This document shows, piece after piece, positions 1 through 64,000 of a stretch of 64,000 nucleotides of DNA. A program made the translations under genes and the position numbers. Below the pieces are notes generated by a model. The model was given only the letters and a program-made list of their open reading frames with translations. It was not told the origin of the DNA and did no database searches. Every line of letters begins with the position of its first letter. Positions within the stretch are counted from its first letter, which is position 1. Source of the DNA: Geothrix sp. 21YS21S-4 (GTDB lineage Bacteria; Acidobacteriota; Holophagae; Holophagales; Holophagaceae). The stretch covers positions 2,542,001 to 2,606,000 of the forward strand of contig NZ_CP132719.1 of NCBI RefSeq assembly GCF_030845995.1, in the 5' to 3' direction.

Positions 1-867
1 CATGCCGTCGAGAATCCGCAGCCGGGCCCCCACGATCTGCGCTACGGCCCATTGCGCGTGCGGCAGGGGAAAGATCGGATCGCCCGCGCCATGAATGATG
101 AGGACCGGCAGGCGTAGCGCGTGGAGGTCCTCCGCCGTGAGCGGCGGCGTCGCCATCTGGGCCTTGCTGTGATGGCTGTGGTTGGCCATCCGCGTCGACA
201 GCCCGTCCCGCCGCAGCCGCGGGCGGCTCGCCACCGCGCGACCCATCGCCAGCCAATCCCCTTCGTCGAAGGGCGACGCGGCGCCCTTGGCCAGGCGGAA
301 GTTCTCCACGAACTGGACCGCCACCCCCTCTTCATCGGCGGGCACCGCGGCGTTCAGCGCGATGACCGCCGCGACGTAGTCCGCCGCGGGCCTGGGCAGT
401 TCTCCCGCGCGAACAGGCGCGCCGGTGAACGCATCGTTTTTCGGGCGCAGATCCGGCGACGACATCAGGACCGCGAGGCTCTCGACCCGTGAGGGGGCCG
501 ACAGCGCCAGGCGATAAGCCAGGACGCCCCCCTGCGACAGGCCCACCACGTGGGCCCTGTCGATCTTGAGGCCATCCAGGATCCCGAGGGCATCCTTCAC
601 CAGGTCATCCAGGGTGTAGGGAGCCAGGTCGTAGTTCACGTAGCTCGACAGGCCCGTATCGCGCTGGTCGAAGCGGATGACGAAAAAGCCCCGCTCCGCG
701 AGGCCGCGGCAAAAATCATCAGGCCACAGCAGGCCGGGCGCACTGTTGCCCATGATGAGCAGGACTGCGGGATCCCCCCCATGGCCGATAGTTTCCACGA
801 ACAGATCGACGCCGTTGGCGCTCAAGGTCAGGGCGTGTAGGACAAGGCGCGAGGCATCGGTGGCCAT
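1..867 (-). CDS. alpha/beta hydrolase, C-terminus cut by window edge
   Basis: An open frame of 289 codons runs off the left edge. It starts at the ATG at 865-867, with an AGGGG ribosome-binding site about 10 nt upstream. The fold is that of alpha/beta hydrolases. An oxyanion-type MGNS stretch lies near residue 39, the nucleophile elbow GLSQGG has Ser111, and the acid motif HGAGDP has Asp263. The frame reaches LDGM at the edge, where family members usually continue with the catalytic His, so only the last few codons should be missing. It is probably a cytosolic esterase or hydrolase; the substrate cannot be told. The tRNA-Ser gene lies just upstream on the same strand. Confidence 0.85.
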   Translation of the reverse strand, partial: MATDASRLVLHALTLSANGVDLFVETIGHGGDPAVLLIMGNSAPGLLWPDDFCRGLAERGFFVIRFDQRDTGLSSYVNYDLAPYTLDDLVKDALGILDGLKIDRAHVVGLSQGGVLAYRLALSAPSRVESLAVLMSSPDLRPKNDAFTGAPVRAGELPRPAADYVAAVIALNAAVPADEEGVAVQFVENFRLAKGAASPFDEGDWLAMGRAVASRPRLRRDGLSTRMANHSHHSKAQMATPPLTAEDLHALRLPVLIIHGAGDPIFPLPHAQWAVAQIVGARLRILDGM

Positions 868-937
868 GAAGGTTCCCCTCGAAGCGGATGACGACCGGAT
901 GCGGGGCCCGGGACGAGACACTCCGCCCGCGGCAGGA

Positions 938-1025
938 TGGCGGAAGGTGAGGGATTCGAACCCCCGGTGGGTTGCCCCACGGCTGATTTCAAGTCAGCTG
1001 CCTTAAACCACTCGGCCAACCTTCC
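938..1025 (-). tRNA. tRNA-Ser (anticodon UGA)
   Basis: On the minus strand the acceptor arm GGAAGGT (1019-1025) pairs with ACCTTCC (942-948), followed by a discriminator G and an encoded CCA (938-940). The D arm has GGCCGAGTGG. The anticodon loop CTTGAAA sits between GCTGA and TCAGC, giving anticodon TGA, which reads UCA and related Ser codons. The long variable arm GTGGGGCAACCCAC is typical of class II serine tRNAs, and the T arm carries GGTTCGAATCC. All stems pair, so the gene looks functional. Confidence 0.96.
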
Positions 1026-1148
1026 TCGATGGTCTTGCGGCCCACCCAGAGCCGGACGGGAGGTTTCATGATGGCCGGGGCCGCTTTGGAAAGCGAGCGG
1101 GGCCAGGCAGTCTAGACTGGAACCTGGACCCCCCTTCCGGAGCATCCC

Positions 1149-2285
1149 ATGCGCATCCGCTCCCTCCTGGCCTCCCTGCTTTCCCTGGGCCTGACGCTGG
1201 CCTGCGGCGGAGGCGGCGGCGCGCCGAACCGCAGCTCCGCGGTGGGCACCCTGACGGTCCGCCTCGGCAGCGACAGCTTCCCGGGCTACACCTCCGCCGT
1301 GGTGAGCGTGGAAAAGGTGGAAGGCACCGTGGACGGCGCCACCTGGATCTCCCTCGGAAATGTGAAGACCACCTACGACCTCCTTGCCCTCCAGGGGGGA
1401 AACAGCGTGGCCCTGCTCTCTTCCGTGCAGGTCACCGCCGCCACCTACAGTCAGTTCCGCGTAACGTGGGCGACGGTGAACTACCAGTCCGGAAGCCGCC
1501 AGCCGGGGTATGTGATTCTCAATGGCGGAAATGACCAGCTGTTGAGCCTCCCCACCACCACCGTGATCAAGGGGAACGTGGCCGTGCCCTCCGGCGGAAG
1601 CGCCACCGCCCTGCTGATGCTGAGCGGCGACCAGGCTGTTCAGCTCCATGCGGGGAGCGGCTATCAGTTCCAGGCCACCGGCCGCGCCCAGGATCTGGCC
1701 GCGACGGCCCGGATCACCGGCAAAATCGCAGCGGGCGCGACGAACCTCGCCGGGGTGGAAGTGCTGTCCGAAACCGTGGACGGCACGGGCCTCGCCTCCA
1801 TTCAGCGCCGCGCCCTCACGGACGCCTCCGGCAACTACATCCTGGAGGGCCTGCCCGTGGGCAGCGTCTACTTCGTCGTGGCCCAGCCCGCCGCCTCCGC
1901 GCTCTACGCCGCCGCTGCCGCCGCGCCCGTCAATGCCACGCTCGCCGCCACCTACACGGCGGACCTGGGCTTCAGCACGCTGCAGACCGGCGGAGGACTC
2001 ACTCTCACCATCACGCCGGGCTCCACCAGTTCCCAGGGAACCTGGGGCGAACTCCGCCAGACCCTCGCCACCGGCAGCACCGGGTTCCAAACCCTCATCG
2101 TCCGCTCCCAGACCGTGGCCACCGGCGTCGCCCAGGACCAAGCGGGCTTCGAAAAGCTGGCGCCGGGGCTCTATGGCGTCACCGTCCAGCGCAGCACCTC
2201 CGGCGGAACCCCGGTCGCCAAGAAGATGGATACCCAGGCCTCCGTGAGCGCGGGCGGCACGGCGATCGCCACCGTTAGCTACTGA
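1149..2285 (+). CDS. DUF4382-domain lipoprotein
   Basis: A 378-residue protein with an N-terminal signal peptide and lipobox ending LTLAC, so Cys19 or Cys20 should be lipidated after export. Residues about 32-180 match the DUF4382 pattern: a start of GTLTVRL, a V.VEKVE strand, and a stretch on dependence on a value to be explained. Residues about 190-260 look like a carboxypeptidase-regulatory-like beta-sandwich ([15 protein letters not shown]). No catalytic residues are evident, and the function is unknown. A GGAG ribosome-binding site precedes the ATG by 6 nt. The gene is single and ends at a strong hairpin terminator. Confidence 0.85.
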
Positions 2286-2303
2286 ACAATCGTCTCTACA
2301 TGA

Positions 2304-2329
2304 AAGCGCCCGCCATGCGGCGGGCGCTT
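2304..2329. terminator. bidirectional hairpin terminator
   Basis: A perfect 11-bp stem (2304-2314 with 2319-2329) closes a 4-nt loop between the convergent DUF4382 gene and ilvE. The stem begins AA and ends TT, but there is no long T run, so termination efficiency is uncertain. Confidence 0.7.
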
Positions 2330-2346
2330 CTGCGTCATGGCAGCCC

Positions 2347-3456
2347 TCAAACGATGCGGGTCATCCAGCCGTGGGTGTCCGGCGCGAGGCCGTGCTGGAG
2401 GTTCAGCAGAACCTCGCGCAGCTTGGCGGCGACGGGGCCGGTCTCGCCCTTGTTCACGGACCACTCCCCGCGCCGGGACTTCACGTGCCCGATGGGGGTG
2501 ATGACGGCGGCGGTGCCGCAGGCGAACGCTTCCGTCATCCGACCCTCGGCGATGGCCTTCTTCCACTCCTCCACGCCGATCTTGCGCTCCTCGGCGCGGA
2601 AGCCCTGCTCGCGCGCCAACTGCAGGAGGCTGTCGCGGGTGATCCCGGGGAGGAGCGTGCCGGTCAGCTCCGGCGTGACCACCACGGTCTCGCCGTTCTC
2701 CTGGTAGACGAAGAAGATGTTCATCCCGCCCATCTCCTCGATGTATTCCCGCTGGATGGCATCCAGCCAGACCACCTGGTCGCAGCCCTCGGCCTTGGCC
2801 TGGCGCTGGGCCACGAGGCTGGCGGCGTAGTTTCCGGCGCACTTGGCGAAGCCGGTCCCGCCCGGCGCGGCGCGGACGTAGTCGTCGGAGATCCAGACGG
2901 TCACGGGCTTCACGCCCGCGGGGAAGTAGGCGCCGCTGGGGCTGGCCATGAGGATGAACAGGTACTCGTTGCTGGGGCGCACGCCGAGGGCGGCTTCCGT
3001 GGCGATCATCAGGGGGCGCAGGTAGAGGCTCTCGCCCATGGCGGTGGGAACCCAGGCGCGGTCCTGGCGGATCAGGGCCGTGGCCGCCTCGACGAACAGG
3101 CCCTCGGGCAGCTCGGGCATGGCCAGGCGGCGGGCGGAGTCGTTGAAGCGCTTGGCGTTGGCCTCGGGCCGGAAGCTGGCGATCCCGCCATCCGGCTGGT
3201 GGTAGGCCTTGAAGCCCTCGAAGATCGCCTGGCCGTAGTGGAGAACGGAGGCCGCCGGATCCATCTCGATGGGACCGTAGGCCTTGAGAACGCCCTGGCT
3301 CCAGCCCTCCCCTTCCCTGTACGGCACCACCACCATGTGGTCGGTGAACATCCGGCCGAAGCCCGGATTGGTCATGCGCTGGGCCCGCGCCTCGGGGCTG
3401 GCCGGGTGGTCGGAGGGGCGGATCTCGAGGGTGGGGGTGGACATCGCGGTGCTCAC
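2347..3456 (-). CDS. ilvE: branched-chain amino acid aminotransferase
   Basis: A 369-residue PLP enzyme of fold type IV that exchanges the amino group between Leu/Ile/Val and 2-oxoglutarate. The long IlvE subfamily is indicated by [16 protein letters not shown] near residue 65, the lysine-bearing region [15 protein letters not shown], and the EEMGGMN phosphate-binding segment. The start is a GTG preceded by AAGGAG with 5 nt spacing. A MocR-family regulator lies directly upstream on the same strand, 33 nt away, and may be co-transcribed. I see no attenuator. Confidence 0.95.
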
Positions 3457-3489
3457 GGGGGCTCCTTGAAAGGGGAAGGCCGGTCCGGG

Positions 3490-4956
3490 TCAGGCCCGGT
3501 GATGGACCAGGTGGCCGAGGCGCGCGATGGCGTCCCGGGTGGTCGCGGGGTCGTGCGTGGAGAAATTCAGGCGGAGGCAATTGGTGCCCCGGCCGTCGGC
3601 GAAGAAGAGGGGGCCCGGCGCGAAGCCCAGGCCGTGCTGCAGGGCGTCGCGGTGGAGGTCGAGGGCGGAGAAATCCTCGGGCATCACCACCCACAGGTGC
3701 ATCCCGCCCTTGGGCTCGGAGACCTGGGTGCCCTGCGGGAAGTGCTCGGCCAGGGCCTCCACCATGGCGTCCCGGCGCTCCTTCAGGGCGCGGCGGAGGC
3801 GGGCCAGGTGGCGGCGAAACCCGCCGGTGTCGAGGAACTTCGCCACCACCGCCTGGGTGAGGGGCGGCTGGGCGATCTGCTGGACCTCCTGGATGGGCGC
3901 CATCCGGCGGAGGAGATCCTCCTTCGCGATGAGGTAGCCCAGGCGCAGGCCCGCCGCCAGGGACTTGGAGAAGCTGCCGAGGTGGATGACGTGGTCCGCG
4001 CCCTCCAGCCGCCGAAAGGGGGGCAGCGAATTGCCGGAGAAGCGCAGGTCGCCGTAGGCCGAATCCGTCACCAGGATCACGCCGTGGCTGCGGGTGAGGG
4101 CCAGCACCCGCTCCCGGCGGGCCTTGGACTGGGTCATGCCCGTCGGATTGTGGAAGCTGGGGACCGTGAACAGCAGCTTGGCCTCGCTGCGCTGCAGAGC
4201 CGACGCCAGGCGCTCGGGGTCCAGCCCCTGGCGGTCCACCGGCACGGGCACCGCCTCCCGGCCCAGGGCGCGGATCAGGGCCAGGATGCCCAGGTAGCAC
4301 GGGCTCTCCACCAGCACCCGGTCGCCGGGGACGGTGAAGGATTCCAGCGCCAGCGCCAGCCCGGACTGGGCGCCGGGGATGGCCCGGATGCCCCAGCCCT
4401 CGTCCACGGGCTCGCCCTCGGAAGCCAGCCACTGGCTCACGGAGTCCAGATAGGGCCGGTGGCCGGCGGGCGGCGCGTACACCCACGCCTCGGGGCCCAG
4501 TTCCTTCAGCACCTGGGCGGTGATCCGCCGCAATTGCTCGCAGGGCAGCAGGTCCGACGGGATGAACCCGGCGGAAAAGCTCACCAGATGGCGGTCCTGG
4601 GCCCGCTCCAGGGTCTCGCCCAGCCAGGAGCCCAGCTCGCCGTCGTGGACCAGGAGGGACGATCCCTCGAAGGGGAACTCGCTGCTGGCCCGCAGCCCCG
4701 GCGCCTCCGGCAGGCGCGACGCCACGAAGCTGCCGCGGCCCTGGACGGTCTGGATCCAGCCGGTGCGCTTGAGCCCGGCCAGCGCCTTCAGGACCGTCAG
4801 GCGATGGACGCCCCAGCGGTGGGCCAGCTCGGGGACCGCAGGCAGCCGGGAGCCCGGCCGCCACTCGCCCTGCTGGATCAACCCCCGCAGCCGCCGCTGC
4901 AGCTGCAGATACAGGGGGCTGGACGCGCCCGGGTCGAGGGTGGGATCGAGGACCAT
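3490..4956 (-). CDS. MocR-type GntR regulator with aminotransferase-like domain
   Basis: From the ATG at 4956 the protein has 488 residues; the open frame extends 33 codons upstream to a TTG at 5055. An N-terminal GntR winged helix ([17 protein letters not shown], then [13 protein letters not shown]) is followed by a fold-type I aminotransferase domain with [15 protein letters not shown] and the PLP-lysine segment [16 protein letters not shown]. Proteins of this type are PLP-sensing transcription regulators, although some members are aminotransferases. Its position before ilvE suggests a role in amino-acid or PLP metabolism, which is inference. I chose 4956 because the GntR domain begins shortly after it. 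Confidence 0.85.
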
Positions 4957-5137
4957 CTCCACCAGGATGGGCCGATTCGGGAACAGGTCCAAAGAAAGGC
5001 GACGGAATTCACAGTCCGGAACAGACCGGGAATCCAAGTCCCGGGGCTTTCCCAAAAAAACCTAGACCACCGCAGACGGATCTGGACTCAACCTTCTGCC
5101 TTCTCGGCGCATCCATACTGGTGCACCGGAGGTCCCA

Positions 5138-5677
5138 ATGAGCCTGATTCGTCCAACCGCCGCCTTGCTGTCCCTCGCGTTACTGGGAGCCTGCACCAGC
5201 TACCGCGTCACCTACGACTACAACGCCGCCGCTCCCTACGCCCGCTACAAGACCTTCGACTACTACACGTCCAAGAAGGGGACGGGCGGCACCACCAGCC
5301 TCATGGACAAGCGAGTCCGCGCCGCCGTGGAGCGCGAACTCCAGACCAAGGGCTTCGCGATGGAGACCAAGGCCGATCCCGATTTCCTGGTGACCTACTA
5401 CCCCATCGTCGAAGAGAAGCGCTACCGCACCACCACCCACATCGGGTGGGGCTGGGGCTACCGGCCCATGTACGGGCGGATGGGCACCAGCCTGAGCGAG
5501 GTCCACCGCTACCAGGAGGGCACCATCGTCATCGAGATCGTGGACTTCAAGAGCAACCAGATGATCTGGCAGGGCGCCGCCGCCGGAGCCCTCACCGGCC
5601 TCAGCAACCCCGAGGACGCCGACGAGGTCGTGCCCCGCGCCGTCCGCGACATCCTCGCCAAGTTCCCGCCCAGGTAA
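5138..5677 (+). CDS. DUF4136-domain lipoprotein
   Basis: A 179-residue predicted lipoprotein whose signal peptide ends with the lipobox LLGAC. The mature part has the DUF4136 pattern: YxVTYDYNxxAxxxxYKTFDYY, then an [10 protein letters not shown] core, then [17 protein letters not shown] and a C-terminal [11 protein letters not shown]. Family function is unknown; members are envelope lipoproteins. A GGAGG ribosome-binding site precedes the ATG. The gene is 38 nt from tpx and may share its transcript. Confidence 0.9.
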
Positions 5678-5715
5678 TTTCCCGGCGTAGACTGGGGTTT
5701 CAACGAGGAGCCCCC

Positions 5716-6213
<498 letters not shown>

Positions 6214-6231
6214 AGCGGCTGGAACGCTAGG

Positions 6232-6261
6232 GAAGCGCGGCCTTCGGGCCGCGCTTCTTTT
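6232..6261. terminator. hairpin terminator between tpx and the MFS gene
   Basis: An 11-bp perfect stem (6232-6242 with 6247-6257) caps a TTCG tetraloop and is followed by TTTTA on the plus strand. It lies between convergent genes and overlaps the last codon of the MFS gene. Confidence 0.85.
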
Positions 6262-7516
6262 ATCCAATCCGCTTCATGCGGCGAAGCTCCGGGACCTTCC
6301 AGGCAGTGGCGCCCACGACGAGCAGGGTCATGCAGCCGCCGAAGATCACCGAGGGCACCAGCCCCAGCAGCCGCGCCATGAGCCCGCTCTCGAAGGCGCC
6401 GATCTCGTTGCTGGAACCGATGAACACCTGGTTCACCGCCGACACGCGGCCCAGCATATGGTCCGGCGTGAGCGTCTGCAGCAGCGTGGCCCGCAGCACC
6501 ACGCTGACGTTGTCCATGGCGCCGCTGACGGCCAGCACCGCGAGGCTCACCAGGAACGTCCGGCTGAGGGCGAAGGCGATCATGGCCGCGCCGAACCCCC
6601 CGACGCATAGCAGCAGCGTCCGGCCCGCGTGGCGCAGGGGCGGACGGTGGGCCAGGATGAAGCCCATCAGGACGGAGCCCGCGGCCGGGGCCGCGCGCAG
6701 CGTGCCGAGCCCGGCGGGACCCACCGCCAGGATTTCCTTCGCGAAGATGGGAAGCACCGCCACCGCGCCGCCGAACAGCACGGCGAAGAGGTCTAGGCTG
6801 ATGGCGCCCAGCAGCAGGCGGCGGGAGAACACGAAGCGGAGCCCTTCGGCCAGGCTCGCGAACACCGATCCGCTCTTGGGAGCCACGGGCGTCGGCGTGT
6901 ACCGGATGGACAGCAGCCCCAGCAGACCGCCGGCCATCAGGATCATCACCACGAAATGCGCCGCCACGGGGCCGCGCCAGGCGTAGATCAGCCCGCCCAG
7001 CGCGGGTCCCAGCACCATCCCCGAGTGGAAGATGGCCACGCGCCAGGTGGAGCCGTTGGCGTAGAGCTGCTTGGGCACCAGATCCGTTCCCAGGGCCATG
7101 TTGGCGGGCCGGTAGAAGGCGCGGACCACGCCGGTCAGGAAGATGATCCCGTAGATGGGCCACACGGCCCGGGCCAAAGGACCGGTGTGGAAGTACCAAC
7201 TGAAGCTCCACAGGAGGAACGAGCAGAAGGCCAGGCCCAAGGTGGTGGCGCCGCAGATCCGCAGCCGGTTCAGCCGGTCGGCGGCGTAGCCCCCGAACAG
7301 CGCCAGGCAGAGAAAGGGCAGCGCCTCGGAGAGTCCCACCAAGCCGAGCGCCAGGGGATCCCCCGTGCGGGCATAGACCTGCCAACCCACCACCACGCCC
7401 TGCACCTGAAGCCCCAGGGTCACGAGGCCCATGGAGAGCACGAAGCCCCGGTAACTGGGGCTTCGGAGGGCGGCGTAGGGATCGTGCGGAAGGTCCTCTC
7501 TCGGTTCCGCGCTCAC
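6260..7516 (-). CDS. MFS transporter, enterobactin exporter (EntS)-like
   Basis: A 418-residue protein with about 12 hydrophobic segments. The MFS signature between helices 2 and 3 reads GGYAADRLNR, and a second FFMGF-like half follows the middle loop near residue 200. It belongs to the MFS_3 type that includes EntS; the substrate is unknown. The frame is open further upstream, but that part lies in a duplicated 122-bp repeat, so I take GTG at 7516 as the start. This GTG overlaps the TGA of the repeat's reading frame (GTGA), and the GAGG of CTGAGG, 5 nt upstream, is its ribosome-binding site. The gene has therefore apparently captured a relic of the permease tail as its translation signal. 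Confidence 0.85.
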   Translation of the reverse strand: MSAEPREDLPHDPYAALRSPSYRGFVLSMGLVTLGLQVQGVVVGWQVYARTGDPLALGLVGLSEALPFLCLALFGGYAADRLNRLRICGATTLGLAFCSFLLWSFSWYFHTGPLARAVWPIYGIIFLTGVVRAFYRPANMALGTDLVPKQLYANGSTWRVAIFHSGMVLGPALGGLIYAWRGPVAAHFVVMILMAGGLLGLLSIRYTPTPVAPKSGSVFASLAEGLRFVFSRRLLLGAISLDLFAVLFGGAVAVLPIFAKEILAVGPAGLGTLRAAPAAGSVLMGFILAHRPPLRHAGRTLLLCVGGFGAAMIAFALSRTFLVSLAVLAVSGAMDNVSVVLRATLLQTLTPDHMLGRVSAVNQVFIGSSNEIGAFESGLMARLLGLVPSVIFGGCMTLLVVGATAWKVPELRRMKRIG

Positions 7517-7635
7517 TCGTACCTCAGGGCGTCGATCACATCGCAACCGCCGGATCGCAGAGCAGGCTCCGGGGGAGCCTGCGGCGCGAGGCATCCGGCG
7601 AGGCGCGAATCAGGGGCCAGAATCGAAGCCTCCAT
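7513..7635 (-). other. micro-ORF in second copy of the 122-bp tandem repeat
   Basis: A 40-codon frame starts at the ATG at 7633-7635, which overlaps by one base the TGA of the preceding copy (TGATG). It ends DVIDALRYE and TGA, the same end as the MacB-like permease at 7757. It differs from the neighbouring copy at three amino acids and one silent site, so it does not look conserved as protein. It may be translated by coupling, but is more likely a repeat by-product. Confidence 0.35.
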
Positions 7636-7756
7636 CACTCGTACCTCAGGGCATCGATCACATCGCGACCGCCGGATCGCAGAGCAGGCTCCGGGGGAGC
7701 CTGCGGCGCGAGGCATCCGGCGAGGAGCGAATCAGGGACCAGAATCGAAGCCTCCA
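7513..7756 (-). repeat. two 122-bp tandem repeats carrying a REP-like hairpin and the permease tail
   Basis: Copies lie at 7513-7634 and 7635-7756 and differ at only a few bases. The first bases of a third unit (from 7757) are the true end of the permease gene. Each copy holds a nested palindrome. In the first, the outer stem is 7548-7554 with 7594-7600, and the inner 9-bp stem is 7562-7570 with 7574-7582 around a GGG loop. The same palindrome with compensating base changes occurs at 18454-18505. Confidence 0.9.
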
Positions 7757-7757
7757 T
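7635..7757 (-). other. micro-ORF in first copy of the 122-bp tandem repeat
   Basis: This 40-codon frame starts at the ATG overlapping the permease stop (TGATG at 7755-7759). It encodes MEASILVPDS at its start and DVIDALRYE at its end. The exact unit of 41 codons minus one shared base gives the 122-bp period. No ribosome-binding site other than the GAGG of the permease tail is needed for coupled translation. Function is unlikely to be at the protein level. Confidence 0.35.
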
Positions 7758-8974
7758 CACTCGTACCTCAGGGCATCGATGACATCCAGGTTCGCGGCCT
7801 TCACGGCGGGAAGGAAGCCCGCGGCCACGCCCACCACCCCCGAGAAGCCCAGCCCCAGGGCCACGGCCCAGGACTCGGTCACGGCGGGCACCTGGAACTT
7901 CTGCAGGATGAAGACCGCGGTGTACGCGAAGGCGATCCCGATGATGCCGCCCAGCAGCGACAGCACCACCGCCTCCACCAGGAACTGCCACAGGATGCTG
8001 CGCTGCGTTGCGCCTAGCGCGCGACGGATCCCGATCTCGCGGGTGCGCTCGGTGACGCTCACCAGCATGATGTTGGAGATCCCGATTCCGCCCACCACGA
8101 GGGAGATGCTGGCCGCCACGGCGAGGAGCGCGGTGAGGATGCCGGCCTGCTGGGTCTGCATCTGGACGATGTCGTCCTGCTTGCGGATCTGGAAGGGATT
8201 GTCGTCCTTGGGCGCCACCTTCATCCGCTGGCGGAGGAGAGCCGTGACTTCGGCTTCGGCCAGCTCCGCCTTGCCGTCCTGGGCGCTCACCATGATCCGC
8301 TGGATCTTGTCGCGGCCCATGATCTTGCGCATCACAGTGGTGTACGGGGCCACGATGAGGTCGTCCTGATCGCCGAACATTCCCGCGCCCTTCTTCTCCA
8401 GCACGCCCACCACCAGAAACGGGAGCGCACCCACGCGGACCGTGAGCCCGACCGGATCCTCGCCGTTGGGGAAGAGGTTGTCCTTCACCGTCTGGCCGAC
8501 GACGCAGACCTTGGCCATGCCGCGGACTTCCGCGTCGGTGAAGAAGCGCCCGCTCTCCATGTCCCAGCCGCGGATCTGGAGGAACTCCGGACCGGTTCCC
8601 TGGACCTGGGTGACGTAATTGCTGTTCTGGTAGATCACCGGGCGGGTGGTCTGCACCTGGGCCGTGGCCGAGACCACGCTGCTCTGGGCCAGCTCCTGCT
8701 GGATCAGCGGCGGATCGGTCTCCAGGAGAATGTCCGCGCTGCCGATGGCCATGGGACCGAAGCGATTGCCGCCGGCTCCCGGGAAGATGGTCAGCATGTT
8801 GGAGCCCATGTTCTCGATCAGGGCGAGGGAGGCCCGCTTGGAGCCCTCGCCGATCCCGATCATGGCGATCACCGCGCCCACGCCCACGATGATCCCCAGC
8901 ATGGTGAGGAAGGCCCGCATCTTGTTGCGGGTGATGGCGAAGAGGGCCAGCTTCAAGAATTCCAGCAGAGCCAT
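7757..8974 (-). CDS. MacB-like ABC transporter permease (no ATPase domain)
   Basis: A 405-residue inner-membrane protein. Helix 1 follows MALLEFLKLALFAITRNK. It is followed by TMLGIIVGVGAVIAMIGIGEG, a large periplasmic MacB core domain to about residue 250, and three C-terminal FtsX helices with VGGIGISNIMLVSVTERTRE and GIRRALGATQRSI. E. coli MacB carries its ATPase in the same chain, but here none is fused or adjacent. The adaptor gene lies upstream on the same strand. I chose ATG 8974, preceded by GGGGGTGG, over the longer frame because it matches the paralog at 61859. It probably exports peptides, lipids or drugs through a TolC-type channel. Confidence 0.9.
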   Translation of the reverse strand: MALLEFLKLALFAITRNKMRAFLTMLGIIVGVGAVIAMIGIGEGSKRASLALIENMGSNMLTIFPGAGGNRFGPMAIGSADILLETDPPLIQQELAQSSVVSATAQVQTTRPVIYQNSNYVTQVQGTGPEFLQIRGWDMESGRFFTDAEVRGMAKVCVVGQTVKDNLFPNGEDPVGLTVRVGALPFLVVGVLEKKGAGMFGDQDDLIVAPYTTVMRKIMGRDKIQRIMVSAQDGKAELAEAEVTALLRQRMKVAPKDDNPFQIRKQDDIVQMQTQQAGILTALLAVAASISLVVGGIGISNIMLVSVTERTREIGIRRALGATQRSILWQFLVEAVVLSLLGGIIGIAFAYTAVFILQKFQVPAVTESWAVALGLGFSGVVGVAAGFLPAVKAANLDVIDALRYE

Positions 8975-8984
8975 GATCCACCCC

Positions 8985-9077
8985 CTACCGGGTCCAGGAG
9001 ATGACAACGGCGTCTCGCGTATCGCCGCCAGGCGATACCGAGAGAAGGGCGAGTTTCAGGAATTCCAATAGAGCCAT
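8985..9077 (-). pseudogene. relic of the 5' end of a second MacB-like permease gene
   Basis: A 30-codon frame begins MALLEFLKLAL, identical in sequence to the first 11 residues of the intact permease downstream, and then runs into unrelated codons and a TAG. Over those codons the DNA differs mainly at third positions. The copy therefore seems to descend from a diverged, once-functional paralog and not from a recent duplication. It lies between the adaptor and the permease. Confidence 0.6.
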
Positions 9078-9089
9078 GAGCCCCCCGCC

Positions 9090-10622
9090 CTATCGCCGTC
9101 CGCCGCCCTGGCCGGGCGTGCCCAGGGGAGAGGCGCTGGCGGCCTGCTTGGTGTTCTCCACGCCAGTGAGGATCGCGAGTCCCTCGTGAATCCCCTCGCC
9201 GGAGACCTCGGTGAACTGGCCGTCGCTCACGCCGGCCTTGACGACCACGGCCTTGGGCTTCCCGTTCTCCAGGGTCCAGACGCGGTCTTCCCGCTTCGCC
9301 ACCAGGCCGCCCTTGCTGCCGGTGCCGCTCTGGGCGTTGCCCCCGGGCCGGGGGCCGCCGCCCATCATCATGGGCTGGCCCAGGCGCGGGGCGTCGGCCT
9401 TCTTGTCGTCCTTGACGAAGGCCGCGGGATTGAAGCGCAGGGCCGCGTTGGGCACGCGCAGCACGTCCCGCCGCTGATTGGTGACGATGGTGACGTTGGC
9501 GGTCATGCCGGAGCGCAAAGCCAGAGAGCCGGTAAATTTCGGACCGACCAACTGGCTGGCCCCGCCGGGAATCCGGGCCAGGGTGGCGGCGTCCACCGCG
9601 GAACGCGCCGGCGGGGCGGGCCGGGGGCCGGCCGCCTTCCCCTGGGCCATCCGCTCCTGGAACCGCTTGAGGAATTGCTCCTTGGTAACGCCCTGGGCGG
9701 CCATCCGGTCCTTCATCCGCTCCCACGCCTTTTCCGGATCGGGCGCGGCTTCGTGACCCTGTTCGGCGTGCGGAGCGGCCGCCGCATCCTTCCCGGCCTC
9801 TTCGGCGCCGGGAAGCGGCTCGTTGGGCACGATCATCTCCACCACGTAATTCACCACGTTGTTGTTCGTGACGGGCTCCTGGCGCACGAGGCTGACCGTG
9901 GCGCCGAACTGCTTGTCCGGCAGGCTGTCCACGGTGAAGAAGGCCCGCTGGCCCACCTTCAGCTCGTCGATGTCCGACTCGCCGATGGAGACCTGGACCT
10001 TCATCTGGGAGAGATCCTGGGCGATCTGGAAGAGGTTGGGGGTGCTGAAGCTGGCAGCGACGGTCTGGCCCACGTCCGCCAGGCGCGAGATCACCACGCC
10101 GTCCACCGGGGCGGTGATGCGGCAGTAGTCGAGGTTCGCCTTGGCGCGGTCCACGGAAGCCTTGGCGGATTCCAGGTTGCCCTTGGCGGTCTTGAGGGCG
10201 GTCTCCTTGGTCTCCAGGTCCTGGTCCGCCAGGAGCTGGGCTGCGGCCAGGCGCTTGCTGCGCTCGTAGTCGGCCTTCGCGAAATCGTAGGAGGCCTGGG
10301 CCCGCAAGAGGCTGGCCTGGGCGTCCTGGAGCTGGGTCTCCCACACGGTGGGATCGATCTCCGCGATGAGCTGGCCCTTCTTCACGATGCTGTTGTAGTC
10401 CACGTAGAGCGCCGAGATCACGCCCGACACCTGGGTGCCGACGGCCACCTGGACCACGGGGCTGACGGCGCCGGTGGCGTTGATCCGCTGGGTGACGTTG
10501 CCCCGGTCCACCTGGACCTGCCGCCACTTCACCTCGTTCTTGGGCCGGGTGAGGGCGTAGGCCGTCCCCCCCGCCACCACCGCAACTCCGACGCCAAGAC
10601 CGATCCAGGTGTTCCGCTTCAT
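9090..10622 (-). CDS. MacA/HlyD-like periplasmic adaptor subunit
   Basis: A 510-residue membrane-fusion protein with an N-terminal anchor (NTWIGLGVGVAVVAGGTAYAL), a biotinyl-lipoyl half near residues 55-90, a helical hairpin to about 165, the second lipoyl half (ITAPVDGVVISRLADVGQTV), and a beta-barrel and membrane-proximal domain. About 85 residues rich in Ala, Glu and Pro near 270-350 (AGKDAAAAPHAEQG onward) interrupt the barrel region; the second adaptor in this window lacks them. It should link the inner-membrane permease to an outer-membrane channel. ATG 10622 was chosen because GGAG lies 9 nt upstream. A GTG five codons earlier is possible. Confidence 0.88.
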   Translation of the reverse strand: MKRNTWIGLGVGVAVVAGGTAYALTRPKNEVKWRQVQVDRGNVTQRINATGAVSPVVQVAVGTQVSGVISALYVDYNSIVKKGQLIAEIDPTVWETQLQDAQASLLRAQASYDFAKADYERSKRLAAAQLLADQDLETKETALKTAKGNLESAKASVDRAKANLDYCRITAPVDGVVISRLADVGQTVAASFSTPNLFQIAQDLSQMKVQVSIGESDIDELKVGQRAFFTVDSLPDKQFGATVSLVRQEPVTNNNVVNYVVEMIVPNEPLPGAEEAGKDAAAAPHAEQGHEAAPDPEKAWERMKDRMAAQGVTKEQFLKRFQERMAQGKAAGPRPAPPARSAVDAATLARIPGGASQLVGPKFTGSLALRSGMTANVTIVTNQRRDVLRVPNAALRFNPAAFVKDDKKADAPRLGQPMMMGGGPRPGGNAQSGTGSKGGLVAKREDRVWTLENGKPKAVVVKAGVSDGQFTEVSGEGIHEGLAILTGVENTKQAASASPLGTPGQGGGRR

Positions 10623-10729
10623 GAATCCGCGCTCCACATGTCAACGGGCCGGAAGACCCAGCCCATCACCTTCGCATAACGATGTATAGACCGCCAGATC
10701 CCATTCCGGGTTGAGGCGCGAAAACGCCC

Positions 10730-12229
10730 TCAGCGGATGAAGCCCAGCCCGTCCACCAGCGCCCGGCGCACGAAGCCGTCCACCAGGAAATACTGGAGGA
10801 AGCCCCCCGCCAGGACGATGGCCGCGGACACCAGCACCGTCGCGCCCGCGAAGGGGGCGTGGACCGCGGGGCGGTCCGAAGCCAGGCGCTCGGCCTCGGC
10901 GACGGGCGCCTGGAGGAACAGCGCCACCAGGAAGCGGAGGTAGTAGTAGGCGGACACGAGGCTGGCGAGGACGCCCAGGATCGCCAGGCCCACGTGGCCC
11001 GACGCCACCAGCTCCCGGAAGATCATGTACTTCCCGTAGAACCCACCCATGGGGGGGATGCCCGCCAGGCTCAGCATGAACACGGCCGCGCAAAAGCCCA
11101 GGGCCGGCCGCTTCCAGCCCAGGCCGCGGAGATCCTCGAAGGTGGTGCGCTCGCCCACGAGGCCGTAGGCCGTCAGCAGGCCGAAGGCCCCCATGTTCAT
11201 GGCGAGGTAGATCACGAGGTAGAACAGCATCCCGGCGTAGGCCGCGGGTGTGCCCGCCACCAGGCCCAGCATCAGGTAGCCCGCGTGGCTGATGCTGGAA
11301 TACGCCAGCATCCGCTTCACGTTCGACTGGACCAGGGCCGTGAGGTTCCCCACCACCAGGGTGAGGACCGCCAGAGCGGCGATTCCCGCCTGGGCCTTGA
11401 CGCCCACCGCGCCGAGGGGCGCGAAGCTGCCGGGAAAGACACGAAGGAGGGCGATGAACGCCGCGCCCTTGGTGGCCACGGACATGAACCCGGCGATGGG
11501 ATGGGGCGAGGCCTCGTAGGCGTCCGGCGTCCACTGGTGGAAGGGCACCGCCGAGACCTTGAACAGGAAGCCCAGCAGCAGCAGCGCGGCACCCGCCAGG
11601 ACCAGCGGATCCATGCCCAGTCCCTGGGCCTTCAGGACCACCGCCGCGGCGGACAGATCGAGGGTGCCGCTCAGGCCGTAGATCAGCACGCCGCCCATCA
11701 GGAAGCAGCTGGAGGCCACGGCGCCCGTGATGAAGTACTTCATGCCGCCTTCGGCGCTTTCCGGCCGCAGCCGCACCGTGCCCACCAGGGCGTAGAGGGG
11801 CAGGCTGAACAGTTCGAGGCCCAGGAACAGGGCCACGAAGTGGGTGGTGGAGACGAACAGCATCATCCCCGCGACGGAGAACAGCAGCAGCGAAAGGGTC
11901 TCCCCCTTCACCCAGCCCTCCTGGTGGAAGTGGTCCCAACTCTGGAGGATGGCGAGGGCCGCGGCGACGAGGATGAAAATCCCGGAGAACTGCGCCAGGC
12001 GGTCCATCCGCAGCTGGAAGAAGCTGGGCTGGGCGCCGGTCTGCCACAGGTCGGTGAGGTACCAGAAGCTGGCGCCCACGGCCAGGAGCGCCGTGGCGTA
12101 CATGACGGCCCGGATCCACTTGGCGCTGCCCTGATCCTTGTCGAGGGACATCAGGGGGATCAGGCAGGCGCCGAGGGCGGGCAGGATCAGCGGCAGCAGC
12201 GCCGCCCACTGGCTGGGAGTGAGGCTCAT
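10730..12229 (-). CDS. nuoN: NADH-quinone oxidoreductase subunit N
   Basis: A 499-residue proton-translocating subunit of complex I, homologous to Mrp antiporters, with about 14 hydrophobic segments. Family motifs are present: the Glu in the FLGLELFSLPLYALVG helix, the Lys in GFLFKVSAVPFHQWTPDAYEASP, and VKRMLAYSSISHAGYLMLG. It is the last gene of the nuoHIJKLMN cluster and starts within the last codons of nuoM (ATGA overlap), which implies translational coupling. Length is typical. Confidence 0.96.
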   Translation of the reverse strand: MSLTPSQWAALLPLILPALGACLIPLMSLDKDQGSAKWIRAVMYATALLAVGASFWYLTDLWQTGAQPSFFQLRMDRLAQFSGIFILVAAALAILQSWDHFHQEGWVKGETLSLLLFSVAGMMLFVSTTHFVALFLGLELFSLPLYALVGTVRLRPESAEGGMKYFITGAVASSCFLMGGVLIYGLSGTLDLSAAAVVLKAQGLGMDPLVLAGAALLLLGFLFKVSAVPFHQWTPDAYEASPHPIAGFMSVATKGAAFIALLRVFPGSFAPLGAVGVKAQAGIAALAVLTLVVGNLTALVQSNVKRMLAYSSISHAGYLMLGLVAGTPAAYAGMLFYLVIYLAMNMGAFGLLTAYGLVGERTTFEDLRGLGWKRPALGFCAAVFMLSLAGIPPMGGFYGKYMIFRELVASGHVGLAILGVLASLVSAYYYLRFLVALFLQAPVAEAERLASDRPAVHAPFAGATVLVSAAIVLAGGFLQYFLVDGFVRRALVDGLGFIR

Positions 12230-13827
12230 CGGTGCACCTCGGGGGCGGCGGCTTCGGATGCGTGGGATTCGCCGCCCGGAGCCTGAGCCTCATGGATGGC
12301 CGGCTTCAGGACGAAGCCCCGGGGCGCCGGCGCCTGGATCTCCTGAAGGAGGGCGGTCACGGGCGCCTCGCTGGCGGCGACGAAGGTCCGGGGATGGACG
12401 CCCATCCACACGATGAGCACCACCAGGGGCAGCATCACCGCGATCTCGCGGGCGTTCAGGTCGGTGTGCAGGTGGTGGGTGCCGCTGTCCTCGTCCTTGT
12501 TCTCGGGGCCCCAGAAGACGCGCATGAACATCCACAGCATGTAGACCGCGCCCAGCAGCACGCCGGACGTGGCGAGGCAGGCATAGAGGCGGCCCCAGCC
12601 GAAGCCGGACAGGAAGGTGCCGTTCAGGATCCAGAACTCGCCCACGAACCCGTTGGTCAGGGGCAGGCCGATGGAGCTGAGGGTCACGATCAGGAAGAAG
12701 GCCGTGAACACGGGCATCTTCACGGCAACGCCGCCGAAGTCCGCGATCATGCGGGTGTGGGCGCGGTCGTAGACCATGCCCACCAGCAGGAAGAGCGCGC
12801 CGGTGCTGACGCCGTGGTTCAGCATCTGGAGCATGGCGCCCTGGGTGCCGATGACGGTCATCGAAGCCAGTCCCAGCATCACGAAGCCCATGTGGCTCAC
12901 GGAGGAGTAGGCCACCAGCTTCTTGATGTCTCGCTGGACCATGGCCACCAATGCGCCGTAGACGATGGCGATGACGCTGAGGAGGGCGATGGGCTTGGCG
13001 TAGTGCATCGCCGCCTGGGGGAAGATCGGGATGGCGAAGCGCACGAACCCGTAGCCGCCCAGCTTCAGCAGGACGCCGGCCAGGATGACGGAACCGGCCG
13101 TGGGCGCCTGGACATGGGCGTCCGGCAACCAGGTGTGCAGCGGGAACAGCGGTACCTTGATGGCGAAGGCCACGGCGAAGGCGATGAACAGCCAGCACTG
13201 GACGCTGAAGGGCAGCGTGGAGGCGGCCTGGGCCATCAGCGCGGGGGTGAATCCGCCGGCCTTCCCCGCCAGGTAGAGCAGCGCCACCAGCCACAGCAGC
13301 GATCCCGCCAGGGTGTAGAGGAAGAACTTGTTGGCGGCGTAGCGGCGCTCGTCGCCGCCCCAGACCCCGATCATGAAATACATCGGGATCAGCATCGCTT
13401 CCCAGAACAGGTAGAAGAAGAACAGGTCCTGGGCCATCAGGGCGCCCAGCATCCCGGTCTCCAGCATGAGGAACAGCGCCGCGAAGGTGCCGATGCGCTC
13501 CTTGAGGCTGTTCCAGGTGCCCAGCATGGTGAGGGGCACCAGGAAGGTCGTGAGCACCACCAGCCACAGGTTGAGGCCGTCCACCGCCAGGGAGTAGTCC
13601 ACCGGCAGGCCCACCAGCGTGAACCAGGGCGCGCGCTCGACGAGGACCATCCCCGCGGGGCGGCCCAGGAGCCAGGCGAGGCCGAGGACGAACACTGCCA
13701 AGGCGCCCAGGAAGGCCAGCATGCGGGTGAGCTTGCCCATGCCGTGCGGCAGGAGCAGCAGGAGCAGGCCGAGGATCGCCGGCGCGAAGGTCAGGAAGGT
13801 GAGGGGATGGGAGTTCAGCCAGGTCAT
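12226..13827 (-). CDS. nuoM: NADH-quinone oxidoreductase subunit M
   Basis: A 533-residue antiporter-like membrane subunit of complex I. The FYLFWEAMLIPMYFMIGVWGG helix carries the conserved Glu. IKVPLFPLHTWLPDAHVQAPTAGS and KKLVAYSSVSHMGFVMLGL are classic family stretches. The start is the ATG at 13827 after AGGTGGGG; the frame is open upstream into nuoL, but the family N-terminus fits here. The C-terminal tail past residue 490 is rich in Ala, Glu and His and poorly conserved. It lies between nuoL and nuoN. Confidence 0.96.
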   Translation of the reverse strand: MTWLNSHPLTFLTFAPAILGLLLLLLPHGMGKLTRMLAFLGALAVFVLGLAWLLGRPAGMVLVERAPWFTLVGLPVDYSLAVDGLNLWLVVLTTFLVPLTMLGTWNSLKERIGTFAALFLMLETGMLGALMAQDLFFFYLFWEAMLIPMYFMIGVWGGDERRYAANKFFLYTLAGSLLWLVALLYLAGKAGGFTPALMAQAASTLPFSVQCWLFIAFAVAFAIKVPLFPLHTWLPDAHVQAPTAGSVILAGVLLKLGGYGFVRFAIPIFPQAAMHYAKPIALLSVIAIVYGALVAMVQRDIKKLVAYSSVSHMGFVMLGLASMTVIGTQGAMLQMLNHGVSTGALFLLVGMVYDRAHTRMIADFGGVAVKMPVFTAFFLIVTLSSIGLPLTNGFVGEFWILNGTFLSGFGWGRLYACLATSGVLLGAVYMLWMFMRVFWGPENKDEDSGTHHLHTDLNAREIAVMLPLVVLIVWMGVHPRTFVAASEAPVTALLQEIQAPAPRGFVLKPAIHEAQAPGGESHASEAAAPEVHR

Positions 13828-13835
13828 CGCCCCAC

Positions 13836-15740
13836 CTACTTCAGGAAGACATAGAGGAGGACCGCGGCCCCCAGCGCCATGCTGAGCGCGTAGTTGCGCA
13901 CCCGGCCGGTCTGGAAGAGGGCGGTGAAGTCCCCGAACACCCGGGCCAGCGCGCCCGGCAGGTTCACGCCCACGCCGTCGATGAGGATCACGTCGAACAG
14001 CTTCCACAGCAGGTTGCCCAGCCAGCGGACGGGCCGCAGCAGGTAGAGCTCCACGCCCTCGTCCACGTAGTACTTATTCAGCAGCACGCGGTGGAGAACG
14101 GGGAATTTCGCCGCGAAGGCCAGCTCCCAGGCCGGGCCGTTCTTGTACTTCGACCATCCGAGGAAGCCGAAGAACAGGCCCAGGCCCGTGGAGATGACCG
14201 CGAGCAGGACCGCCGGTCCCTCGTGGTGACCGTGGGGCGCGTGGGTCTGGCCGTAGGTGAGGGCCGGGCTCAGCCACTCGCCGATCCGGAAGTGGCCGCC
14301 GAAGGCCTCGGGCACGCCCCAGAAGCCCCACAGCAGCGATCCCGCCGCCAGCACCATCAGGGGCAGCGTCATGGTCAGGGGGCTCTCGTGCGCGTGGTCG
14401 TAGGCGTGGTGGTCCCGCGGCTCGCCCCAGAACGTGAGGGCCATCAGGCGCCACATGTAGAAGCTGGTGCAGCAGGCGCCGATCACGCCGATCACCCACA
14501 GGGCCGGCGATTTCAGGAAGGCCAGGTAGAGGATCTCGTCCTTGCTGAAGAAGCCCGACGTCCCCGGGAAGCCCATGATGGCGACCGTGCCCGCCACCAT
14601 GGTGAGGAAGGTGATCCGGGTCTTGTTCCGCAGCCCGCCCATCTTGAACAGGTCCTGCTCGTGGTGCATGGCGTGGATCACGCTGCCCGCGCCGAGGAAG
14701 AGCAGGGCCTTGAACCAGGCGTGGGTGAACACGTGGAAGAAGCCCGCGGCAAAGCCCGCCGCGCCGAGGCCCAGGAACATGTAGCCCAGCTGGGAGACCG
14801 TGGAGTATGCGAGGACCTTCTTGATGTCGCGCTGGAACAGGCCGATGGTGGCCGCGAACAGCGCCGTGGCCGCGCCCACCCACGCCACCACGTCCATGGT
14901 GATGGGCGCGAGGGTGAAGACCGGCGCCAGGCGGCAGATCATGTAGATGCCGCTGGTCACCATGGTCGCCGCGTGGATGAGGGCGCTGACCGGCGTCGGG
15001 CCCGCCATGGCGTCCGGCAGCCACAGGTAGAGGGGCAGCTGGGCGCTCTTGCCCGTAGCGCCCACGAACAGCATCAGCGTCGCGAAGGTGAGGACGCCGA
15101 AGCCCACTTCGGGAGCCACGTGGCCCGCCTGGGTGAGGATCTCGGAGACCGTCAGGGTGCCGAAGGCGGCGAAGAGCACCATCATCCCGATGGCCACGCC
15201 CAGGTCGCCCACGCGGTTGGTGAGGAAGGCCTTGAGGCCCGCCTGGGGCGCGAAGTCCGTCTCGAAATAGAAGCCGATGAGCAGGTAGGAGCAGAGGCCC
15301 ACGCCCTCCCAGCCCACGAACATCAGGACGAGGCTGGATCCCAGCACCAGCGTGAGCATGAAGAAGACGAACAGGTTCAGGTAGCTGAAGAACCGCGCGA
15401 AGCCCTCCTCCCCGTGCATGTAGCCCACCGAATAGAGGTGGATGAGCAGCCCGATGCCGGTGATGACCAGCATCATCGTGCCGCTGAGGGGATCGATCAC
15501 CAGCCCGAAGGGGACGCTGAGGGACCCGGTGGCCATCCACTCGCCGTAGTGCAGGGCCAGCCGGTGGTCCGGCGTCCCCTTCATCGCCAGGAAGGCGGAC
15601 ACGGCCAGGAGCAGCGACGCGAACACGACGCCCAGGCCCACGGCGGTGACGGCGCCCTTGCCGGCGCGCTTGCCCAGCAGGCCGTTGAAGGCGGAGCCCA
15701 GCAGGGGGAGGATCGGAATGAGCCAGTAGTACTTGTTCAT
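13836..15740 (-). CDS. nuoL: NADH-quinone oxidoreductase subunit L
   Basis: A 634-residue antiporter-like subunit with the long lateral helix at its C-terminus. Conserved stretches are MFVGWEGVGLCSYLLIGFYFE, GKSAQLPLYLWLPDAMAGPTPVSALIHAATMVTSG in shortened form, and KKVLAYSTVSQLGYMFLGLG. Length is normal. A GAGGAT ribosome-binding site precedes the ATG. The gene is followed within 10 nt by nuoM and preceded within 8 nt by nuoK. Confidence 0.96.
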   Translation of the reverse strand: MNKYYWLIPILPLLGSAFNGLLGKRAGKGAVTAVGLGVVFASLLLAVSAFLAMKGTPDHRLALHYGEWMATGSLSVPFGLVIDPLSGTMMLVITGIGLLIHLYSVGYMHGEEGFARFFSYLNLFVFFMLTLVLGSSLVLMFVGWEGVGLCSYLLIGFYFETDFAPQAGLKAFLTNRVGDLGVAIGMMVLFAAFGTLTVSEILTQAGHVAPEVGFGVLTFATLMLFVGATGKSAQLPLYLWLPDAMAGPTPVSALIHAATMVTSGIYMICRLAPVFTLAPITMDVVAWVGAATALFAATIGLFQRDIKKVLAYSTVSQLGYMFLGLGAAGFAAGFFHVFTHAWFKALLFLGAGSVIHAMHHEQDLFKMGGLRNKTRITFLTMVAGTVAIMGFPGTSGFFSKDEILYLAFLKSPALWVIGVIGACCTSFYMWRLMALTFWGEPRDHHAYDHAHESPLTMTLPLMVLAAGSLLWGFWGVPEAFGGHFRIGEWLSPALTYGQTHAPHGHHEGPAVLLAVISTGLGLFFGFLGWSKYKNGPAWELAFAAKFPVLHRVLLNKYYVDEGVELYLLRPVRWLGNLLWKLFDVILIDGVGVNLPGALARVFGDFTALFQTGRVRNYALSMALGAAVLLYVFLK

Positions 15741-15747
15741 CGCATCC

Positions 15748-16077
15748 TCACTGCTTCAGGCTGGCGGCCCGGTCCGAGTCGGTGGTGTCCCGGTGGCGGT
15801 AGAGGCCGATGACCAGCGCCAGGCCGACGGCGGCCTCGCAGGCGGCCACGGCGATGATGAAGAGGTAGAAGACCGTGGCCTGGGCGTCGCCACCGCGGAA
15901 CCGGGCGAAGGCGAGAAGGGCCACGTTGGCGGCGTTGAGCATCAACTCCACGCCCATGAACTGCATCAGCAGGGTCCGGCGCAGCAGCACCGTAGCCAGG
16001 CCGATGGCGAACAGGAGGAGCGCCACCATCAGGTAGCCCTGGAGCCCGCCGCAGAGAATCGCGTCCATGCCGGTCAT
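15748..16077 (-). CDS. nuoK: NADH-quinone oxidoreductase subunit K
   Basis: A 109-residue protein with three transmembrane helices. The second has the family pattern MGVELMLNAANVALLAFARF with its buried conserved Glu, and the third has AVAACEAAVGLALVIGLYR with a second Glu. AGGAG sits 7 nt upstream of ATG 16077. This start leaves about 10 residues more than in many NuoK proteins, and a second ATG three codons in is also possible. Confidence 0.95.
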   Translation of the reverse strand: MTGMDAILCGGLQGYLMVALLLFAIGLATVLLRRTLLMQFMGVELMLNAANVALLAFARFRGGDAQATVFYLFIIAVAACEAAVGLALVIGLYRHRDTTDSDRAASLKQ

Positions 16078-16087
16078 CGCTGGCTCC

Positions 16088-16582
16088 TCACAGGTTCCGT
16101 TTCGTCAGCGCCACGGCCCCGACCATGGCCGCCAGCAGCAGGAGGCCCGCCACTTCGAAGCCCAGGAGGTGGTCGGCGAACAGGGCCGTGCCCACGCGAT
16201 GCAGGTTCATGGCCTGGGGCAGATCCGCGCCCCGGGCGGCCAGGTCCTTCAGCCCCTGGGAGGCCAGGACCAGCTTCACCGAGCCGAAGGCCAGAGCGGC
16301 CACCAGCGCCACGGACAGCCAGCGCTGGACGGGCCGGGAGCTCTGGGCCTTCTCCTCCTCGTGGCTGTTCAGCATCATGATCACGAACAGCACCAGGACC
16401 ATGATGGCGCCGCTGTAGACGATCATCTGGAGCGCCGCGGCCACGGGATTGGCGAGCAGGACGAACAGCCCGGCGACGCCGAAGAAGGTGGCCACCATGC
16501 ACAGGCCGGCCACGACGACGTTCTTCTGGGCCAGCATCCCCAGGGCGCCCAGGAGCGTGATGAGGGCAAAGGTGATGAACAT
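16088..16582 (-). CDS. nuoJ: NADH-quinone oxidoreductase subunit J
   Basis: A 164-residue subunit with five predicted helices. Helix 3 has the family pattern MIVYSGAIMVLVLFVIMML, which forms the pi-bulge helix of complex I. AGGAGAG precedes ATG 16582 by a few bases. The frame is open upstream through the end of nuoI, but that part is out of register with the family. The neighbours are nuoI and nuoK. Confidence 0.95.
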   Translation of the reverse strand: MFITFALITLLGALGMLAQKNVVVAGLCMVATFFGVAGLFVLLANPVAAALQMIVYSGAIMVLVLFVIMMLNSHEEEKAQSSRPVQRWLSVALVAALAFGSVKLVLASQGLKDLAARGADLPQAMNLHRVGTALFADHLLGFEVAGLLLLAAMVGAVALTKRNL

Positions 16583-16590
16583 GGCCTCTC

Positions 16591-17154
16591 CTACCAGGCG
16601 ATCGTGCGGCGCGGCACGGAGGGGGTGGGATCCTCGGCGATCTCGGCCTTGCCGTCGGCCTCGGCGTAGGTGTTCATCAGGTCCCACTTGCCGTACAGCA
16701 TCGACAGCCGGTCATAGGAGGCCAGCTCGTAGTCGTTGCGGAGCCAGATCGCATCCTTGGGGCAGGCCTCTTCGCACATGCCGCAGTAGATGCATCGCAG
16801 CATGTCGATGCTGAACTTGGCGGGCCGCTTCTCCTCGAAGCCCTGGGTGGCGTTCAGGTCGCTGAACTCCTCGGCCTCGATGCTGATGCACCGCGCCGGG
16901 CACGCCTCTTGGCACATGAAGCAGGCCACGCACTTGATGGCGCCGTCCTCGAACCGCTTCAGCTCGTGGAGGCCGCGGTAGCCGCTGGGCATCTCCTTCT
17001 TCATCTCGGGGTACTGGATCGTGTACCGCTTCGAGGTGGGCGTGAGGACCTGGCGGATGAAGTGGCCGAAGGTGATACCCATGCCCTTCATCACCGGCCA
17101 GACGTAGGTGCGGTCCAGCCAGCTCAGCTCGACTTTCTTGACGACGACGCCCAT
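16591..17154 (-). CDS. nuoI: NADH-quinone oxidoreductase subunit I (two 4Fe-4S clusters)
   Basis: A 187-residue peripheral-arm subunit that carries the electron relay N6a/N6b to the quinone site. Two ferredoxin motifs are seen: CVACFMCQEACPARC and CIYCGMCEEACPKDA, each with the four cysteines required. AGGAGG precedes the ATG at 17154. It is the only hydrophilic-arm subunit in this cluster. Confidence 0.97.
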   Translation of the reverse strand: MGVVVKKVELSWLDRTYVWPVMKGMGITFGHFIRQVLTPTSKRYTIQYPEMKKEMPSGYRGLHELKRFEDGAIKCVACFMCQEACPARCISIEAEEFSDLNATQGFEEKRPAKFSIDMLRCIYCGMCEEACPKDAIWLRNDYELASYDRLSMLYGKWDLMNTYAEADGKAEIAEDPTPSVPRRTIAW

Positions 17155-17164
17155 CGCCTCCTCC

Positions 17165-18226
17165 TCAGTGGCCCTGGCTCATGCGCCAGGCGTGGAAGAC
17201 CAGGTTGGCCATGGACAGCGGCAGCATCACCTTCCATCCCAGATGCATGAGCTGGTCGTAGCGGAACCGGGGAAGGGTCCACCGGATCCACACGAAGACC
17301 CACGCGAAGAACAGGAGCTTCAGGACGAAGCTGGCCACGGACAGCATCACCGTGGGGTCCTTCACGAAGGGCACCTGCCACCCGCCGAAGTAGAGCGTCG
17401 CGATGAGGGCCGAGGCCGTCATCAGGTGGCAGTACTCGGAAAGCGCCAGCAGGCTGAACTTCATGCTCCCGTATTCGGTGTTGAAGCCCGCCACGATCTC
17501 GCTCTCGCCCTCGGCAAAATCGAAGGGGAGGCGGTTCGTCTCGGCGAACATGCAGGTGAAGAACACCAGGAAGCCCAGGGGCTGCCGCACGATATTCCAC
17601 GCCCAGGGGAGGTGGCTCTGGGCACCGATCACCTCGGAGGGATCGTAGCCGCCGGCCCGCATGAAGACCGCGACCACCGCGAGGCTCATCCCGATCTCGT
17701 AGCTCACCATGGTGGCCGAGGAGCGCATCCCGCCCAGGATCGACCACTTGTTGTTGCTGGACCAGGCCGCCACCAGGACGCCGTAAACCGCCATGCCGCC
17801 GATGGCCAGGGGATACAGCATCCCCATCCCGTTGCCCGGATCGAGCAGGGCCAGGTGGTAGGTCTGGCCGCCGCTGACGAAGCTGCGCCCGAAGGGGATC
17901 ACCGCGAAGCCCATCAGGGCGGGCACGAGGGCCAGGAAGGGAGCCAGCCAGAACAGGCGCTTCGTGGCGTCGTGGGGGACGAGGTCCTCCTTGAAGAAGA
18001 ACTTGATCCCGTCCGCCAGGGGCTGGGCGAGGCCGATGATCCGGATCTTCCCGAAGAGCGCCGTGCGGTTGGGCCCGATGCGGTCCTGGATCATCGCCGA
18101 CCCGCGGCGTTCCACCCACGTCCAGATGGCCGCCAGGGCAAACACGCCGCCGAAGACAATGACGAGTTTCGCCACCATCCAGGCGATGGAAGGCGTGGTG
18201 TGAAGCAGGCTCGCGAGCTTGTCCAT
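17165..18226 (-). CDS. nuoH: NADH-quinone oxidoreductase subunit H
   Basis: A 353-residue membrane subunit that forms much of the quinone cavity. Family stretches are WTWVERRGSAMIQDRIGPNR, ADGIKFFFKEDLVP, ETNRLPFDFAEGESE and FVWIRWTLPRFRYDQLM. The ATG at 18226 gives the usual N-terminus; the longer frame adds a Gly/Pro-rich leader with no family match. It is the first gene of this nuo cluster. The upstream 371 bp hold repeats and no further nuo genes, so nuoA-G must lie elsewhere. Confidence 0.96.
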   Translation of the reverse strand: MDKLASLLHTTPSIAWMVAKLVIVFGGVFALAAIWTWVERRGSAMIQDRIGPNRTALFGKIRIIGLAQPLADGIKFFFKEDLVPHDATKRLFWLAPFLALVPALMGFAVIPFGRSFVSGGQTYHLALLDPGNGMGMLYPLAIGGMAVYGVLVAAWSSNNKWSILGGMRSSATMVSYEIGMSLAVVAVFMRAGGYDPSEVIGAQSHLPWAWNIVRQPLGFLVFFTCMFAETNRLPFDFAEGESEIVAGFNTEYGSMKFSLLALSEYCHLMTASALIATLYFGGWQVPFVKDPTVMLSVASFVLKLLFFAWVFVWIRWTLPRFRYDQLMHLGWKVMLPLSMANLVFHAWRMSQGH

Positions 18227-18597
18227 GGGCGGCTTCCCGGCAAGGCCACCCGCGGGGAGGCCCGACCCATCGAGCCTATCAGAGGCATCCCCTTCCGGAC
18301 ATGGAGGGAAAGAACCCCTCCGCCCCGATGCGACCTGGGTCACAGCCTCATCGGAAGCCCCCCGGAGAGGGCCTCGGCCCTTCGCTCCAATCCAAAGTCA
18401 TCCGCCGCGGAGAAAGCGCCTCCCCGCTTGGTTTCGATCCTGGACCTCCCGACCGCCGGGTGGCGCAGCAGAGCCCGGGGGGCTCTGCGAAGCCGGCCCC
18501 CGGCGAGGAGGGAATCACTCAGAGAGAAGGGAACCACCCTGAGCGGGCCTCCCCCCTTCGCTCCCATCCGAAGTCCTCCGGCGAGGACGGAATCACC
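18227..18597. repeat. gene-free region filled with degenerate repeats
   Basis: This 371-bp gap between glnS and nuoH holds no credible gene. It contains a REP-like hairpin (18454-18505). A phrase like CTTCGCTCCCATCCGAAGTC occurs twice in diverged form, at about 18387-18410 and 18550-18575. The phrase ending CCGGCGAGGAGGGAATCA also occurs twice, near 18500 and 18577. A stretch at 18424-18448 resembles the last codons of glnS. The promoter of nuoH must lie here, but I see no clear -35/-10 pair. Confidence 0.7.
18454..18505. repeat. REP-like nested hairpin
   Basis: The outer stem is 18454-18460 with 18499-18505. The inner 9-bp stem is 18468-18476 with 18480-18488, around a GGG loop. Spacing and flanks match the hairpins in the 122-bp repeats at 7513-7756, but four base pairs differ in both arms at once, so pairing is kept. 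Confidence 0.8.
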
Positions 18598-20307
<1,710 letters not shown>

Positions 20308-20360
20308 CGGGGCTCACAGGATGCAAACCCCAAAGATACCAAGGCGTACCTGAAAAGGCT

Positions 20361-20466
20361 TTTGGAACCGCGAAAAGCATGAAAGCTCCCCCGCGGATTG
20401 GGTCGCCCAGCGTCCCATTTCGCGTGCCCGAAGGGCTTTCGCGTTTTTCGCGGTTCCCTGTTTTTC
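20361..20466. repeat. long-hairpin repeat, family B copy 2
   Basis: The left arm GGAACCGCGAAAAGCATGAA, from about 20364, pairs with the right arm CGCGTTTTTCGCGGTTCC ending at 20457, with a loop of about 50 nt. The arms consist of short near-repeats of CGCGAAAG. A related copy lies at 32358-32514. It sits between proC and glnS, both on the minus strand. Confidence 0.75.
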
Positions 20467-20470
20467 CCGC

Positions 20471-21286
20471 TCAGCCCAGTCCCGCGGCCACCTGGGTGGC
20501 GCGCTCGATGCCTCGGGCGACGACCGAGCGGATGCGACCGTCCTCCAACGCCAGCAGCCCGGCGATGGTGCAGCCCGCGGGGGTGGTGACCTCGTCCTTG
20601 AGGGCGGCGGGGTGGCGGCCCGTCTCCAGCACCATGGCCGCAGCGCCGAGGGTCATCTGGGCGGCCAGTTCCACGGCGACGGCGCGGGGCAGGCCGCACT
20701 GGACGCCCCCTTCGGCCAGGGCCTCCAGGATGACGAACTGAAAGGCCGGCCCGCTGGCGCTGAGCCCCGTCACGGCGTCCATGTGCTTCTCGTCGAGGTC
20801 CATAACCCGGCCCAGAGGCTCGAACAGGGCCCGGGCCTGGGCGAGCTGGACATCCGCCACGCCCGGTCCGGGCGCCAGAACGGTCATCCCCCGGCGGATG
20901 GCGCAGGGGGTGTTGGGCATGGCCCGCACCAGCGGCGTGCCGTCGGGAACGTAGCTGGTGAGCATCCCGAGGGTGGCCCCCGCCGCGATGGAGACCACCA
21001 GCGGCCGATGATCCAGGGCGCCGGCCTCGGAGAGGGCCGCCAGCAGGCCCTTCAGCTCCTTCGGCTTGACGCAGAGGAGGACCACCTCGGAAGCCCGGGC
21101 CGCGGCGGCCACATCGGCGGAGAGGTCCAGCCCCAGCGCTTCGGCCCGGGCGCGGCCCGCCACGGGATGGCGGGTAGCCGCGCGGATCCGCTCCGCCGGA
21201 TAGCCGGAGGCTTCCACCAAGCCGGCGGCGATGGCCTGGCCCATGGTGCCGAACCCGAGCACGGCGAGGGCGGGAGGGGTGGGCAT
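20471..21286 (-). CDS. proC: pyrroline-5-carboxylate reductase
   Basis: A 271-residue enzyme that reduces 1-pyrroline-5-carboxylate to proline with NAD(P)H. The Rossmann motif GFGTMGQAIAAGLV is at the N-terminus, VVLLCVKPKEL follows, and the ProC signature region near residue 160-180 reads VTGLSASGPAFQF. The C-terminal dimerisation helices hold the SPGGTT-like segment as EVTTPAGCTIAGL. The length is typical. Confidence 0.95.
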   Translation of the reverse strand: MPTPPALAVLGFGTMGQAIAAGLVEASGYPAERIRAATRHPVAGRARAEALGLDLSADVAAAARASEVVLLCVKPKELKGLLAALSEAGALDHRPLVVSIAAGATLGMLTSYVPDGTPLVRAMPNTPCAIRRGMTVLAPGPGVADVQLAQARALFEPLGRVMDLDEKHMDAVTGLSASGPAFQFVILEALAEGGVQCGLPRAVAVELAAQMTLGAAAMVLETGRHPAALKDEVTTPAGCTIAGLLALEDGRIRSVVARGIERATQVAAGLG

Positions 21287-21323
21287 GGGAGCTCCTCGAA
21301 AACCGCCGGGGAAGAGGCGGGTC

Positions 21324-21668
21324 CTACTGATCCCGTCCCTGCCCCAGGGTCCACCAGGGGCAGTCGTGCAGCTCCGACACCACGAACCCCTGCCGCATGG
21401 CGGAGATCCGCTGGAACTGGATGCCGGCGGGGGTGTGGAAGCCCGTGGTGATCTCGCTCGGCCCGGAGCGGACCCCGAAGAAGAAGTCGGACTGTTCGAG
21501 GCCGAGGCGCACCACCGTCTCCTGAAGCGCCTGGCGGTGGTCCATTCCGTCGGGAATGCCCTGGATCACCTGGACCGTCTCCCCCGCGATGATCGTGGGG
21601 GCGTAGGCCGCGGCGCCCTGGTCCTCCAGGACGGCGAGGGTCAGGTGGGTGAATTCCTGGAGATCCAT
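21324..21668 (-). CDS. hypothetical protein, coupled to gltX
   Basis: A 114-residue protein that I do not recognise. It starts at an ATG sharing one base with the gltX stop (TGATG), which implies coupled translation. It is soluble, with one short hydrophobic stretch (AYAPTIIAG) and a Phe-rich FFFGVRSGP segment; no catalytic motif or metal ligands are seen. A GTG three codons earlier is an alternative start. proC follows after 37 nt. Codon use matches its neighbours, so it is probably a real gene. Confidence 0.65.
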   Translation of the reverse strand: MDLQEFTHLTLAVLEDQGAAAYAPTIIAGETVQVIQGIPDGMDHRQALQETVVRLGLEQSDFFFGVRSGPSEITTGFHTPAGIQFQRISAMRQGFVVSELHDCPWWTLGQGRDQ

Positions 21669-23140
21669 CAGATCCACCGCGCCAGGCGGACGGCGACTTC
21701 CTCCCGGCCCACCAGCATCAGGGTGTCGAAGATCCCGGGGCTGACCGGCTTCCCGCAGAGGGCGACGCGGAGGGCCTGGGCCAAGTCCTTGGTCTTGAGG
21801 CCGTGCCGGGCGAGGATGGCGTTGAACCCGGCCTCCAGCCCCTCGGGGCTGTAGTCGGCCAGGTCACGAACCTCGGCCAGGGCGGGCTTCACGGCGGGCG
21901 TCACGAACTTCTCCACGGCCTTGTCGTCGAAGGCGGCGGGCCGCTCGAAGGCGAAGCGCAGAGCCTCGGCCATGTCGGTGAGCGACTTTCCCTTCTGCGT
22001 GGCCTGGATGGCCTGGGCCTTCCAGGCGTCGGGCTTCGCGGCCCACCCGGCGGGCATGAAGGGGCGGAGGTGGGGCTCCAGCTCCTGCCAGGAGGCCCGC
22101 TGGATCAGCTTCTGGTTCATCCACTGGAGCTTGTCCATGTCGAACCGGGCGGCGCTCTTCTGGCAGTCCGCCAGGTCGAACAGCTGGATCATCTGCTCGT
22201 CCGTCAGCAGCTCCTCCTCGGCGCTCTCCACGGCGCGGCCGTCGATCTTGGGCGTCCAGGAGAGCCGCGCCAGGGCGAGGCGGACGGCGGAGGGCAAAAG
22301 GCCCATGGCCTGGTACTCCGTAATGCTGGTGGCGCCGTGGCGCTTGCTGAGCTTGGCCCCGTCCGCGCCGAGGATCATGGGCACGTGGGCGAAGGCCGGC
22401 AGCGCGTAGCCCAGGGCCGCGAACAACGGGATCTGCTTGGGCGTGTTGTTCAGGTGGTCGTCGCCGCGGATGACGTGGCTCACCTGCATGTGGGTGTCGT
22501 CCACCACCACGCAGAAATTGTAGGTGGGCACGCCGATCTCGCCGGGCGCGGCGCCGGTGCGGGCGATGATCCAGTCGTCCAGGCTGTCCGCCGGGAAGCG
22601 GGTCTCGCCCTTGATGAGGTCGGGCACGACGATCTCGCCTTCCGGGGGCATCTTGAACCGGATGGCCGAGGGCTCGCTCGCGTCGTGGTTCGCCGAGGCG
22701 CAGCCCTTTCCGGCATCCATTCCGCGGTTGTACTGGAACACCTTGCCGGCCGCCTCCACGGCCTTCCGCCGCTCGTCCAGGGCTTCCCTGGAGCAGCGGC
22801 AGCGGTAGGCCAGGCCCCGGTCCAGCAGGTCCTGGATCTTCGCCCGGTAGAGGTCCATCCGCTGCATCTGGCGGTAGGGGCCGTGGGGGCCCACCCAGCG
22901 CTCGGGATCGCCGGCCACCGGGCCCTCGTCCCAATCCAGGCCGCACCAGGCCATGCCTTCCTCGATGATGCGAATGTTGTCATCGGTGCTGCGGGACAGG
23001 TCCGTGTCCTCGATGCGCAGGATGAAGCGACCGCCGTGCTTCCGGGCGAACAGCCAGCAGAACAGGGCCGTGCGCACGCCTCCGATGTGGAGCATGCCGG
23101 TCGGCGAGGGAGCGAAGCGGGTGACGACTTGGGGGGACAT
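21668..23140 (-). CDS. gltX: glutamyl-tRNA synthetase
   Basis: A 490-residue class I synthetase. The HIGH motif reads RFAPSPTGMLHIGGVRTAL at residue 7 onward, and the KMSKS loop reads GAKLSKRHGATS. The helical anticodon-binding C-terminal domain follows. I chose ATG 23140 because the family begins right before the HIGH strand; the longer frame adds 22 residues without match. glnS is present as well, so this enzyme may be discriminating for tRNA-Glu, but Asn-related tRNA-dependent amidation cannot be judged from the window. Confidence 0.95.
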   Translation of the reverse strand: MSPQVVTRFAPSPTGMLHIGGVRTALFCWLFARKHGGRFILRIEDTDLSRSTDDNIRIIEEGMAWCGLDWDEGPVAGDPERWVGPHGPYRQMQRMDLYRAKIQDLLDRGLAYRCRCSREALDERRKAVEAAGKVFQYNRGMDAGKGCASANHDASEPSAIRFKMPPEGEIVVPDLIKGETRFPADSLDDWIIARTGAAPGEIGVPTYNFCVVVDDTHMQVSHVIRGDDHLNNTPKQIPLFAALGYALPAFAHVPMILGADGAKLSKRHGATSITEYQAMGLLPSAVRLALARLSWTPKIDGRAVESAEEELLTDEQMIQLFDLADCQKSAARFDMDKLQWMNQKLIQRASWQELEPHLRPFMPAGWAAKPDAWKAQAIQATQKGKSLTDMAEALRFAFERPAAFDDKAVEKFVTPAVKPALAEVRDLADYSPEGLEAGFNAILARHGLKTKDLAQALRVALCGKPVSPGIFDTLMLVGREEVAVRLARWI

Positions 23141-23228
23141 GGAGGAGCCTCGGATCAAACCTCCAGTGTGCCCCAAGCGCGCGGACGGCGTCCCCGCAGG
23201 GACCAAAAGGCTCGGCTGGCGCTCCCCG

Positions 23229-24095
23229 CTACTTGATGTAGAGCTTCAGCTTGATCTCGACGGGGGCCTCGCCGCTGAACAGGCTGCGGTCGAGCACGAC
23301 GGGGATCTCCACCACGCTGCTGTGGGGCATGTGCACGGGAGCGGGCGTTGCCGCGCTCGTTTCCGCGGGGATCTCCTCGATCTCCTCCAGCAGCTCGCTG
23401 GCGGAAAGTTCCTCCACTTCCAGGGGCCGGCTGGGTTCCGCGGCCCGCGGGGGCGCCGGCGGAGCGCCGCCGAGGAGGAGGGCCGGCGGCTCCTCCACCA
23501 CGCCTCCGCCGTATTTCTCCGCCAGGCTCTTCAGGACCAGCTTGGCCACGCCGGTGAGGGTCTCCTTGACGCCCTCGCCCCGCATGGCGCAGGCCTCGAA
23601 GGTGGGCGCGCCGAAGAGGTTGATCTCCCGATCCAGGGTCTCCACGGGCAGAGCGTTGGGCGTGTCCCGCTTGTTCCACTGGATGACGTGGGGGATCTTC
23701 GCCAGCTCGGTCCCCTGCTCGCGAAGATTGGCGATCAGGTTCTGGAAGCTCTCCTTGTTGCTCTCCAGGGCCGGAGCCTGGGAATCCGCCACGAACACCA
23801 CGGCGTCGGCGCCGCGCAGCACCAGCTTCCGGGTGGCGTCGTAGAAGACCTGGCCGGGCACCGTGTAGAGCTGGATCCGGGTCTTCATTCCGCGGATGGT
23901 GCCCAGTTCGATGGGCAGGAAATCGAAGAAGAGGGTGCGGTCCGTCTGGGTGGCCAGGGAGAGCATCTTGCCCCGGCCTTCGCCCGGTAGGGTGTCGTAG
24001 ACGTGCTGGAGGTTGGTGGTCTTTCCGCACAGGCCGGGACCGTAGTAGACGATCTTGGCCGTCAGCTCCTTGGTGGCCGCGTTGAAAAGCACCAT
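23229..24095 (-). CDS. mglA: MglA-like small GTPase with C-terminal extension
   Basis: A 288-residue protein. Residues 1-195 match the MglA family of bacterial Ras-like GTPases that set polarity in gliding and type IV pilus motility. The P-loop GPGLCGKTT is at 19-27, the switch-2 motif TVPGQ at 78-82 (where Ras has DTAGQ), and NKRD at 141-144. MglA itself is about 195 residues. Here a Pro/Glu-rich tail of about 90 residues follows, ending with IKLKLYIK, with no recognised domain. No mglB (GTPase-activating partner) lies nearby. An FHA-domain gene starts divergently 141 nt away. Confidence 0.9.
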   Translation of the reverse strand: MVLFNAATKELTAKIVYYGPGLCGKTTNLQHVYDTLPGEGRGKMLSLATQTDRTLFFDFLPIELGTIRGMKTRIQLYTVPGQVFYDATRKLVLRGADAVVFVADSQAPALESNKESFQNLIANLREQGTELAKIPHVIQWNKRDTPNALPVETLDREINLFGAPTFEACAMRGEGVKETLTGVAKLVLKSLAEKYGGGVVEEPPALLLGGAPPAPPRAAEPSRPLEVEELSASELLEEIEEIPAETSAATPAPVHMPHSSVVEIPVVLDRSLFSGEAPVEIKLKLYIK

Positions 24096-24236
24096 ACCTT
24101 CACCTTCTTGATCTTCGGGGAAGATTGGCGGGTCAGCGGAGGGCCGTCAAGAAAGAACCGGGATTCCGCTTCCGGCCCCTCCCTTTCCGCAGATGCGCTA
24201 CACTTCCGGCCATCCCACCCTTATCCGAGGATTTCC

Positions 24237-25187
24237 ATGGCCAAGCTGCTGGTGCACGAAAGCGCAGGGGTCCGAACGTTCGAGATCGTGGATGAGGAAG
24301 TCCACATGGGGCGCGAGCTGGACAACACGCTGCGCCTCCCCGATCCCAGCATCAGCCGCCACCACTGCGTCCTCCGCAAGGCGGCCGGCGGCGGCTACGA
24401 GATCCAGGACCTGGAGAGCAGCAACGGCGTGCTGGTGAACGGCAGCCGCGTGCAGACGTCGCCCCTGCGGGACGGGGACCGCATCACCCTCGGCCAGATC
24501 CAGCTCACGTTCCAGGATCCGCGCCCCGAAGCCAGTCCCACCGTGGCGATCAGCGTCCCGAATCCGGTCCCCGTTCCCAGCGGCACCGTCCGGATGTCCG
24601 CGGACGAACTGGCGGCCATCCATACCGGCCCGCCACCCGCGGACCCCCCGGCCGCGCCTCCGGCTCCGCGGCCCGCGCCGCCCTTCCCTCCCGTCGCCCC
24701 CGCCGTGCCGACGCCCCTTCCGCCGGGACCTTCCGAACAGTCCTTCCTGGGCTCCCTGCTGCCCTCCCTGCCCGACGACGCGGTGCCCACCGGCGAACGG
24801 GGCGACCTGGGAACGCGGCTCCTGGCCATCCTCATCGACGTGGTGCCCGGCGTCCTCATCTATATCGCGTGCATCTTCCTCACCTTCATCCCCTACCTGG
24901 GCTGCATCCTCTGGCCCCTCCAGTTCATTGCATACGCGGCCTATTACTGGCTCTTCATTCCGTGGTGCGTCTCCAAGTACGGCGCCAGCATCGGGAAGAA
25001 GGCCATGAAGCTGCGGGTGGTGCCGGAGGGCGAACCCCGCGGTCGCATCGGCTTCGGACCGGCGGTCCTGCGCCAGATCGGGAACTTCCTGTTCCTGAAC
25101 GTGATCGTCCTTCTCATCAAGGGCGACGAGCGGATCAGCCTCAGCGATCTGCTGGCGAAATCGGAAGTCCTGAAAGTGGATCGCTGA
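24237..25187 (+). CDS. FHA-domain protein with RDD membrane domain
   Basis: A 316-residue protein. Residues 1-95 form an FHA domain, which binds phosphothreonine peptides (MGRELDNTLRLPDPSISRHH, then SSNGVLVNGSRV). A Pro/Ala-rich linker runs from about 105 to 175. The RDD domain with three hydrophobic segments begins at RLLAILIDVVPGVLIY. The FHA part should face the cytosol and tether a phosphorylated partner to the membrane, which is inference. The ATG at 24237 sits at the FHA start. It is 2 nt from dcd, so the two are probably one transcript. Confidence 0.88.
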   Translation: MAKLLVHESAGVRTFEIVDEEVHMGRELDNTLRLPDPSISRHHCVLRKAAGGGYEIQDLESSNGVLVNGSRVQTSPLRDGDRITLGQIQLTFQDPRPEASPTVAISVPNPVPVPSGTVRMSADELAAIHTGPPPADPPAAPPAPRPAPPFPPVAPAVPTPLPPGPSEQSFLGSLLPSLPDDAVPTGERGDLGTRLLAILIDVVPGVLIYIACIFLTFIPYLGCILWPLQFIAYAAYYWLFIPWCVSKYGASIGKKAMKLRVVPEGEPRGRIGFGPAVLRQIGNFLFLNVIVLLIKGDERISLSDLLAKSEVLKVDR

Positions 25188-25189
25188 GG

Positions 25190-25729
25190 GTGATCCTCAC
25201 CGGCCGCCAGATCCTCGAAGCGAAGGACCAGGGACGGATCCGCATCGATCCCTGGTCCGACGCTCAGCTCAACCCCAACAGCTACAACCTGCGCTTGGCG
25301 GAGGATCTCGCCGTCTACACCGGCGCCGAGCTGGACATGGCCCAGCCCAACGGGATCGAGTTCCTCAAGATCCCCGCCGAAGGGCTGGTGATCCGCCCCG
25401 GAAAGCTCTACCTCGGGCGGACCCAGGAGTACACCGAGACCCACGGAATGGTGCCCATGCTCGAAGGCCGCAGCAGCGTGGGCCGGCTCGGGCTGTTCGT
25501 CCACGTCACCGCGGGCTTCGGCGACATCGGGTTCTGCGGCTACTGGACTTTGGAGATCAGCTGCGTCCAGCCGGTGCGGATCTACGCCGGGGTGGGCATC
25601 TGCCAGATCTTCTACCACAGCATCAGCGGCGAGTACGACAGCTACGAGACCGGCAAGTACCAGCGGAATTCGGGGATCCAGCCGTCGATGCTGTGGAAGG
25701 ATTTCGCCCGGGACGACAACCCGCGATAG
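25190..25729 (+). CDS. dcd: dCTP deaminase
   Basis: A 179-residue trimeric enzyme that turns dCTP into dUTP. The N-terminus reads VILTGRQILEA. The active-site stretch EGRSSVGRLGLFVHVTAGFG carries the Arg and Ser residues, and the catalytic Glu follows in TLEI. The start is GTG, two bases after the stop of the FHA gene, so translation is likely coupled. Longer upstream reading in this frame overlaps the FHA gene and is not real. A bifunctional dCTP deaminase/dUTPase is possible but not indicated. Confidence 0.94.
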   Translation: MILTGRQILEAKDQGRIRIDPWSDAQLNPNSYNLRLAEDLAVYTGAELDMAQPNGIEFLKIPAEGLVIRPGKLYLGRTQEYTETHGMVPMLEGRSSVGRLGLFVHVTAGFGDIGFCGYWTLEISCVQPVRIYAGVGICQIFYHSISGEYDSYETGKYQRNSGIQPSMLWKDFARDDNPR

Positions 25730-25764
25730 GCCTAGAATCAGCCCATTCCTTCCCGAGGTGATCG

Positions 25765-26025
25765 ATGCCCCTTCCGCTGCTTGGTCTGCTGCAAGGCCAC
25801 TCCAACGACGCGGCCCTGGCGGGTCTGGCCGCGGCGGGGTGCATGGTGTGGGCCGTCGCCGCCCTCGCCATGGTGGTCTTCCCCATCTTCTGCTTCTGGC
25901 GGATCTTCCAGAAGGCGGGCTACAACGGCGCCATGGCGCTCCTGTGCCTCATCCCCGGGATCGGGATGATCATCGTCCTGTGCATCCTCGCCTTCGGCAC
26001 CTGGCCCGCCGGACAGCGCTCCTAG
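25765..26025 (+). CDS. small two-helix membrane protein
   Basis: An 86-residue hydrophobic protein with one helix near residues 17-42 and a second near 56-78. Between them is a short loop, FWRIFQKAGYNGAM, which resembles the DUF805/DUF5684-type motif of small signal-peptidase-like membrane proteins. No function can be assigned. A CGAGGTG ribosome-binding site precedes the ATG. Its stop overlaps by four bases the stop of the convergent cyclase gene. Confidence 0.7.
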   Translation: MPLPLLGLLQGHSNDAALAGLAAAGCMVWAVAALAMVVFPIFCFWRIFQKAGYNGAMALLCLIPGIGMIIVLCILAFGTWPAGQRS

Positions 26026-27626
26026 CTGGTCCCGCCCGCGTCGTCCCACCGCACCTCGAAGGGCCGCACCTCGTGCTCGATGCCCTTCAGCGCGAAGCCC
26101 TCCAGCGGCCGGAGCTGGCCCACGCCGACCAGTTCCGCGGTGCGGGGGCCGACGACGATCTGGCCCGGCTTGGCCACGCCGCTCTCCAGGCGCGAGGCCA
26201 GGTTCACGGTGCTGCCCATCACGGTGTAGTCCATCCGCTTCTCGCAGCCGATGTCGCCCGCGAAGGCCTCGCCGCTGTTGATCCCGATGCGCATCCGCAG
26301 TTCGGGGTAGCCGTCCGGCCGCGCGGCGTTCAATGCGTGGAGAGTGGCCTGCATGGCCGCCGCGGCCTCCACGGCGTGGCGGGCGTGGTCGGGATCGGGA
26401 TTCGGGGCCCCGAAGAAGGCCATCAGGGCGTCGCCGATGTACTTGTCGAGGGTCCCCCCGCGAAGGAAGATCTGATCCGTCAGCGCCTCGAAGGTGCGGT
26501 TCAGGATGGCCGCCAGGACCAGGGGCTCCATCCCCTCGCTCATCCGCGTGAAGCCCGAGATGTCGGCGAACAGGACGCTGATCTCGCAGCGCTGGGCCTG
26601 GAGGGCCGGCGCCTCCTTGCTCTGGCTGGACTTGAGGATCTGATCCACCACGGCGGGGCTGTGGTACCGCTCCAGGCGGCGGCGGAAGTTGGCCTCGCGC
26701 TCGCGCTGGATGCCGACGGCCGCGAAGTTGGCCATGGCGCTGAGCAGGTGCTCGTCCTCCCGCTTGAACCCGCCCTTGCTGAGGCTCGTCTCCAGATAGA
26801 CCACCCCGAAGGCCTGGTTCTCCACGATCAGCGGCGCGCAGAGGGCGGACGAGATCCCGTGGATCTTGATGCTCTCCCCGGCGCTGAAGCGGGGGTCCAT
26901 CCGCGCGTCGGTGGTGAGGATGGCCACCCGGTCCTTCATGGCCGTGCGGGCGATGGTCCGGCTGATGGGCGCCGTGTGCTGGCCGGGCTGCTCCTCCCAG
27001 ACCAGCTCCGGCACCAGCTCCCCGGCCGCGTCGGCCAGGAGGATGAAGCCCCGCTGGCAGGGGATCTGGGCCGTCACCAGGCCCATCACCGACTCCAGCA
27101 GCTCCGGCAACCCCGCCGCCCGCAGGAGCGTCCCCGCCATGCTGGCCAGGCGCTGGAAGAGGGTGACCGCCTCGCCGGCCGGATGCTGCCCGCTGGCCTG
27201 GGCCAGCATGGCCTCCAGGCTGGCGTGGGGCACCAGGATCGAGCCCGAAGCGTCGAAGGCGCGGTCCTCCAGCGAGATCTTGGATACGGCGGCCCTGGGC
27301 GCCAGGGTCTGGTTCAGCCCCTGGAGCGTGGGGCCGGAAGTTTCCTCGCCCACCCACATCACCAGGACTTCGCCGAGCAGGACCTTGTCGCCGGGATTCA
27401 GGGGTAGGGGTTCCGCCAGGATGGTCCCATTGAGGGACGTGCCGTTCAGAGACTTCATGTCCGCCACGTGGGGGCGGCCGTCCTTGAGAAAGATCCGGGC
27501 GTGGACCCGGCTCACTGCATTGGCCTGAATCCGGATGGTGGCCTGCTCCCCCCGTCCGATGGTGAGGCCCTCCTCCGTGAGGGTCACGGGATGCAGGGCG
27601 CCGTCAACCTGGAGGGTCAATTTCAT
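26022..27626 (-). CDS. FHA-GAF class III nucleotide cyclase
   Basis: A 534-residue soluble protein. The FHA domain at 1-95 has TIGRGEQATIRI, then SRVHARI and SLNGTSLNGT. A GAF domain lies at about 165-320, and a class III adenylate/guanylate cyclase domain at about 345-520 with both metal-binding aspartates (VLFADISGFTRMSEG and the later GDALMAFFG). The purine-specificity Lys is in LDKYIGDALM. It should make cAMP from ATP under control of a phosphopeptide and a GAF ligand. The start is ATG 27626; the longer frame adds only low-complexity sequence. rimO starts divergently 100 nt away. Confidence 0.9.
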   Translation of the reverse strand: MKLTLQVDGALHPVTLTEEGLTIGRGEQATIRIQANAVSRVHARIFLKDGRPHVADMKSLNGTSLNGTILAEPLPLNPGDKVLLGEVLVMWVGEETSGPTLQGLNQTLAPRAAVSKISLEDRAFDASGSILVPHASLEAMLAQASGQHPAGEAVTLFQRLASMAGTLLRAAGLPELLESVMGLVTAQIPCQRGFILLADAAGELVPELVWEEQPGQHTAPISRTIARTAMKDRVAILTTDARMDPRFSAGESIKIHGISSALCAPLIVENQAFGVVYLETSLSKGGFKREDEHLLSAMANFAAVGIQREREANFRRRLERYHSPAVVDQILKSSQSKEAPALQAQRCEISVLFADISGFTRMSEGMEPLVLAAILNRTFEALTDQIFLRGGTLDKYIGDALMAFFGAPNPDPDHARHAVEAAAAMQATLHALNAARPDGYPELRMRIGINSGEAFAGDIGCEKRMDYTVMGSTVNLASRLESGVAKPGQIVVGPRTAELVGVGQLRPLEGFALKGIEHEVRPFEVRWDDAGGTS

Positions 27627-27726
27627 GTCGCAACCGGGAAAAGGGTGGATCCAGCACGCGGGTGCTGATCTTATCGGCGAGCCGGGGTAACCTATGAGGT
27701 TCCGCCGGAGGGCGGCCGGAGGCGCG

Positions 27727-29103
27727 TTGACCAAAGTCGGTTTCATGTCCCTGGGGTGTCCCAAGAACCTGGTGGACTCGGAAGTCATGCTGGGCCACCT
27801 GCGCCTCAAAGGCTACGGGATCACGCCGGTCCTGGAGGAGGCCCAGGTGCTGGTGGTGAACACCTGCGGGTTCATCGACGCCGCCAAGAAGGAGAGCGTG
27901 GAGGCCATCCTGGAGGCCGCCTCCATGAAGCAGCGGGGCGCCTGCGAGAAGCTGATCGTGGCCGGCTGCCTGGTGGAGCGCTACCGGGACGAGCTGATGG
28001 GGGAGATCCCCGAGATCGACGCCTGCCTGGGCACCCGCGACATCGAGCAGATCGCCGAGGTGATCGGCGCCGGCGCCGCCTTCGAGCTGGATCCCGATCC
28101 CGCCTACCTCTACACCGAGGCGAGCCCGCGGATGCTCACCACCCCCAAGGCCAGCGCCTACCTGAAGATCAGCGAGGGCTGCGACCACGCCTGCGCCTTC
28201 TGCGTGATCCCCCAGCTGCGCGGCGCCCAGCGGAGCCGCAGCGTGGAGAGCGTGGTGGCGGAGGCGGAGAACCTCGTCGCCCAGGGCGTCCTGGAGATCA
28301 GCCTGGTAGGCCAGGACACCACGGACTACGGCCGCGATTTCGGGGATCCGGACGCCCTCGAAAAGCTGGTGCGGGCGCTGGGGAAGGTGGAAGGGCTGCG
28401 CTGGGCGCGGATCCACTACGCCTATCCCAACCGCCTCACCGACGGGCTGCTGCGGGCCATGGCCGAGACGCCCAACTGCGCCAAGTACCTCGACATGCCC
28501 CTCCAGCACGCGGACGCCGGAATCCTCAAGGCCATGGCCCGGGGCGGCGGGCGGGCCTCCTTCCTGAAGCTGATCGAGAAGGTGCGCCGGATCGTTCCCG
28601 GCGTGGCCATCCGCTCGAACTTCATCGTGGGCTTCCCCGGCGAGGACGAGGCCGCGTTCGAGGAACTGAAGGCCTTCGTGCAGGAGGCCCGCTTCGACCA
28701 CGTGGGCGTCTTCACCTACAGCCCCGAGGAGGGCACCTCCGCCTACGGGCTGGGCGACCCCATTCCCAAGCGCACCAAGGAGGCCCGCAAGCGGCGGATC
28801 CTGGAGCTGCAGCAGAAGATCGCCCGGGAGAAGAACCAGGAGAAGGTGGGCCAGGTCCTCGACGTCCTGGTGGAAGGCGCCCACGAGGAGACGGAACTGC
28901 TGGTGAAGGGGCGCCACCAGGGCCAGGCCCCCGACATCGACGGGAACGTCCTTCTGGTGGACGGCGCCCCCCAGGCCAACACCATCCAGCGGGTGCGGAT
29001 CGTGAAAGCCCACGCCTACGACCTCATCGGGGAAGTCGAGGAGGGCGGGCTGGAGGCGAGCACCGCGGCCTACGAGGCGCAATTCCGGGCGCGGCAGGGC
29101 TAA
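27727..29103 (+). CDS. rimO: ribosomal protein S12 methylthiotransferase
   Basis: A 458-residue radical-SAM enzyme that puts a methylthio group on an aspartate of ribosomal protein S12. The N-terminal MTTase domain has SLGCPKNLVDSE with further cluster cysteines in NTCGF and VAGCLVERY. The radical-SAM motif is CDHACAFCVIP. A TRAM domain ends the protein. I chose TTG 27727, preceded by GGAGG, because family members begin MKVGF-SLGCPKN. An ATG at 27694 would add 11 residues of Arg/Gly-rich sequence. Confidence 0.93.
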   Translation: MTKVGFMSLGCPKNLVDSEVMLGHLRLKGYGITPVLEEAQVLVVNTCGFIDAAKKESVEAILEAASMKQRGACEKLIVAGCLVERYRDELMGEIPEIDACLGTRDIEQIAEVIGAGAAFELDPDPAYLYTEASPRMLTTPKASAYLKISEGCDHACAFCVIPQLRGAQRSRSVESVVAEAENLVAQGVLEISLVGQDTTDYGRDFGDPDALEKLVRALGKVEGLRWARIHYAYPNRLTDGLLRAMAETPNCAKYLDMPLQHADAGILKAMARGGGRASFLKLIEKVRRIVPGVAIRSNFIVGFPGEDEAAFEELKAFVQEARFDHVGVFTYSPEEGTSAYGLGDPIPKRTKEARKRRILELQQKIAREKNQEKVGQVLDVLVEGAHEETELLVKGRHQGQAPDIDGNVLLVDGAPQANTIQRVRIVKAHAYDLIGEVEEGGLEASTAAYEAQFRARQG

Positions 29104-29160
29104 ACGGATCTGCGAAGGTTCTCGTAGGCCCTGGCGAACCTTCCCATCCGGGGATTTCGC

Positions 29161-31335
29161 ATGCGCCTTCCGGCCCTCGCCCTCTTGTGCCTTCCCGCCC
29201 TAGCCGCCCAGCCGAACCCACCTCACGTGGCGATCCCCCGGCTGGCGCAGGCGCCTTCCATGGCCTGGGACGCGGACCTCTCGACCTGGGGCGAGGCGCG
29301 GGTGATCACCGAATTCGGGATGATGATGCCCGACGACAAGGGCAGGAACCGCTGGCCCACCACCGTCCACGTGGGCTGGGGGCCGGATGCCCTCTACGTC
29401 GCGGTGGAAGCGGGCGATCCCGAGCCGTCGAAGATCCACGCCGCCCGCCACATGCGGGACACCAACCAGGGCGACTTCGACTTCGTGGGCGTGGACCTGG
29501 ATCCCTCCGGCAAGGGCCAGAGCATCCTCCGGTTCTTCGTGACCCCGCTCGGGGGGCAGATCGACGAGATCGCCACGGACACTACCGGCGAGAACGCCTC
29601 CTACGACTGCCTGTGGGATTCCACCGGCGTCCGCACGGCGGACGGCTACGTGGTCAAGATCCGCATCCCCTATAGCAGCCTCCGCCGGATGCCGGGGGAC
29701 TGGGCCATGCGCTTCCTCCGGATCATCCCGCGGGAGCGCCGCTACGGCATCGCCTGGCCGGCCATGAGCAAGGACGTGCAGTGCGACATCTGCCAGATGG
29801 CCCGCGTCTCCGGCGCGCCCGTGGACAAGCCGGGCTCGCCCCTCCTGCTCCTGCCCATCGCCACCTTCAGCCGGACCCAGTCCCTGGAGAAGGATCCGAG
29901 CGCCTCGCCCCAGTCCCGGGCCCGGCTCGGACTCGACGTGCGCTACGCCACCACCGCCCTCACCTTCGAGGGCACCTACCGGCCCGACTTCGCCACGGCG
30001 GACGCCGATGTGGATCCGCTCCAGATCAACAGCCGCTTCAGGGTGCTCTACCCGGAGCGGCGGCCCTTCTTCCTCGAAGGGATGGACCTGCTGTCGCCGC
30101 TGTCGGCCCAGCGCCAGTTCTTCAGCCGCTCCATCCAGAGCCCGCTGTACGGCCTCAAGGCCTCCGGCCAGGGTTCCTTCGCCACCTGGACCGTGCTCCA
30201 TGCCCGGGACCAGGACGGGGGCCTGCTCCTGGGCGCCAATGGCGCCGCGGGCACCGAGGGCCTGGCCACCCGCGACACCGCCGCCGCCCTTCGCCTCCAA
30301 CTGGACCCGCGGGGGTCGGGCCTGTCCTTCCTGGGAACGGACAAACAGCTGGTGGGCGCCGGGGACGACCTCGGCGGCCGGAGCGGCGGCATCTACCTCG
30401 ACCAGTACCTGGGCTCCCAATTCCACTTCATCGGAAGCGCCGTGGGCACCACCTCCCACCTGCCCCAGGAGGACGGGACGGTGCGGTCCCAGCGCGGCAG
30501 CTCCACCTCCGCGGAACTGGACTGGACCACCCGCAACTGGGTCGCCTGGGCCGTCAGCCAGACCACCAGCCCCGATCTGATGCTGCTGTCGGGCTTCATC
30601 GACCTCCAGGGCTACCGCCGGGACATCGCCGCCTTCGGATGGCGCGACAACTGGAACACCGGCGGCCTCTCCTCCGCCAACGCCACCCTCCGCTGGAGCC
30701 GCCTCACGTGGTGGAACGGTGATCCCATGGAGCGGGTGGTCGGCCTCGACACTTGGCTGGAGACCGCGGGCCGCCTGAGCTTCTTCTTCAACTGGGACGC
30801 CGCGGGCCGCGTGTGGGGGGAGGACCGAGTCCGCTCCGTGGCTTCCCGCGCCCTCACGGTGGGCGGCAACTGGCGGCGCTACGCCCAGGCCCGCTTCGGG
30901 TGGAACGCCAGCCGAGGCCGGACGCTGGATCTGGAGTCGGGCGATCCGGCCAAGCTGAATTCCGCCCAGCTCTTCTTCTACGGCACCGTGGGGAGCGTCT
31001 CCTACAACCTGTCGGCCCTGCAATCCGTCCTGGACCGGGAGGAGGACAGCCGGCGCCTCATCCGCGCCCGGGAACTCACCGCCACGGGCAGTTGGCAGCT
31101 TCCCGCCTTCTTCTACGTGAAGACCCAGGCCTTCGCCGTGCGCTACGACGGCGCCCACGGCGAGGGCGTGGACAAGTTCCTGAAGACCTTCGTCGGCTGG
31201 CAGCCCAACGCCTTCACCAACGCCTACCTCGGCTGGTCCGGCCAGCGCCGCCGCGACCCCGCGGCCCTCCTCGCCTCCGAGCGGATGGTAGAGCGCGGCC
31301 TCTTCGCCAAGCTGGCCTACGCCATGCAGTTCTGA
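29161..31335 (+). CDS. DUF5916 outer-membrane protein with family-9-like carbohydrate-binding domain
   Basis: A 724-residue secreted protein with a signal peptide ending near LAAQ. Residues about 35-210 look like a carbohydrate-binding module of family 9 (WDADLSTWGEARVITEF, then GDFDFVGVDLDPSGKGQ), followed by the DUF5916 beta-rich region with FATADADVDPLQINSRFR and ERRPFFLEGMDL. The chain ends AYAMQF, where a terminal aromatic residue is the sorting signal of outer-membrane barrels. Function is unknown. The terminal codons are duplicated about 160 bp downstream. Confidence 0.87.
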   Translation: MRLPALALLCLPALAAQPNPPHVAIPRLAQAPSMAWDADLSTWGEARVITEFGMMMPDDKGRNRWPTTVHVGWGPDALYVAVEAGDPEPSKIHAARHMRDTNQGDFDFVGVDLDPSGKGQSILRFFVTPLGGQIDEIATDTTGENASYDCLWDSTGVRTADGYVVKIRIPYSSLRRMPGDWAMRFLRIIPRERRYGIAWPAMSKDVQCDICQMARVSGAPVDKPGSPLLLLPIATFSRTQSLEKDPSASPQSRARLGLDVRYATTALTFEGTYRPDFATADADVDPLQINSRFRVLYPERRPFFLEGMDLLSPLSAQRQFFSRSIQSPLYGLKASGQGSFATWTVLHARDQDGGLLLGANGAAGTEGLATRDTAAALRLQLDPRGSGLSFLGTDKQLVGAGDDLGGRSGGIYLDQYLGSQFHFIGSAVGTTSHLPQEDGTVRSQRGSSTSAELDWTTRNWVAWAVSQTTSPDLMLLSGFIDLQGYRRDIAAFGWRDNWNTGGLSSANATLRWSRLTWWNGDPMERVVGLDTWLETAGRLSFFFNWDAAGRVWGEDRVRSVASRALTVGGNWRRYAQARFGWNASRGRTLDLESGDPAKLNSAQLFFYGTVGSVSYNLSALQSVLDREEDSRRLIRARELTATGSWQLPAFFYVKTQAFAVRYDGAHGEGVDKFLKTFVGWQPNAFTNAYLGWSGQRRRDPAALLASERMVERGLFAKLAYAMQF

Positions 31336-31359
31336 GGCGCGGTCGGGTTCGGGACGCTC

Positions 31360-31466
31360 AAAGAAAGAAACGCGGAGGAAAACGGAAGAGGGGAGGAGAG
31401 CGGAGAAGAACAGTGAATCCCTCCGCTTTCCTCCGCCGCTCCGCGCTCCTCCGCTTTCAAAACGCT
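31360..31466. repeat. long-hairpin repeat, family C
   Basis: The left arm (31360-31406) is built of purine-rich near-repeats such as GCGGAGGA and GGAGAGCGGAG. The right arm (31420-31466) is its imperfect complement. They enclose a loop of about 13 nt, which would make a stem of about 45 bp with mismatches. It lies just after the DUF5916 stop. Confidence 0.7.
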
Positions 31467-31491
31467 TTCCGAGAAACGCCACAGCCCCGAA

Positions 31492-31515
31492 CGGGCCTAC
31501 GCGATTCAGTTCTGA
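31492..31515 (+). pseudogene. duplicated 3' tail of the DUF5916 gene
   Basis: This short stretch reads GCCTACGCGATTCAGTTCTGA near its end and encodes AYAIQF and a stop. The real gene ends GCCTACGCCATGCAGTTCTGA (AYAMQF). The match covers the outer-membrane sorting signal. It lies between hairpin C and repeat A1, so the gene end occurs twice on either side of hairpin C. Confidence 0.6.
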
Positions 31516-31650
31516 TGTCGCTTTACATTCAAAGATAAGGAGCACCGCCCAGACGCCAAAGAAGACAAAAAAAGCTCCTTTTGCTTTTCTTGGCGCCCTT
31601 GCCGTCTTGGCAGTGGAAAGAGCCTGGGGTCTTGCTCTCGCATTCCTTTC
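31513..31650. repeat. repeat A copy 1 (diverged)
   Basis: It starts TGATGTCGCTTTACATTCAAAG and continues into AGCACCGCCCAGACGCC, then CTTTTCTTGGCGCCC and GTCTTGGCAGTG, the same order of blocks as copies A2-A4 with more mismatches. The first TGA is the stop of the gene-tail relic before it. Confidence 0.65.
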
Positions 31651-31689
31651 CCCCGAAAGGCCGCGTCCATGGACCGCTACACTGGTCCG

Positions 31690-32358
31690 ATGCTCGAACT
31701 CCGCGCCATCACCCGCGCCTACGAACTGGGCGGCGAGCGCGCCGGCGTGTTCGGCGTGTCGCTGGGCGTGCCCAAGGGCTGCCTGGCGGTGCTCGCGGGC
31801 CCCAGCGGCAGCGGGAAGACCACCCTCCTCCAGATCGCCGGGCTCCTGGACGCGCCGGACGAGGGGACGGTCCTGCTGGATGGACAGGAGATGTCCAGTC
31901 TTTCCGAGCGGGAGCGCTGCCGGCTCCGGCTGCGCCGCCTCGGCTTCGTGTTCCAGGCATTCAACCTGGTGCCCGTTCTCTCCGCGCTGGAGAACGTGAT
32001 GCTCCCCCTCCAGCTCCAGGGCGTCGCCGATGACGAGGCGCGCGAGCGGGCGGAAGGGGCCCTGGCCCGCGTGGGCCTCGCCGACCGCTGCCACCACCGC
32101 CCCGGCCAGCTCAGCGGCGGCCAGCAGCAGCGCGCCGCCATCGCCCGGGCCCTCGTTCCCAATCCCCTCCTGGTGCTGGCCGACGAGCCCACCGCCAACC
32201 TGGACCACGCCCACGGCGGCCCCCTCATGGACCTGATGGCCGACCTCGCCGCGGAGCGCGGCACCTCGTTCCTCGTGGCCAGCCACGACCCCGCCGTCAT
32301 CGCCCGCGCCCACCGCGTCTTCCGCCTCGCCGACGGCCGGCTGGTGGAGGAACCATGA
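31690..32358 (+). CDS. ABC transporter ATP-binding protein, LolD/MacB-ATPase type
   Basis: A 222-residue ATPase with Walker A GPSGSGKTT near residue 38, the LolD/FtsE-like segment FVFQAFNLVPVLSALENV, the signature LSGGQQQRAAIARAL, Walker B LVLADEPTANLD and the switch His in ASHD. I chose ATG 31690. The permease that follows is 175 bp downstream, separated by a hairpin repeat. The pair probably handles lipoproteins or a related export task at the inner membrane. Walker B is followed by DHAHGG, where most members have SxTG, so the D-loop region is unusual. Confidence 0.9.
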   Translation: MLELRAITRAYELGGERAGVFGVSLGVPKGCLAVLAGPSGSGKTTLLQIAGLLDAPDEGTVLLDGQEMSSLSERERCRLRLRRLGFVFQAFNLVPVLSALENVMLPLQLQGVADDEARERAEGALARVGLADRCHHRPGQLSGGQQQRAAIARALVPNPLLVLADEPTANLDHAHGGPLMDLMADLAAERGTSFLVASHDPAVIARAHRVFRLADGRLVEEP

Positions 32359-32514
32359 AAAAGGCCCTGGAACCGCGAAAGGCGCGAATGGGCGCGAAAG
32401 AAGGAATGACGGTGGTCTTCTCGGCCAGCTGCTCCAGTCCGAACGGAACCGGGAAATCAGAGACGCCGGTCCTTCTTTCGCGGGCCCGCAGGGCCTTTCG
32501 CGCTTTTCGCGGTT
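32358..32514. repeat. long-hairpin repeat, family B copy 1
   Basis: The left arm (about 32370-32405) contains AACCGCGAAAGGCGCGAA; the right arm (about 32470-32514) contains TTTCGCGCTTTTCGCGGTT. The loop between them is about 65 nt. It lies between the ATPase and permease genes of one transporter. Some of the arm is built of CGCGAAAG near-repeats. Confidence 0.75.
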
Positions 32515-32533
32515 GCTTCTCAGGAAAGCCCCG

Positions 32534-33778
32534 ATGATCCTCGCCCGCCTCGCCCTCCGGAACCTGCTGCGCCAGCGGCGGCGGACGGCGCTCACCCTCA
32601 TGGTCGTCGTGGCGGGTTTCGTGGCGCTGAGCCTCGCCGGGGGCTTCATGGCGCAGACCTTCCAGGGGCTGGCCGACAGCGCCATCCGCGGCGGACTGGG
32701 CCACCTGCAGGTGATGCCGCCCGGAGAACTCGAGGGCGGCGAGGCCCAGAGCCTGGAGAAGGCCCTTCCCGACGGCGAGGCCCTAGCGGCGCGCCTTCGC
32801 GAGGATCCCGCCGTCGCCGAGGTGCTGCCCCGGATCCAGTTCATGGGGCTGCTTTCCAACGGACCCAAGAGCGTGGCGTTCCTGGGCACCGCCGTGGATC
32901 CCGTGCGTGAACCCCGCCACATGGCCTCCCTCGACGCCCTGAAGGACGGCGCCCAAGCTCCCGGCGGAGCGGGCTCCCGCTGGCTCTCCGCCGATCCCCG
33001 CGCCCGGGAGGCGATCCTGGGAACGGGCCTGGCTCGCAGCATGGGGGCCTCCGTGGGGAGCCTCCTGACGCTGATGTCCACCACCCGCGACGGCGCCCTC
33101 AACGCCGTGGACGTGGAGGTCGTGGGCCTCCAGGACCTGGGCCTGCGGGAACTGAACGAGCGCTTCCTGACCGTGGGCCTCGGCACCGCGGAACAACTGC
33201 TCGACGCCGGTCCGGCGCGGTCGCGGCTGTCCGTGATCCTCAAGCGGCCCGCGGATGCCGCCGCCGAGCGGACCCGCCTCCAGGCCCTGCTTCCGGAGGC
33301 GTCGGTGAAGCCGTGGTTCGAGCTAGCCTCCTTCTACCGGCAGGTGAAGCTGCTCTACTTCGCCATCTTCGGGTTCATGGGACTGGTGCTGTTCCTCGTC
33401 GTCCTGCTCGCCACGGCCAACACCTTGCTCATGTCCGTGATGGAGCGCGTGCGGGAGTTCGGCGTCCTGCGGGCCATAGGCCTTCAGCCTACGCACCTGC
33501 TGGGCCTGCTCCAGTGGGAAGGCGCCTTCCTGGGGTTGGGGGGCAGCTTTCTCGGACTGGCCGCAACCCTCCTGCTCCGCGCGGGCCTGAATGCGCTGCA
33601 TATCCAGATGCCCTCCCCGCCCGGCACCAGCCACGGGTACGAGCTGCACATCCACTTCGTCCCCGCCATCTACGCCGCCGTGGCCCTGGGCCTTCAGGCG
33701 ACCATCCAGATCAGCGCCCTGATCCCGGGCCTGAAGGCCGCCAAGCTCCGCATCGTGGAGGCGCTGAGGCACGTCTGA
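32534..33778 (+). CDS. ABC transporter permease, LolC/LolE type
   Basis: A 414-residue inner-membrane permease with helix 1 after NLLRQRRRTALTLMVVVAGF, a periplasmic domain of about 230 residues, and an FtsX region of three helices with LLMSVMERVREFGVLRAIGLQPTHL. The ATG at 32534 follows AGGAAAG with good spacing. The partner ATPase is just upstream. The last residues VEALRHV resemble the C-termini of the two MacB-like permeases in the window (VIDALRYE, VIDALRHE). Its TGA is the first triplet of repeat A2. Confidence 0.9.
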   Translation: MILARLALRNLLRQRRRTALTLMVVVAGFVALSLAGGFMAQTFQGLADSAIRGGLGHLQVMPPGELEGGEAQSLEKALPDGEALAARLREDPAVAEVLPRIQFMGLLSNGPKSVAFLGTAVDPVREPRHMASLDALKDGAQAPGGAGSRWLSADPRAREAILGTGLARSMGASVGSLLTLMSTTRDGALNAVDVEVVGLQDLGLRELNERFLTVGLGTAEQLLDAGPARSRLSVILKRPADAAAERTRLQALLPEASVKPWFELASFYRQVKLLYFAIFGFMGLVLFLVVLLATANTLLMSVMERVREFGVLRAIGLQPTHLLGLLQWEGAFLGLGGSFLGLAATLLLRAGLNALHIQMPSPPGTSHGYELHIHFVPAIYAAVALGLQATIQISALIPGLKAAKLRIVEALRHV

Positions 33779-33926
33779 TATCACTTTGCATTCAAAGAAT
33801 AAGGATCACCACCAAGACGCGAAGGGCACCAAGAACCACATCCCCAGTGGGCAGAGCTTTTCTTGGTGCCTTGGTGTCTTGGTGGTGAAAAGAAAAACCT
33901 TGGGTCTTGATCGCCTGTTGGTATGA
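33776..33926. repeat. repeat A copy 2
   Basis: It starts at the permease stop (TGATATCACTTTGCATTC) and ends near TTGGTATGA. The arms 33807-33834 and 33860-33887 pair over about 28 bp and are built of CACCAAGA-type units. Flanks and loop match copy A4 (loop core CATCCCCAGTGG). It fills most of the gap before pgpA. Confidence 0.85.
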
Positions 33927-33966
33927 GCCCTCGGAGGGACGACCGCGCGTGCCGTACCATGGCCTC

Positions 33967-34521
33967 ATGAAGCCGACCGCCGCCCGCGCTCCCCGTCTCG
34001 CCTGGTGGCTGGCCTCCGGCTTCGGCAGCGGCTACCTGAGACCCGCCCCCGGCACCTGGGGCAGCCTGGCCGGCCTGGTCGCGTGGCTGCTGCTCGTCGC
34101 GGGAGCGCGGAAGTTCCCCCAGGCGGCCTGGATCGTTCCGCTGGCCCCGGCCGCCCTCACCCTGGCGGCGGTATGGGCGTCGGAACTGGTCGTGCGCGAA
34201 ACGGGCCAGAAGGATCCCTCCTTCATCGTGGCCGACGAGTGGGCCGGGATCTGGATCGCCCTCACACCGCTGCTCTTCACCGTCACCATCCAGCCCCAGC
34301 CCTGGGGATTGTGGGCGGTGCGGCTGGTGGGGCCGTTCCTCCTGTTCCGGCTCTTCGACATCTGGAAGCCGGGTCCCGTGGATGCCGCCCAGCGCCTGCC
34401 CGGCGGGTGGGGCGTGGTCATGGACGACGTGGTGGCGGGCTTCCTCGCCGCGCTGCTCGTGTGGCCCCTGGACCAGTGGCTGGGGACCTGGTCCCTGACG
34501 CATTCCCTGCTGGGGCGCTAG
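33967..34521 (+). CDS. pgpA: phosphatidylglycerophosphatase A
   Basis: A 184-residue membrane enzyme that removes a phosphate from phosphatidylglycerol phosphate to make phosphatidylglycerol. The family pattern is visible: GSGYLRPAPGTWGSLAG at the N-terminus, FIVADEWAGIWIA with catalytic acids, and FDIWKPGPVDAAQRLPGGWGVVMDDVVAGF at the C-terminal third. Four helices are expected. I chose ATG 33967; a longer frame starts inside the repeat. It converges on the XPB gene with a gap of 6 nt. Confidence 0.93.
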   Translation: MKPTAARAPRLAWWLASGFGSGYLRPAPGTWGSLAGLVAWLLLVAGARKFPQAAWIVPLAPAALTLAAVWASELVVRETGQKDPSFIVADEWAGIWIALTPLLFTVTIQPQPWGLWAVRLVGPFLLFRLFDIWKPGPVDAAQRLPGGWGVVMDDVVAGFLAALLVWPLDQWLGTWSLTHSLLGR

Positions 34522-34527
34522 GCCGGA

Positions 34528-36273
34528 TCAGGCCCCGGTCTCTTCCAGCAGCTTCTTCCACACGGCGGGTTCGCTGAGGTGGCCGCTGTCGTCGAAGTGG
34601 CGGCTCTCGATCAGGTAGCGGTAGCCCTGCTCCGTGAGGAACAGCTGGCGGTTGCGGGCGAATTCCTGCTCGGTGGTGTCGCGGCTGATGAGGCTGTAGA
34701 AGTAGCTCACGTTGCGCTCGCCCTTGGGCCGCAGGATGCGCCCCAGGCGCTGGGCCTCCTCCTGCCGCGACCCGAAGGTCCCGCTCACCTGGATGGCCAC
34801 GGAGGCATCCGGCAGGTCGATGGCGAAATTGGCCACCTTGCTCACGATCAGGATCCGCAGGTCGCCCTCGCGGAACCGGCGGAACAGCACCTCGCGCTCC
34901 TTCTCCGGCGTCTGGCCCGTGAGGACCGGGGCGCCCAGGCGCTCGCCCAGGATGCGGAGCTGCTCCAGGTACTGGCCGATGATCAGGATGTTGTCCTTGG
35001 GATGCCCGGCGAGGAGTTCGTCCACCACGGTCAGCTTGAGGCTGTTTTCCGAGGCCAGGCGGAACCGCTGCCGCTGGTCGGCCACGGCGTAGCCCATCCG
35101 CTCGTCCGTGGGCAGGGGCACGCGGATCTCCAGGCAGTGGGCGGTGGCGATGAATCCGTCCTTCTCCAGCATCTTCCAGGGCACGTCCACGCGCTTGGGG
35201 CCGATGAGGCTGAAGACGTCCTCCTCCTTGCCGTCCTCGCGCACCAGCGTGGCCGTGAGGCCCAGGCGCCGCTTGGCCTGGAGTTCGGCGACGGCTCGGA
35301 AGACCGGCGCCGGGAGCATGTGCACCTCGTCGTAGACCACGAGGCCCCAGTTGGCCGCCTCGAACAGCTTGAAGTGCTCGAAGGGCCCCGACTTGCTCTT
35401 GCGGTAAGTGAGGATCTGATAGGTGGCGATGGTGACGGGCTTGATCTCCTTGACGTCGCCCATGTAGAGGCCCACCTGATCCTCGGTGAGCGTGGTCTTG
35501 TCCAGCAGCTCCTGCTTCCACTGCTTCACGGCGGTGCCGTTGGTGGTGAGCACCAGCGTGTGGGTCTGCAGCCGGCCCATGCAGCCGATGCCGATGACGG
35601 TCTTTCCCGCCCCGCAGGGCAGCACCAGGACGCCCGCGCCGCCCTCGGGCCCGCCGCCCGCGTGGAAGACGTCCACCGCAGCCTGCTGGTAAGGGCGCAG
35701 GCCGAAGGGCCGGCCGCTCTGCTTCAGGGTGGGCGCCAGGGCGAAGGGAAGCGGATCGCCGGGCTTGTAGCCGGCCATGTCCTGCACGGGATGGCCCAGG
35801 CGAATGAGCTGGAGCTTGGCTTCGCCCCGCATCCCGGTCTGGAGGTAGATGCCCTTCTCATCGGGATAGGGCTCGGCCAGAAGGCCCTGGAGCGACTTCT
35901 GGTTCTCCAGTTCCCAGAACAGCCCCCGGTCGTCCATCTCCAGCGCCAGGCGGTCCCCCTTGGCCACCAGGCGCAGCTTGCCGTAGCGGGTGCCGTGGTC
36001 CTCGATCTCCTGGAGCAGGTTCTGGGGCACGGGGTACTTGGACCACGTGTTCAGCGTCTCGATCATCTGCCCGCAGGCCACGCCCGAGGCGGACGCGTTC
36101 CACAGGCTCAGGGGGGTGATGCGGTAGGTGTGGATGTGCTCGGGGCTCTTCACCAGCTCCGCGAACCGCGCCAGCTCGTCCCGCACCTGCTCGAACGAGG
36201 GATGCGCCACCTCGAGCAGCAGCGTTCGATCGCTCTGCACGATCAGGGGATTGTCGGGGCGGAGGGCGATCAC
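34528..36273 (-). CDS. DNA repair helicase XPB (bacterial type)
   Basis: A 581-residue SF2 helicase. It has an N-terminal helicase-associated part with RTLLLEVAHPSFEQVRDELARF, a core with Walker A CGAGKT near residue 220 and the DEVH box near 315, TATLVREDGKEEDVFSLIGPK, and a C-terminal RecA fold ending in TTEQEFARNRQLFL. Such proteins act as 3'-5' helicases in nucleotide excision repair in archaea and some bacteria. The GTG at 36273 gives the family N-terminus. The proposed partner protein (39786) lies 3.5 kb away on the other strand. Confidence 0.92.
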   Translation of the reverse strand: MIALRPDNPLIVQSDRTLLLEVAHPSFEQVRDELARFAELVKSPEHIHTYRITPLSLWNASASGVACGQMIETLNTWSKYPVPQNLLQEIEDHGTRYGKLRLVAKGDRLALEMDDRGLFWELENQKSLQGLLAEPYPDEKGIYLQTGMRGEAKLQLIRLGHPVQDMAGYKPGDPLPFALAPTLKQSGRPFGLRPYQQAAVDVFHAGGGPEGGAGVLVLPCGAGKTVIGIGCMGRLQTHTLVLTTNGTAVKQWKQELLDKTTLTEDQVGLYMGDVKEIKPVTIATYQILTYRKSKSGPFEHFKLFEAANWGLVVYDEVHMLPAPVFRAVAELQAKRRLGLTATLVREDGKEEDVFSLIGPKRVDVPWKMLEKDGFIATAHCLEIRVPLPTDERMGYAVADQRQRFRLASENSLKLTVVDELLAGHPKDNILIIGQYLEQLRILGERLGAPVLTGQTPEKEREVLFRRFREGDLRILIVSKVANFAIDLPDASVAIQVSGTFGSRQEEAQRLGRILRPKGERNVSYFYSLISRDTTEQEFARNRQLFLTEQGYRYLIESRHFDDSGHLSEPAVWKKLLEETGA

Positions 36274-36438
36274 GGGAGGCTCAAACCTTTCAGCGTAGGG
36301 CGCCGAAGGAGGGGGGTCAATGCGGAGGGAATCCGCGGGAGAAGCATGTAAAGGAAATATCAGGAGCCCTCCAAAAGGCCTCAGGTGTAAGGTAAGCGTC
36401 CCCCATCGACCACTTGCTGGGTTCCCTCGGAGTCCGCC

Positions 36439-39400
36439 ATGTCCTTCGCGCCGATCCGATTCCTCGCGCTCCCGGCCCTGTTCGGGGCTCTGCTCGCGCT
36501 CGCGGGTTGCAGTGGCGGCGGCACCACCGGCGCCACGCCCAATCCCACGCCCAGCAACGCGCCCTCCATCAGCGCCCTCAGCCCCCTGCATGGAAGCCCC
36601 GGCACCGCGGTCAGCCTGACGGGCACGAACTTCCTCGGAACCACCTCCGTGGCGTTCAACGGGCGGACGGCGTTCGGGTTCACCGTGGCCAGCGCCAGCC
36701 AGATCAACGCCGTGGTACCCAGCGGCGCCACCACCGGCGCCATCCAGATCGCCACGCCGAACGGCTCCGCGGCGTCGGCTTCCTTCACCGTGGATGCCGC
36801 CCAGACGCCCACCCTCGACGCCTTCTCCCCCGCCTCCTTCGCGGCGGGCACGGTGGTCACCCTCACGGGGACCCACTTCGTGGGGGCCACCCAGGTGAGG
36901 TTCAACGGCGTCGACGCCGCGTCCTTCACGGTGGTCAGCGACACCCAGATCCAGGCCACGGCTCCCGCCAACCTCACCGCGGGCGTCCTGTCGGTGATCA
37001 CGCCGGGCGGCACCGCGGCCGCGGCGACGGCCTACACCGTCCCCACCACCCCTTCGGGCATCCAGGTGCTGATGAACACGGGCTTCGAGCAGACGTCGCC
37101 CATCGTGTGGCAGGGGAATACCGGCATCATCCAGGGAGCCTCCGGCTCCAGCGTGGTTCCCCATGGCGGCACCCTCTTCGCCTGGCTGGGAGGCTACGGC
37201 GAGGCCCAGTCCGACCAGCTCAGCCAGGCCCTCTACATCCCCGCCACCGCCACGGCCGCCACCGCCACGTTCTACCTCAAGATCCTCACCAGCGAGACCG
37301 GATCCACCGCCAAGGACACGTTCACCCTCTCCGCCCTGAATTCAGGGGGCACCACCCTGGCGACCCTTCTCACCAAATCCAACCTCGATGCCTCCGGCTA
37401 CGCGGCCTACACGGTGAACCTGCTCCCCTACAAGGGCCAGACCGTCGTGCTGTCCTTCAAGAGCCAGGAGGACGGCTCGAACGCCACCAGCTTCCTGGTG
37501 GACGACGTGACGGCCACCCTCACCGTGCCCACATCGAGTGACCTGAAGCCCGTCATCAGCAGCTTCACGCCCACGTCCGGAATCGCGGGCGAGGCCACGG
37601 TCCAGATCACCGGCGGGAACTTCTTCGGAGTGACCGCCGTGACCATCGGCGGCGCCAGCGCCACCTACACCCTGACGGACGGAACGGCCCTGTCCGCCGT
37701 CCTGCCGGCCTCCGCCGCCACGGGCAGCGCCCCCATCGCCATCACCAACGCCCAGGGGACAGGCACCTCCGCCGCCACCTTCCAGGTTTCGCTCGGCACG
37801 CCCGTCATCACGGGCATGAACCCCGCCCAGGGATCCGTGGGCACCACCGTCGTCATCACCGGCAGCTACCTGGGCTACTCGGGCACCACGGTGACCCTCA
37901 ATGGCCAGGCCGTCGCCCTGACCAGCCAGTCCGCCACCCGGATCACCTTCGTCGTGCCCGCGGGGGCGACCTCGGGGAATGTGGTCGTCACCACGCCGGG
38001 CGGCTCCGCCAACCGCGGGTTCACGGTGACGCCCTCCGGCGCCACCCTCGACCTCCACATCGAGAAGCTCCAGTTCACCCAGAGCACCCAGACCCTGGAC
38101 AACGCCGTGCCCATCGTGGCCGGAAAGGCCGGCCTGGTGCGGGTCTTCGTCCTCGCCAACCAGTCGAACACCGCGGCGCCCGCCGTGCAGGTGACCCTCC
38201 TGAATGGCGGAGTGGCCGTCGCGGGCTATCCCAAGACGATTGCCGCGCCCGTCGTCGGCGCTCCCCTGACGGTCGATGAATCCTCGCTTTCCGCGAGCTG
38301 GAACCTATCCATTCCCGCCACGGACCTCACCACGCCCAGCGGCAGCGGCTACAGCCTTCAGGCGGTGGTGGATCCCAGCAACGCGATTTCCGAGGCGGAC
38401 AAGACCAACAATTCGGCCACCGCGGCCTTCACCAGCCGGACGGTGCCCATTTTCCGCACCACGATCTTCCCCGTCAGCCTCTCGAGCGGAACGGGGAACA
38501 TCACCACCGCCACCAAGGATTCCTGGGCCGCGCGGCTGGCCAAGATGTATCCCGTCGCCAGCGTGGACGTGGTCTTGGGATCCACCTTCACCGGTTCCGT
38601 CTCCACCCTCAGCTCGGACGGCACCAACTGGGACACGCTCCTGAACGACCTCACCGCCAAGCACCTGGCGGACGGGGCCAGCGACCGCTACTACTTCGGC
38701 GCCCTGGCCGTGGACTACGCCTCCGGCGTGGCGGGGCTGGGCTGGGTGCCGCCCACCTCCTCCACGGGCTTCAAGTACCGGACGGCCATCGGGTGGGACA
38801 AGACCGGCTACGCCGACGGCGGCAACTACCCCGAGGTCTTCGCCCACGAGACGGGCCACAACATGGGCCGCAGCCACAGCCCCTGCGGCGGCGCCAGCGA
38901 TCCCGATCCCAACTACCCCTACAGCGGGGCCCTCATCGGGATGTGGGGCTACGACACGGTTCTCAACGCGCTTCAGTCGCCCGCCACTACCAAGGACATC
39001 ATGGCCTACTGCAAACCCAACTGGGTGAGCGACTACACCTACAAGAAGATCCTCGAATTCCGCGCTGGAACCGGGGGTTTCCTCGTGGTGGGCGCCGAGG
39101 ATGATCCGCTGCCCAAGAGCCAGGCGGAATCGAAGGAATGCCTGCTCGTCCGGGGCATCGTCCATGAGGATGGCAAAGTGGAGCTGCTGCCTTCCTTCCG
39201 GACGCAGGCCCTGCCTTCCAACGCCTCGACCCAAGGGGAGTACGTCCTCGAAGGGCAGGACGCCCAGGGGAACAGCCTCTTCACCGCTTCCCTCGATCTG
39301 ATGGAACTGGGCTGCGGCCCCAAGGAGCACGTCCGGCACTTCGTGATGGCCCTGCCCCTCGAAGCGACCGCCCTGGACGCGCTCTCGACCCTCGCCGTCC

Positions 39401-39681
39401 AGAAGGCGGGACGGACGGTGGCGACGGCCCGCTCCACATCGGCCAGCGCCCGCGTGGTAGCCGCGGCCCCCGAAGCCCATCGCGTGGCGGAAGGCCGGAT
39501 CCAGCTCACCTGGGACGCGGCGGTCCATCCCGCCGCCCTGGTCCGGGATGCGGACACGGGCGAGGTCATCGCGATCCTCTCCGGCGGGCGCCAGGTGCTT
39601 CCCTCGGCGGCCAAGCGCCTGGACGTGGTGCTCAGCGACGGCGTGAGGGGCCGGACTCAGCGGCTGGAGACCCTCAAATAG
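36439..39681 (+). CDS. large lipoprotein with TIG repeats, CARDB and reprolysin-like zinc-protease domain
   Basis: A 1080-residue secreted protein with lipobox LALAGC. Two TIG/IPT beta-sandwich repeats occupy about 35-205, then a MAM-like jelly roll (NTGFEQTSPIVWQGN) at about 210-365, two more TIG repeats at about 365-535, and a CARDB-like domain at about 540-660. A metalloprotease domain follows, with the motif HETGHNMGRSH at 803-813 giving zinc ligands His803, His807 and His813 and catalytic Glu804; its Met-turn may be MWGYD or MAYC. The C-terminal 180 residues are beta-rich. It is probably cell-surface anchored and may be self-processed or cleave external protein. Confidence 0.85.
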   Translation: MSFAPIRFLALPALFGALLALAGCSGGGTTGATPNPTPSNAPSISALSPLHGSPGTAVSLTGTNFLGTTSVAFNGRTAFGFTVASASQINAVVPSGATTGAIQIATPNGSAASASFTVDAAQTPTLDAFSPASFAAGTVVTLTGTHFVGATQVRFNGVDAASFTVVSDTQIQATAPANLTAGVLSVITPGGTAAAATAYTVPTTPSGIQVLMNTGFEQTSPIVWQGNTGIIQGASGSSVVPHGGTLFAWLGGYGEAQSDQLSQALYIPATATAATATFYLKILTSETGSTAKDTFTLSALNSGGTTLATLLTKSNLDASGYAAYTVNLLPYKGQTVVLSFKSQEDGSNATSFLVDDVTATLTVPTSSDLKPVISSFTPTSGIAGEATVQITGGNFFGVTAVTIGGASATYTLTDGTALSAVLPASAATGSAPIAITNAQGTGTSAATFQVSLGTPVITGMNPAQGSVGTTVVITGSYLGYSGTTVTLNGQAVALTSQSATRITFVVPAGATSGNVVVTTPGGSANRGFTVTPSGATLDLHIEKLQFTQSTQTLDNAVPIVAGKAGLVRVFVLANQSNTAAPAVQVTLLNGGVAVAGYPKTIAAPVVGAPLTVDESSLSASWNLSIPATDLTTPSGSGYSLQAVVDPSNAISEADKTNNSATAAFTSRTVPIFRTTIFPVSLSSGTGNITTATKDSWAARLAKMYPVASVDVVLGSTFTGSVSTLSSDGTNWDTLLNDLTAKHLADGASDRYYFGALAVDYASGVAGLGWVPPTSSTGFKYRTAIGWDKTGYADGGNYPEVFAHETGHNMGRSHSPCGGASDPDPNYPYSGALIGMWGYDTVLNALQSPATTKDIMAYCKPNWVSDYTYKKILEFRAGTGGFLVVGAEDDPLPKSQAESKECLLVRGIVHEDGKVELLPSFRTQALPSNASTQGEYVLEGQDAQGNSLFTASLDLMELGCGPKEHVRHFVMALPLEATALDALSTLAVQKAGRTVATARSTSASARVVAAAPEAHRVAEGRIQLTWDAAVHPAALVRDADTGEVIAILSGGRQVLPSAAKRLDVVLSDGVRGRTQRLETLK

Positions 39682-39700
39682 GGCCGGCTTTTCCCCTTTG

Positions 39701-39726
39701 AACGCCCGGCGTGCCGGGCGTTTTTT
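39701..39726 (+). terminator. rho-independent terminator after the metalloprotease-like gene
   Basis: A 9-bp GC-rich stem (39701-39709 with 39714-39722), a CGTG loop, then six T residues overlapping the last stem pairs. Confidence 0.9.
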
Positions 39727-39785
39727 ATGCGTGAGTGTTCCGACATTCCATGGGACACTGGACGATCGTCTGTACCCGGGGGCCC

Positions 39786-41696
39786 ATGACGCTCACGCAC
39801 TACCAGCTCCTGTCGAATTGCCCTGACGAGCAGCTCAGGATCATCTGCGAGCGCCGGCGCCTGCCCATTCCCATCCGCTGGAAGGAGGAGGCCGAGGGCC
39901 GGATGCGGCTGCTCAAGACCATGGTCTTCCACCTGGAGGACCACAAGCGGTTGTCCGACACCCTGGCCGACCTCGACAGCGGATCCCTGGTGGCGCTCAA
40001 GCACCTGGCCGGCGACGGATCCCTGCCCGACCCCAAGGCCCTGGACGTCCTGCGGGACCTGGGATTGATCCTGCCCGACGGCGACGGCTGGGCCGTCGCG
40101 GATCGCGTGGCGGACGCCCTGGAGGACTTCGACGACGGCGCCCTCACCTTCCAGGCTCCCGCCGAAGTGAAGTTCCGTCCGCCCGAGCCGTTCCGGTTCT
40201 CGCTGGCCCTCACCAGCGTCCTGCTGCGGTGCGTGGCGGGGCTGCGGGTCCTGAAGGGCGGCCTGCCCGCGAAAAAGGAACTGGGTCAGCTGATGCACCG
40301 CAACGCCATGCTCCAGGAGGAGCAGGACGCCACGCTGCTGTTCACCCTCCTGCACCGGCTCGGCCTGCTGTGGAACCGGGAAGGCCGGGTGGAGACCCTG
40401 CTCCCCGCCGTGACCAGCCATCCTCCCCGCTGGGTGGCGGAGCGGGCCTTCGCCAGCCTGCTGGAGCACGACCTCAAGGCCTGGGGGATGCCGCCCGCGG
40501 AGGATCGCCATTTCCTGATGCAGCACCTCCTGGAGCGCCGGGGCCAGGCCCTCGCCGTCCAGCCTTTCCTGGCCTTCCTCCGGACCCTCCATCCCCTGGA
40601 CGAGGAGCGCACCCGCACGGTGTTCCTGCCGTTCCTCAGCCGGATGGGGATCATCCAGGGAGACGCGGGCTTCGCTCACCTCCAGCTCACGGAGCACGGC
40701 GAGGCCCTGGCCCACGAGTACCTGCTGCGCGACCTGAAGGCCACCGCCGCCCACTGGCAGCCCCTGGAGCTGGATCAGCCGATGATCCTCCAGCCCACCC
40801 TGGAGCTGCTGACGCCCCTCCTCCAGAATCCCCATCGCCTGCTCCAGCTGGCGCAGTTGGCGGATGTGGAGTCCCTGGATGCCATGGGCACCTTCCGGGT
40901 GAGCCACGCGACCCTGGTCCGCGCCCTCGACGCCGGCGTGCCCCTGGAGGACCTGGGCCAGCGCCTGGGAGCCTCCACCCAGACCCTGCCCCAACCCCTG
41001 ATCCAGCTGCTGGAGGACCTCTCCCGCCGGGTGGGCGAGGTGGAGGTCCAGCAGGGCGTGCGCCTGGTTCGGGCTCGGACCGCCCATCTGGCGGAAGAGC
41101 TGAAGCTGCGCCCGGAACTGGGACCCCTCAAGCTGGCCTCGCTGTCCGAGACGGTCCTGGAGGTGCGCGGCGACGGCAACGCCCACGCCCTGCTCAAGCA
41201 GGCGGGGTTCATGCCCAAGCCCGGCCGCTTCCTGGCCCTCAGCGTGGATTCCGACGAGAAGCTCTACCTGTGGGCCCTCGCGGCCCTCGCCTTCGTGGAC
41301 GAGAAGGGAATGAACCATCACCTGGAGCCGGTGCAGCAGATGGTGCGCTGCGCCCTCCAGCGGCTCCACGACGAGGATCCCGCCCTCTACCAGGAGGTCC
41401 AGCGGCGGATCCCCATGCTCCACCTCGGCGGGGAGGACCAGCTCGCCGAGGAGGTGCAGCGCATCCTGGAGTACGCCGCCGGCCACACCCTCATGGTGGA
41501 ACTCACCTACCTGCCGCCGGCAGCCCATCGCACGCAGTTGCGGCGGGTGTCACCCCGCACCATCCAGGAGGACCATCTCCTGGCCTTCTGCCACCTCCAC
41601 CAGGAGGAGATGGCCTTCCGCCTCACCCGCATCCAGGGCGTGAAGCTGCTCAACGAGCGCGGCTGGACCCCGGCCAACCACAGCCAGGCGGGGTGA
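39786..41696 (+). CDS. helicase-associated protein with WYL-like C-terminus (XPB partner)
   Basis: A 636-residue protein. The N-terminal 350 residues have winged-helix-like alpha-helical repeats. The region near 420-520 (VRARTAHLAEELKLRPELG, then EVRGDGNAHALLKQAGF) resembles the Helicase_C_3 domain that accompanies XPB in actinobacteria. The C-terminus has a WYL-like barrel: TLMVELTYLPP, then LRRVSPRTIQEDHLLAFC and FRLTRIQGVKLL. WYL domains sense ligands or nucleic acids. No Walker motifs are seen, so it should not be an ATPase itself. I chose ATG 39786 after a G-rich stretch; an upstream GTG at 39735 would start beside the terminator. Confidence 0.75.
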   Translation: MTLTHYQLLSNCPDEQLRIICERRRLPIPIRWKEEAEGRMRLLKTMVFHLEDHKRLSDTLADLDSGSLVALKHLAGDGSLPDPKALDVLRDLGLILPDGDGWAVADRVADALEDFDDGALTFQAPAEVKFRPPEPFRFSLALTSVLLRCVAGLRVLKGGLPAKKELGQLMHRNAMLQEEQDATLLFTLLHRLGLLWNREGRVETLLPAVTSHPPRWVAERAFASLLEHDLKAWGMPPAEDRHFLMQHLLERRGQALAVQPFLAFLRTLHPLDEERTRTVFLPFLSRMGIIQGDAGFAHLQLTEHGEALAHEYLLRDLKATAAHWQPLELDQPMILQPTLELLTPLLQNPHRLLQLAQLADVESLDAMGTFRVSHATLVRALDAGVPLEDLGQRLGASTQTLPQPLIQLLEDLSRRVGEVEVQQGVRLVRARTAHLAEELKLRPELGPLKLASLSETVLEVRGDGNAHALLKQAGFMPKPGRFLALSVDSDEKLYLWALAALAFVDEKGMNHHLEPVQQMVRCALQRLHDEDPALYQEVQRRIPMLHLGGEDQLAEEVQRILEYAAGHTLMVELTYLPPAAHRTQLRRVSPRTIQEDHLLAFCHLHQEEMAFRLTRIQGVKLLNERGWTPANHSQAG

Positions 41697-41725
41697 GGCT
41701 GTTTCCGGGGGTTCTGCGCTACGCT

Positions 41726-41872
41726 TCATACCCCTTTGCATTCAAAGAATAAGGATCACCACCAAGACGCCAAGGGCACCAAGAAAAGCCTCCGCAACGG
41801 GTGGGGCTTTTCTTGGTGCCTTCGTGTCTTGGTGGTGAAAAGAAAATCTTGGTCTTGATCGCCTGTGAGGAT
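41726..41872. repeat. repeat A copy 3
   Basis: It starts TCATACCCCTTTGCATTC, 29 nt after the stop of the WYL gene. The arms 41757-41790 and 41805-41837 pair almost perfectly over about 33 bp (GACGCCAAGGGCACCAAGAA on the left). It ends in GTCTTGATCGCCTG. It lies between convergent genes and could also act as a terminator. Confidence 0.85.
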
Positions 41873-41901
41873 CCGGCCTCGAGGCGACGGCGCGGGGCCG
41901 G

Positions 41902-42189
41902 CTATCCCACCAGTTCCTTCAGCCGCTTGTCGAGGACGTCGGCGAGTCGCTCCACCACTTCGCGGTTCTCGTTCCGGACGGACTGGATCTCCTTTTCCAG
42001 CTTGCGCTCGGTCTGCATGACCGACTTCTGGATCTGGGACAGGACGCCCTTGAGATCGTCGATCTCGTTCAGCAGGTTGTTCAGGCGGGGATCCGGCGGG
42101 CGGCTGTTGCTGAAGACACCCATGCCCGCCAGCACCGTGGCGAGAGCCGACAACAGGAGGATGAGGAGGAGCAGGGGATTGCTGGCCAT
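41902..42189 (-). CDS. small membrane-anchored coiled-coil protein
   Basis: A 95-residue protein with one transmembrane helix (residues about 5-27, LLLLILLLSALATVLAGMG), followed by a charged segment with the heptad-like pattern NNLLNEIDDLKGVLSQIQKS to the end. It probably forms a trimeric or dimeric coiled coil. Its function is unknown. It follows the ECF sigma pair on the same strand, with a gap of 64 nt, and may belong to that operon. A second ATG two codons upstream (42195) is also possible. Confidence 0.7.
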   Translation of the reverse strand: MASNPLLLLILLLSALATVLAGMGVFSNSRPPDPRLNNLLNEIDDLKGVLSQIQKSVMQTERKLEKEIQSVRNENREVVERLADVLDKRLKELVG

Positions 42190-42253
42190 GGGCACACCTT
42201 GCCCTTGAGTTTGCCAGGATCATGCCGGTCCGGCTTGGGAGAAGCCGATCAGG

Positions 42254-42781
42254 CTACGGCTGCTGCTTGACCCGCTGGTAGTCGTCCGCCTGGATCTTCA
42301 GGGGCTTTTCCACGGGAATGACGAGATAGGGCTCGCTCCGCCGGCCGGGCCTGCGGGACGACGCCAACTGAAGCTGCTGCTGAACCTCTTCCTTGGCCTG
42401 GCGCTCCTTGGCCACTTCGGAGGCGTGGGCGGCGGCCAGGCGGGCCAGTTCCTGGGTCTGCTGCTGGGCCTGGACGGCCAGTCCATCCGCGCGCTGCTTC
42501 TGCTGGAAGCCCCAGGTCCCCATGCCGGCCAGGGCCGCGAGGATGGGCAGGGCCGCGGCGGCGAGGAGCCCCCACGAGGGACGCTTCCGCTCGGTCCGGC
42601 GGCGGCGCTGGGCTTCCCGGCGGAGATCCTCCGCCAGGGCGGTGAGGGCGGCGTCCGGAGGCTGGGGAGTCGCGGCGGCCGTCGGGGCCGTGGGGGCCAA
42701 GCCGAGCAGGTCGCGGAGTTCCGCCCGAAGCTGGACGTCCTCGGCGGGTTCGAAGCGCCGGGCGGGGTCAGACCAGGACAT
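42254..42781 (-). CDS. membrane protein, probable ECF sigma partner
   Basis: A 175-residue protein whose N-terminus overlaps the sigma-factor gene by 14 bases, the typical arrangement of sigma/anti-sigma pairs. A single hydrophobic segment lies at about 70-93 (WGLLAAAALPILAALAGMG). The cytosolic N-terminal 65 residues have two acidic/Leu patches; the outside part has an Ala/Gln coiled coil. The zinc motif HxxxCxxC of common anti-sigma factors is absent, so it may bind the sigma factor in another way, or may not be an anti-sigma factor. Confidence 0.65.
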   Translation of the reverse strand: MSWSDPARRFEPAEDVQLRAELRDLLGLAPTAPTAAATPQPPDAALTALAEDLRREAQRRRRTERKRPSWGLLAAAALPILAALAGMGTWGFQQKQRADGLAVQAQQQTQELARLAAAHASEVAKERQAKEEVQQQLQLASSRRPGRRSEPYLVIPVEKPLKIQADDYQRVKQQP

Positions 42782-43283
42782 GCACGCCTCCTGAGGGGTT
42801 GAGCTGATCTTTGAGTTGGGCCTTGGCCCGGTGGATCCTCGTCTTCACGGTAGCTTCCGGAATGCCGAGGATCTCCGCGATCTCGCGGATGGACAATCCC
42901 TCGACCACGAACAGCCACAGGGCCTCGCGGAAGGTCGGGGACAGCAGCCGCATCCGCTCCCGGACCTCCTGGTTCAGCACCTGGTCGTCCGCCCCGCCCG
43001 CCAGCCCGGGCTCCATCACCACTTCCAGGCTGAGGTTCTGGTTCTTCATGGGGCGGCGCTCGGTGAGGGACAGGGTGCGGACGGTGCCGTACAGGAAGGC
43101 GGTGGGATGCTCCACCCGCTCCTCCCGCTGCATGAGGATGACGAACGCCTCCTGGGCGATGTCCTCCGCGAAGGTGGCGCCGTAGCGGCGGGCATAGCTC
43201 ACCAGCCGCGGATAGAGTTCCGCGAAAGCCTGATGGAAGGCCTCCTGGGTACCAAAGGGGGTTTCGGGGGGGGACTGCGCCAT
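42768..43283 (-). CDS. ECF-type RNA polymerase sigma factor
   Basis: A 171-residue protein with sigma region 2 (AFHQAFAELYPRLVSYARRYG, EDIAQEAFVILMQREE) and region 4 (LSPTFREALWLFVVEGLSIREIAEILGIPEATVKTRIHRA), so about normal for the ECF family. The DNA-recognition helix is in EATVKTRIHRAKAQL. It should direct a small regulon in response to an envelope signal through its overlapping partner. The uracil-DNA glycosylase starts divergently 62 bp away. Confidence 0.93.
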   Translation of the reverse strand: MAQSPPETPFGTQEAFHQAFAELYPRLVSYARRYGATFAEDIAQEAFVILMQREERVEHPTAFLYGTVRTLSLTERRPMKNQNLSLEVVMEPGLAGGADDQVLNQEVRERMRLLSPTFREALWLFVVEGLSIREIAEILGIPEATVKTRIHRAKAQLKDQLNPSGGVHVLV

Positions 43284-43345
43284 GCAAGCTCCAACGCCCT
43301 AGGATGCCCGATGCGGGAGGGAAGTTCCGGGCTAGGCTGGAAGGG

Positions 43346-44164
43346 ATGGATCACCCACTCCGAGCCTGGCGGGACACCCTGGAGGAGCTGGGGGTGATGG
43401 GATTGGTCCGCGAGCCCCTCCCGCCCTCCCCTGCCCCGGAGCCCAGGTTGGAGCCGGCACGGCCGGCGGCTCCGCCGCGGCCCGTCGCCCCCTCCCGCCC
43501 AGTCGCCCCGGCACCGCGAAGCGCCGCTGCTTACGTTCCACCCTCGGACCCCGTGGGCTGCCCGCCGCCGGACGTGGTCGCGGGCGCGGCTTCCCTCGGG
43601 GAGCTGGAGCAGGCCATCCGCGGCTGCCTGGCCTGCCCGCTGGGACCCTGCCGGATCAAGTTCGTGTTCGGCGAGGGGGATCCCGGCGCTCGGCTGATGT
43701 TCGTGGGCGAGGGCCCCGGCCGGGACGAGGACCTGCAGGGAAGGCCCTTCGTGGGGCGGGCGGGCGAACTGCTGGACAAGATGATCGGGGCCATCGGGCT
43801 GAAGCGGACCGAGGTCTACATTGGGAACGTGGTGAAGTGCCGCCCCCCCGACAACCGCACGCCGACCCCGGACGAAGCCCGCGCCTGCCTCGGCTACCTG
43901 CGGCGGCAGATCGAGCTGATCCAGCCGGCGGTGATCGTCACGCTGGGCGCCACGCCCCTGCGCGAACTGGTGGGCGTGACCGAGGGCATCACCCGCGTCC
44001 GCGGCCAGTGGAAGCGCGTGGTCGTGGGCGGGCGCGAAATTCCCGTGATGCCCACCTTCCATCCCGCCTACGTGCTGCGCCAGTACACCCAGGACGTCCG
44101 CCGCGCCGTGTGGGCGGACCTGAAAGCGGCGAAGGAGTGGGTGGACAAGGCCGCAGGGGCGTGA
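43346..44164 (+). CDS. uracil-DNA glycosylase, family 4 (iron-sulfur)
   Basis: A 272-residue enzyme that removes uracil from DNA. The 4Fe-4S ligands are Cys94, Cys97, Cys165 and Cys181 (CLACPLGPCR, NVVKCRPP, ARACLGYL). The catalytic motif A is GEGPGRDED at 121-129, and the PTFHPAYVLR stretch supplies motif 2. The first 85 residues are Pro/Ala-rich with PAPEPR-type repeats and look disordered; such an N-terminal extension is common in this family. I chose the ATG at 43346, preceded by GGAAGG; a longer frame starts at 43304. Confidence 0.93.
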   Translation: MDHPLRAWRDTLEELGVMGLVREPLPPSPAPEPRLEPARPAAPPRPVAPSRPVAPAPRSAAAYVPPSDPVGCPPPDVVAGAASLGELEQAIRGCLACPLGPCRIKFVFGEGDPGARLMFVGEGPGRDEDLQGRPFVGRAGELLDKMIGAIGLKRTEVYIGNVVKCRPPDNRTPTPDEARACLGYLRRQIELIQPAVIVTLGATPLRELVGVTEGITRVRGQWKRVVVGGREIPVMPTFHPAYVLRQYTQDVRRAVWADLKAAKEWVDKAAGA

Positions 44165-44287
44165 TCGTCCTCGTCCGGTTCTCCAATCCGATCCTGGGAG
44201 AGGTCTGAGGCCGAAGGCGATGGAGGCGGCGGGCGCGAGCCGAGAGCCACACTGTGTCATGCTAGGCCTAGCTTTTCGGGGTCGGTC

Positions 44288-45655
44288 ATGCGTCTTGTGA
44301 ACGTGTTCTTTTTCGTGCTCCTGGCCTTCGTCCTGTTCGTCCTGGGCAACCTGTACCTGACCAACCACGACCTGCTGGTGCGGGAAGTCGTCATCTTCGG
44401 CGAGCGCATCAAGATCCAGAGCGTGATCCTCCTGGCGTTCCTGCTGGGCTTCCTGCTCAACATCCTCTACACGGGGATCATGGAGCTGGTGCGGCTGGTG
44501 CGTGGCCTCAACGATTCCGCGGACACGCGGCTGGTGAAGCGCATTTCCGAGCGCTTCCAGGACGCCCGCGATCTGGTGGCCCACGGCCAGCCCCGCGAGG
44601 CCCGGGACATCCTGGAGACCATCCTCGAGCAGCGGAAGGAATACCTCCCCGCGCGGATGCTGCTGGGGGAGATCCTCCTCAAGATCGGCCACGCCGAGGA
44701 GGCCTCGAAGCTCTACCAGGCCATCGCCGAGGACGAGCCGGATCAGGTGGAGGCCCGCTACCAGCTGGCCGAGGCCCTGATGGCCGTGCGGAATTCCGAG
44801 GCCGCCCTCGCCATCCTGAAGAAGCTCGCGGCGGATCATCCCAAGAAGGCCCTCCGCGCCTGGCGCCGGCTGCGCGCGCTCCACCTCGACGCCCAGCGCT
44901 GGGAAGAGGCCGTGGAGGCCCACAAGAAGCTGCAGCTCTACTTCCCCGGCGAACTCACGCAGGGAGAGAAGGCCCAGGGCGCCGCGCTCGCCTACCAGGT
45001 CGGAATGGCCAAGGTGGAGGCGGATCTGTTCAAGGACGCCGCCCAGATCTTCCAGCAGGTCATCAAGGACGAGCCCGAGTTCGTGCCCGCCTACCTCAGC
45101 CTCGGCCGCTGCATGATCCTCCAGGACCAGGAGGCGCAGGGCGTCGAGATCTGGATCGAAGGCTTCCGCAAGACCGGGGAAGGCACCTTCCTCCAGGAGC
45201 TGGAGGACTACTTCATCCAGCTGGGGCGCCCGGAGGACGGCCTGGCCGTCATGCGCAAGGTGGCCGCCACCTCCAAGCACGCCACCACGGCGAAGTTCTT
45301 CCTGGGCAAGATGCTCTACCGCCTGGAGATCCTGGACGAGGCCCTGGACGTGTTCCAGGAGGTCCGCAGCCAGGTCGTCTACAGCCCGATCCTGTTCTTC
45401 TTCATGGCCAAGATTCACAGCCGGCGCGGCCGGCTGGACGCCGCCCTCAACGAGTACCGCCAGCTCCTGCGGAACCTGGGCGTCCTCAAGCTGCGGTTCG
45501 AGTGCGCCGTGTGCGGCCACAAGACCCAGGACTACGACGACCGCTGCGACAGCTGCGGAAGCTGGAACAGCAGCCACTTCCTGTTCAAGGAGAGCGACCT
45601 GCCCGAAGGCCCCATCCGCGGCGGGGAAAGCGGCAACTGGATGGCGATGCTGTAG
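44288..45655 (+). CDS. LapA/LapB-like membrane TPR protein with rubredoxin-type zinc site
   Basis: A 455-residue protein. Two N-terminal helices (about 4-24 and 44-66) with the LapA-like segment NHDLLVREVVIFGERIKIQ are followed by a TPR array at about 90-390, and then CAVCGH with CDSCGSW, a CxxC pair of the rubredoxin type. In E. coli, LapA and LapB are separate proteins that set LPS levels through FtsH control of LpxC. Here both functions may be in one chain, which is inference. The protein is followed by a strong terminator. Confidence 0.82.
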   Translation: MRLVNVFFFVLLAFVLFVLGNLYLTNHDLLVREVVIFGERIKIQSVILLAFLLGFLLNILYTGIMELVRLVRGLNDSADTRLVKRISERFQDARDLVAHGQPREARDILETILEQRKEYLPARMLLGEILLKIGHAEEASKLYQAIAEDEPDQVEARYQLAEALMAVRNSEAALAILKKLAADHPKKALRAWRRLRALHLDAQRWEEAVEAHKKLQLYFPGELTQGEKAQGAALAYQVGMAKVEADLFKDAAQIFQQVIKDEPEFVPAYLSLGRCMILQDQEAQGVEIWIEGFRKTGEGTFLQELEDYFIQLGRPEDGLAVMRKVAATSKHATTAKFFLGKMLYRLEILDEALDVFQEVRSQVVYSPILFFFMAKIHSRRGRLDAALNEYRQLLRNLGVLKLRFECAVCGHKTQDYDDRCDSCGSWNSSHFLFKESDLPEGPIRGGESGNWMAML

Positions 45656-45669
45656 CGCCGCCGTTTCCC

Positions 45670-45707
45670 CCAATCAAAAGGGCGCCGATCGGCGCCCTTT
45701 TGATTGG
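45670..45707 (+). terminator. hairpin terminator after the LapB-like gene
   Basis: A perfect 17-bp stem (45670-45686 with 45691-45707) with a GATC loop and internal TTTT in the right arm. The pairing is complete, so it could serve both strands. Confidence 0.9.
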
Positions 45708-45735
45708 AAGCTGAATTCAGTCAGCAGATGAATCG

Positions 45736-46221
45736 TCAGGCAATGGCCTGTCGAATATCGAACAGAAGGCGCTCCAGTTCCCGCTCGGACAACTGGAGAG
45801 GCACCTGCTGCTTCACCTCCTCCTTGCGGTAGAAGGCGATCCGCTTCACCACGATCTTGTTCTTCCCGATGCTGATCTCGTTGAACTGGATCTGGGTGTC
45901 GTCCTTGTAGGGCGGCAGGCTGCGGAGCTGGATGTACATCCCCCGCCGGTCGTGGTCCACGATCTCCAGCCGCTCCTTCAGGTAGTTCACCTGCTCGGAG
46001 AGGGCCTCGGCCTTGTTCTTCAGCTTGGCGAAACTCAACTTTTTGGGAGCGTGGCGCTCCAGGACCACTTCGCCCAATTGCACCCCGTCCTGGGATCGAC
46101 GGAGGAAACCTTCCAAGGTGCCTTCCAACTCCGCATCCACCCGGTGGAACACCTCGAAACCCTGGAATTCGCCGGGAAGCACGGAGTCGTCGTAGCGCTT
46201 GGCCTTGCGGGACAGCTTCAT
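45736..46221 (-). CDS. hypothetical protein
   Basis: A 161-residue soluble protein that I do not recognise. It has a charged N-terminus, a central helical segment likely to form a coiled coil (FAKLKNKAEALSEQVNYLKERL) and a C-terminal helix ending in LLFDIRQAIA. No enzyme motif is seen. A clear AGGAGG-type ribosome-binding site precedes ATG 46221. Its upstream 193 bp are relatively AT-rich and probably hold its promoter. Confidence 0.7.
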   Translation of the reverse strand: MKLSRKAKRYDDSVLPGEFQGFEVFHRVDAELEGTLEGFLRRSQDGVQLGEVVLERHAPKKLSFAKLKNKAEALSEQVNYLKERLEIVDHDRRGMYIQLRSLPPYKDDTQIQFNEISIGKNKIVVKRIAFYRKEEVKQQVPLQLSERELERLLFDIRQAIA

Positions 46222-46414
46222 GGGGACCTCCTGGGGAAAATCGATCTGATCCCTCTGAGCCAGGACCGTGCCAGGAATTTTCTACCGGGGAAATGGGGCG
46301 ATAGACCTGTGACTATCAGCACTTCCTCGCGAATGATGCCCAGTCGGACCTGCCTATCGCTTATCGGAAAGACTTTAGATTTGACCACAAGTGGACAATC
46401 AGGTGCGAATCCGA

Positions 46415-47398
46415 TCAGTTCTGGACACTTCCTGCCTTGGGCCAGCGGGTGCGGTAGACCATTCGGTCCAGGGTCCGATTAAAGGGACTCCACGCCCCTC
46501 CGCCCTCCTCGCCCTGGGCCCGGAACATGGCCTCCAGCTTGCCGTCCAGATCGTCCAGGTAGTGGACCAGCAGGGCCTCCGGCGTCTTCGGCAGCACGGG
46601 CGACCCGAATTCCAGGCGCCCGTGGTGGCTGAGGACGATATGCAGGATCTGGAGGCGCAGCTCCTCGGGAAAGTCCGGAATGCACCCAGCCGCCCGGCTG
46701 ATCCATTCCGCCTCCAGGGCGATGTGGCCGAGGAGGTTCCCCGCGTCGGTATACCCGAAACTGCGGGCGTAGCTCAGTTCGGCGGTCTTCCCCAGGTCGT
46801 GCAGCAGGACGCCCGCCATCACCAGATCGCGGTTCACCTGCCCGTAGTGGGCGCAGGCCCGCTCCGCCATTCCGGCCACGGACAGGGTGTGCTCCAGGAG
46901 CCCTCCCAGCCAGGCGTGGTGCATGGCCTTGGCGGCGGGGGCCTGGGCGAAGGCCGCGCGCAGGTCCGCGTCCTCCACGAAAAGGGCCGTGAGCAGGCTT
47001 CGGATCCAGGGATCCTGGATCGAGCCCACCAGGGCGTCCAGTTCCGCCAGCATGGCGACCGCCGGGCGGGCACTCACGGGGAAGAAGTGGGACAGGTCGC
47101 CCACTTCGGCGTCCGTCGCGAACCGCACCTTGTCGAGCTTCAGCTGGAGCCGGCCGTTGTAGCTGGTCGCCGATCCCTTCACGCGGAGGAACGCGTCGGC
47201 TCGCACAGCCTCCATGTCGCCCTCCACCGCCCGGACGTCCCACAGGAACGCCTTCAGGTCGCCCGAGGCGTCCGACAGCTTCAGTTCGAGGTACTCGCTC
47301 CCCTTGGCGCTGATCTTGTAGGCGGCCTCCTGGGCCAGCAGGAAGCCCTGGAAGGCGTCCCCTTCCTTGAGGTTGCGGAGCATCGGCTGGTCGGACAT
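46415..47398 (-). CDS. HD-domain 3'-5' exoribonuclease-like protein (YhaM type)
   Basis: A 327-residue protein. An N-terminal OB fold (SEYLELKLSDASGDLKAFLWD, residues about 25-90) precedes an HD hydrolase domain whose metal ligands fit HHAWLGGLLEHTLSV, then VLLHDLGKTAEL and IVLSHHGRLEFG. This domain order is that of the YhaM exoribonucleases that degrade RNA from the 3' end. The start ATG 47398 is at the OB fold; the frame continues upstream into the S4 gene. It is the last gene of a minus-strand cluster. Confidence 0.88.
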   Translation of the reverse strand: MSDQPMLRNLKEGDAFQGFLLAQEAAYKISAKGSEYLELKLSDASGDLKAFLWDVRAVEGDMEAVRADAFLRVKGSATSYNGRLQLKLDKVRFATDAEVGDLSHFFPVSARPAVAMLAELDALVGSIQDPWIRSLLTALFVEDADLRAAFAQAPAAKAMHHAWLGGLLEHTLSVAGMAERACAHYGQVNRDLVMAGVLLHDLGKTAELSYARSFGYTDAGNLLGHIALEAEWISRAAGCIPDFPEELRLQILHIVLSHHGRLEFGSPVLPKTPEALLVHYLDDLDGKLEAMFRAQGEEGGGAWSPFNRTLDRMVYRTRWPKAGSVQN

Positions 47399-47454
47399 GG
47401 GAACTCCTGCGCTCCGCCCAACGGGGAAGCGGCGGCGGGCCGGGGAATGGCGGG

Positions 47455-47778
47455 CTACTGGTTGCGGGGCGCCTTGGGGGGCGGTGCGAAGGGATCGTCC
47501 CCGCCCAGGCCCAGATCGATGGGCAGGCGCTTGTCCTCCAGGACCTCGAAAAAAGACCACTGGTCGGCCTTGCGCACGTTGCCCTCGGGCAGATCCAGGA
47601 CGCGCACCTTCAGCACGCGGTTGTAGAGGGGGAACTCCAGTTCGTCCTGGGGCTTCACCTCGTGGCTGGCTTTCCGGGGGGAGCCGTTCACCCGCACCAT
47701 CCCCTCGTCGCAGAGCTGGTTGGCCAGCTCCCGCCGCTTGATCAGCAGGCTCTTCTTGAGGAAGGCGTCGAGTCTCAT
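47455..47778 (-). CDS. S4-domain RNA-binding protein
   Basis: A 107-residue protein with an S4 RNA-binding fold at the N-terminus (MRLDAFLKKSLLIKRRELANQLCDEGMVRVNG). A basic and Pro-rich tail follows (GGDDPFAPPPKAP). HslR of the heat-shock ribosome rescue pathway has the same fold and length, but the tail differs. The ATG at 47778 starts 5 nt after the upstream chaperone gene. It may join RNA or ribosome quality control with the RNase-like gene below it. Confidence 0.82.
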   Translation of the reverse strand: MRLDAFLKKSLLIKRRELANQLCDEGMVRVNGSPRKASHEVKPQDELEFPLYNRVLKVRVLDLPEGNVRKADQWSFFEVLEDKRLPIDLGLGGDDPFAPPPKAPRNQ

Positions 47779-47783
47779 GGCGA

Positions 47784-48779
47784 TCAACCCTTCAGGATCT
47801 GGTCCTTGGGAACCAGATAGCGGACGTTGGCCCGCATCCGCAGGTTGGAGAGGTACTGCTCGATGGCGTTCTGGGCCTTGGGCTCCTGCAGCTTCTCCAG
47901 GATCTTCTCCCGCACCTCGGCGAAGGACTTCACGGGCGCGTCCTCCAGGGCGATGAGCTGGATCAGGTAGATGTCCTTGTCCGTCTCGATGGGGGCCGAC
48001 ACCTGCTCGGGCTTCAGCTTCACCGCGGCGTCCTCGATGCTGGGGCGGAGGAAGCCCTTGTTCATCCAGCCCAGATCGCCGCCGGTGGCCTTGCTGGGGC
48101 TGGTGGAGTTCTGGCGCGCCAGTTCCTCGAAGGCCTTGCCGGCCTTCAGCTCGGCCTGGAGGGACTCCAGCTTCTTCCGGGCCTCGGCCTGCTCCTCCGC
48201 CGTCGCGCCCTTGGCCAGGACCAGCTCCCGGATCCGGAAGCGGCTGGCGAGGCGGTACTCCTCCTTGTGGTCCTCGTAGTAGGCCCGCAGTTCGTTGTCC
48301 TCCACGGCGACCTTGGAGAAGACCTCCCGCTGGAGGACGAACTGCTGCGTGGCCTGCTGCTTCTGGCGCTTCTTGAACTCCGGGAGCCCGATCCCCAGGC
48401 TGCCCTTGAGCGCCCGCTCCAGATCCGCGTCCGTGGCGAAGTTGTTCTCCTTCTTGATCCCATCGAGGCTGGCCTGGACGTACTCATCGGAAACCGGCGA
48501 GCCCAATTCCGCGCCCTTGTCCTCCAGCAGGAAGGCGTCCACGAGGCCCTGGAGCGTCTTCTCCCGGGCGTCCGCCAGCTTGTCGTCCAGCTCCTTGCCG
48601 GAGAACTGGCGGTAGAGCGCGGCGTGCTGCTGTTCCACGGCCTGGGCCAGGGTGCGGCGCGTGATGATGTGGCTGTTGACGATGACGAGGATCTCGTCCC
48701 GCACGTCGGGCTTGGTCTCCGCCTGGACCGCCGGAACGGCCAGCAGCAGCGCGGCGGCGACCGCCGCCGGACGGCTCAC
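47784..48779 (-). CDS. SurA-like periplasmic peptidyl-prolyl isomerase/chaperone
   Basis: A 331-residue secreted protein whose signal peptide ends near AVQAET. A SurA N-terminal chaperone domain (DEILVIVNSHIITRRTLAQAV) is followed by one parvulin domain (ASRFRIRELVLAKGATAEE, GGDLGWMNKGFLRPS). E. coli SurA has two such domains. It should assist folding of outer-membrane proteins. The start GTG overlaps the last bases of the upstream parvulin gene (GTGA), so expression is coupled. Confidence 0.9.
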   Translation of the reverse strand: MSRPAAVAAALLLAVPAVQAETKPDVRDEILVIVNSHIITRRTLAQAVEQQHAALYRQFSGKELDDKLADAREKTLQGLVDAFLLEDKGAELGSPVSDEYVQASLDGIKKENNFATDADLERALKGSLGIGLPEFKKRQKQQATQQFVLQREVFSKVAVEDNELRAYYEDHKEEYRLASRFRIRELVLAKGATAEEQAEARKKLESLQAELKAGKAFEELARQNSTSPSKATGGDLGWMNKGFLRPSIEDAAVKLKPEQVSAPIETDKDIYLIQLIALEDAPVKSFAEVREKILEKLQEPKAQNAIEQYLSNLRMRANVRYLVPKDQILKG

Positions 48780-49774
48780 TGCCCACCTCCCTGCGGGGCC
48801 ACCGGGGCCGGTGCAGCCACAGCCGCGGGCGTCGCGGGCTTCACGAGCTCGAAGGGGATCTCCTTGCGCAGGCCGTCCATCAGTTCGGTCCACACGATCA
48901 TCTGGCGCTCCTGCTGGGCCATGCGCTCCGCCGCGGCCTTGCCCTCCTCGAAGGGAACGTCGCGGCTGGGCTTCCGGCTCTCCACCTTGACGAGGTGGTA
49001 GCCGAACTGGGTCTTCACGGGGGCGCCCACCTTACCGAGGGGCTGCGTGCGGGCTGCGGTGCCGAACTCCTTCACCCAAGTGGAGGGATCGGCGTCGGCA
49101 TAGAGGCCGCCGTTCTCCTTGCTGCCGGGATCGTCGCTGTACTTCTTGGCGAGGTCCTCGAACTTGGCGCCCTTCTTCAACTCGGCCTGGATCTTGGCGA
49201 CCTTCGCCTTGGCTTCCGCGTCCGTCAGTCCGGCGGTGGCCCCCGTGGTCGCGTTGGGATCCTGCTTCACGGAGATCAGGATGTGGCGGACGGTGACCTG
49301 CTCGGGCTGCTTGAACCGCTCCTTGTGGCCCTCGTAGTAGGCCTTCACTTCCGGTTCCGCCACCGCCAGCTTCTTCTGGAGGCCCTCGCCTTCCTTGGCC
49401 AGGTACTCGCGAGCCAAAAGGTCGTCCTTGGTGCGCTCCAGCGACCGGAGGTAGCCGGGCGTCTGGTCCAGGCCCATGCGCTTCGCCTTCTCCGCCAGGA
49501 GCTTGCTCTCGGCCATCCGCCGGACGAACTCCTCCTTGCCGCCCTGCATCATGAGCACCTGCATCTGCTCCTGCTGGCCCAGCAGCCCGAAGGCGGCGCG
49601 GAAATCGGCCTCGGTGATGGGCTGCCCGCCCACCCGGGCGAGGATGACCTCTTCGGGGTTCGGCCCGGGAGCCGGCGCGGGCGCCGCGGCGGCGGGAACG
49701 GGAGCCTGCGCGGGCGCGGGCTGCTGGGCGGCGAGGCCGAGGGCGAGAAGGGAGAGCAGCGAGGTACGGAGCAT
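48776..49774 (-). CDS. PpiC-type parvulin peptidyl-prolyl isomerase
   Basis: A 332-residue secreted protein with a signal peptide (MLRTSLLSLLALGLAAQ), an Ala/Pro-rich stretch, a SurA-like N-terminal region (EEVILARVGGQPITEADF) and a parvulin domain of about 90 residues (VTVRHILISVKQ, KYSDDPGSKENGG, FGYHLVKVES). It is probably periplasmic and co-translated with the downstream chaperone gene. A low-complexity Ala/Pro tail ends it. The spacing to the BI-1 gene is 23 nt. Confidence 0.92.
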   Translation of the reverse strand: MLRTSLLSLLALGLAAQQPAPAQAPVPAAAAPAPAPGPNPEEVILARVGGQPITEADFRAAFGLLGQQEQMQVLMMQGGKEEFVRRMAESKLLAEKAKRMGLDQTPGYLRSLERTKDDLLAREYLAKEGEGLQKKLAVAEPEVKAYYEGHKERFKQPEQVTVRHILISVKQDPNATTGATAGLTDAEAKAKVAKIQAELKKGAKFEDLAKKYSDDPGSKENGGLYADADPSTWVKEFGTAARTQPLGKVGAPVKTQFGYHLVKVESRKPSRDVPFEEGKAAAERMAQQERQMIVWTELMDGLRKEIPFELVKPATPAAVAAPAPVAPQGGGQ

Positions 49775-49797
49775 GGGTTTCCTTGGAAAGGCGGGGC

Positions 49798-50478
49798 CTA
49801 GCGGCGCCGTCCGCCGAGAAGGTTCATCAGCGAGATGAAGATGTTGTAGAGGCTCACGAACAGGGCGAGGGCGAAGCCGGCGGGGTCGCCGAGGTCGTCC
49901 GTGCGCAGCATGGCGGAGGTGTCCCACAGCAGCTTGGCGGAGCAGGCGATGACCGCCACGCCCGAGATGATCAGGCTGAAGGTCTGCAGGTGGAAGATCG
50001 CCGCGGCCAGGCCGCCGAAGAACATCACGGCGATCCCGACCATCACGAAGTTCCGCAGGAAGCTGAAGTCCCGCTTGGAGACGAAGGCCGTGACGGTGAG
50101 GGTCAGGAAGACCACGCCGGTGAGGCCCAGGGCGCTGAACACGGGCACGAAACCCGCGCCCTGCGCGATCACGAGGGCGATGATGCCCGCGATGACCCCG
50201 GAGACAAAGGTGAACAACCCATAGGCCAACCGGTTCAGGGGCTTCCGGCGGCTGACGGAGGAGGCGAACATCAGGGTCCCGAACTGGACCCCGAACAGCA
50301 CCCATCCCAGGAACCGTCCCGCGACAGGAATCAGGGCCGCCGCGACAAAGGGAGCGCTGAGCGCGCCCAGGGCGGCCACGGCGAATCCGCCCATGAGCCA
50401 CAGGTAGACGCTTCGGATGAAATCGACCCGGGACTGGGTTCTGGCCGATGCCCCCTGCCACGACTGCTGATAATCCAT
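49798..50478 (-). CDS. Bax inhibitor-1/YccA-family membrane protein
   Basis: A 226-residue protein with seven predicted helices. The family pattern appears in YLWLMGGFAVAALGALSAPFVA at the N-terminus, in the long YLF helices and in the C-terminal ALALFVSLYNIFISLMNLLGGRR. BI-1 proteins act as pH-sensitive ion leaks, and YccA inhibits FtsH. The ATG at 50478 matches the family; the longer frame runs into the bioF gene on the other strand. It heads the minus-strand cluster of chaperone and RNA genes. Confidence 0.93.
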   Translation of the reverse strand: MDYQQSWQGASARTQSRVDFIRSVYLWLMGGFAVAALGALSAPFVAAALIPVAGRFLGWVLFGVQFGTLMFASSVSRRKPLNRLAYGLFTFVSGVIAGIIALVIAQGAGFVPVFSALGLTGVVFLTLTVTAFVSKRDFSFLRNFVMVGIAVMFFGGLAAAIFHLQTFSLIISGVAVIACSAKLLWDTSAMLRTDDLGDPAGFALALFVSLYNIFISLMNLLGGRRR

Positions 50479-50563
50479 GCCACGCTCCACAGGGGACCCG
50501 AACGGATCCCTTTCGATCCTAACATTCCCCCTTAACCCTTGCCCCGAAGCCCCCGGAGGTTCC

Positions 50564-51697
50564 GTGCTGCCCCCGCCCTGGTCCCAGCGCCTGCGCGCCC
50601 AGGCCGAAGGGCGCCGCGCCCGGGGCCGGGAGCGGGCCATCCGCCCCCCCGCCGGCGCGGATTTCTGTTCCAACGACTACCTGGGCCTCCGGACGGATCC
50701 CCGTCTGGCCCAGGCCGCCGCCGAGGCCGCCCGCAACTTCGGTACGGGAACCGGCGCCGCCCGCCTGCTGCGGGGCACCACGCCCCTGCACGAGGAGCTG
50801 GAAGGGGCCCTGGCCCGCTGGAAGGGCACCGGGGATTGCCTGCTGTTCGGCACGGGCTTCCAGGCCAACGCCACCCTGCTTCCGGCCCTGCTGGGACCCG
50901 GCGACGCGGTGTTCTCCGACGCCCTGAACCATGCCTCGCTGGTGGACGGCTGCCGCCTGGCCCGGGCCGGGGGCGCGCACCTGGGCATCTACCGCCACCG
51001 CGACCTGGCGGATCTGGAAGGCCAGCTGACCGCGTGGGGCCGGTCCTGCGAAAACGGCCTCGCCCTCGTGGCCACCGACGCAGTGTTCAGCATGGACGGC
51101 GACGCCGCGGATCTCCCCGCCCTGGTGGACCTGTGCGAGCGCCACGGCGCCCTGCTGCTGGTGGACGAGGCGCACGCCACGGGGCTGCTGGGGGCGGACG
51201 GGGCGGGCCTCTCCCAGCTCCAGGGCGTCACCGGTCGCGTTCCGCTGGTGATGGGCACCCTCGGCAAAGCCCTGGGCGCCTTCGGGGCCTTCGTGGGCTG
51301 CGATCGCCTGCTGCGGGATCATCTGGTGAACACCGCCCGGGGCTTCATCTTCTCGACGGCCCTCCCCCCGCCCGCCGTGGGAGCCGCGCTGGAGGGAGTG
51401 CGCCTGGCCCAAGCCGAGCCCTGGCGCCGGGAGAAGGCCCTCGCCCTCGCCGCCCGCCTCCGCCGGGGGCTCGGCCAGGACGATGCCCCCTCGGCCATCG
51501 TTCCCCTCCTCGTCGGGCCGGACGCGGAGGCGGTGCGGTTGGCGGAGGCCCTCCACGCCGAGGGCTTCGACGTCCGGGCGGTGCGCCCGCCCACGGTGCC
51601 CGAAGGGTCGGCGCGGCTGCGGATCACGGTGGGAGCCCATCTGGAGGAAGGTTCCGTCGACGCGCTCCTCGCCGCCCTGGCCCGCGTCCGGAGGTGA
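50564..51697 (+). CDS. bioF: 8-amino-7-oxononanoate synthase
   Basis: A 377-residue PLP enzyme that joins pimeloyl thioester and alanine in biotin synthesis. Family features are FCSNDYLGLR, GAARLLRGTTPLHEELE, LLVDEAHATGLLGADGAG with the PLP-binding Asp, and the PLP Lys in GTLGKALGAFGAFV. The start is GTG with GGAGG 4 nt upstream. bioD and bioA follow 4 kb downstream on the same strand with other genes between. The gene ends against the convergent histidine kinase. Confidence 0.95.
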   Translation: MLPPPWSQRLRAQAEGRRARGRERAIRPPAGADFCSNDYLGLRTDPRLAQAAAEAARNFGTGTGAARLLRGTTPLHEELEGALARWKGTGDCLLFGTGFQANATLLPALLGPGDAVFSDALNHASLVDGCRLARAGGAHLGIYRHRDLADLEGQLTAWGRSCENGLALVATDAVFSMDGDAADLPALVDLCERHGALLLVDEAHATGLLGADGAGLSQLQGVTGRVPLVMGTLGKALGAFGAFVGCDRLLRDHLVNTARGFIFSTALPPPAVGAALEGVRLAQAEPWRREKALALAARLRRGLGQDDAPSAIVPLLVGPDAEAVRLAEALHAEGFDVRAVRPPTVPEGSARLRITVGAHLEEGSVDALLAALARVRR

Positions 51698-54295
51698 TCA
51701 GACCCCCAGGGCCTTTCGCATGGCCTGGATCAGGTCCGTCCGCTGGAACGGCTTCTGGACGAAGGCCACGAGGCCCTTCCCCAGGAAGCTCTGGACGGCC
51801 TCCTGTTCGTTGTAGCCGCTGGTGAGCACCACCCGGCAGGCGGGATCGATCCGGCGCAGCTCGCGGTAGGTCTCCACGCCGTTCATGTGGGGCATGGTCA
51901 GGTCCATGAGGACCGCGCAGAACGGCGGAGCCGCCGACCGGAACAGCGTCAGCGCCTCTTGTCCGTCCCGGGCGGTGACCACGTCGAAGCCCATGGAGTG
52001 GAGGAGCGCTTCGGCCACGGTCCGCACGCCCTCCTCGTCGTCCACCACCAGCACCGTTCCCGACCCGCGCCACGCCTCGGGTTCGGCCTCCTCCGGGAGG
52101 TGGGGCAGCGCCCGGGTCCCCGCGGGGAAGATCAGCTTGAAGGTGGTGCCCTTCCCGATCTCGCTGTAGACCCGGATCCCGCCCTTGTGGCCCCGGACGA
52201 TGCCCTGCATGGCCGACAGGCCCAGGCCGCGGCCGGTGAACTTGGTCGTGAAGAAGGGTTCGAAGATCCGGGCCTGGACTTCGGGGCTCATCCCGTGACC
52301 GGTATCGGAGACCTCCAGGGCCAGGAAGGCGCCCGGGGCCACGTTCTGGCCGGGGAAATCGCGGATCAGATCCTCCCCGGAATAGATGAACAGCTCCGTC
52401 CGGATGGACACCACGCCCTCCGCGTCCCCGATGGCCTCGGAGGCGTTCGTCACCAGGTTCATGACTACCTGCTGGATCTGGGAGGGCTCGGCCATGAAGG
52501 CGGGCAGGCCTTCCTGGAGCTGGAAGCGGAGGCTCACCTTCTTGGAGATGGACACGCCGAGGAGGTGGGACATCTCCGTCACCGCCTCATTCAGGTCCAG
52601 GGGACCCACCTCGAAGCGGCCTTTGCCCGAATAGGCCAGCATCTGGCGGGTGAGGCCCGTGGCGCGATGGACGGTCTTCTCCAGGTTGCTCAGGTACTGC
52701 TGCGCCGGAGCCGCGGCGGGAAGGGTCATCTGGGCCAGGCTGACGTTCCCCAGGATGGCGGTGAGCAGGTTGTTGAAGTCGTGGGCGATCCCCCCGGCCA
52801 GCACCCCCAGGCTCTCCAGCTTCTGGCTCTGGAGCTGGGCCTGCTCCGCGCGGCGGCGCTCGGTGATGTCCGTGACCATCCCCAGGACGCTGACCACCCG
52901 CCCGTCATCGTCCAGGACGGGATTGCCGGTGACGATGGACCACAGTTCCGACCCGTCCTTCCGGCGGAACCGGAAGTCGTGCTGCGCGCCGATCCCCTCC
53001 CGCCGCTGGGTGAGGTCCCGCTGCGAGGCCGACGCCGCGTCCTCCGGGAACATGAAGTCGGCGAGGGTGCGGCCGATCATCTCGGCGGGCCGGTAGCCCA
53101 GCATCTCCGCCATGCGGCGGTTGGCGAAGGTGGTCATCCCATGGGAATCCAGGACCCACATCCCGTCGCCCATCACCTCCACCAGGTGCCGGAAGCGGGC
53201 GTCGCTTTCGCGCAGCGCCCGGGCATCCCGCCGGTGGCTCTCCGTTTCCCGCTCCAATTCCTGCGTGCGGGCCTCTACCTGGGCCTGGACCTGGGCCTGG
53301 CTGGCGAGCAGCGTCCGGACGTAGCTCGCCAGAACGAGGCTGAAGGCCAGCCCGCCCGCCAGCACGCCCCAGGCCCGCCAGCCCGCGGTCAGGCGGTAGT
53401 AGCCCGGAGAGGGCACGGCCACCACCGACCACCGCCGGCCGCCCAGTTCGAAATCGCGGGCGAGGCGGAGGCGCGAAGGCCCCGCCCCGCCCCGGGACGG
53501 AAGGGCCGAGGCCGCGGCGTACAGCAATGCCTGGGACGGCGGCGCGCTGGCGTCCAGGAGCTGCAGGTCCACGCCCCGGGGCTCGAGGATGGACAGCGCG
53601 CGCTGGACCAGGTCGCCCGTCCGGAAGACGCCCTGCACCAGACCCACGGTCCGGCCCGCGGGGTCGCGCACGGGCGCCAGCGCGAGGATGCCGGTCTGTT
53701 CCCCCGTCTCCTGGATCAGCCGGATCCGCCCGCTGGCGGAGAGTTCGCCGGTGCTGAGGGCCCGCGCCAGGGCCTCCTGGCGGGAGGGCAGCCGTTCGGC
53801 GGCGTAGCCGAGGCTGACCTCGTTCCCCCGGTACGGATTCACGAAGTACACCGCGTGGAACCGCGCGTCGGGAGGCACCGGCACGTCCCGTCCGGCCGCG
53901 TCGCGGTCGAAGAAGCGGAAGCCCGGCACGGCGCGGCGGGCCGCCGTTTCCAAGGCCGCGCGGTTGTCGGGGCCCACTTCCGGCAGCCACTGCAAGGCCT
54001 GGATGTAGGGACGGCGCGCGCGAAGCGGTTCCGCGAAGGCCTCGAAGGAGGCCCGGTCCACCGGACACCCCGCCTCGAAGTGATCGCGCAGGACGAGCAC
54101 GTCCTCGAAGCTGTGCTGGAATCCCTGGGCCACGCTCTCCGCCCGGTCCTGGGCCGCGGTGTGGAATTGGGCCTCCACCTGCCGCCGGTAGGCGTCGCCG
54201 GCCAGGAGGAATCCCGCCACCGAGAGGGCGGCGCCCGCGAGGAGCACCACCAGGGCGCGGAAGCGGCCAGTGGAGGGGGCCTGGGGGTCTGACAC
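51698..54295 (-). CDS. CHASE-PAS hybrid sensor histidine kinase with receiver
   Basis: From GTG 54295 the protein has 865 residues: helix 1 (about 10-32), an extracellular CHASE domain (about 55-260), helix 2 (about 300-320), a PAS domain with PAC (about 365-480), and a histidine kinase with H-box LAGGIAHDFNNLLTAILGN, N-box NLVTNASEAI, and ATP lid DTGHGMSP to GRGLGLSA. A receiver follows with DDEEGVRT and phospho-Asp in MDLTMP. The stop is adjacent to that of bioF. An earlier ATG at 54379 is possible. It has no output domain, so it should pass phosphate to an Hpt protein elsewhere. Confidence 0.9.
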   Translation of the reverse strand: MSDPQAPSTGRFRALVVLLAGAALSVAGFLLAGDAYRRQVEAQFHTAAQDRAESVAQGFQHSFEDVLVLRDHFEAGCPVDRASFEAFAEPLRARRPYIQALQWLPEVGPDNRAALETAARRAVPGFRFFDRDAAGRDVPVPPDARFHAVYFVNPYRGNEVSLGYAAERLPSRQEALARALSTGELSASGRIRLIQETGEQTGILALAPVRDPAGRTVGLVQGVFRTGDLVQRALSILEPRGVDLQLLDASAPPSQALLYAAASALPSRGGAGPSRLRLARDFELGGRRWSVVAVPSPGYYRLTAGWRAWGVLAGGLAFSLVLASYVRTLLASQAQVQAQVEARTQELERETESHRRDARALRESDARFRHLVEVMGDGMWVLDSHGMTTFANRRMAEMLGYRPAEMIGRTLADFMFPEDAASASQRDLTQRREGIGAQHDFRFRRKDGSELWSIVTGNPVLDDDGRVVSVLGMVTDITERRRAEQAQLQSQKLESLGVLAGGIAHDFNNLLTAILGNVSLAQMTLPAAAPAQQYLSNLEKTVHRATGLTRQMLAYSGKGRFEVGPLDLNEAVTEMSHLLGVSISKKVSLRFQLQEGLPAFMAEPSQIQQVVMNLVTNASEAIGDAEGVVSIRTELFIYSGEDLIRDFPGQNVAPGAFLALEVSDTGHGMSPEVQARIFEPFFTTKFTGRGLGLSAMQGIVRGHKGGIRVYSEIGKGTTFKLIFPAGTRALPHLPEEAEPEAWRGSGTVLVVDDEEGVRTVAEALLHSMGFDVVTARDGQEALTLFRSAAPPFCAVLMDLTMPHMNGVETYRELRRIDPACRVVLTSGYNEQEAVQSFLGKGLVAFVQKPFQRTDLIQAMRKALGV

Positions 54296-54450
54296 GAAAA
54301 CCTCGGCAGGAATCTTTCGGGAAAGCCGGTCGTCCCCCCAGGGTTCTTCCCGCGTCGGACGCCTCGCACCTTCCTTCATCGGTCTCCGGCCAGGGAGCAT
54401 GATCTATGTGGGAGAATCACTCCCGACCCGAGGCCCAACCCGCGGTCGGT

Positions 54451-54465
54451 AGGAGGTGGCGCTTG
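54451..54465 (+). promoter_or_regulatory. Shine-Dalgarno that sets a TTG start
   Basis: AGGAGGT at 54451-54457 is a full match to anti-SD and lies 5 nt before the TTG at 54463-54465. It makes that TTG the start of the TPR gene, in place of the upstream ATG at 54406. Confidence 0.75.
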
Positions 54466-55077
54466 AACCGGAACATCATGCTCGCCCTGGCAGGGGGATT
54501 CATCGCCGGAGGCGTCGTGGGCTACGTGGCCGGCGGGCTCCGCGAATCGGCTCCCGCGACCGCCCCGGCCGCCGCTGCTCCGGTCATGCAGGTGCCCTCC
54601 CTGGGCGGCGGGATGCCCGGCGCCCCCGGCGGGGGAATGGCCGGCGCCGCCCTGCCCACCGCCGAAGTCCAGGACCGCATGGCCCGCCTCCAGGCCATGG
54701 TCGCCGCGGATCCCAAGAATCACGATGCGTGGGTAGCCCTGGGCAATGATTATTTCGACTCCCACCAGGCCCAGAAGGCGGTGGAAGCCTACGGCAAGGC
54801 CCTGGCCCTCAACCCCGACGATCCCAACGTCCTCACGGATCAGGGCGTGATGTACCGCCAGCTGAACCAGTTCGACAAGGCCGTCGCCAACTTCCAGAAG
54901 GCCGCCAAACTCGATCCCAGCCACGTCCAGAGCCTGTTCAACCTGGGAATCGTCTACGCGCACGATCTCCACCAGCCCGACGCCGCCGCCAAGGCCTGGA
55001 ACCAGGTCCTGGTTCTCGCCCCCACCAGCGACCAGGCGACCCAGGCGCGGCAGCAGCTGAGCCAGCTCGGGAAATAG
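54463..55077 (+). CDS. TPR-repeat membrane protein
   Basis: A 204-residue protein with one N-terminal helix (NIMLALAGGFIAGGVVGYVAGG), a low-complexity Gly/Ala/Pro linker to about residue 65, and TPR repeats at about 75-190 (AWVALGNDYFDSHQAQKAVEAYGKAL, VLTDQGVMYRQLNQFDKAV). It is probably anchored in the inner membrane with the repeats in the periplasm or cytosol, function unknown. The histidine kinase gene is divergent and only 167 bp away, so the two may share a regulatory region. Confidence 0.85.
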   Translation: MNRNIMLALAGGFIAGGVVGYVAGGLRESAPATAPAAAAPVMQVPSLGGGMPGAPGGGMAGAALPTAEVQDRMARLQAMVAADPKNHDAWVALGNDYFDSHQAQKAVEAYGKALALNPDDPNVLTDQGVMYRQLNQFDKAVANFQKAAKLDPSHVQSLFNLGIVYAHDLHQPDAAAKAWNQVLVLAPTSDQATQARQQLSQLGK

Positions 55078-55146
55078 GGCGCGCCGGCCCCTCCCAGACG
55101 CAGTGCTATCCTCGTTCCCCTGAATGCGTGAAGGGGACGTTCGCCC

Positions 55147-55836
55147 ATGCCCGGAATCTCCCACCTGGAAATGATCCTCCGCGTCGCCGTGGGGGCCGCC
55201 CTCGGCGGGGCCATCGGCTACGAGCGCGACCGGCACGGAAGGCAGGCGGGGCTGCGGACGCACCTGATCGTGGCCCTGGCCTCGGCCACGTTCATGGTGG
55301 TGTCGGCCCACTTCGCCTTCTTCCAGAACTACGCCGGAACGCCGGGCATCGGCGTGGATCCCTCCCGCATCGCCGCCTCGGTGGTGACGGGGATCGGGTT
55401 CCTCGCAGGCGGCACCATCCTCAAGACGGGGCTGAACGTGCAGGGGCTCACCACCGCCGCGGGCCTGTGGCTCGTGGCCGCCATCGGGCTGTGCGCCGGC
55501 GCGGGAATGTATCCCCTCGCCCTGGCGGTGACCTTGATGGGCCTGGTGGCCCTGACGGTCTTCCGCATCCTGGAGGGGAAGGACGACCGGATGATGCGCC
55601 GGGACGTGGCGCTCCTCCTGGACGAGCACGCGCAGTCGATCCAATCGCTGTTGGCCTCCCTCCACGCCTCCGGCGTCACCGTGTCGGATTTCGACTTCGA
55701 GCGCCAGCCCGAGACCTTCCACATCCGGCTCCGGTTCCAATCGAGCTTTTCGATCAGCCTGGGCACCCACGGATTCATCTCGCTCCTCGAAAAGGAGCCC
55801 GGTGTCCAGGGCCTCCAGGTCCGGCCGCCGGCCTAG
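55147..55836 (+). CDS. MgtC/SapB-family membrane protein
   Basis: A 229-residue protein. Residues 10-150 carry the MgtC pattern: GAALGGAIGYERDRHGRQAGLRTHLIV, TGIGFLAGGTILK and GLTTAAGLWLVAAIG, with four to five helices. MgtC proteins affect magnesium homeostasis and survival in the host or at low Mg. The C-terminal 70 residues form a soluble ACT-like part. bioD starts at the next ATG, 1 nt after the stop. Confidence 0.92.
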   Translation: MPGISHLEMILRVAVGAALGGAIGYERDRHGRQAGLRTHLIVALASATFMVVSAHFAFFQNYAGTPGIGVDPSRIAASVVTGIGFLAGGTILKTGLNVQGLTTAAGLWLVAAIGLCAGAGMYPLALAVTLMGLVALTVFRILEGKDDRMMRRDVALLLDEHAQSIQSLLASLHASGVTVSDFDFERQPETFHIRLRFQSSFSISLGTHGFISLLEKEPGVQGLQVRPPA

Positions 55837-55837
55837 C

Positions 55838-56440
55838 ATGTTCGCCGGCCTCCCCTCCCCCCTGTGGGTCCTCGGCACCGGCACCGGCGTCGGGAAGACC
55901 CACGTCGCCACCCGGGTGGCCCGCGCCTGGACCGCCTCCGGCCCCGTCGCCTACCGGAAACCCTTCCAGACCGGCGTGGACCGCCCCGATCATCCCGACG
56001 CCGATGCCACCGCCGTGCGGAGCCCGGGGATTTCCGCCGAAAGCCACATCCTGCTGCGGGAGCCCCTTTCGCCCCTGGCCGCCGCCCGCCGCGAAGGGCG
56101 GACGCTGGATCTGGAGGCCGCCGCGGCATGGTGCCTGCGCCCGGCGGAGGGCCGCGTCCTGCTGGAGGGCGTGGGTGGCCTGATGGTGCCCCTCGCCCCG
56201 AACGTCCACTTCCTGGCCTGGGCCACGGAGCTGAAGCTCCCCTGCGTCCTGGTGGCCCTGGGCGGCCTCGGCACCTTGAATCACACCCTCCTCAGCGCCG
56301 AGGCCCTGATGCTCCGCGGGTGGCGGATCGAGGCGGTGCTGCTGAACCCGGGCGCCGACGGATCGCCGCGGACGGCTGCGGAAGAGAACGCCGGCCTCCT
56401 GTGCGGCTTCCTGCCGGTGCCGGTCCACGTCCTAAACTGA
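55838..56440 (+). CDS. bioD: dethiobiotin synthetase
   Basis: A 200-residue ATP-dependent enzyme that makes dethiobiotin from 7,8-diaminopelargonate and CO2. The P-loop is GTGTGVGKTH at residues 13-22, then YRKPFQTGVD with the substrate-binding Lys, and LLEGVGGLMVPL for the Mg-binding Glu. Length is slightly short for the family but complete. It is followed 4 nt later by bioA, so the two are coupled. Confidence 0.92.
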   Translation: MFAGLPSPLWVLGTGTGVGKTHVATRVARAWTASGPVAYRKPFQTGVDRPDHPDADATAVRSPGISAESHILLREPLSPLAAARREGRTLDLEAAAAWCLRPAEGRVLLEGVGGLMVPLAPNVHFLAWATELKLPCVLVALGGLGTLNHTLLSAEALMLRGWRIEAVLLNPGADGSPRTAAEENAGLLCGFLPVPVHVLN

Positions 56441-56444
56441 GCAC

Positions 56445-57809
56445 ATGCCCACGCCCCTTCCCTCCGACTGGTCCGATCGCCTGGCCCTGGACCGCGCCCA
56501 CGTCTGGCATCCCTTCACCCAGATGCAGGTCCACGAGGCGGATCCGCCTGTGCCGGTGGTGGGGGGCGAGGGCTGCGACCTGCTGCTGGCCAACGGCGAG
56601 CGGGTGCTGGACGGGATCTCCAGCTGGTGGACCTGCCTCCACGGCCACGGCCATCCGCGGCTGGTGAGCGCCCTGGAACGGCAGGCGGCGAAGCTCGATC
56701 ACGTGATGTTCGCGGGCTTCACCCACGAGCCCGCCCTGGAACTGGTGGCGCGGCTCCGCCCCAAGCTGCCGCCGAACCTCACCCGCGCGTTCTTTTCGGA
56801 CAACGGCAGCACGGCCGTGGAGGTCGCGCTGAAGATGGCCTTCCAGGCGCAGCTCCAGCGCGGCGAAAAGGGCCGCGACCGCTTCGGCGCGCTCCGCGGC
56901 GGCTACCACGGCGACACCCTGGGCGCCGTGGGCGTGGGCGAGCTGGAGAACTTCATGACGGGACTCTTCCGGCCCCTCCTCCTGAACTGCGAGCGCCTCG
57001 ACGTCCCCGAGGATCCGCGGCGGGACCTGGCGCCGGATCTCACACACTGGCCCGAGCGCCTGGACGCCGCGCGGCAATCCATCCGCGCCTTCTTCGCCAC
57101 CCATGGGGAGCGCCTCGCGGCCTTCATCGCGGAGCCCCTGCTCCAGTGCGCCGGCGGAATGCGGATGTGGCCGCCGGAACTGCTTCAGGAACTCCGCGCC
57201 CAGTGCGACGCCCACGGCGTGTACCTGGTCCTCGACGAAGTGGCCACGGGCTTCGGCCGCACGGGCACCTTCCTCGCGTCCGAACAAGCCGGCGTGGCGC
57301 CCGACCTGCTCTGCCTGTCGAAGGGCCTAACGGGCGGGACGCTGCCGCTGTCGCTCACTTGGGGGACGGAGGAGATCTACGGCCACTTCTGGGGCGAGCC
57401 GTCGTCGGGCCGGGCCTTCCTCCACGGCCACAGCTACACGGCCAATCCCGCGGCCTGCGCCGTGGCCTGCGCCAGCCTCGCCCTGTTCGACGACCAGCCC
57501 GTCCTGGCGAACGCCGCGGCCCTGCATGGCGCGATGGTGGACGCCTTCACCGCCCTGGCCGGCCATCCTGCGGTTCGCCGGGCGCGGGTCCTGGGCACCA
57601 TCGGCGCGTGCCAATTGGTGGACCCGGCGACGGGCGAAGCCCATCCTCCCGAGGCCCGCTTCGGGTGGCGGCTCCACCGGCGGGCCCTGGATCGCGGCCT
57701 GCTGGTCCGCCCCATCGGCGACTGCCTCTACCTGATGCCGCCGCTGAACACGCCGCCCAAGCGGATCCGCGAAGCCGCGGACACCCTCGGCGATCTGCTG
57801 GCGGGTTGA
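56445..57809 (+). CDS. bioA: adenosylmethionine-8-amino-7-oxononanoate transaminase
   Basis: A 454-residue PLP enzyme that converts the BioF product to diaminopelargonate with S-adenosylmethionine as amino donor. The N-terminal HVWHPFTQM motif is characteristic of BioA, and ISSWWTCLHGHGHP follows. The PLP segment LVLDEVATGFGRTGTF and the Lys in LCLSKGLTGGTLPLS are present. The gene converges on the MBL-fold gene with a gap of 7 nt, which leaves little room for a terminator. Confidence 0.96.
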   Translation: MPTPLPSDWSDRLALDRAHVWHPFTQMQVHEADPPVPVVGGEGCDLLLANGERVLDGISSWWTCLHGHGHPRLVSALERQAAKLDHVMFAGFTHEPALELVARLRPKLPPNLTRAFFSDNGSTAVEVALKMAFQAQLQRGEKGRDRFGALRGGYHGDTLGAVGVGELENFMTGLFRPLLLNCERLDVPEDPRRDLAPDLTHWPERLDAARQSIRAFFATHGERLAAFIAEPLLQCAGGMRMWPPELLQELRAQCDAHGVYLVLDEVATGFGRTGTFLASEQAGVAPDLLCLSKGLTGGTLPLSLTWGTEEIYGHFWGEPSSGRAFLHGHSYTANPAACAVACASLALFDDQPVLANAAALHGAMVDAFTALAGHPAVRRARVLGTIGACQLVDPATGEAHPPEARFGWRLHRRALDRGLLVRPIGDCLYLMPPLNTPPKRIREAADTLGDLLAG

Positions 57810-57816
57810 GAGCGGC

Positions 57817-58716
57817 TTATCGCGTCGGGGTTACATCGACCGCCGCATAGCCCGCGCCCTTGGCGTCGATCCGCACGAGCGCCGGCAGGTGGGCGCCCGC
57901 GAGGACCGTCTTGGATTGCGCCGCCCTCCGGAACAGCTCCCGGCGGATCTGGACCGCGGCCCCGCCCTCCACGTCGAAGGAAACGCCCACCTCCGGCCGC
58001 TCGAACTGCACCGCGCCGAAGTGGATCAGGTCACCCACGCACCAGAGTTCCCGCCCTTCGGAGGCGAAGGCGTAGACGGTGTGGCCGCCGGTGTGCCCAT
58101 GCGCCACCACCGCTCGGAGGCCGGGAGCGAGTTCCTCGCCGTCCTCGAAAGTCTTGAAGGCGCCCGCCGTTTCGTACGGCGAGAACTTGGCCTGGAGAAT
58201 GGCCGTCCTTCCCCGCAGGCGCTCCGGAAGGCGGGAGGGATCCTGGAACCAGAACCGGTGCTCGCTGCGGGGAACCAGCAGCGTCGCCTTGGGAAAGGCG
58301 CGGGTCCCGTCGGGCTTCACCAGCCCTCCCACGTGATCGAAGTGGAAGTGCGTGATGAGGATCAGGTCGACCTCCGAGGGAGCCACGCCCGCCGCGGCGA
58401 GCTGCGCCTCCAGATGGCCCGAGTCCTCGCCCGGGACGGAGCCCATGCCCGCATCCACGAGAATCGTCTTCCCCGGCATCCGCACGAGGAACGCGTTCAC
58501 CGGCGTCGATGCGGCGTCCTTCCCGCCCAGCATCCGTCGCGCGTCGGCCGGAGCGATGTCCTTGAGGAGCGAGGCCTCCAGCGAGATCCGCCCATCCTGC
58601 AGCGCCCACACCTCCATGCGGCCGAGGCGCACGGGCGCGAGGCGGGAAGGAGCCGGAGGCTGGGCCATGACGGCTCCCTGGACGAGAAGACACGCGAGCA
58701 GCGAAGGAAGGCGCAT
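57817..58716 (-). CDS. metallo-beta-lactamase-fold hydrolase, secreted
   Basis: A 299-residue protein with a signal peptide ending near VMAQ. The metal motif THFHFDH is at 122-128, and further ligands are His in HGHTGGH and Asp in WCVGDLIHFG. It resembles the quorum-quenching lactonase/arylsulfatase-type MBL group that hydrolyses lactones and esters. The substrate is unknown. The ATG at 58716 was chosen over the longer frame because the signal peptide begins there. It diverges from the FAH gene 89 bp away. Confidence 0.87.
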   Translation of the reverse strand: MRLPSLLACLLVQGAVMAQPPAPSRLAPVRLGRMEVWALQDGRISLEASLLKDIAPADARRMLGGKDAASTPVNAFLVRMPGKTILVDAGMGSVPGEDSGHLEAQLAAAGVAPSEVDLILITHFHFDHVGGLVKPDGTRAFPKATLLVPRSEHRFWFQDPSRLPERLRGRTAILQAKFSPYETAGAFKTFEDGEELAPGLRAVVAHGHTGGHTVYAFASEGRELWCVGDLIHFGAVQFERPEVGVSFDVEGGAAVQIRRELFRRAAQSKTVLAGAHLPALVRIDAKGAGYAAVDVTPTR

Positions 58717-58777
58717 GTCCCAAAGCCTACGCTTCCCCGCCCCGAATGAGGACGCCGGAGTGATGTTTTCACGGGGG

Positions 58778-58783
58778 TAGACT
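58778..58783 (+). promoter_or_regulatory. candidate -10 hexamer TAGACT upstream of the FAH-family gene
   Basis: TAGACT lies 21 nt before ATG 58805. Similar TAGACT boxes occur before the DUF4382 gene (1113-1118, 30 nt upstream) and tpx (5688-5693, 22 nt upstream). No good -35 match was found, so this is only suggestive. Confidence 0.3.
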
Positions 58784-58804
58784 TGGCTTTTCCCGGAGCG
58801 CGCG

Positions 58805-59824
58805 ATGAAGCTGGTGACTTTCCTGCAAGCCGGAACGGAGCGGATCGGGGCCGTCCTGGAGGATGGCCGGATCCTCGATTTCGCCGCCGCGGAACCCCGC
58901 CTCGCCGTGGACATGCTCACCCTCATCCGCGACCAGGAGAAGCTACTCCCCCTGGCCCGCGCCCTCGCCGCGGCGCCGCCTGCCACGGCGCTGCTCGACG
59001 CGGCCTCCATCCGCCTTCTGGCGCCGGTTCCGCGGCCCCTCTCCATGCGCGACGGCTACGCCTTCCGCCAGCACGTGGCGACCGCCCGCCGCAACCGCGG
59101 GCTGGAGATGATCCCCGAGTTCGACCTCTTTCCCGTCACCTACTTCACCAACCACCTGGCCGTGACGGGTCCGGGCGAAGTCGTGGTCCAGGATCAGCAC
59201 CTCGCGCGCCTGGACTTCGAGCTGGAGGTGGCCGTGGTCACGGGCCGCCCGCTGAAGAACGCCACCCTGGAGGAGGCGGACGAAGCCATCTTCGGGTACA
59301 TGGTGATGAACGACTGGAGCGCCCGGATGCTTCAGATGGAGGAGATGAAGCTGTCCCTCGGCCCCTGCAAGGGAAAGGACTTCGCCACGAGCCTCGGCCC
59401 GTGGCTCGTGACCAAGGATGAACTGGATCTGGAGAAGACCGCCGCGGGCGAGATCCTCCACGCGCGGATGACCTGCGACGTGAATGGACACCGGCTGTCC
59501 GACGGGAATGTCGACAGCATGACGTGGACCTTCGCCCAGATCCTCCAGCGCTCCAGCTACGGCATCCAGATGCACCCGGGCGAAGTCATCGGCAGCGGGA
59601 CCGTCGGAACCGGGTGCCTGCTCGAACTGAACGGCTCCCAGGTCACCGACAACCTGTGGCTCAAAGCCGGGGACGAAGTCGTCCTGGAGGTCGCGGGCCT
59701 GGGCCGGCTGGTGAACACCGTCACCCGCGTTCCCGAGCGCCTCACCGGCGTCCCGCCCCACCTCGTGGGCGGCATCCTCCCCGACCTCTACGCCGGCTCG
59801 CCCAGCGGCGAGATGGGGGACTGA
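58805..59824 (+). CDS. fumarylacetoacetate hydrolase-family protein
   Basis: A 339-residue protein of the FAH fold, which includes acylpyruvases, oxaloacetate decarboxylases and true fumarylacetoacetases. The metal-binding acids fit DFELEVAVVTG and the FGYMVMNDWSARMLQ segment, and the GPWLVTKDELD stretch follows. Length suits the acylpyruvase/ureidoglycolate-lyase branch, and true FAH is longer, but the N-terminal half is diverged. It has a ribosome-binding site CGGAGCG. It is followed by a peptidase-like gene on the same strand. Confidence 0.88.
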   Translation: MKLVTFLQAGTERIGAVLEDGRILDFAAAEPRLAVDMLTLIRDQEKLLPLARALAAAPPATALLDAASIRLLAPVPRPLSMRDGYAFRQHVATARRNRGLEMIPEFDLFPVTYFTNHLAVTGPGEVVVQDQHLARLDFELEVAVVTGRPLKNATLEEADEAIFGYMVMNDWSARMLQMEEMKLSLGPCKGKDFATSLGPWLVTKDELDLEKTAAGEILHARMTCDVNGHRLSDGNVDSMTWTFAQILQRSSYGIQMHPGEVIGSGTVGTGCLLELNGSQVTDNLWLKAGDEVVLEVAGLGRLVNTVTRVPERLTGVPPHLVGGILPDLYAGSPSGEMGD

Positions 59825-59847
59825 CCTTTCCTGATCCTGGAGGTTCC

Positions 59848-60861
59848 ATGCGCGTCCTCGCCTTCCTCCTCGCCTCCGCGGCCGCCCTGGGAGCCGCCCC
59901 GCCCCAGCCGTCCCTGCGGGCCTACTTCGCGGATCCCGCGCCCCTGAAGGAAGGCGGCGTGAAGCTGATTCCCATCCAGACGCCGAAGGGGACGTTCAAG
60001 GTCTGGACCAAGCGCTTCGGAAATCATCCGCGGATCAAGGTCCTGCTTCTCCACGGCGGGCCGGGCGCGACGCACGAATACTTCGAAGCGCTGGAGGGCT
60101 ACCTTCCGCCGGAGGGCATCGAGTTCATCTACTACGACCAGCTGGGCAGCGCGTTCTCGGATCAGCCGAAGGATGCGGACCTATGGACGGCGGGGCGCTT
60201 CGTGGAGGAAGTCGAGCAGGTGCGGAAGGCCCTCGGCCTCGACCGGTCCAACTTCTACCTGCTGGGCCACTCCTGGGGCGGAATCCTGGCGGTGGAATAC
60301 GCCCTGAAGTACGGCGCCAACCTCAAGGGGCTCGTCATCTCGAACATGATGATGAGCATCCCCGACTACAACCGCTACGCGAACGAGGTGCTCGCCAAGG
60401 GCATGGATCCGGCGGTGGTGGCGGAGATCCGCGCCCTGGAGGCGAAGGGCCAGTACGACGCGCCCCGCTACATGGAACTGCTGGGCCCCGCCTTCTACGC
60501 GAAGCACCTCTGCCGGCTTCCGGAGTGGCCCGACGCGGTGAACCGCGGGTTCGCGCGCCTCAACAAGGAGATCTACGTCCTGATGCAGGGGCCCAGCGAA
60601 TTCGGCGCCTCCGGCCGCCTGGAGGCCTGGGATCGCAAGGCGGACCTGCCGAAGCTCGCCATGCCCACCCTCGTGATCGGCGCCGCCCACGACACCATGG
60701 ATCCCGCCCACATGAAGTGGGTCGCCGGCCAGGTGAAGCGCGGCACCTACCTTCACTGCCCCGACGGCAGCCACATGGCGATGTGGGACGATCAGCGCAC
60801 CTACTGCGAGGGCCTCGTCCGCTTCCTCAAGGCGACGGACGCCGGGGGAAAGCGGCCGTGA
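59848..60861 (+). CDS. proline iminopeptidase-like serine hydrolase, exported
   Basis: A 337-residue alpha/beta hydrolase with a signal peptide (MRVLAFLLASAAALGAA). The oxyanion motif HGGPG is at 69-73 and the nucleophile Ser142 in GHSWGG. The catalytic Asp is likely in GAAHDTMDP and the His in PDGSHMAMW. The lid segment between them is of the prolyl-aminopeptidase type. It may release N-terminal proline or hydrolyse other small substrates in the periplasm. A TGGAGG ribosome-binding site precedes ATG 59848. The next gene overlaps it by four bases. Confidence 0.9.
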   Translation: MRVLAFLLASAAALGAAPPQPSLRAYFADPAPLKEGGVKLIPIQTPKGTFKVWTKRFGNHPRIKVLLLHGGPGATHEYFEALEGYLPPEGIEFIYYDQLGSAFSDQPKDADLWTAGRFVEEVEQVRKALGLDRSNFYLLGHSWGGILAVEYALKYGANLKGLVISNMMMSIPDYNRYANEVLAKGMDPAVVAEIRALEAKGQYDAPRYMELLGPAFYAKHLCRLPEWPDAVNRGFARLNKEIYVLMQGPSEFGASGRLEAWDRKADLPKLAMPTLVIGAAHDTMDPAHMKWVAGQVKRGTYLHCPDGSHMAMWDDQRTYCEGLVRFLKATDAGGKRP

Positions 60862-61727
60862 GCGTCCGCACGATCCTTCCCTCCGAGCTGGATCCGGCGG
60901 CGACCAACGCCCTCCTCTGCGGCGGCGTGGCGCCGCGGCCCATCGCCCTCGCCAGCACCATCTCGGCGGAGGGGATCCGCAACCTGTCACCGTTCAGCTT
61001 CTTCAACGCCTTCGGATCGAACCCGCCCACGGTGGCCTTCTCGCCCAACCGGCGGGCGCGGGACGGGACGGTGAAGCACACCTACCTGAACGCCGTGGCC
61101 ACCGGCGAATTCGTGATCGCCGCGGTGAGCCACGCGATGCTCCATCCCATGAACGTGGCCAGCGCCGAGTGGCCCGACGGCGTGGACGAGTTCCCCAAGA
61201 GCGGGCTGACGCCGCTGCCCGCCCGGTTCGTGAAGCCCGCCCTGGTGGCGGAAAGCCCGTTCCAGATGGAGTGCCGGCTGAAGCAGGTGGTGGAGCTGGG
61301 CGAAGGCCCCGGATCGGGCCTGATGCTGTTCGGCGAAGTCCTGGCCTTCCACGTGTGCGAGGACTGCTTCCGGGACGGCATCCTCCATCCCGACGCCCTC
61401 GACCTGGTGGGCCGGAACGGCGGCGCCTTCTACACCCGCGCCAGCGGGGCCGCGGTGTTCCAGGTACCCAAGCCCGCGGGCCGGCCCCTGGGCTACGACG
61501 CCCTGCCGGACGCGCTCCGCCGCAGCCGCATCCTCACCGCCAACGACCTCGGCCAGCTCGCCAACAGCCCCGCCCTGCCCGACCTCGCCGCCGGGGCCGC
61601 CCGGCCGGGCGATCCCGCGGATGCCGACGGCTTGGAACGCGGAATTCAGGCGGCGCTGGGCCGGGGCGATCGGGACGAAGCGTGGCGGCTGGCGGCCCTC
61701 CGCGTACGCCCCACGGATTGGGCGTGA
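60858..61727 (+). CDS. flavin reductase-like FMN-binding protein
   Basis: A 289-residue protein of the split-barrel flavin reductase fold. The start GTG overlaps the stop of the preceding gene (GTGA). Family stretches are GGVAPRPIALASTIS, IRNLSPFSFFNAFGSNPPTVAFS and VKHTYLNAVATGEFVI. The C-terminal 70 residues are Ala/Asp-rich and outside the barrel. The reaction could be FMN reduction or a related FMN-dependent step. Its stop TGA is part of repeat A4. Confidence 0.87.
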   Translation: MSVRTILPSELDPAATNALLCGGVAPRPIALASTISAEGIRNLSPFSFFNAFGSNPPTVAFSPNRRARDGTVKHTYLNAVATGEFVIAAVSHAMLHPMNVASAEWPDGVDEFPKSGLTPLPARFVKPALVAESPFQMECRLKQVVELGEGPGSGLMLFGEVLAFHVCEDCFRDGILHPDALDLVGRNGGAFYTRASGAAVFQVPKPAGRPLGYDALPDALRRSRILTANDLGQLANSPALPDLAAGAARPGDPADADGLERGIQAALGRGDRDEAWRLAALRVRPTDWA

Positions 61728-61855
61728 TACCCATGGGCGATCAAGACCCCAATTTTTTTCTCACCACCAAGATCCCAAGAAAAGCTATATCCACTGGGGA
61801 TGCGGTTCTTGGCGTCTTGGTGGTGAGCTTATTTTTTGAATGCAAAGCGGTATGA
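61725..61855. repeat. repeat A copy 4 (opposite orientation)
   Basis: On the plus strand it runs from TGATACCC at the stop of the flavin-reductase gene to GGTATGAA, three bases short of the stop of the convergent permease. The arms 61762-61784 and 61806-61825 pair with some mismatches. Read on the minus strand it matches A2 closely (TTTGCATTCAAA, CATCCCCAGTGG, TCTTGATCGCC). The whole gap between the two genes is the element. Confidence 0.85.
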
Positions 61856-61858
61856 ACC

Positions 61859-63094
61859 CTACTCGTGCCGCAGGGCGTCGATCACGTCCAGGCGCGAGGC
61901 CTTCACCGCCGGAAGCAGGCCGGCGGCGAGCCCGATCACGGAGCTGAATCCCAGCCCCAGGGCCACGGCCCAGGGCTGGGTCACGGCGGGAATGGCGAAG
62001 AAGCGATCCATGACGGCATTGGCCGCGGCCGCCAGGACGACGCCGGCGGCGCCTCCCAGGGCCGCGACCAGGGTGGCCTCCACCAGGAACTGCAGGAGCA
62101 CGCTCCGGCGCGTGGCGCCCACGGCGCGGCGGACGCCGATCTCGCGGGTGCGGTCGGTGACGCTCACCAGCATGATGTTGGAGATCCCGATGCCGCCCAC
62201 GATCAGGGAGATGCCGGCGGCGAAGGCGAGGAACGCCGTCATCACGTCCGCCTGCTGGTTCATCATCTTCACCAGGTCGTCCTGCTTGCGGATGGTGAAG
62301 GGCGATTCCTCGCCGGCCGCGAGGCGCAGCCGCTGGCGCAAGAGGGCCGTGATCTCCCGCTCCGCCGCGGCGGCCTGCCCTTCCCGCGCGCTGACGAGGA
62401 TGTTCTGGATGCGGTCGCGGCCCATGATCTTGCGCATGACGGTGGAGTAGGGCGCCACCACCACGTCGTCCTGGTCGCCCATCATCCCGGCGCCCTTGGA
62501 TTCCAGGACGCCGATCACCTCGAAGGGCAGGCGGCCGATGCGGATGGTCTGGCCCGTGGGATCTGCGACGCCCGGAAACAGGTTCGTCGCGACGGTCGTG
62601 CCCAGGAGGCAGACCTTCGCCTCGCGGCGCACTTCGCCGGTGGTGAAGGGCCGCCCCACGCGGAGGCTCCATCCCTGGATCCTCATGAACGAGGTCCCGG
62701 CGCCCTGGACGCTGGTCACGTAGCTGTTGTTGCGGAACACCGCCGCGGCCGAGGTGCGGACCTGGGGCATGGCCGCCGCGACGCCGGATCCGCCGAGTTC
62801 CTGCTCGATCAGCGCCGCGTCCTCCTCCCGCAGGACCTCCACGCTCCCGATGGCCATGGGGCCCATCCGCGTGTTCCCTCCGGCGCTGCCGCCGTTGAAC
62901 ACGATCAGGGTGTTGGAGCCCATCGTCTGGATGAGCCGCAGCGACGCGCGGCGGGAGCCCTCGCCGATTCCGATCATGGCGATGATGGCGCCCACGCCGA
63001 TGACGATCCCCAGCATGGTCAGGGCGGTCCGCGTCTTGTTGCGGCGGATGGCGAGCAGCGCGAGGGAGGCGAGTTCCCGATGGTCCATGGACAT
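61859..63094 (-). CDS. MacB-like ABC transporter permease, second copy
   Basis: A 411-residue permease closely similar to the one at 7757-8974: TMLGIVIGVGAIIAMIGIGEG, a periplasmic MacB core with VISVLESKG-like strands, VGGIGISNIMLVSVTDRTREIGVRRAVGATRR, and the C-terminus VIDALRHE. Neither an ATPase domain nor an adjacent ATPase gene is present. The start ATG 63094 is the family start. The MacA-like adaptor is encoded 17 bp upstream on the same strand. Confidence 0.92.
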   Translation of the reverse strand: MSMDHRELASLALLAIRRNKTRTALTMLGIVIGVGAIIAMIGIGEGSRRASLRLIQTMGSNTLIVFNGGSAGGNTRMGPMAIGSVEVLREEDAALIEQELGGSGVAAAMPQVRTSAAAVFRNNSYVTSVQGAGTSFMRIQGWSLRVGRPFTTGEVRREAKVCLLGTTVATNLFPGVADPTGQTIRIGRLPFEVIGVLESKGAGMMGDQDDVVVAPYSTVMRKIMGRDRIQNILVSAREGQAAAAEREITALLRQRLRLAAGEESPFTIRKQDDLVKMMNQQADVMTAFLAFAAGISLIVGGIGISNIMLVSVTDRTREIGVRRAVGATRRSVLLQFLVEATLVAALGGAAGVVLAAAANAVMDRFFAIPAVTQPWAVALGLGFSSVIGLAAGLLPAVKASRLDVIDALRHE

Positions 63095-63111
63095 CCTCGA
63101 AGGGCGTTCGA

Positions 63112-64000
63112 TCAGGGCGGGGGCGGGCCGCCGGGCCCCTTGGGCCCCAGCGGGGACGCGGCGGCGGAGGCGGCCTTGGTATCCTTGGCGGAGGGCTGGA
63201 CGCCCGTCGCCACCGCCATCCCCTCCCGCAGGTCGGAGCCGGAGACCTCCGTGAACTGGCCGTCGCTGAGTCCCGCCGTCACAGCCACGGGGCGGAGCGA
63301 GCCGTTCTCCGCGAGCCACAGCCGCTCCTGGCCCAGGGCGGCGACAGTTCCCTGGACCGTCCCGGGATCGAACCGCAGCGCCAGGTTCGGAACGCGCAGA
63401 ACGTCCGTCCGCCGCGCGGTGGTGATGTCCACGTGGGCGGTCATGCCGGGATACAGGATGTAGTCCCCGCGCGAGGTTCCCGCCCGCGGGACGTTGGCCA
63501 CGTCCATCACCACCGTGTAGGTCACCACGTTGTTGCTGGTGGTCGGATTGAGCTGGACCTCCCGCACGCGGCCCTCGAAGGTGCGGTCCGGGAAGCTGCT
63601 GACGGTGAAGGCCACGGACTGCCCCGCTTCCACCTGGCCGATGTCCGCCTCGTCAATGGCCGCCTTGAGCTGCATCTGCGACAGATCCTGGGCGATCACG
63701 AACAGGCTGGGCGTGCTGAAGCTGGCGGCCACCGTCTGGCCCACGTCCACCACCCGCGAGACCACCACCCCGTCCACCGGGGCGCGGATGGTGCAGTACG
63801 CGAGGTTGATCTCCGCCTTGACGCACTCCGCGCGGGCGGCGTCCAGAACCCCCTGGGCGCTCTGGAAGGCCGAGACCCGGGCATCGAGATCGGAGGCCGA
63901 CACCAGCTTGGCTTCCCCCAGCGCGCGGTAGCGGGCGAGGTCCGCCTTGGCGTTGTCGTAGGCCGCCTGCGCCTTGAGCACCGCGGCCTTGGCGCCGCTG
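63112..64000 (-). CDS. MacA/HlyD-like periplasmic adaptor, N-terminus beyond right edge
   Basis: At least 296 residues of a membrane-fusion protein; the start lies outside the window. The visible part has the end of the helical hairpin (KAQAAYDNAKADLARYRALGE), the second lipoyl half (CTIRAPVDGVVVSRVVDVGQTV), the barrel (VVTYTVVMDVAN) and the C-terminal domain (PVAVTAGLSDGQFTEVSG). It lacks the 85-residue insert of the first adaptor. The pair of adaptor and permease repeats the arrangement at 7757-10622. The ATPase could be upstream outside the window. Confidence 0.9.
   Translation of the reverse strand, partial: SGAKAAVLKAQAAYDNAKADLARYRALGEAKLVSASDLDARVSAFQSAQGVLDAARAECVKAEINLAYCTIRAPVDGVVVSRVVDVGQTVAASFSTPSLFVIAQDLSQMQLKAAIDEADIGQVEAGQSVAFTVSSFPDRTFEGRVREVQLNPTTSNNVVTYTVVMDVANVPRAGTSRGDYILYPGMTAHVDITTARRTDVLRVPNLALRFDPGTVQGTVAALGQERLWLAENGSLRPVAVTAGLSDGQFTEVSGSDLREGMAVATGVQPSAKDTKAASAAASPLGPKGPGGPPPP

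Follow-up and report, generated by a model that had tools for sequence, protein, structure and literature searches.

The 3' end of the DUF5916 gene

The window, a stretch of 64,000 nucleotides from Geothrix sp. 21YS21S-4, is part of one contig of 3.08 Mb. Coordinates refer to the window unless stated otherwise. The following features lie at and behind the 3' end of its DUF5916 gene.

29161-31335, plus strand: DUF5916 gene, an open reading frame of 724 aa that ends in AYAMQF and a stop codon (Pfam PF19313, E 6e-08)
31314-31335, plus strand: tail 1, GGCCTACGCCATGCAGTTCTGA, the last six codons and the stop of this gene with one preceding base
31369-31457, no strand: hairpin C, a member of a dispersed family, with arms at 31369-31405 and 31421-31457
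31494-31515, plus strand: tail 2, GGCCTACGCGATTCAGTTCTGA, reading AYAIQF and a stop codon, identical to tail 1 at 20 of 22 positions
31544-31616, no strand: hairpin D, CCAGACGCCAAAG...CTTGGCGCCCTTGCCGTCTTGG, of a second family, 28 nt past tail 2 (recognized from its sequence; family copies were matched by query 222-271 and query 323-420)
31676-31692, plus strand: GCTACACTGG and the ATG of the next gene, an ABC ATPase (Pfam ABC_tran)

The end of the DUF5916 gene thus recurs on the far side of hairpin C, as the sequence-only reading had claimed, at a spacing of exactly 180 bp. A pattern that covers both tails, with two free positions and up to three mismatches allowed, matched the window twice, while 0.01 matches were expected from shuffles. 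A third site in the 3.08 Mb genome fits the pattern, but only with 3 mismatches. The two differences between the tails both fall on third codon positions: GCC>GCG is silent, and ATG>ATT exchanges Met for Ile. The repeat covers only 22 nt, and beyond the stop codon no similarity was seen. When the window was scanned for repeats 40-500 nt apart with no anchoring, the pair obtained a score of 16 and ranked sixth to eighth, in a tie with two others. The distinctive feature of the pair is its anchoring on the stop codon of a gene.

The stretch 31336-31515 has a fold z-score of -2.57. A search of the window with Rfam returned tRNA and nothing else. More hairpins that look intergenic were seen at 20364-20457, 32371-32514, 33806-33888, 41756-41838 and 61760-61827; these five belong to at least two other dispersed types, a ACCACCAAGACGCCAAG type and a CGCGAAAAACGCG type.

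The DUF5916 gene has matches with an E-value of 1e-100 or lower in 28 of the 47 genomes of the genus, the window genome included, and we compared its 3' end in the other 27. In 18 of these relatives the matched part of the ABC-transporter gene starts 26-44 nt past the DUF5916 stop, two (G006 and G018) carry a C hairpin between both genes, and four have 666-816 nt in this place. For the remaining three the ABC gene was not found in the stretch examined (G013, G024 and G053, the last of which ends with its contig). No second tail was detected in any of the 27. The best scores of a gene end against its own downstream DNA were 2-6, compared with 16 in the window genome; this scoring covered just 232 nt in G053 and 783 nt in G021. 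G024 (L060, G024:C232) contains a tandem pair of DUF5916 genes, the proteins being 75% and 72% identical to that of the window; the first copy ends in KVAYAIQF, and the ABC gene does not follow the pair. It is the only one of the 28 genomes with tandem copies. In G011 (L101, G011:C83) the body of the gene is lost, and short remnants of its start together with about its last 40 nt remain before the ABC gene.

Hairpin C occurs in about 20 other copies in the window genome, among 40 of 73 candidates scored. We compared flanks of 130 nt on each side at 36 hairpin-C loci, namely the reported locus, 13 others from the same genome, 20 from relatives and those of G006 and G018; since L006 and L020 are the same copy, 35 of these are distinct. 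A repeated gene tail was present at the reported locus only. The fact that no other locus among those compared has one indicates that hairpin C does not habitually duplicate gene tails. Four entries (L002, L006, L020 and L260) showed repeats that resemble further hairpin units. At the DUF5916 locus the two tails are separated from the arms of the hairpin by 33 and 36 nt. G006 and G018 have the hairpin just behind the DUF5916 gene and no second tail, the very combination that the sequence-only reading had expected to speak against it. Their hairpins are probably insertions independent of that in the window genome, because the nearer relatives G008 and G021 (81% and 79% identity of the DUF5916 protein to that of the window genome, compared with 74% in G006 and 73% in G018) have no hairpin here. 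With one positive among 36 loci we rejected hairpin C as the maker of the tail copy, and these two counterexamples also speak against it; the hairpin probably did not make the copy.

Repeated gene tails at other genes of Geothrix

We scored the last codons and the stop of genes against the next 400 nt, with a cut-off of 13 or more. Four of 198 gene ends qualified in 264 kb of the window genome, two of 50 in the window, which had been selected because of its repeated tails, and two of 148 in random stretches. A second sample of the same genome gave one in 154. Outside the window this amounts to 3 of 302 gene ends (about 1%). Tails that were scored against the downstream DNA of other genes gave no positive in either sample (0/1927 and 0/1482, together 0/3409). 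A first control run had yielded 1/1968 before pairs of neighbouring genes were dropped; the later runs exclude pairs within 3 kb. No repeated tail was found in small samples of G045 (0/72), G047 (0/64), G030 (0/60), G020 (0/135) and E. coli K-12 (0/171, the genes being chosen by length only); G027, for which no genes were predicted, is outside this count. G020 and G047 do carry tail repeats elsewhere in their genomes, despite the absence of positives from the random stretches. At G000:C1:2816100 (L308) a small hairpin, CGCGTATCGCCGCAGGCGATACCGA, stands between two identical copies of the last 40 nt of a gene. Followed by eye, this repeat continues for about 35 nt after the stop, where it shows two differences; it is the cleanest recent case that we have seen.

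The other clear case that the sequence-only reading had counted in the window is confirmed. It lies at the end of a permease gene and involves a different hairpin, B, which occurs at two places in the window.

7513-7786, minus strand: tail of a MacB/FtsX permease gene in three copies around two copies of hairpin B, with a unit of 122 bp
18361-18620, minus strand: end of a glnS-like gene, followed by hairpin B and a decayed copy of the tail

In the first of these hairpin B sits in a block of 92 nt, which is present twice. The second also contains a longer imperfect repeat of the flank. Apart from the permease site, three sites of hairpin B in the window genome, among the matches listed, stand behind genes which we take to be elbB-like, HPPD-like and glnS-like, the last being the site at 18361-18620; second tails are clear behind the first two and decayed behind the glnS-like gene. 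An additional B-like sequence is located at position 1661663 of the genome. B-like sequences occur in at least 43 of the 47 genomes of the genus. A piece of 18 bases of hairpin B matched 31 stretches in public genomes, of which seven are named Geothrix or Holophagaceae, including G. rubra, G. limicola and Geothrix sp. SG200; the others come from various other phyla and may have matched by chance.

At 24 of 47 chosen loci of hairpin B a repeat of the upstream flank, with a score of 14 or more, starts no further than 3 nt from the right end of the hairpin. Forty of these loci came from a best-first list, which is not a random sample, and seven were others; several represent the same gene in different genomes, and one (L207), an artefact of a contig edge, was scored negative. 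Twenty of the 24 positives score above 19.4, the 95th percentile in a control of 632 mismatched pairs, which itself contains pairs of the same gene. Repeat and spacer, added up from the data of the loci, extend over about 28-106 nt.

Comparison between genomes revealed filled and empty versions of the same sites. At the end of the permease gene four other genomes (G050, G022, G056 and G048) have a B hairpin between two tails. The site is empty, the tail leading directly to the next gene, in most of the other genomes shown, including G010 and G020. G010 is near to G050, with a divergence of 0.065 over the body of the permease gene, and G020 is the closest genome to G048 in the HPPD-like gene, at 0.903 identity. 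Filled and empty sites are found in near relatives, in G050 versus G010, in G048 versus G020 and in G002 versus G045 and G044. At the end of the HPPD-like gene different genomes contain several different inserts, most of which are then followed by a copy of the tail. This gene end (L218-L247) is a hot spot, with at least four kinds of insert recognized by eye across species; many of the placements of inserts at the HPPD-like and etfA genes rest on reading sequences by eye.

In four genomes (G018, G020, G050 and G048) the tails of one genome are identical over 55-75 nt, whereas several differences separate them from the nearest other genomes. Such pairs look like long target duplications of variable length, and their identity would fit either fresh jumps or recent conversion. 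The hairpins themselves are more alike between genomes at the same gene (mean identity 0.91, 54 pairs) than within a genome at different genes (0.79, 13 pairs), and at the HPPD-like gene near-identical hairpins precede unrelated downstream DNA. Both observations fit insertions that were inherited or transferred at their locus better than they fit a new jump in every case. The idea that such repeats recall a target-site duplication in which the stop codon is kept has found support at several other gene ends of Geothrix, best in the hairpin-B family, and none at hairpin C. The outermost bases of hairpin B vary by locus and are often complementary (TCGC/GCGA, TCCC/GGGA, GGGC/GCCC, AGGC/GCCT). To judge by eye this suggests selection for a paired foot, which some copies do not fit.

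Silent differences and mosaic tails

A plain target duplication is free sequence from its birth, so that most later changes in it would alter codons. The data do not follow this expectation. At 20 loci of hairpin B the tails differ by 50 silent and 13 altered codons; of 24 loci taken, four gave no pair, and the 20 include nine from the HPPD-like gene, three from the permease gene and one (L201), the frame of which is probably wrong, kept in the totals. Seven pairs from the window genome gave 25 silent versus 8 altered codons, and in 20000 neutral simulations the number of altered codons was never so low. This set includes the DUF5916 pair and two pairs with inserts other than B (889.0k and 2809.6k). 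The identical pair at 2816100, the glnS-like copy, which is decayed, and the middle copies in the permease and elbB-like arrays are not part of it. Decayed second tails exist in G017, G056 and G057 as well as in the glnS-like case of the window genome, and none of them is among the seven pairs. Because the differences are mostly silent, many diverged tails separated while both were coding, and a plain target duplication was rejected for the diverged pairs.

A gene which we take to be etfA gives a view of how tails change. G000, G010, G041, G001 and G053 share the insert as well as the base with which the second tail begins. In G013 and G048 the same insert begins, and a second tail was not found in the stretch examined, which in G048 reaches a contig edge. 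The second tails of G010 and G053 equal the first tail of their own genome over 57 nt and then continue with GGTATTGG, as does the second tail of G041 (for G010 the count of positions was used here, as its codon count was out of frame). Such mosaics point to an older insertion, common to these genomes, in which the first tail has converted the second. G041 has 12 differences between its two tails, every one of them silent. The first tail has 8 differences from the empty relative G015 and the second has 12, while toward G042 the second tail has 8 and the first 10.

Excess divergence of the tails, which would be expected if tails were imported, was seen in some sister pairs at the HPPD-like gene. 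The permease gene showed none, with a mean of 0.120 in pairs with one filled site versus 0.132 in empty pairs, and excess divergence was rejected as a sign of import.

Origin of the second DUF5916 tail

The reading that we prefer, with a probability of about one half, is that tail 2 is a second end of the DUF5916 gene, displaced or duplicated, and that it belongs to a general class of tail-insert-tail structures in Geothrix. Foreign or duplicated DNA would have entered at the 3' end of the gene and left tail 2 behind. In this class a piece of DNA, usually a hairpin, would join a gene end in such a way that it has on either side about 20-100 nt which extend back over the stop codon. Of these two copies the upstream one would then serve as the working gene end and the downstream one would be free. 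Later, conversion could homogenise the copies, or recombination could swap in alleles of other species; such conversion or replacement would explain that many tail copies stay coding-like. By inference the DUF5916 pair arose by this route; tail 2 would be an older end of the gene or an allelic one, and hairpin C a separate arrival. For a displaced gene end we count the repeat beyond chance, the repeated tails at about 1% of random gene ends, the identical repeat at 2816100, the 24 of 47 loci of hairpin B, the filled and empty sites, the mostly silent differences in the seven pairs, the mosaic tails of etfA and the fact that the changes fall on third positions only. Against it count the 34 of 35 distinct hairpin-C loci that are free of gene tails, the small length of the repeat (22 nt), its absence from all 27 relatives, the negative samples from three other genomes (0/72, 0/64 and 0/135) and the permease tails with no excess divergence.

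The chief rival, to which we assign about one quarter, is that tail 2 is the remnant of a tandem DUF5916 gene, which would have arisen by duplication, diverged from the first copy while both were coding and then been deleted except for its last codons. G024 has a tandem pair, the first copy of which shares the ending AYAIQF with tail 2, and G011 has kept just the extremities of a lost gene. Differences at third positions would likewise fit two coding copies. On the other side, tandem copies occur in one of 28 genomes only, no other remnant of a second copy was seen by eye between the tails, and the repeated tails at unrelated genes need no tandem copy. We prefer the general class.

It is improbable that tail 2 was imported from another species of Geothrix, by a recombination at the gene end in which one arm was homologous and the other was not. 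The mostly silent differences at several loci agree with such an import, and so does the first etfA tail of G041, which is nearer to the empty G015 than the second. However, no tail with the two changes of tail 2 was seen among those of the 27 relatives, and it is the second etfA tail that is nearer to G042. Equally improbable is that hairpin C is a mobile element which duplicated 22 bp of its target on insertion, in line with the target-site duplication of which the sequence-only reading was reminded; the repeat does flank the hairpin, but it stands 33 and 36 nt off the arms, which may not be the ends of the element, is unique among the C loci compared and is missing behind the same gene in G006 and G018. 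Outer-membrane proteins often end in ...Y..QF, and other repeats in the window score equally in the unanchored scan, but chance or a convergence of such endings is very improbable in view of the expectation of 0.01 in shuffles, the three mismatches of the third genomic site and the control of 0/1927.

Known systems provide partial parallels. Integrative elements that use a gene 3' end as attachment site leave an intact gene end on one side and displace the original end to the other. The Geothrix structures have the same arrangement, but the 158 nt between tail 1 and tail 2 leave too little space for an integrase gene or cargo, and many different genes are used in Geothrix. A reverse-transcribed, SINE-like insertion was rejected, as the window genome has no match to PF00078.

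REP and BIME sequences of the GTAG and CGTC families are dispersed short palindromes near gene 3' ends, and clusters of REP can occur as tandem repeats that include adjoining DNA of varying length (PMC3733652). The Geothrix hairpins are similar in being short, dispersed and palindromic and in lying by gene 3' ends; they differ from REP in that neither hairpin B nor hairpin C has, on inspection, a GTAG or CGTC foot, and in that the one Y1 transposase element examined, a kind of gene which in REP with RAYT would be flanked by the repeat, is unrelated to them in sequence. The parts of that source cited here do not mention tails that go on evolving like coding sequence, as many of the Geothrix tails do. 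IS1549 and IS1634 produce target duplications of very variable length, 8-514 bp (PMC2266710), a trait shared by hairpin B with its direct repeats of about 28-106 nt. However, these are full insertion sequences with a transposase, while hairpin B has 72 nt and no gene. MITEs of prokaryotes (PMC10969869) are likewise small non-coding repeats with flanking direct repeats, but inspection showed no long terminal inverted repeats outside the Geothrix hairpin, and the direct repeats are of unusual length. Homology-facilitated illegitimate recombination (PMC3240628), with one homologous and one non-homologous junction, would give a tail-insert-tail structure with an imported tail; for the Geothrix tails we offer it as an analogy. 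A search of titles and the openings of abstracts returned no description of tail-hairpin-tail structures or of coding-like tail copies.

A more speculative extension, which we consider rather unlikely, is that the duplicated tail acts as the right homology arm of a mobile allele that is free of any transposase. Ordinary recombination could then carry a hairpin with its two tails from one Geothrix species to another, regardless of the DNA downstream of the gene, and conversion would keep both arms matched to the gene of the host. If the general class holds, gene ends would be favoured landing sites of tiny repeats, each marked by a copied stop region, and the age and direction of an event could be read from the silent changes between the tails and their own gene. 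The structures could also serve to test whether small palindromic repeats can spread between species through recombination alone. The lesson of the DUF5916 case is modest: the scar is real, and the hairpin C beside it was the wrong suspect.

An IS200-like Y1 element as the source of the hairpins was rejected, as the one element examined, the 661 bases common to two copies, matches hairpins B and C no better than shuffles. Matches to the Y1 transposase (Y1_Tnp), five in number and of equal score, were found at positions 1121467, 1771272, 2192230, 2445343 and 2777555 of G000:C1. Two of these elements share 661 identical bases, which makes recent activity likely.
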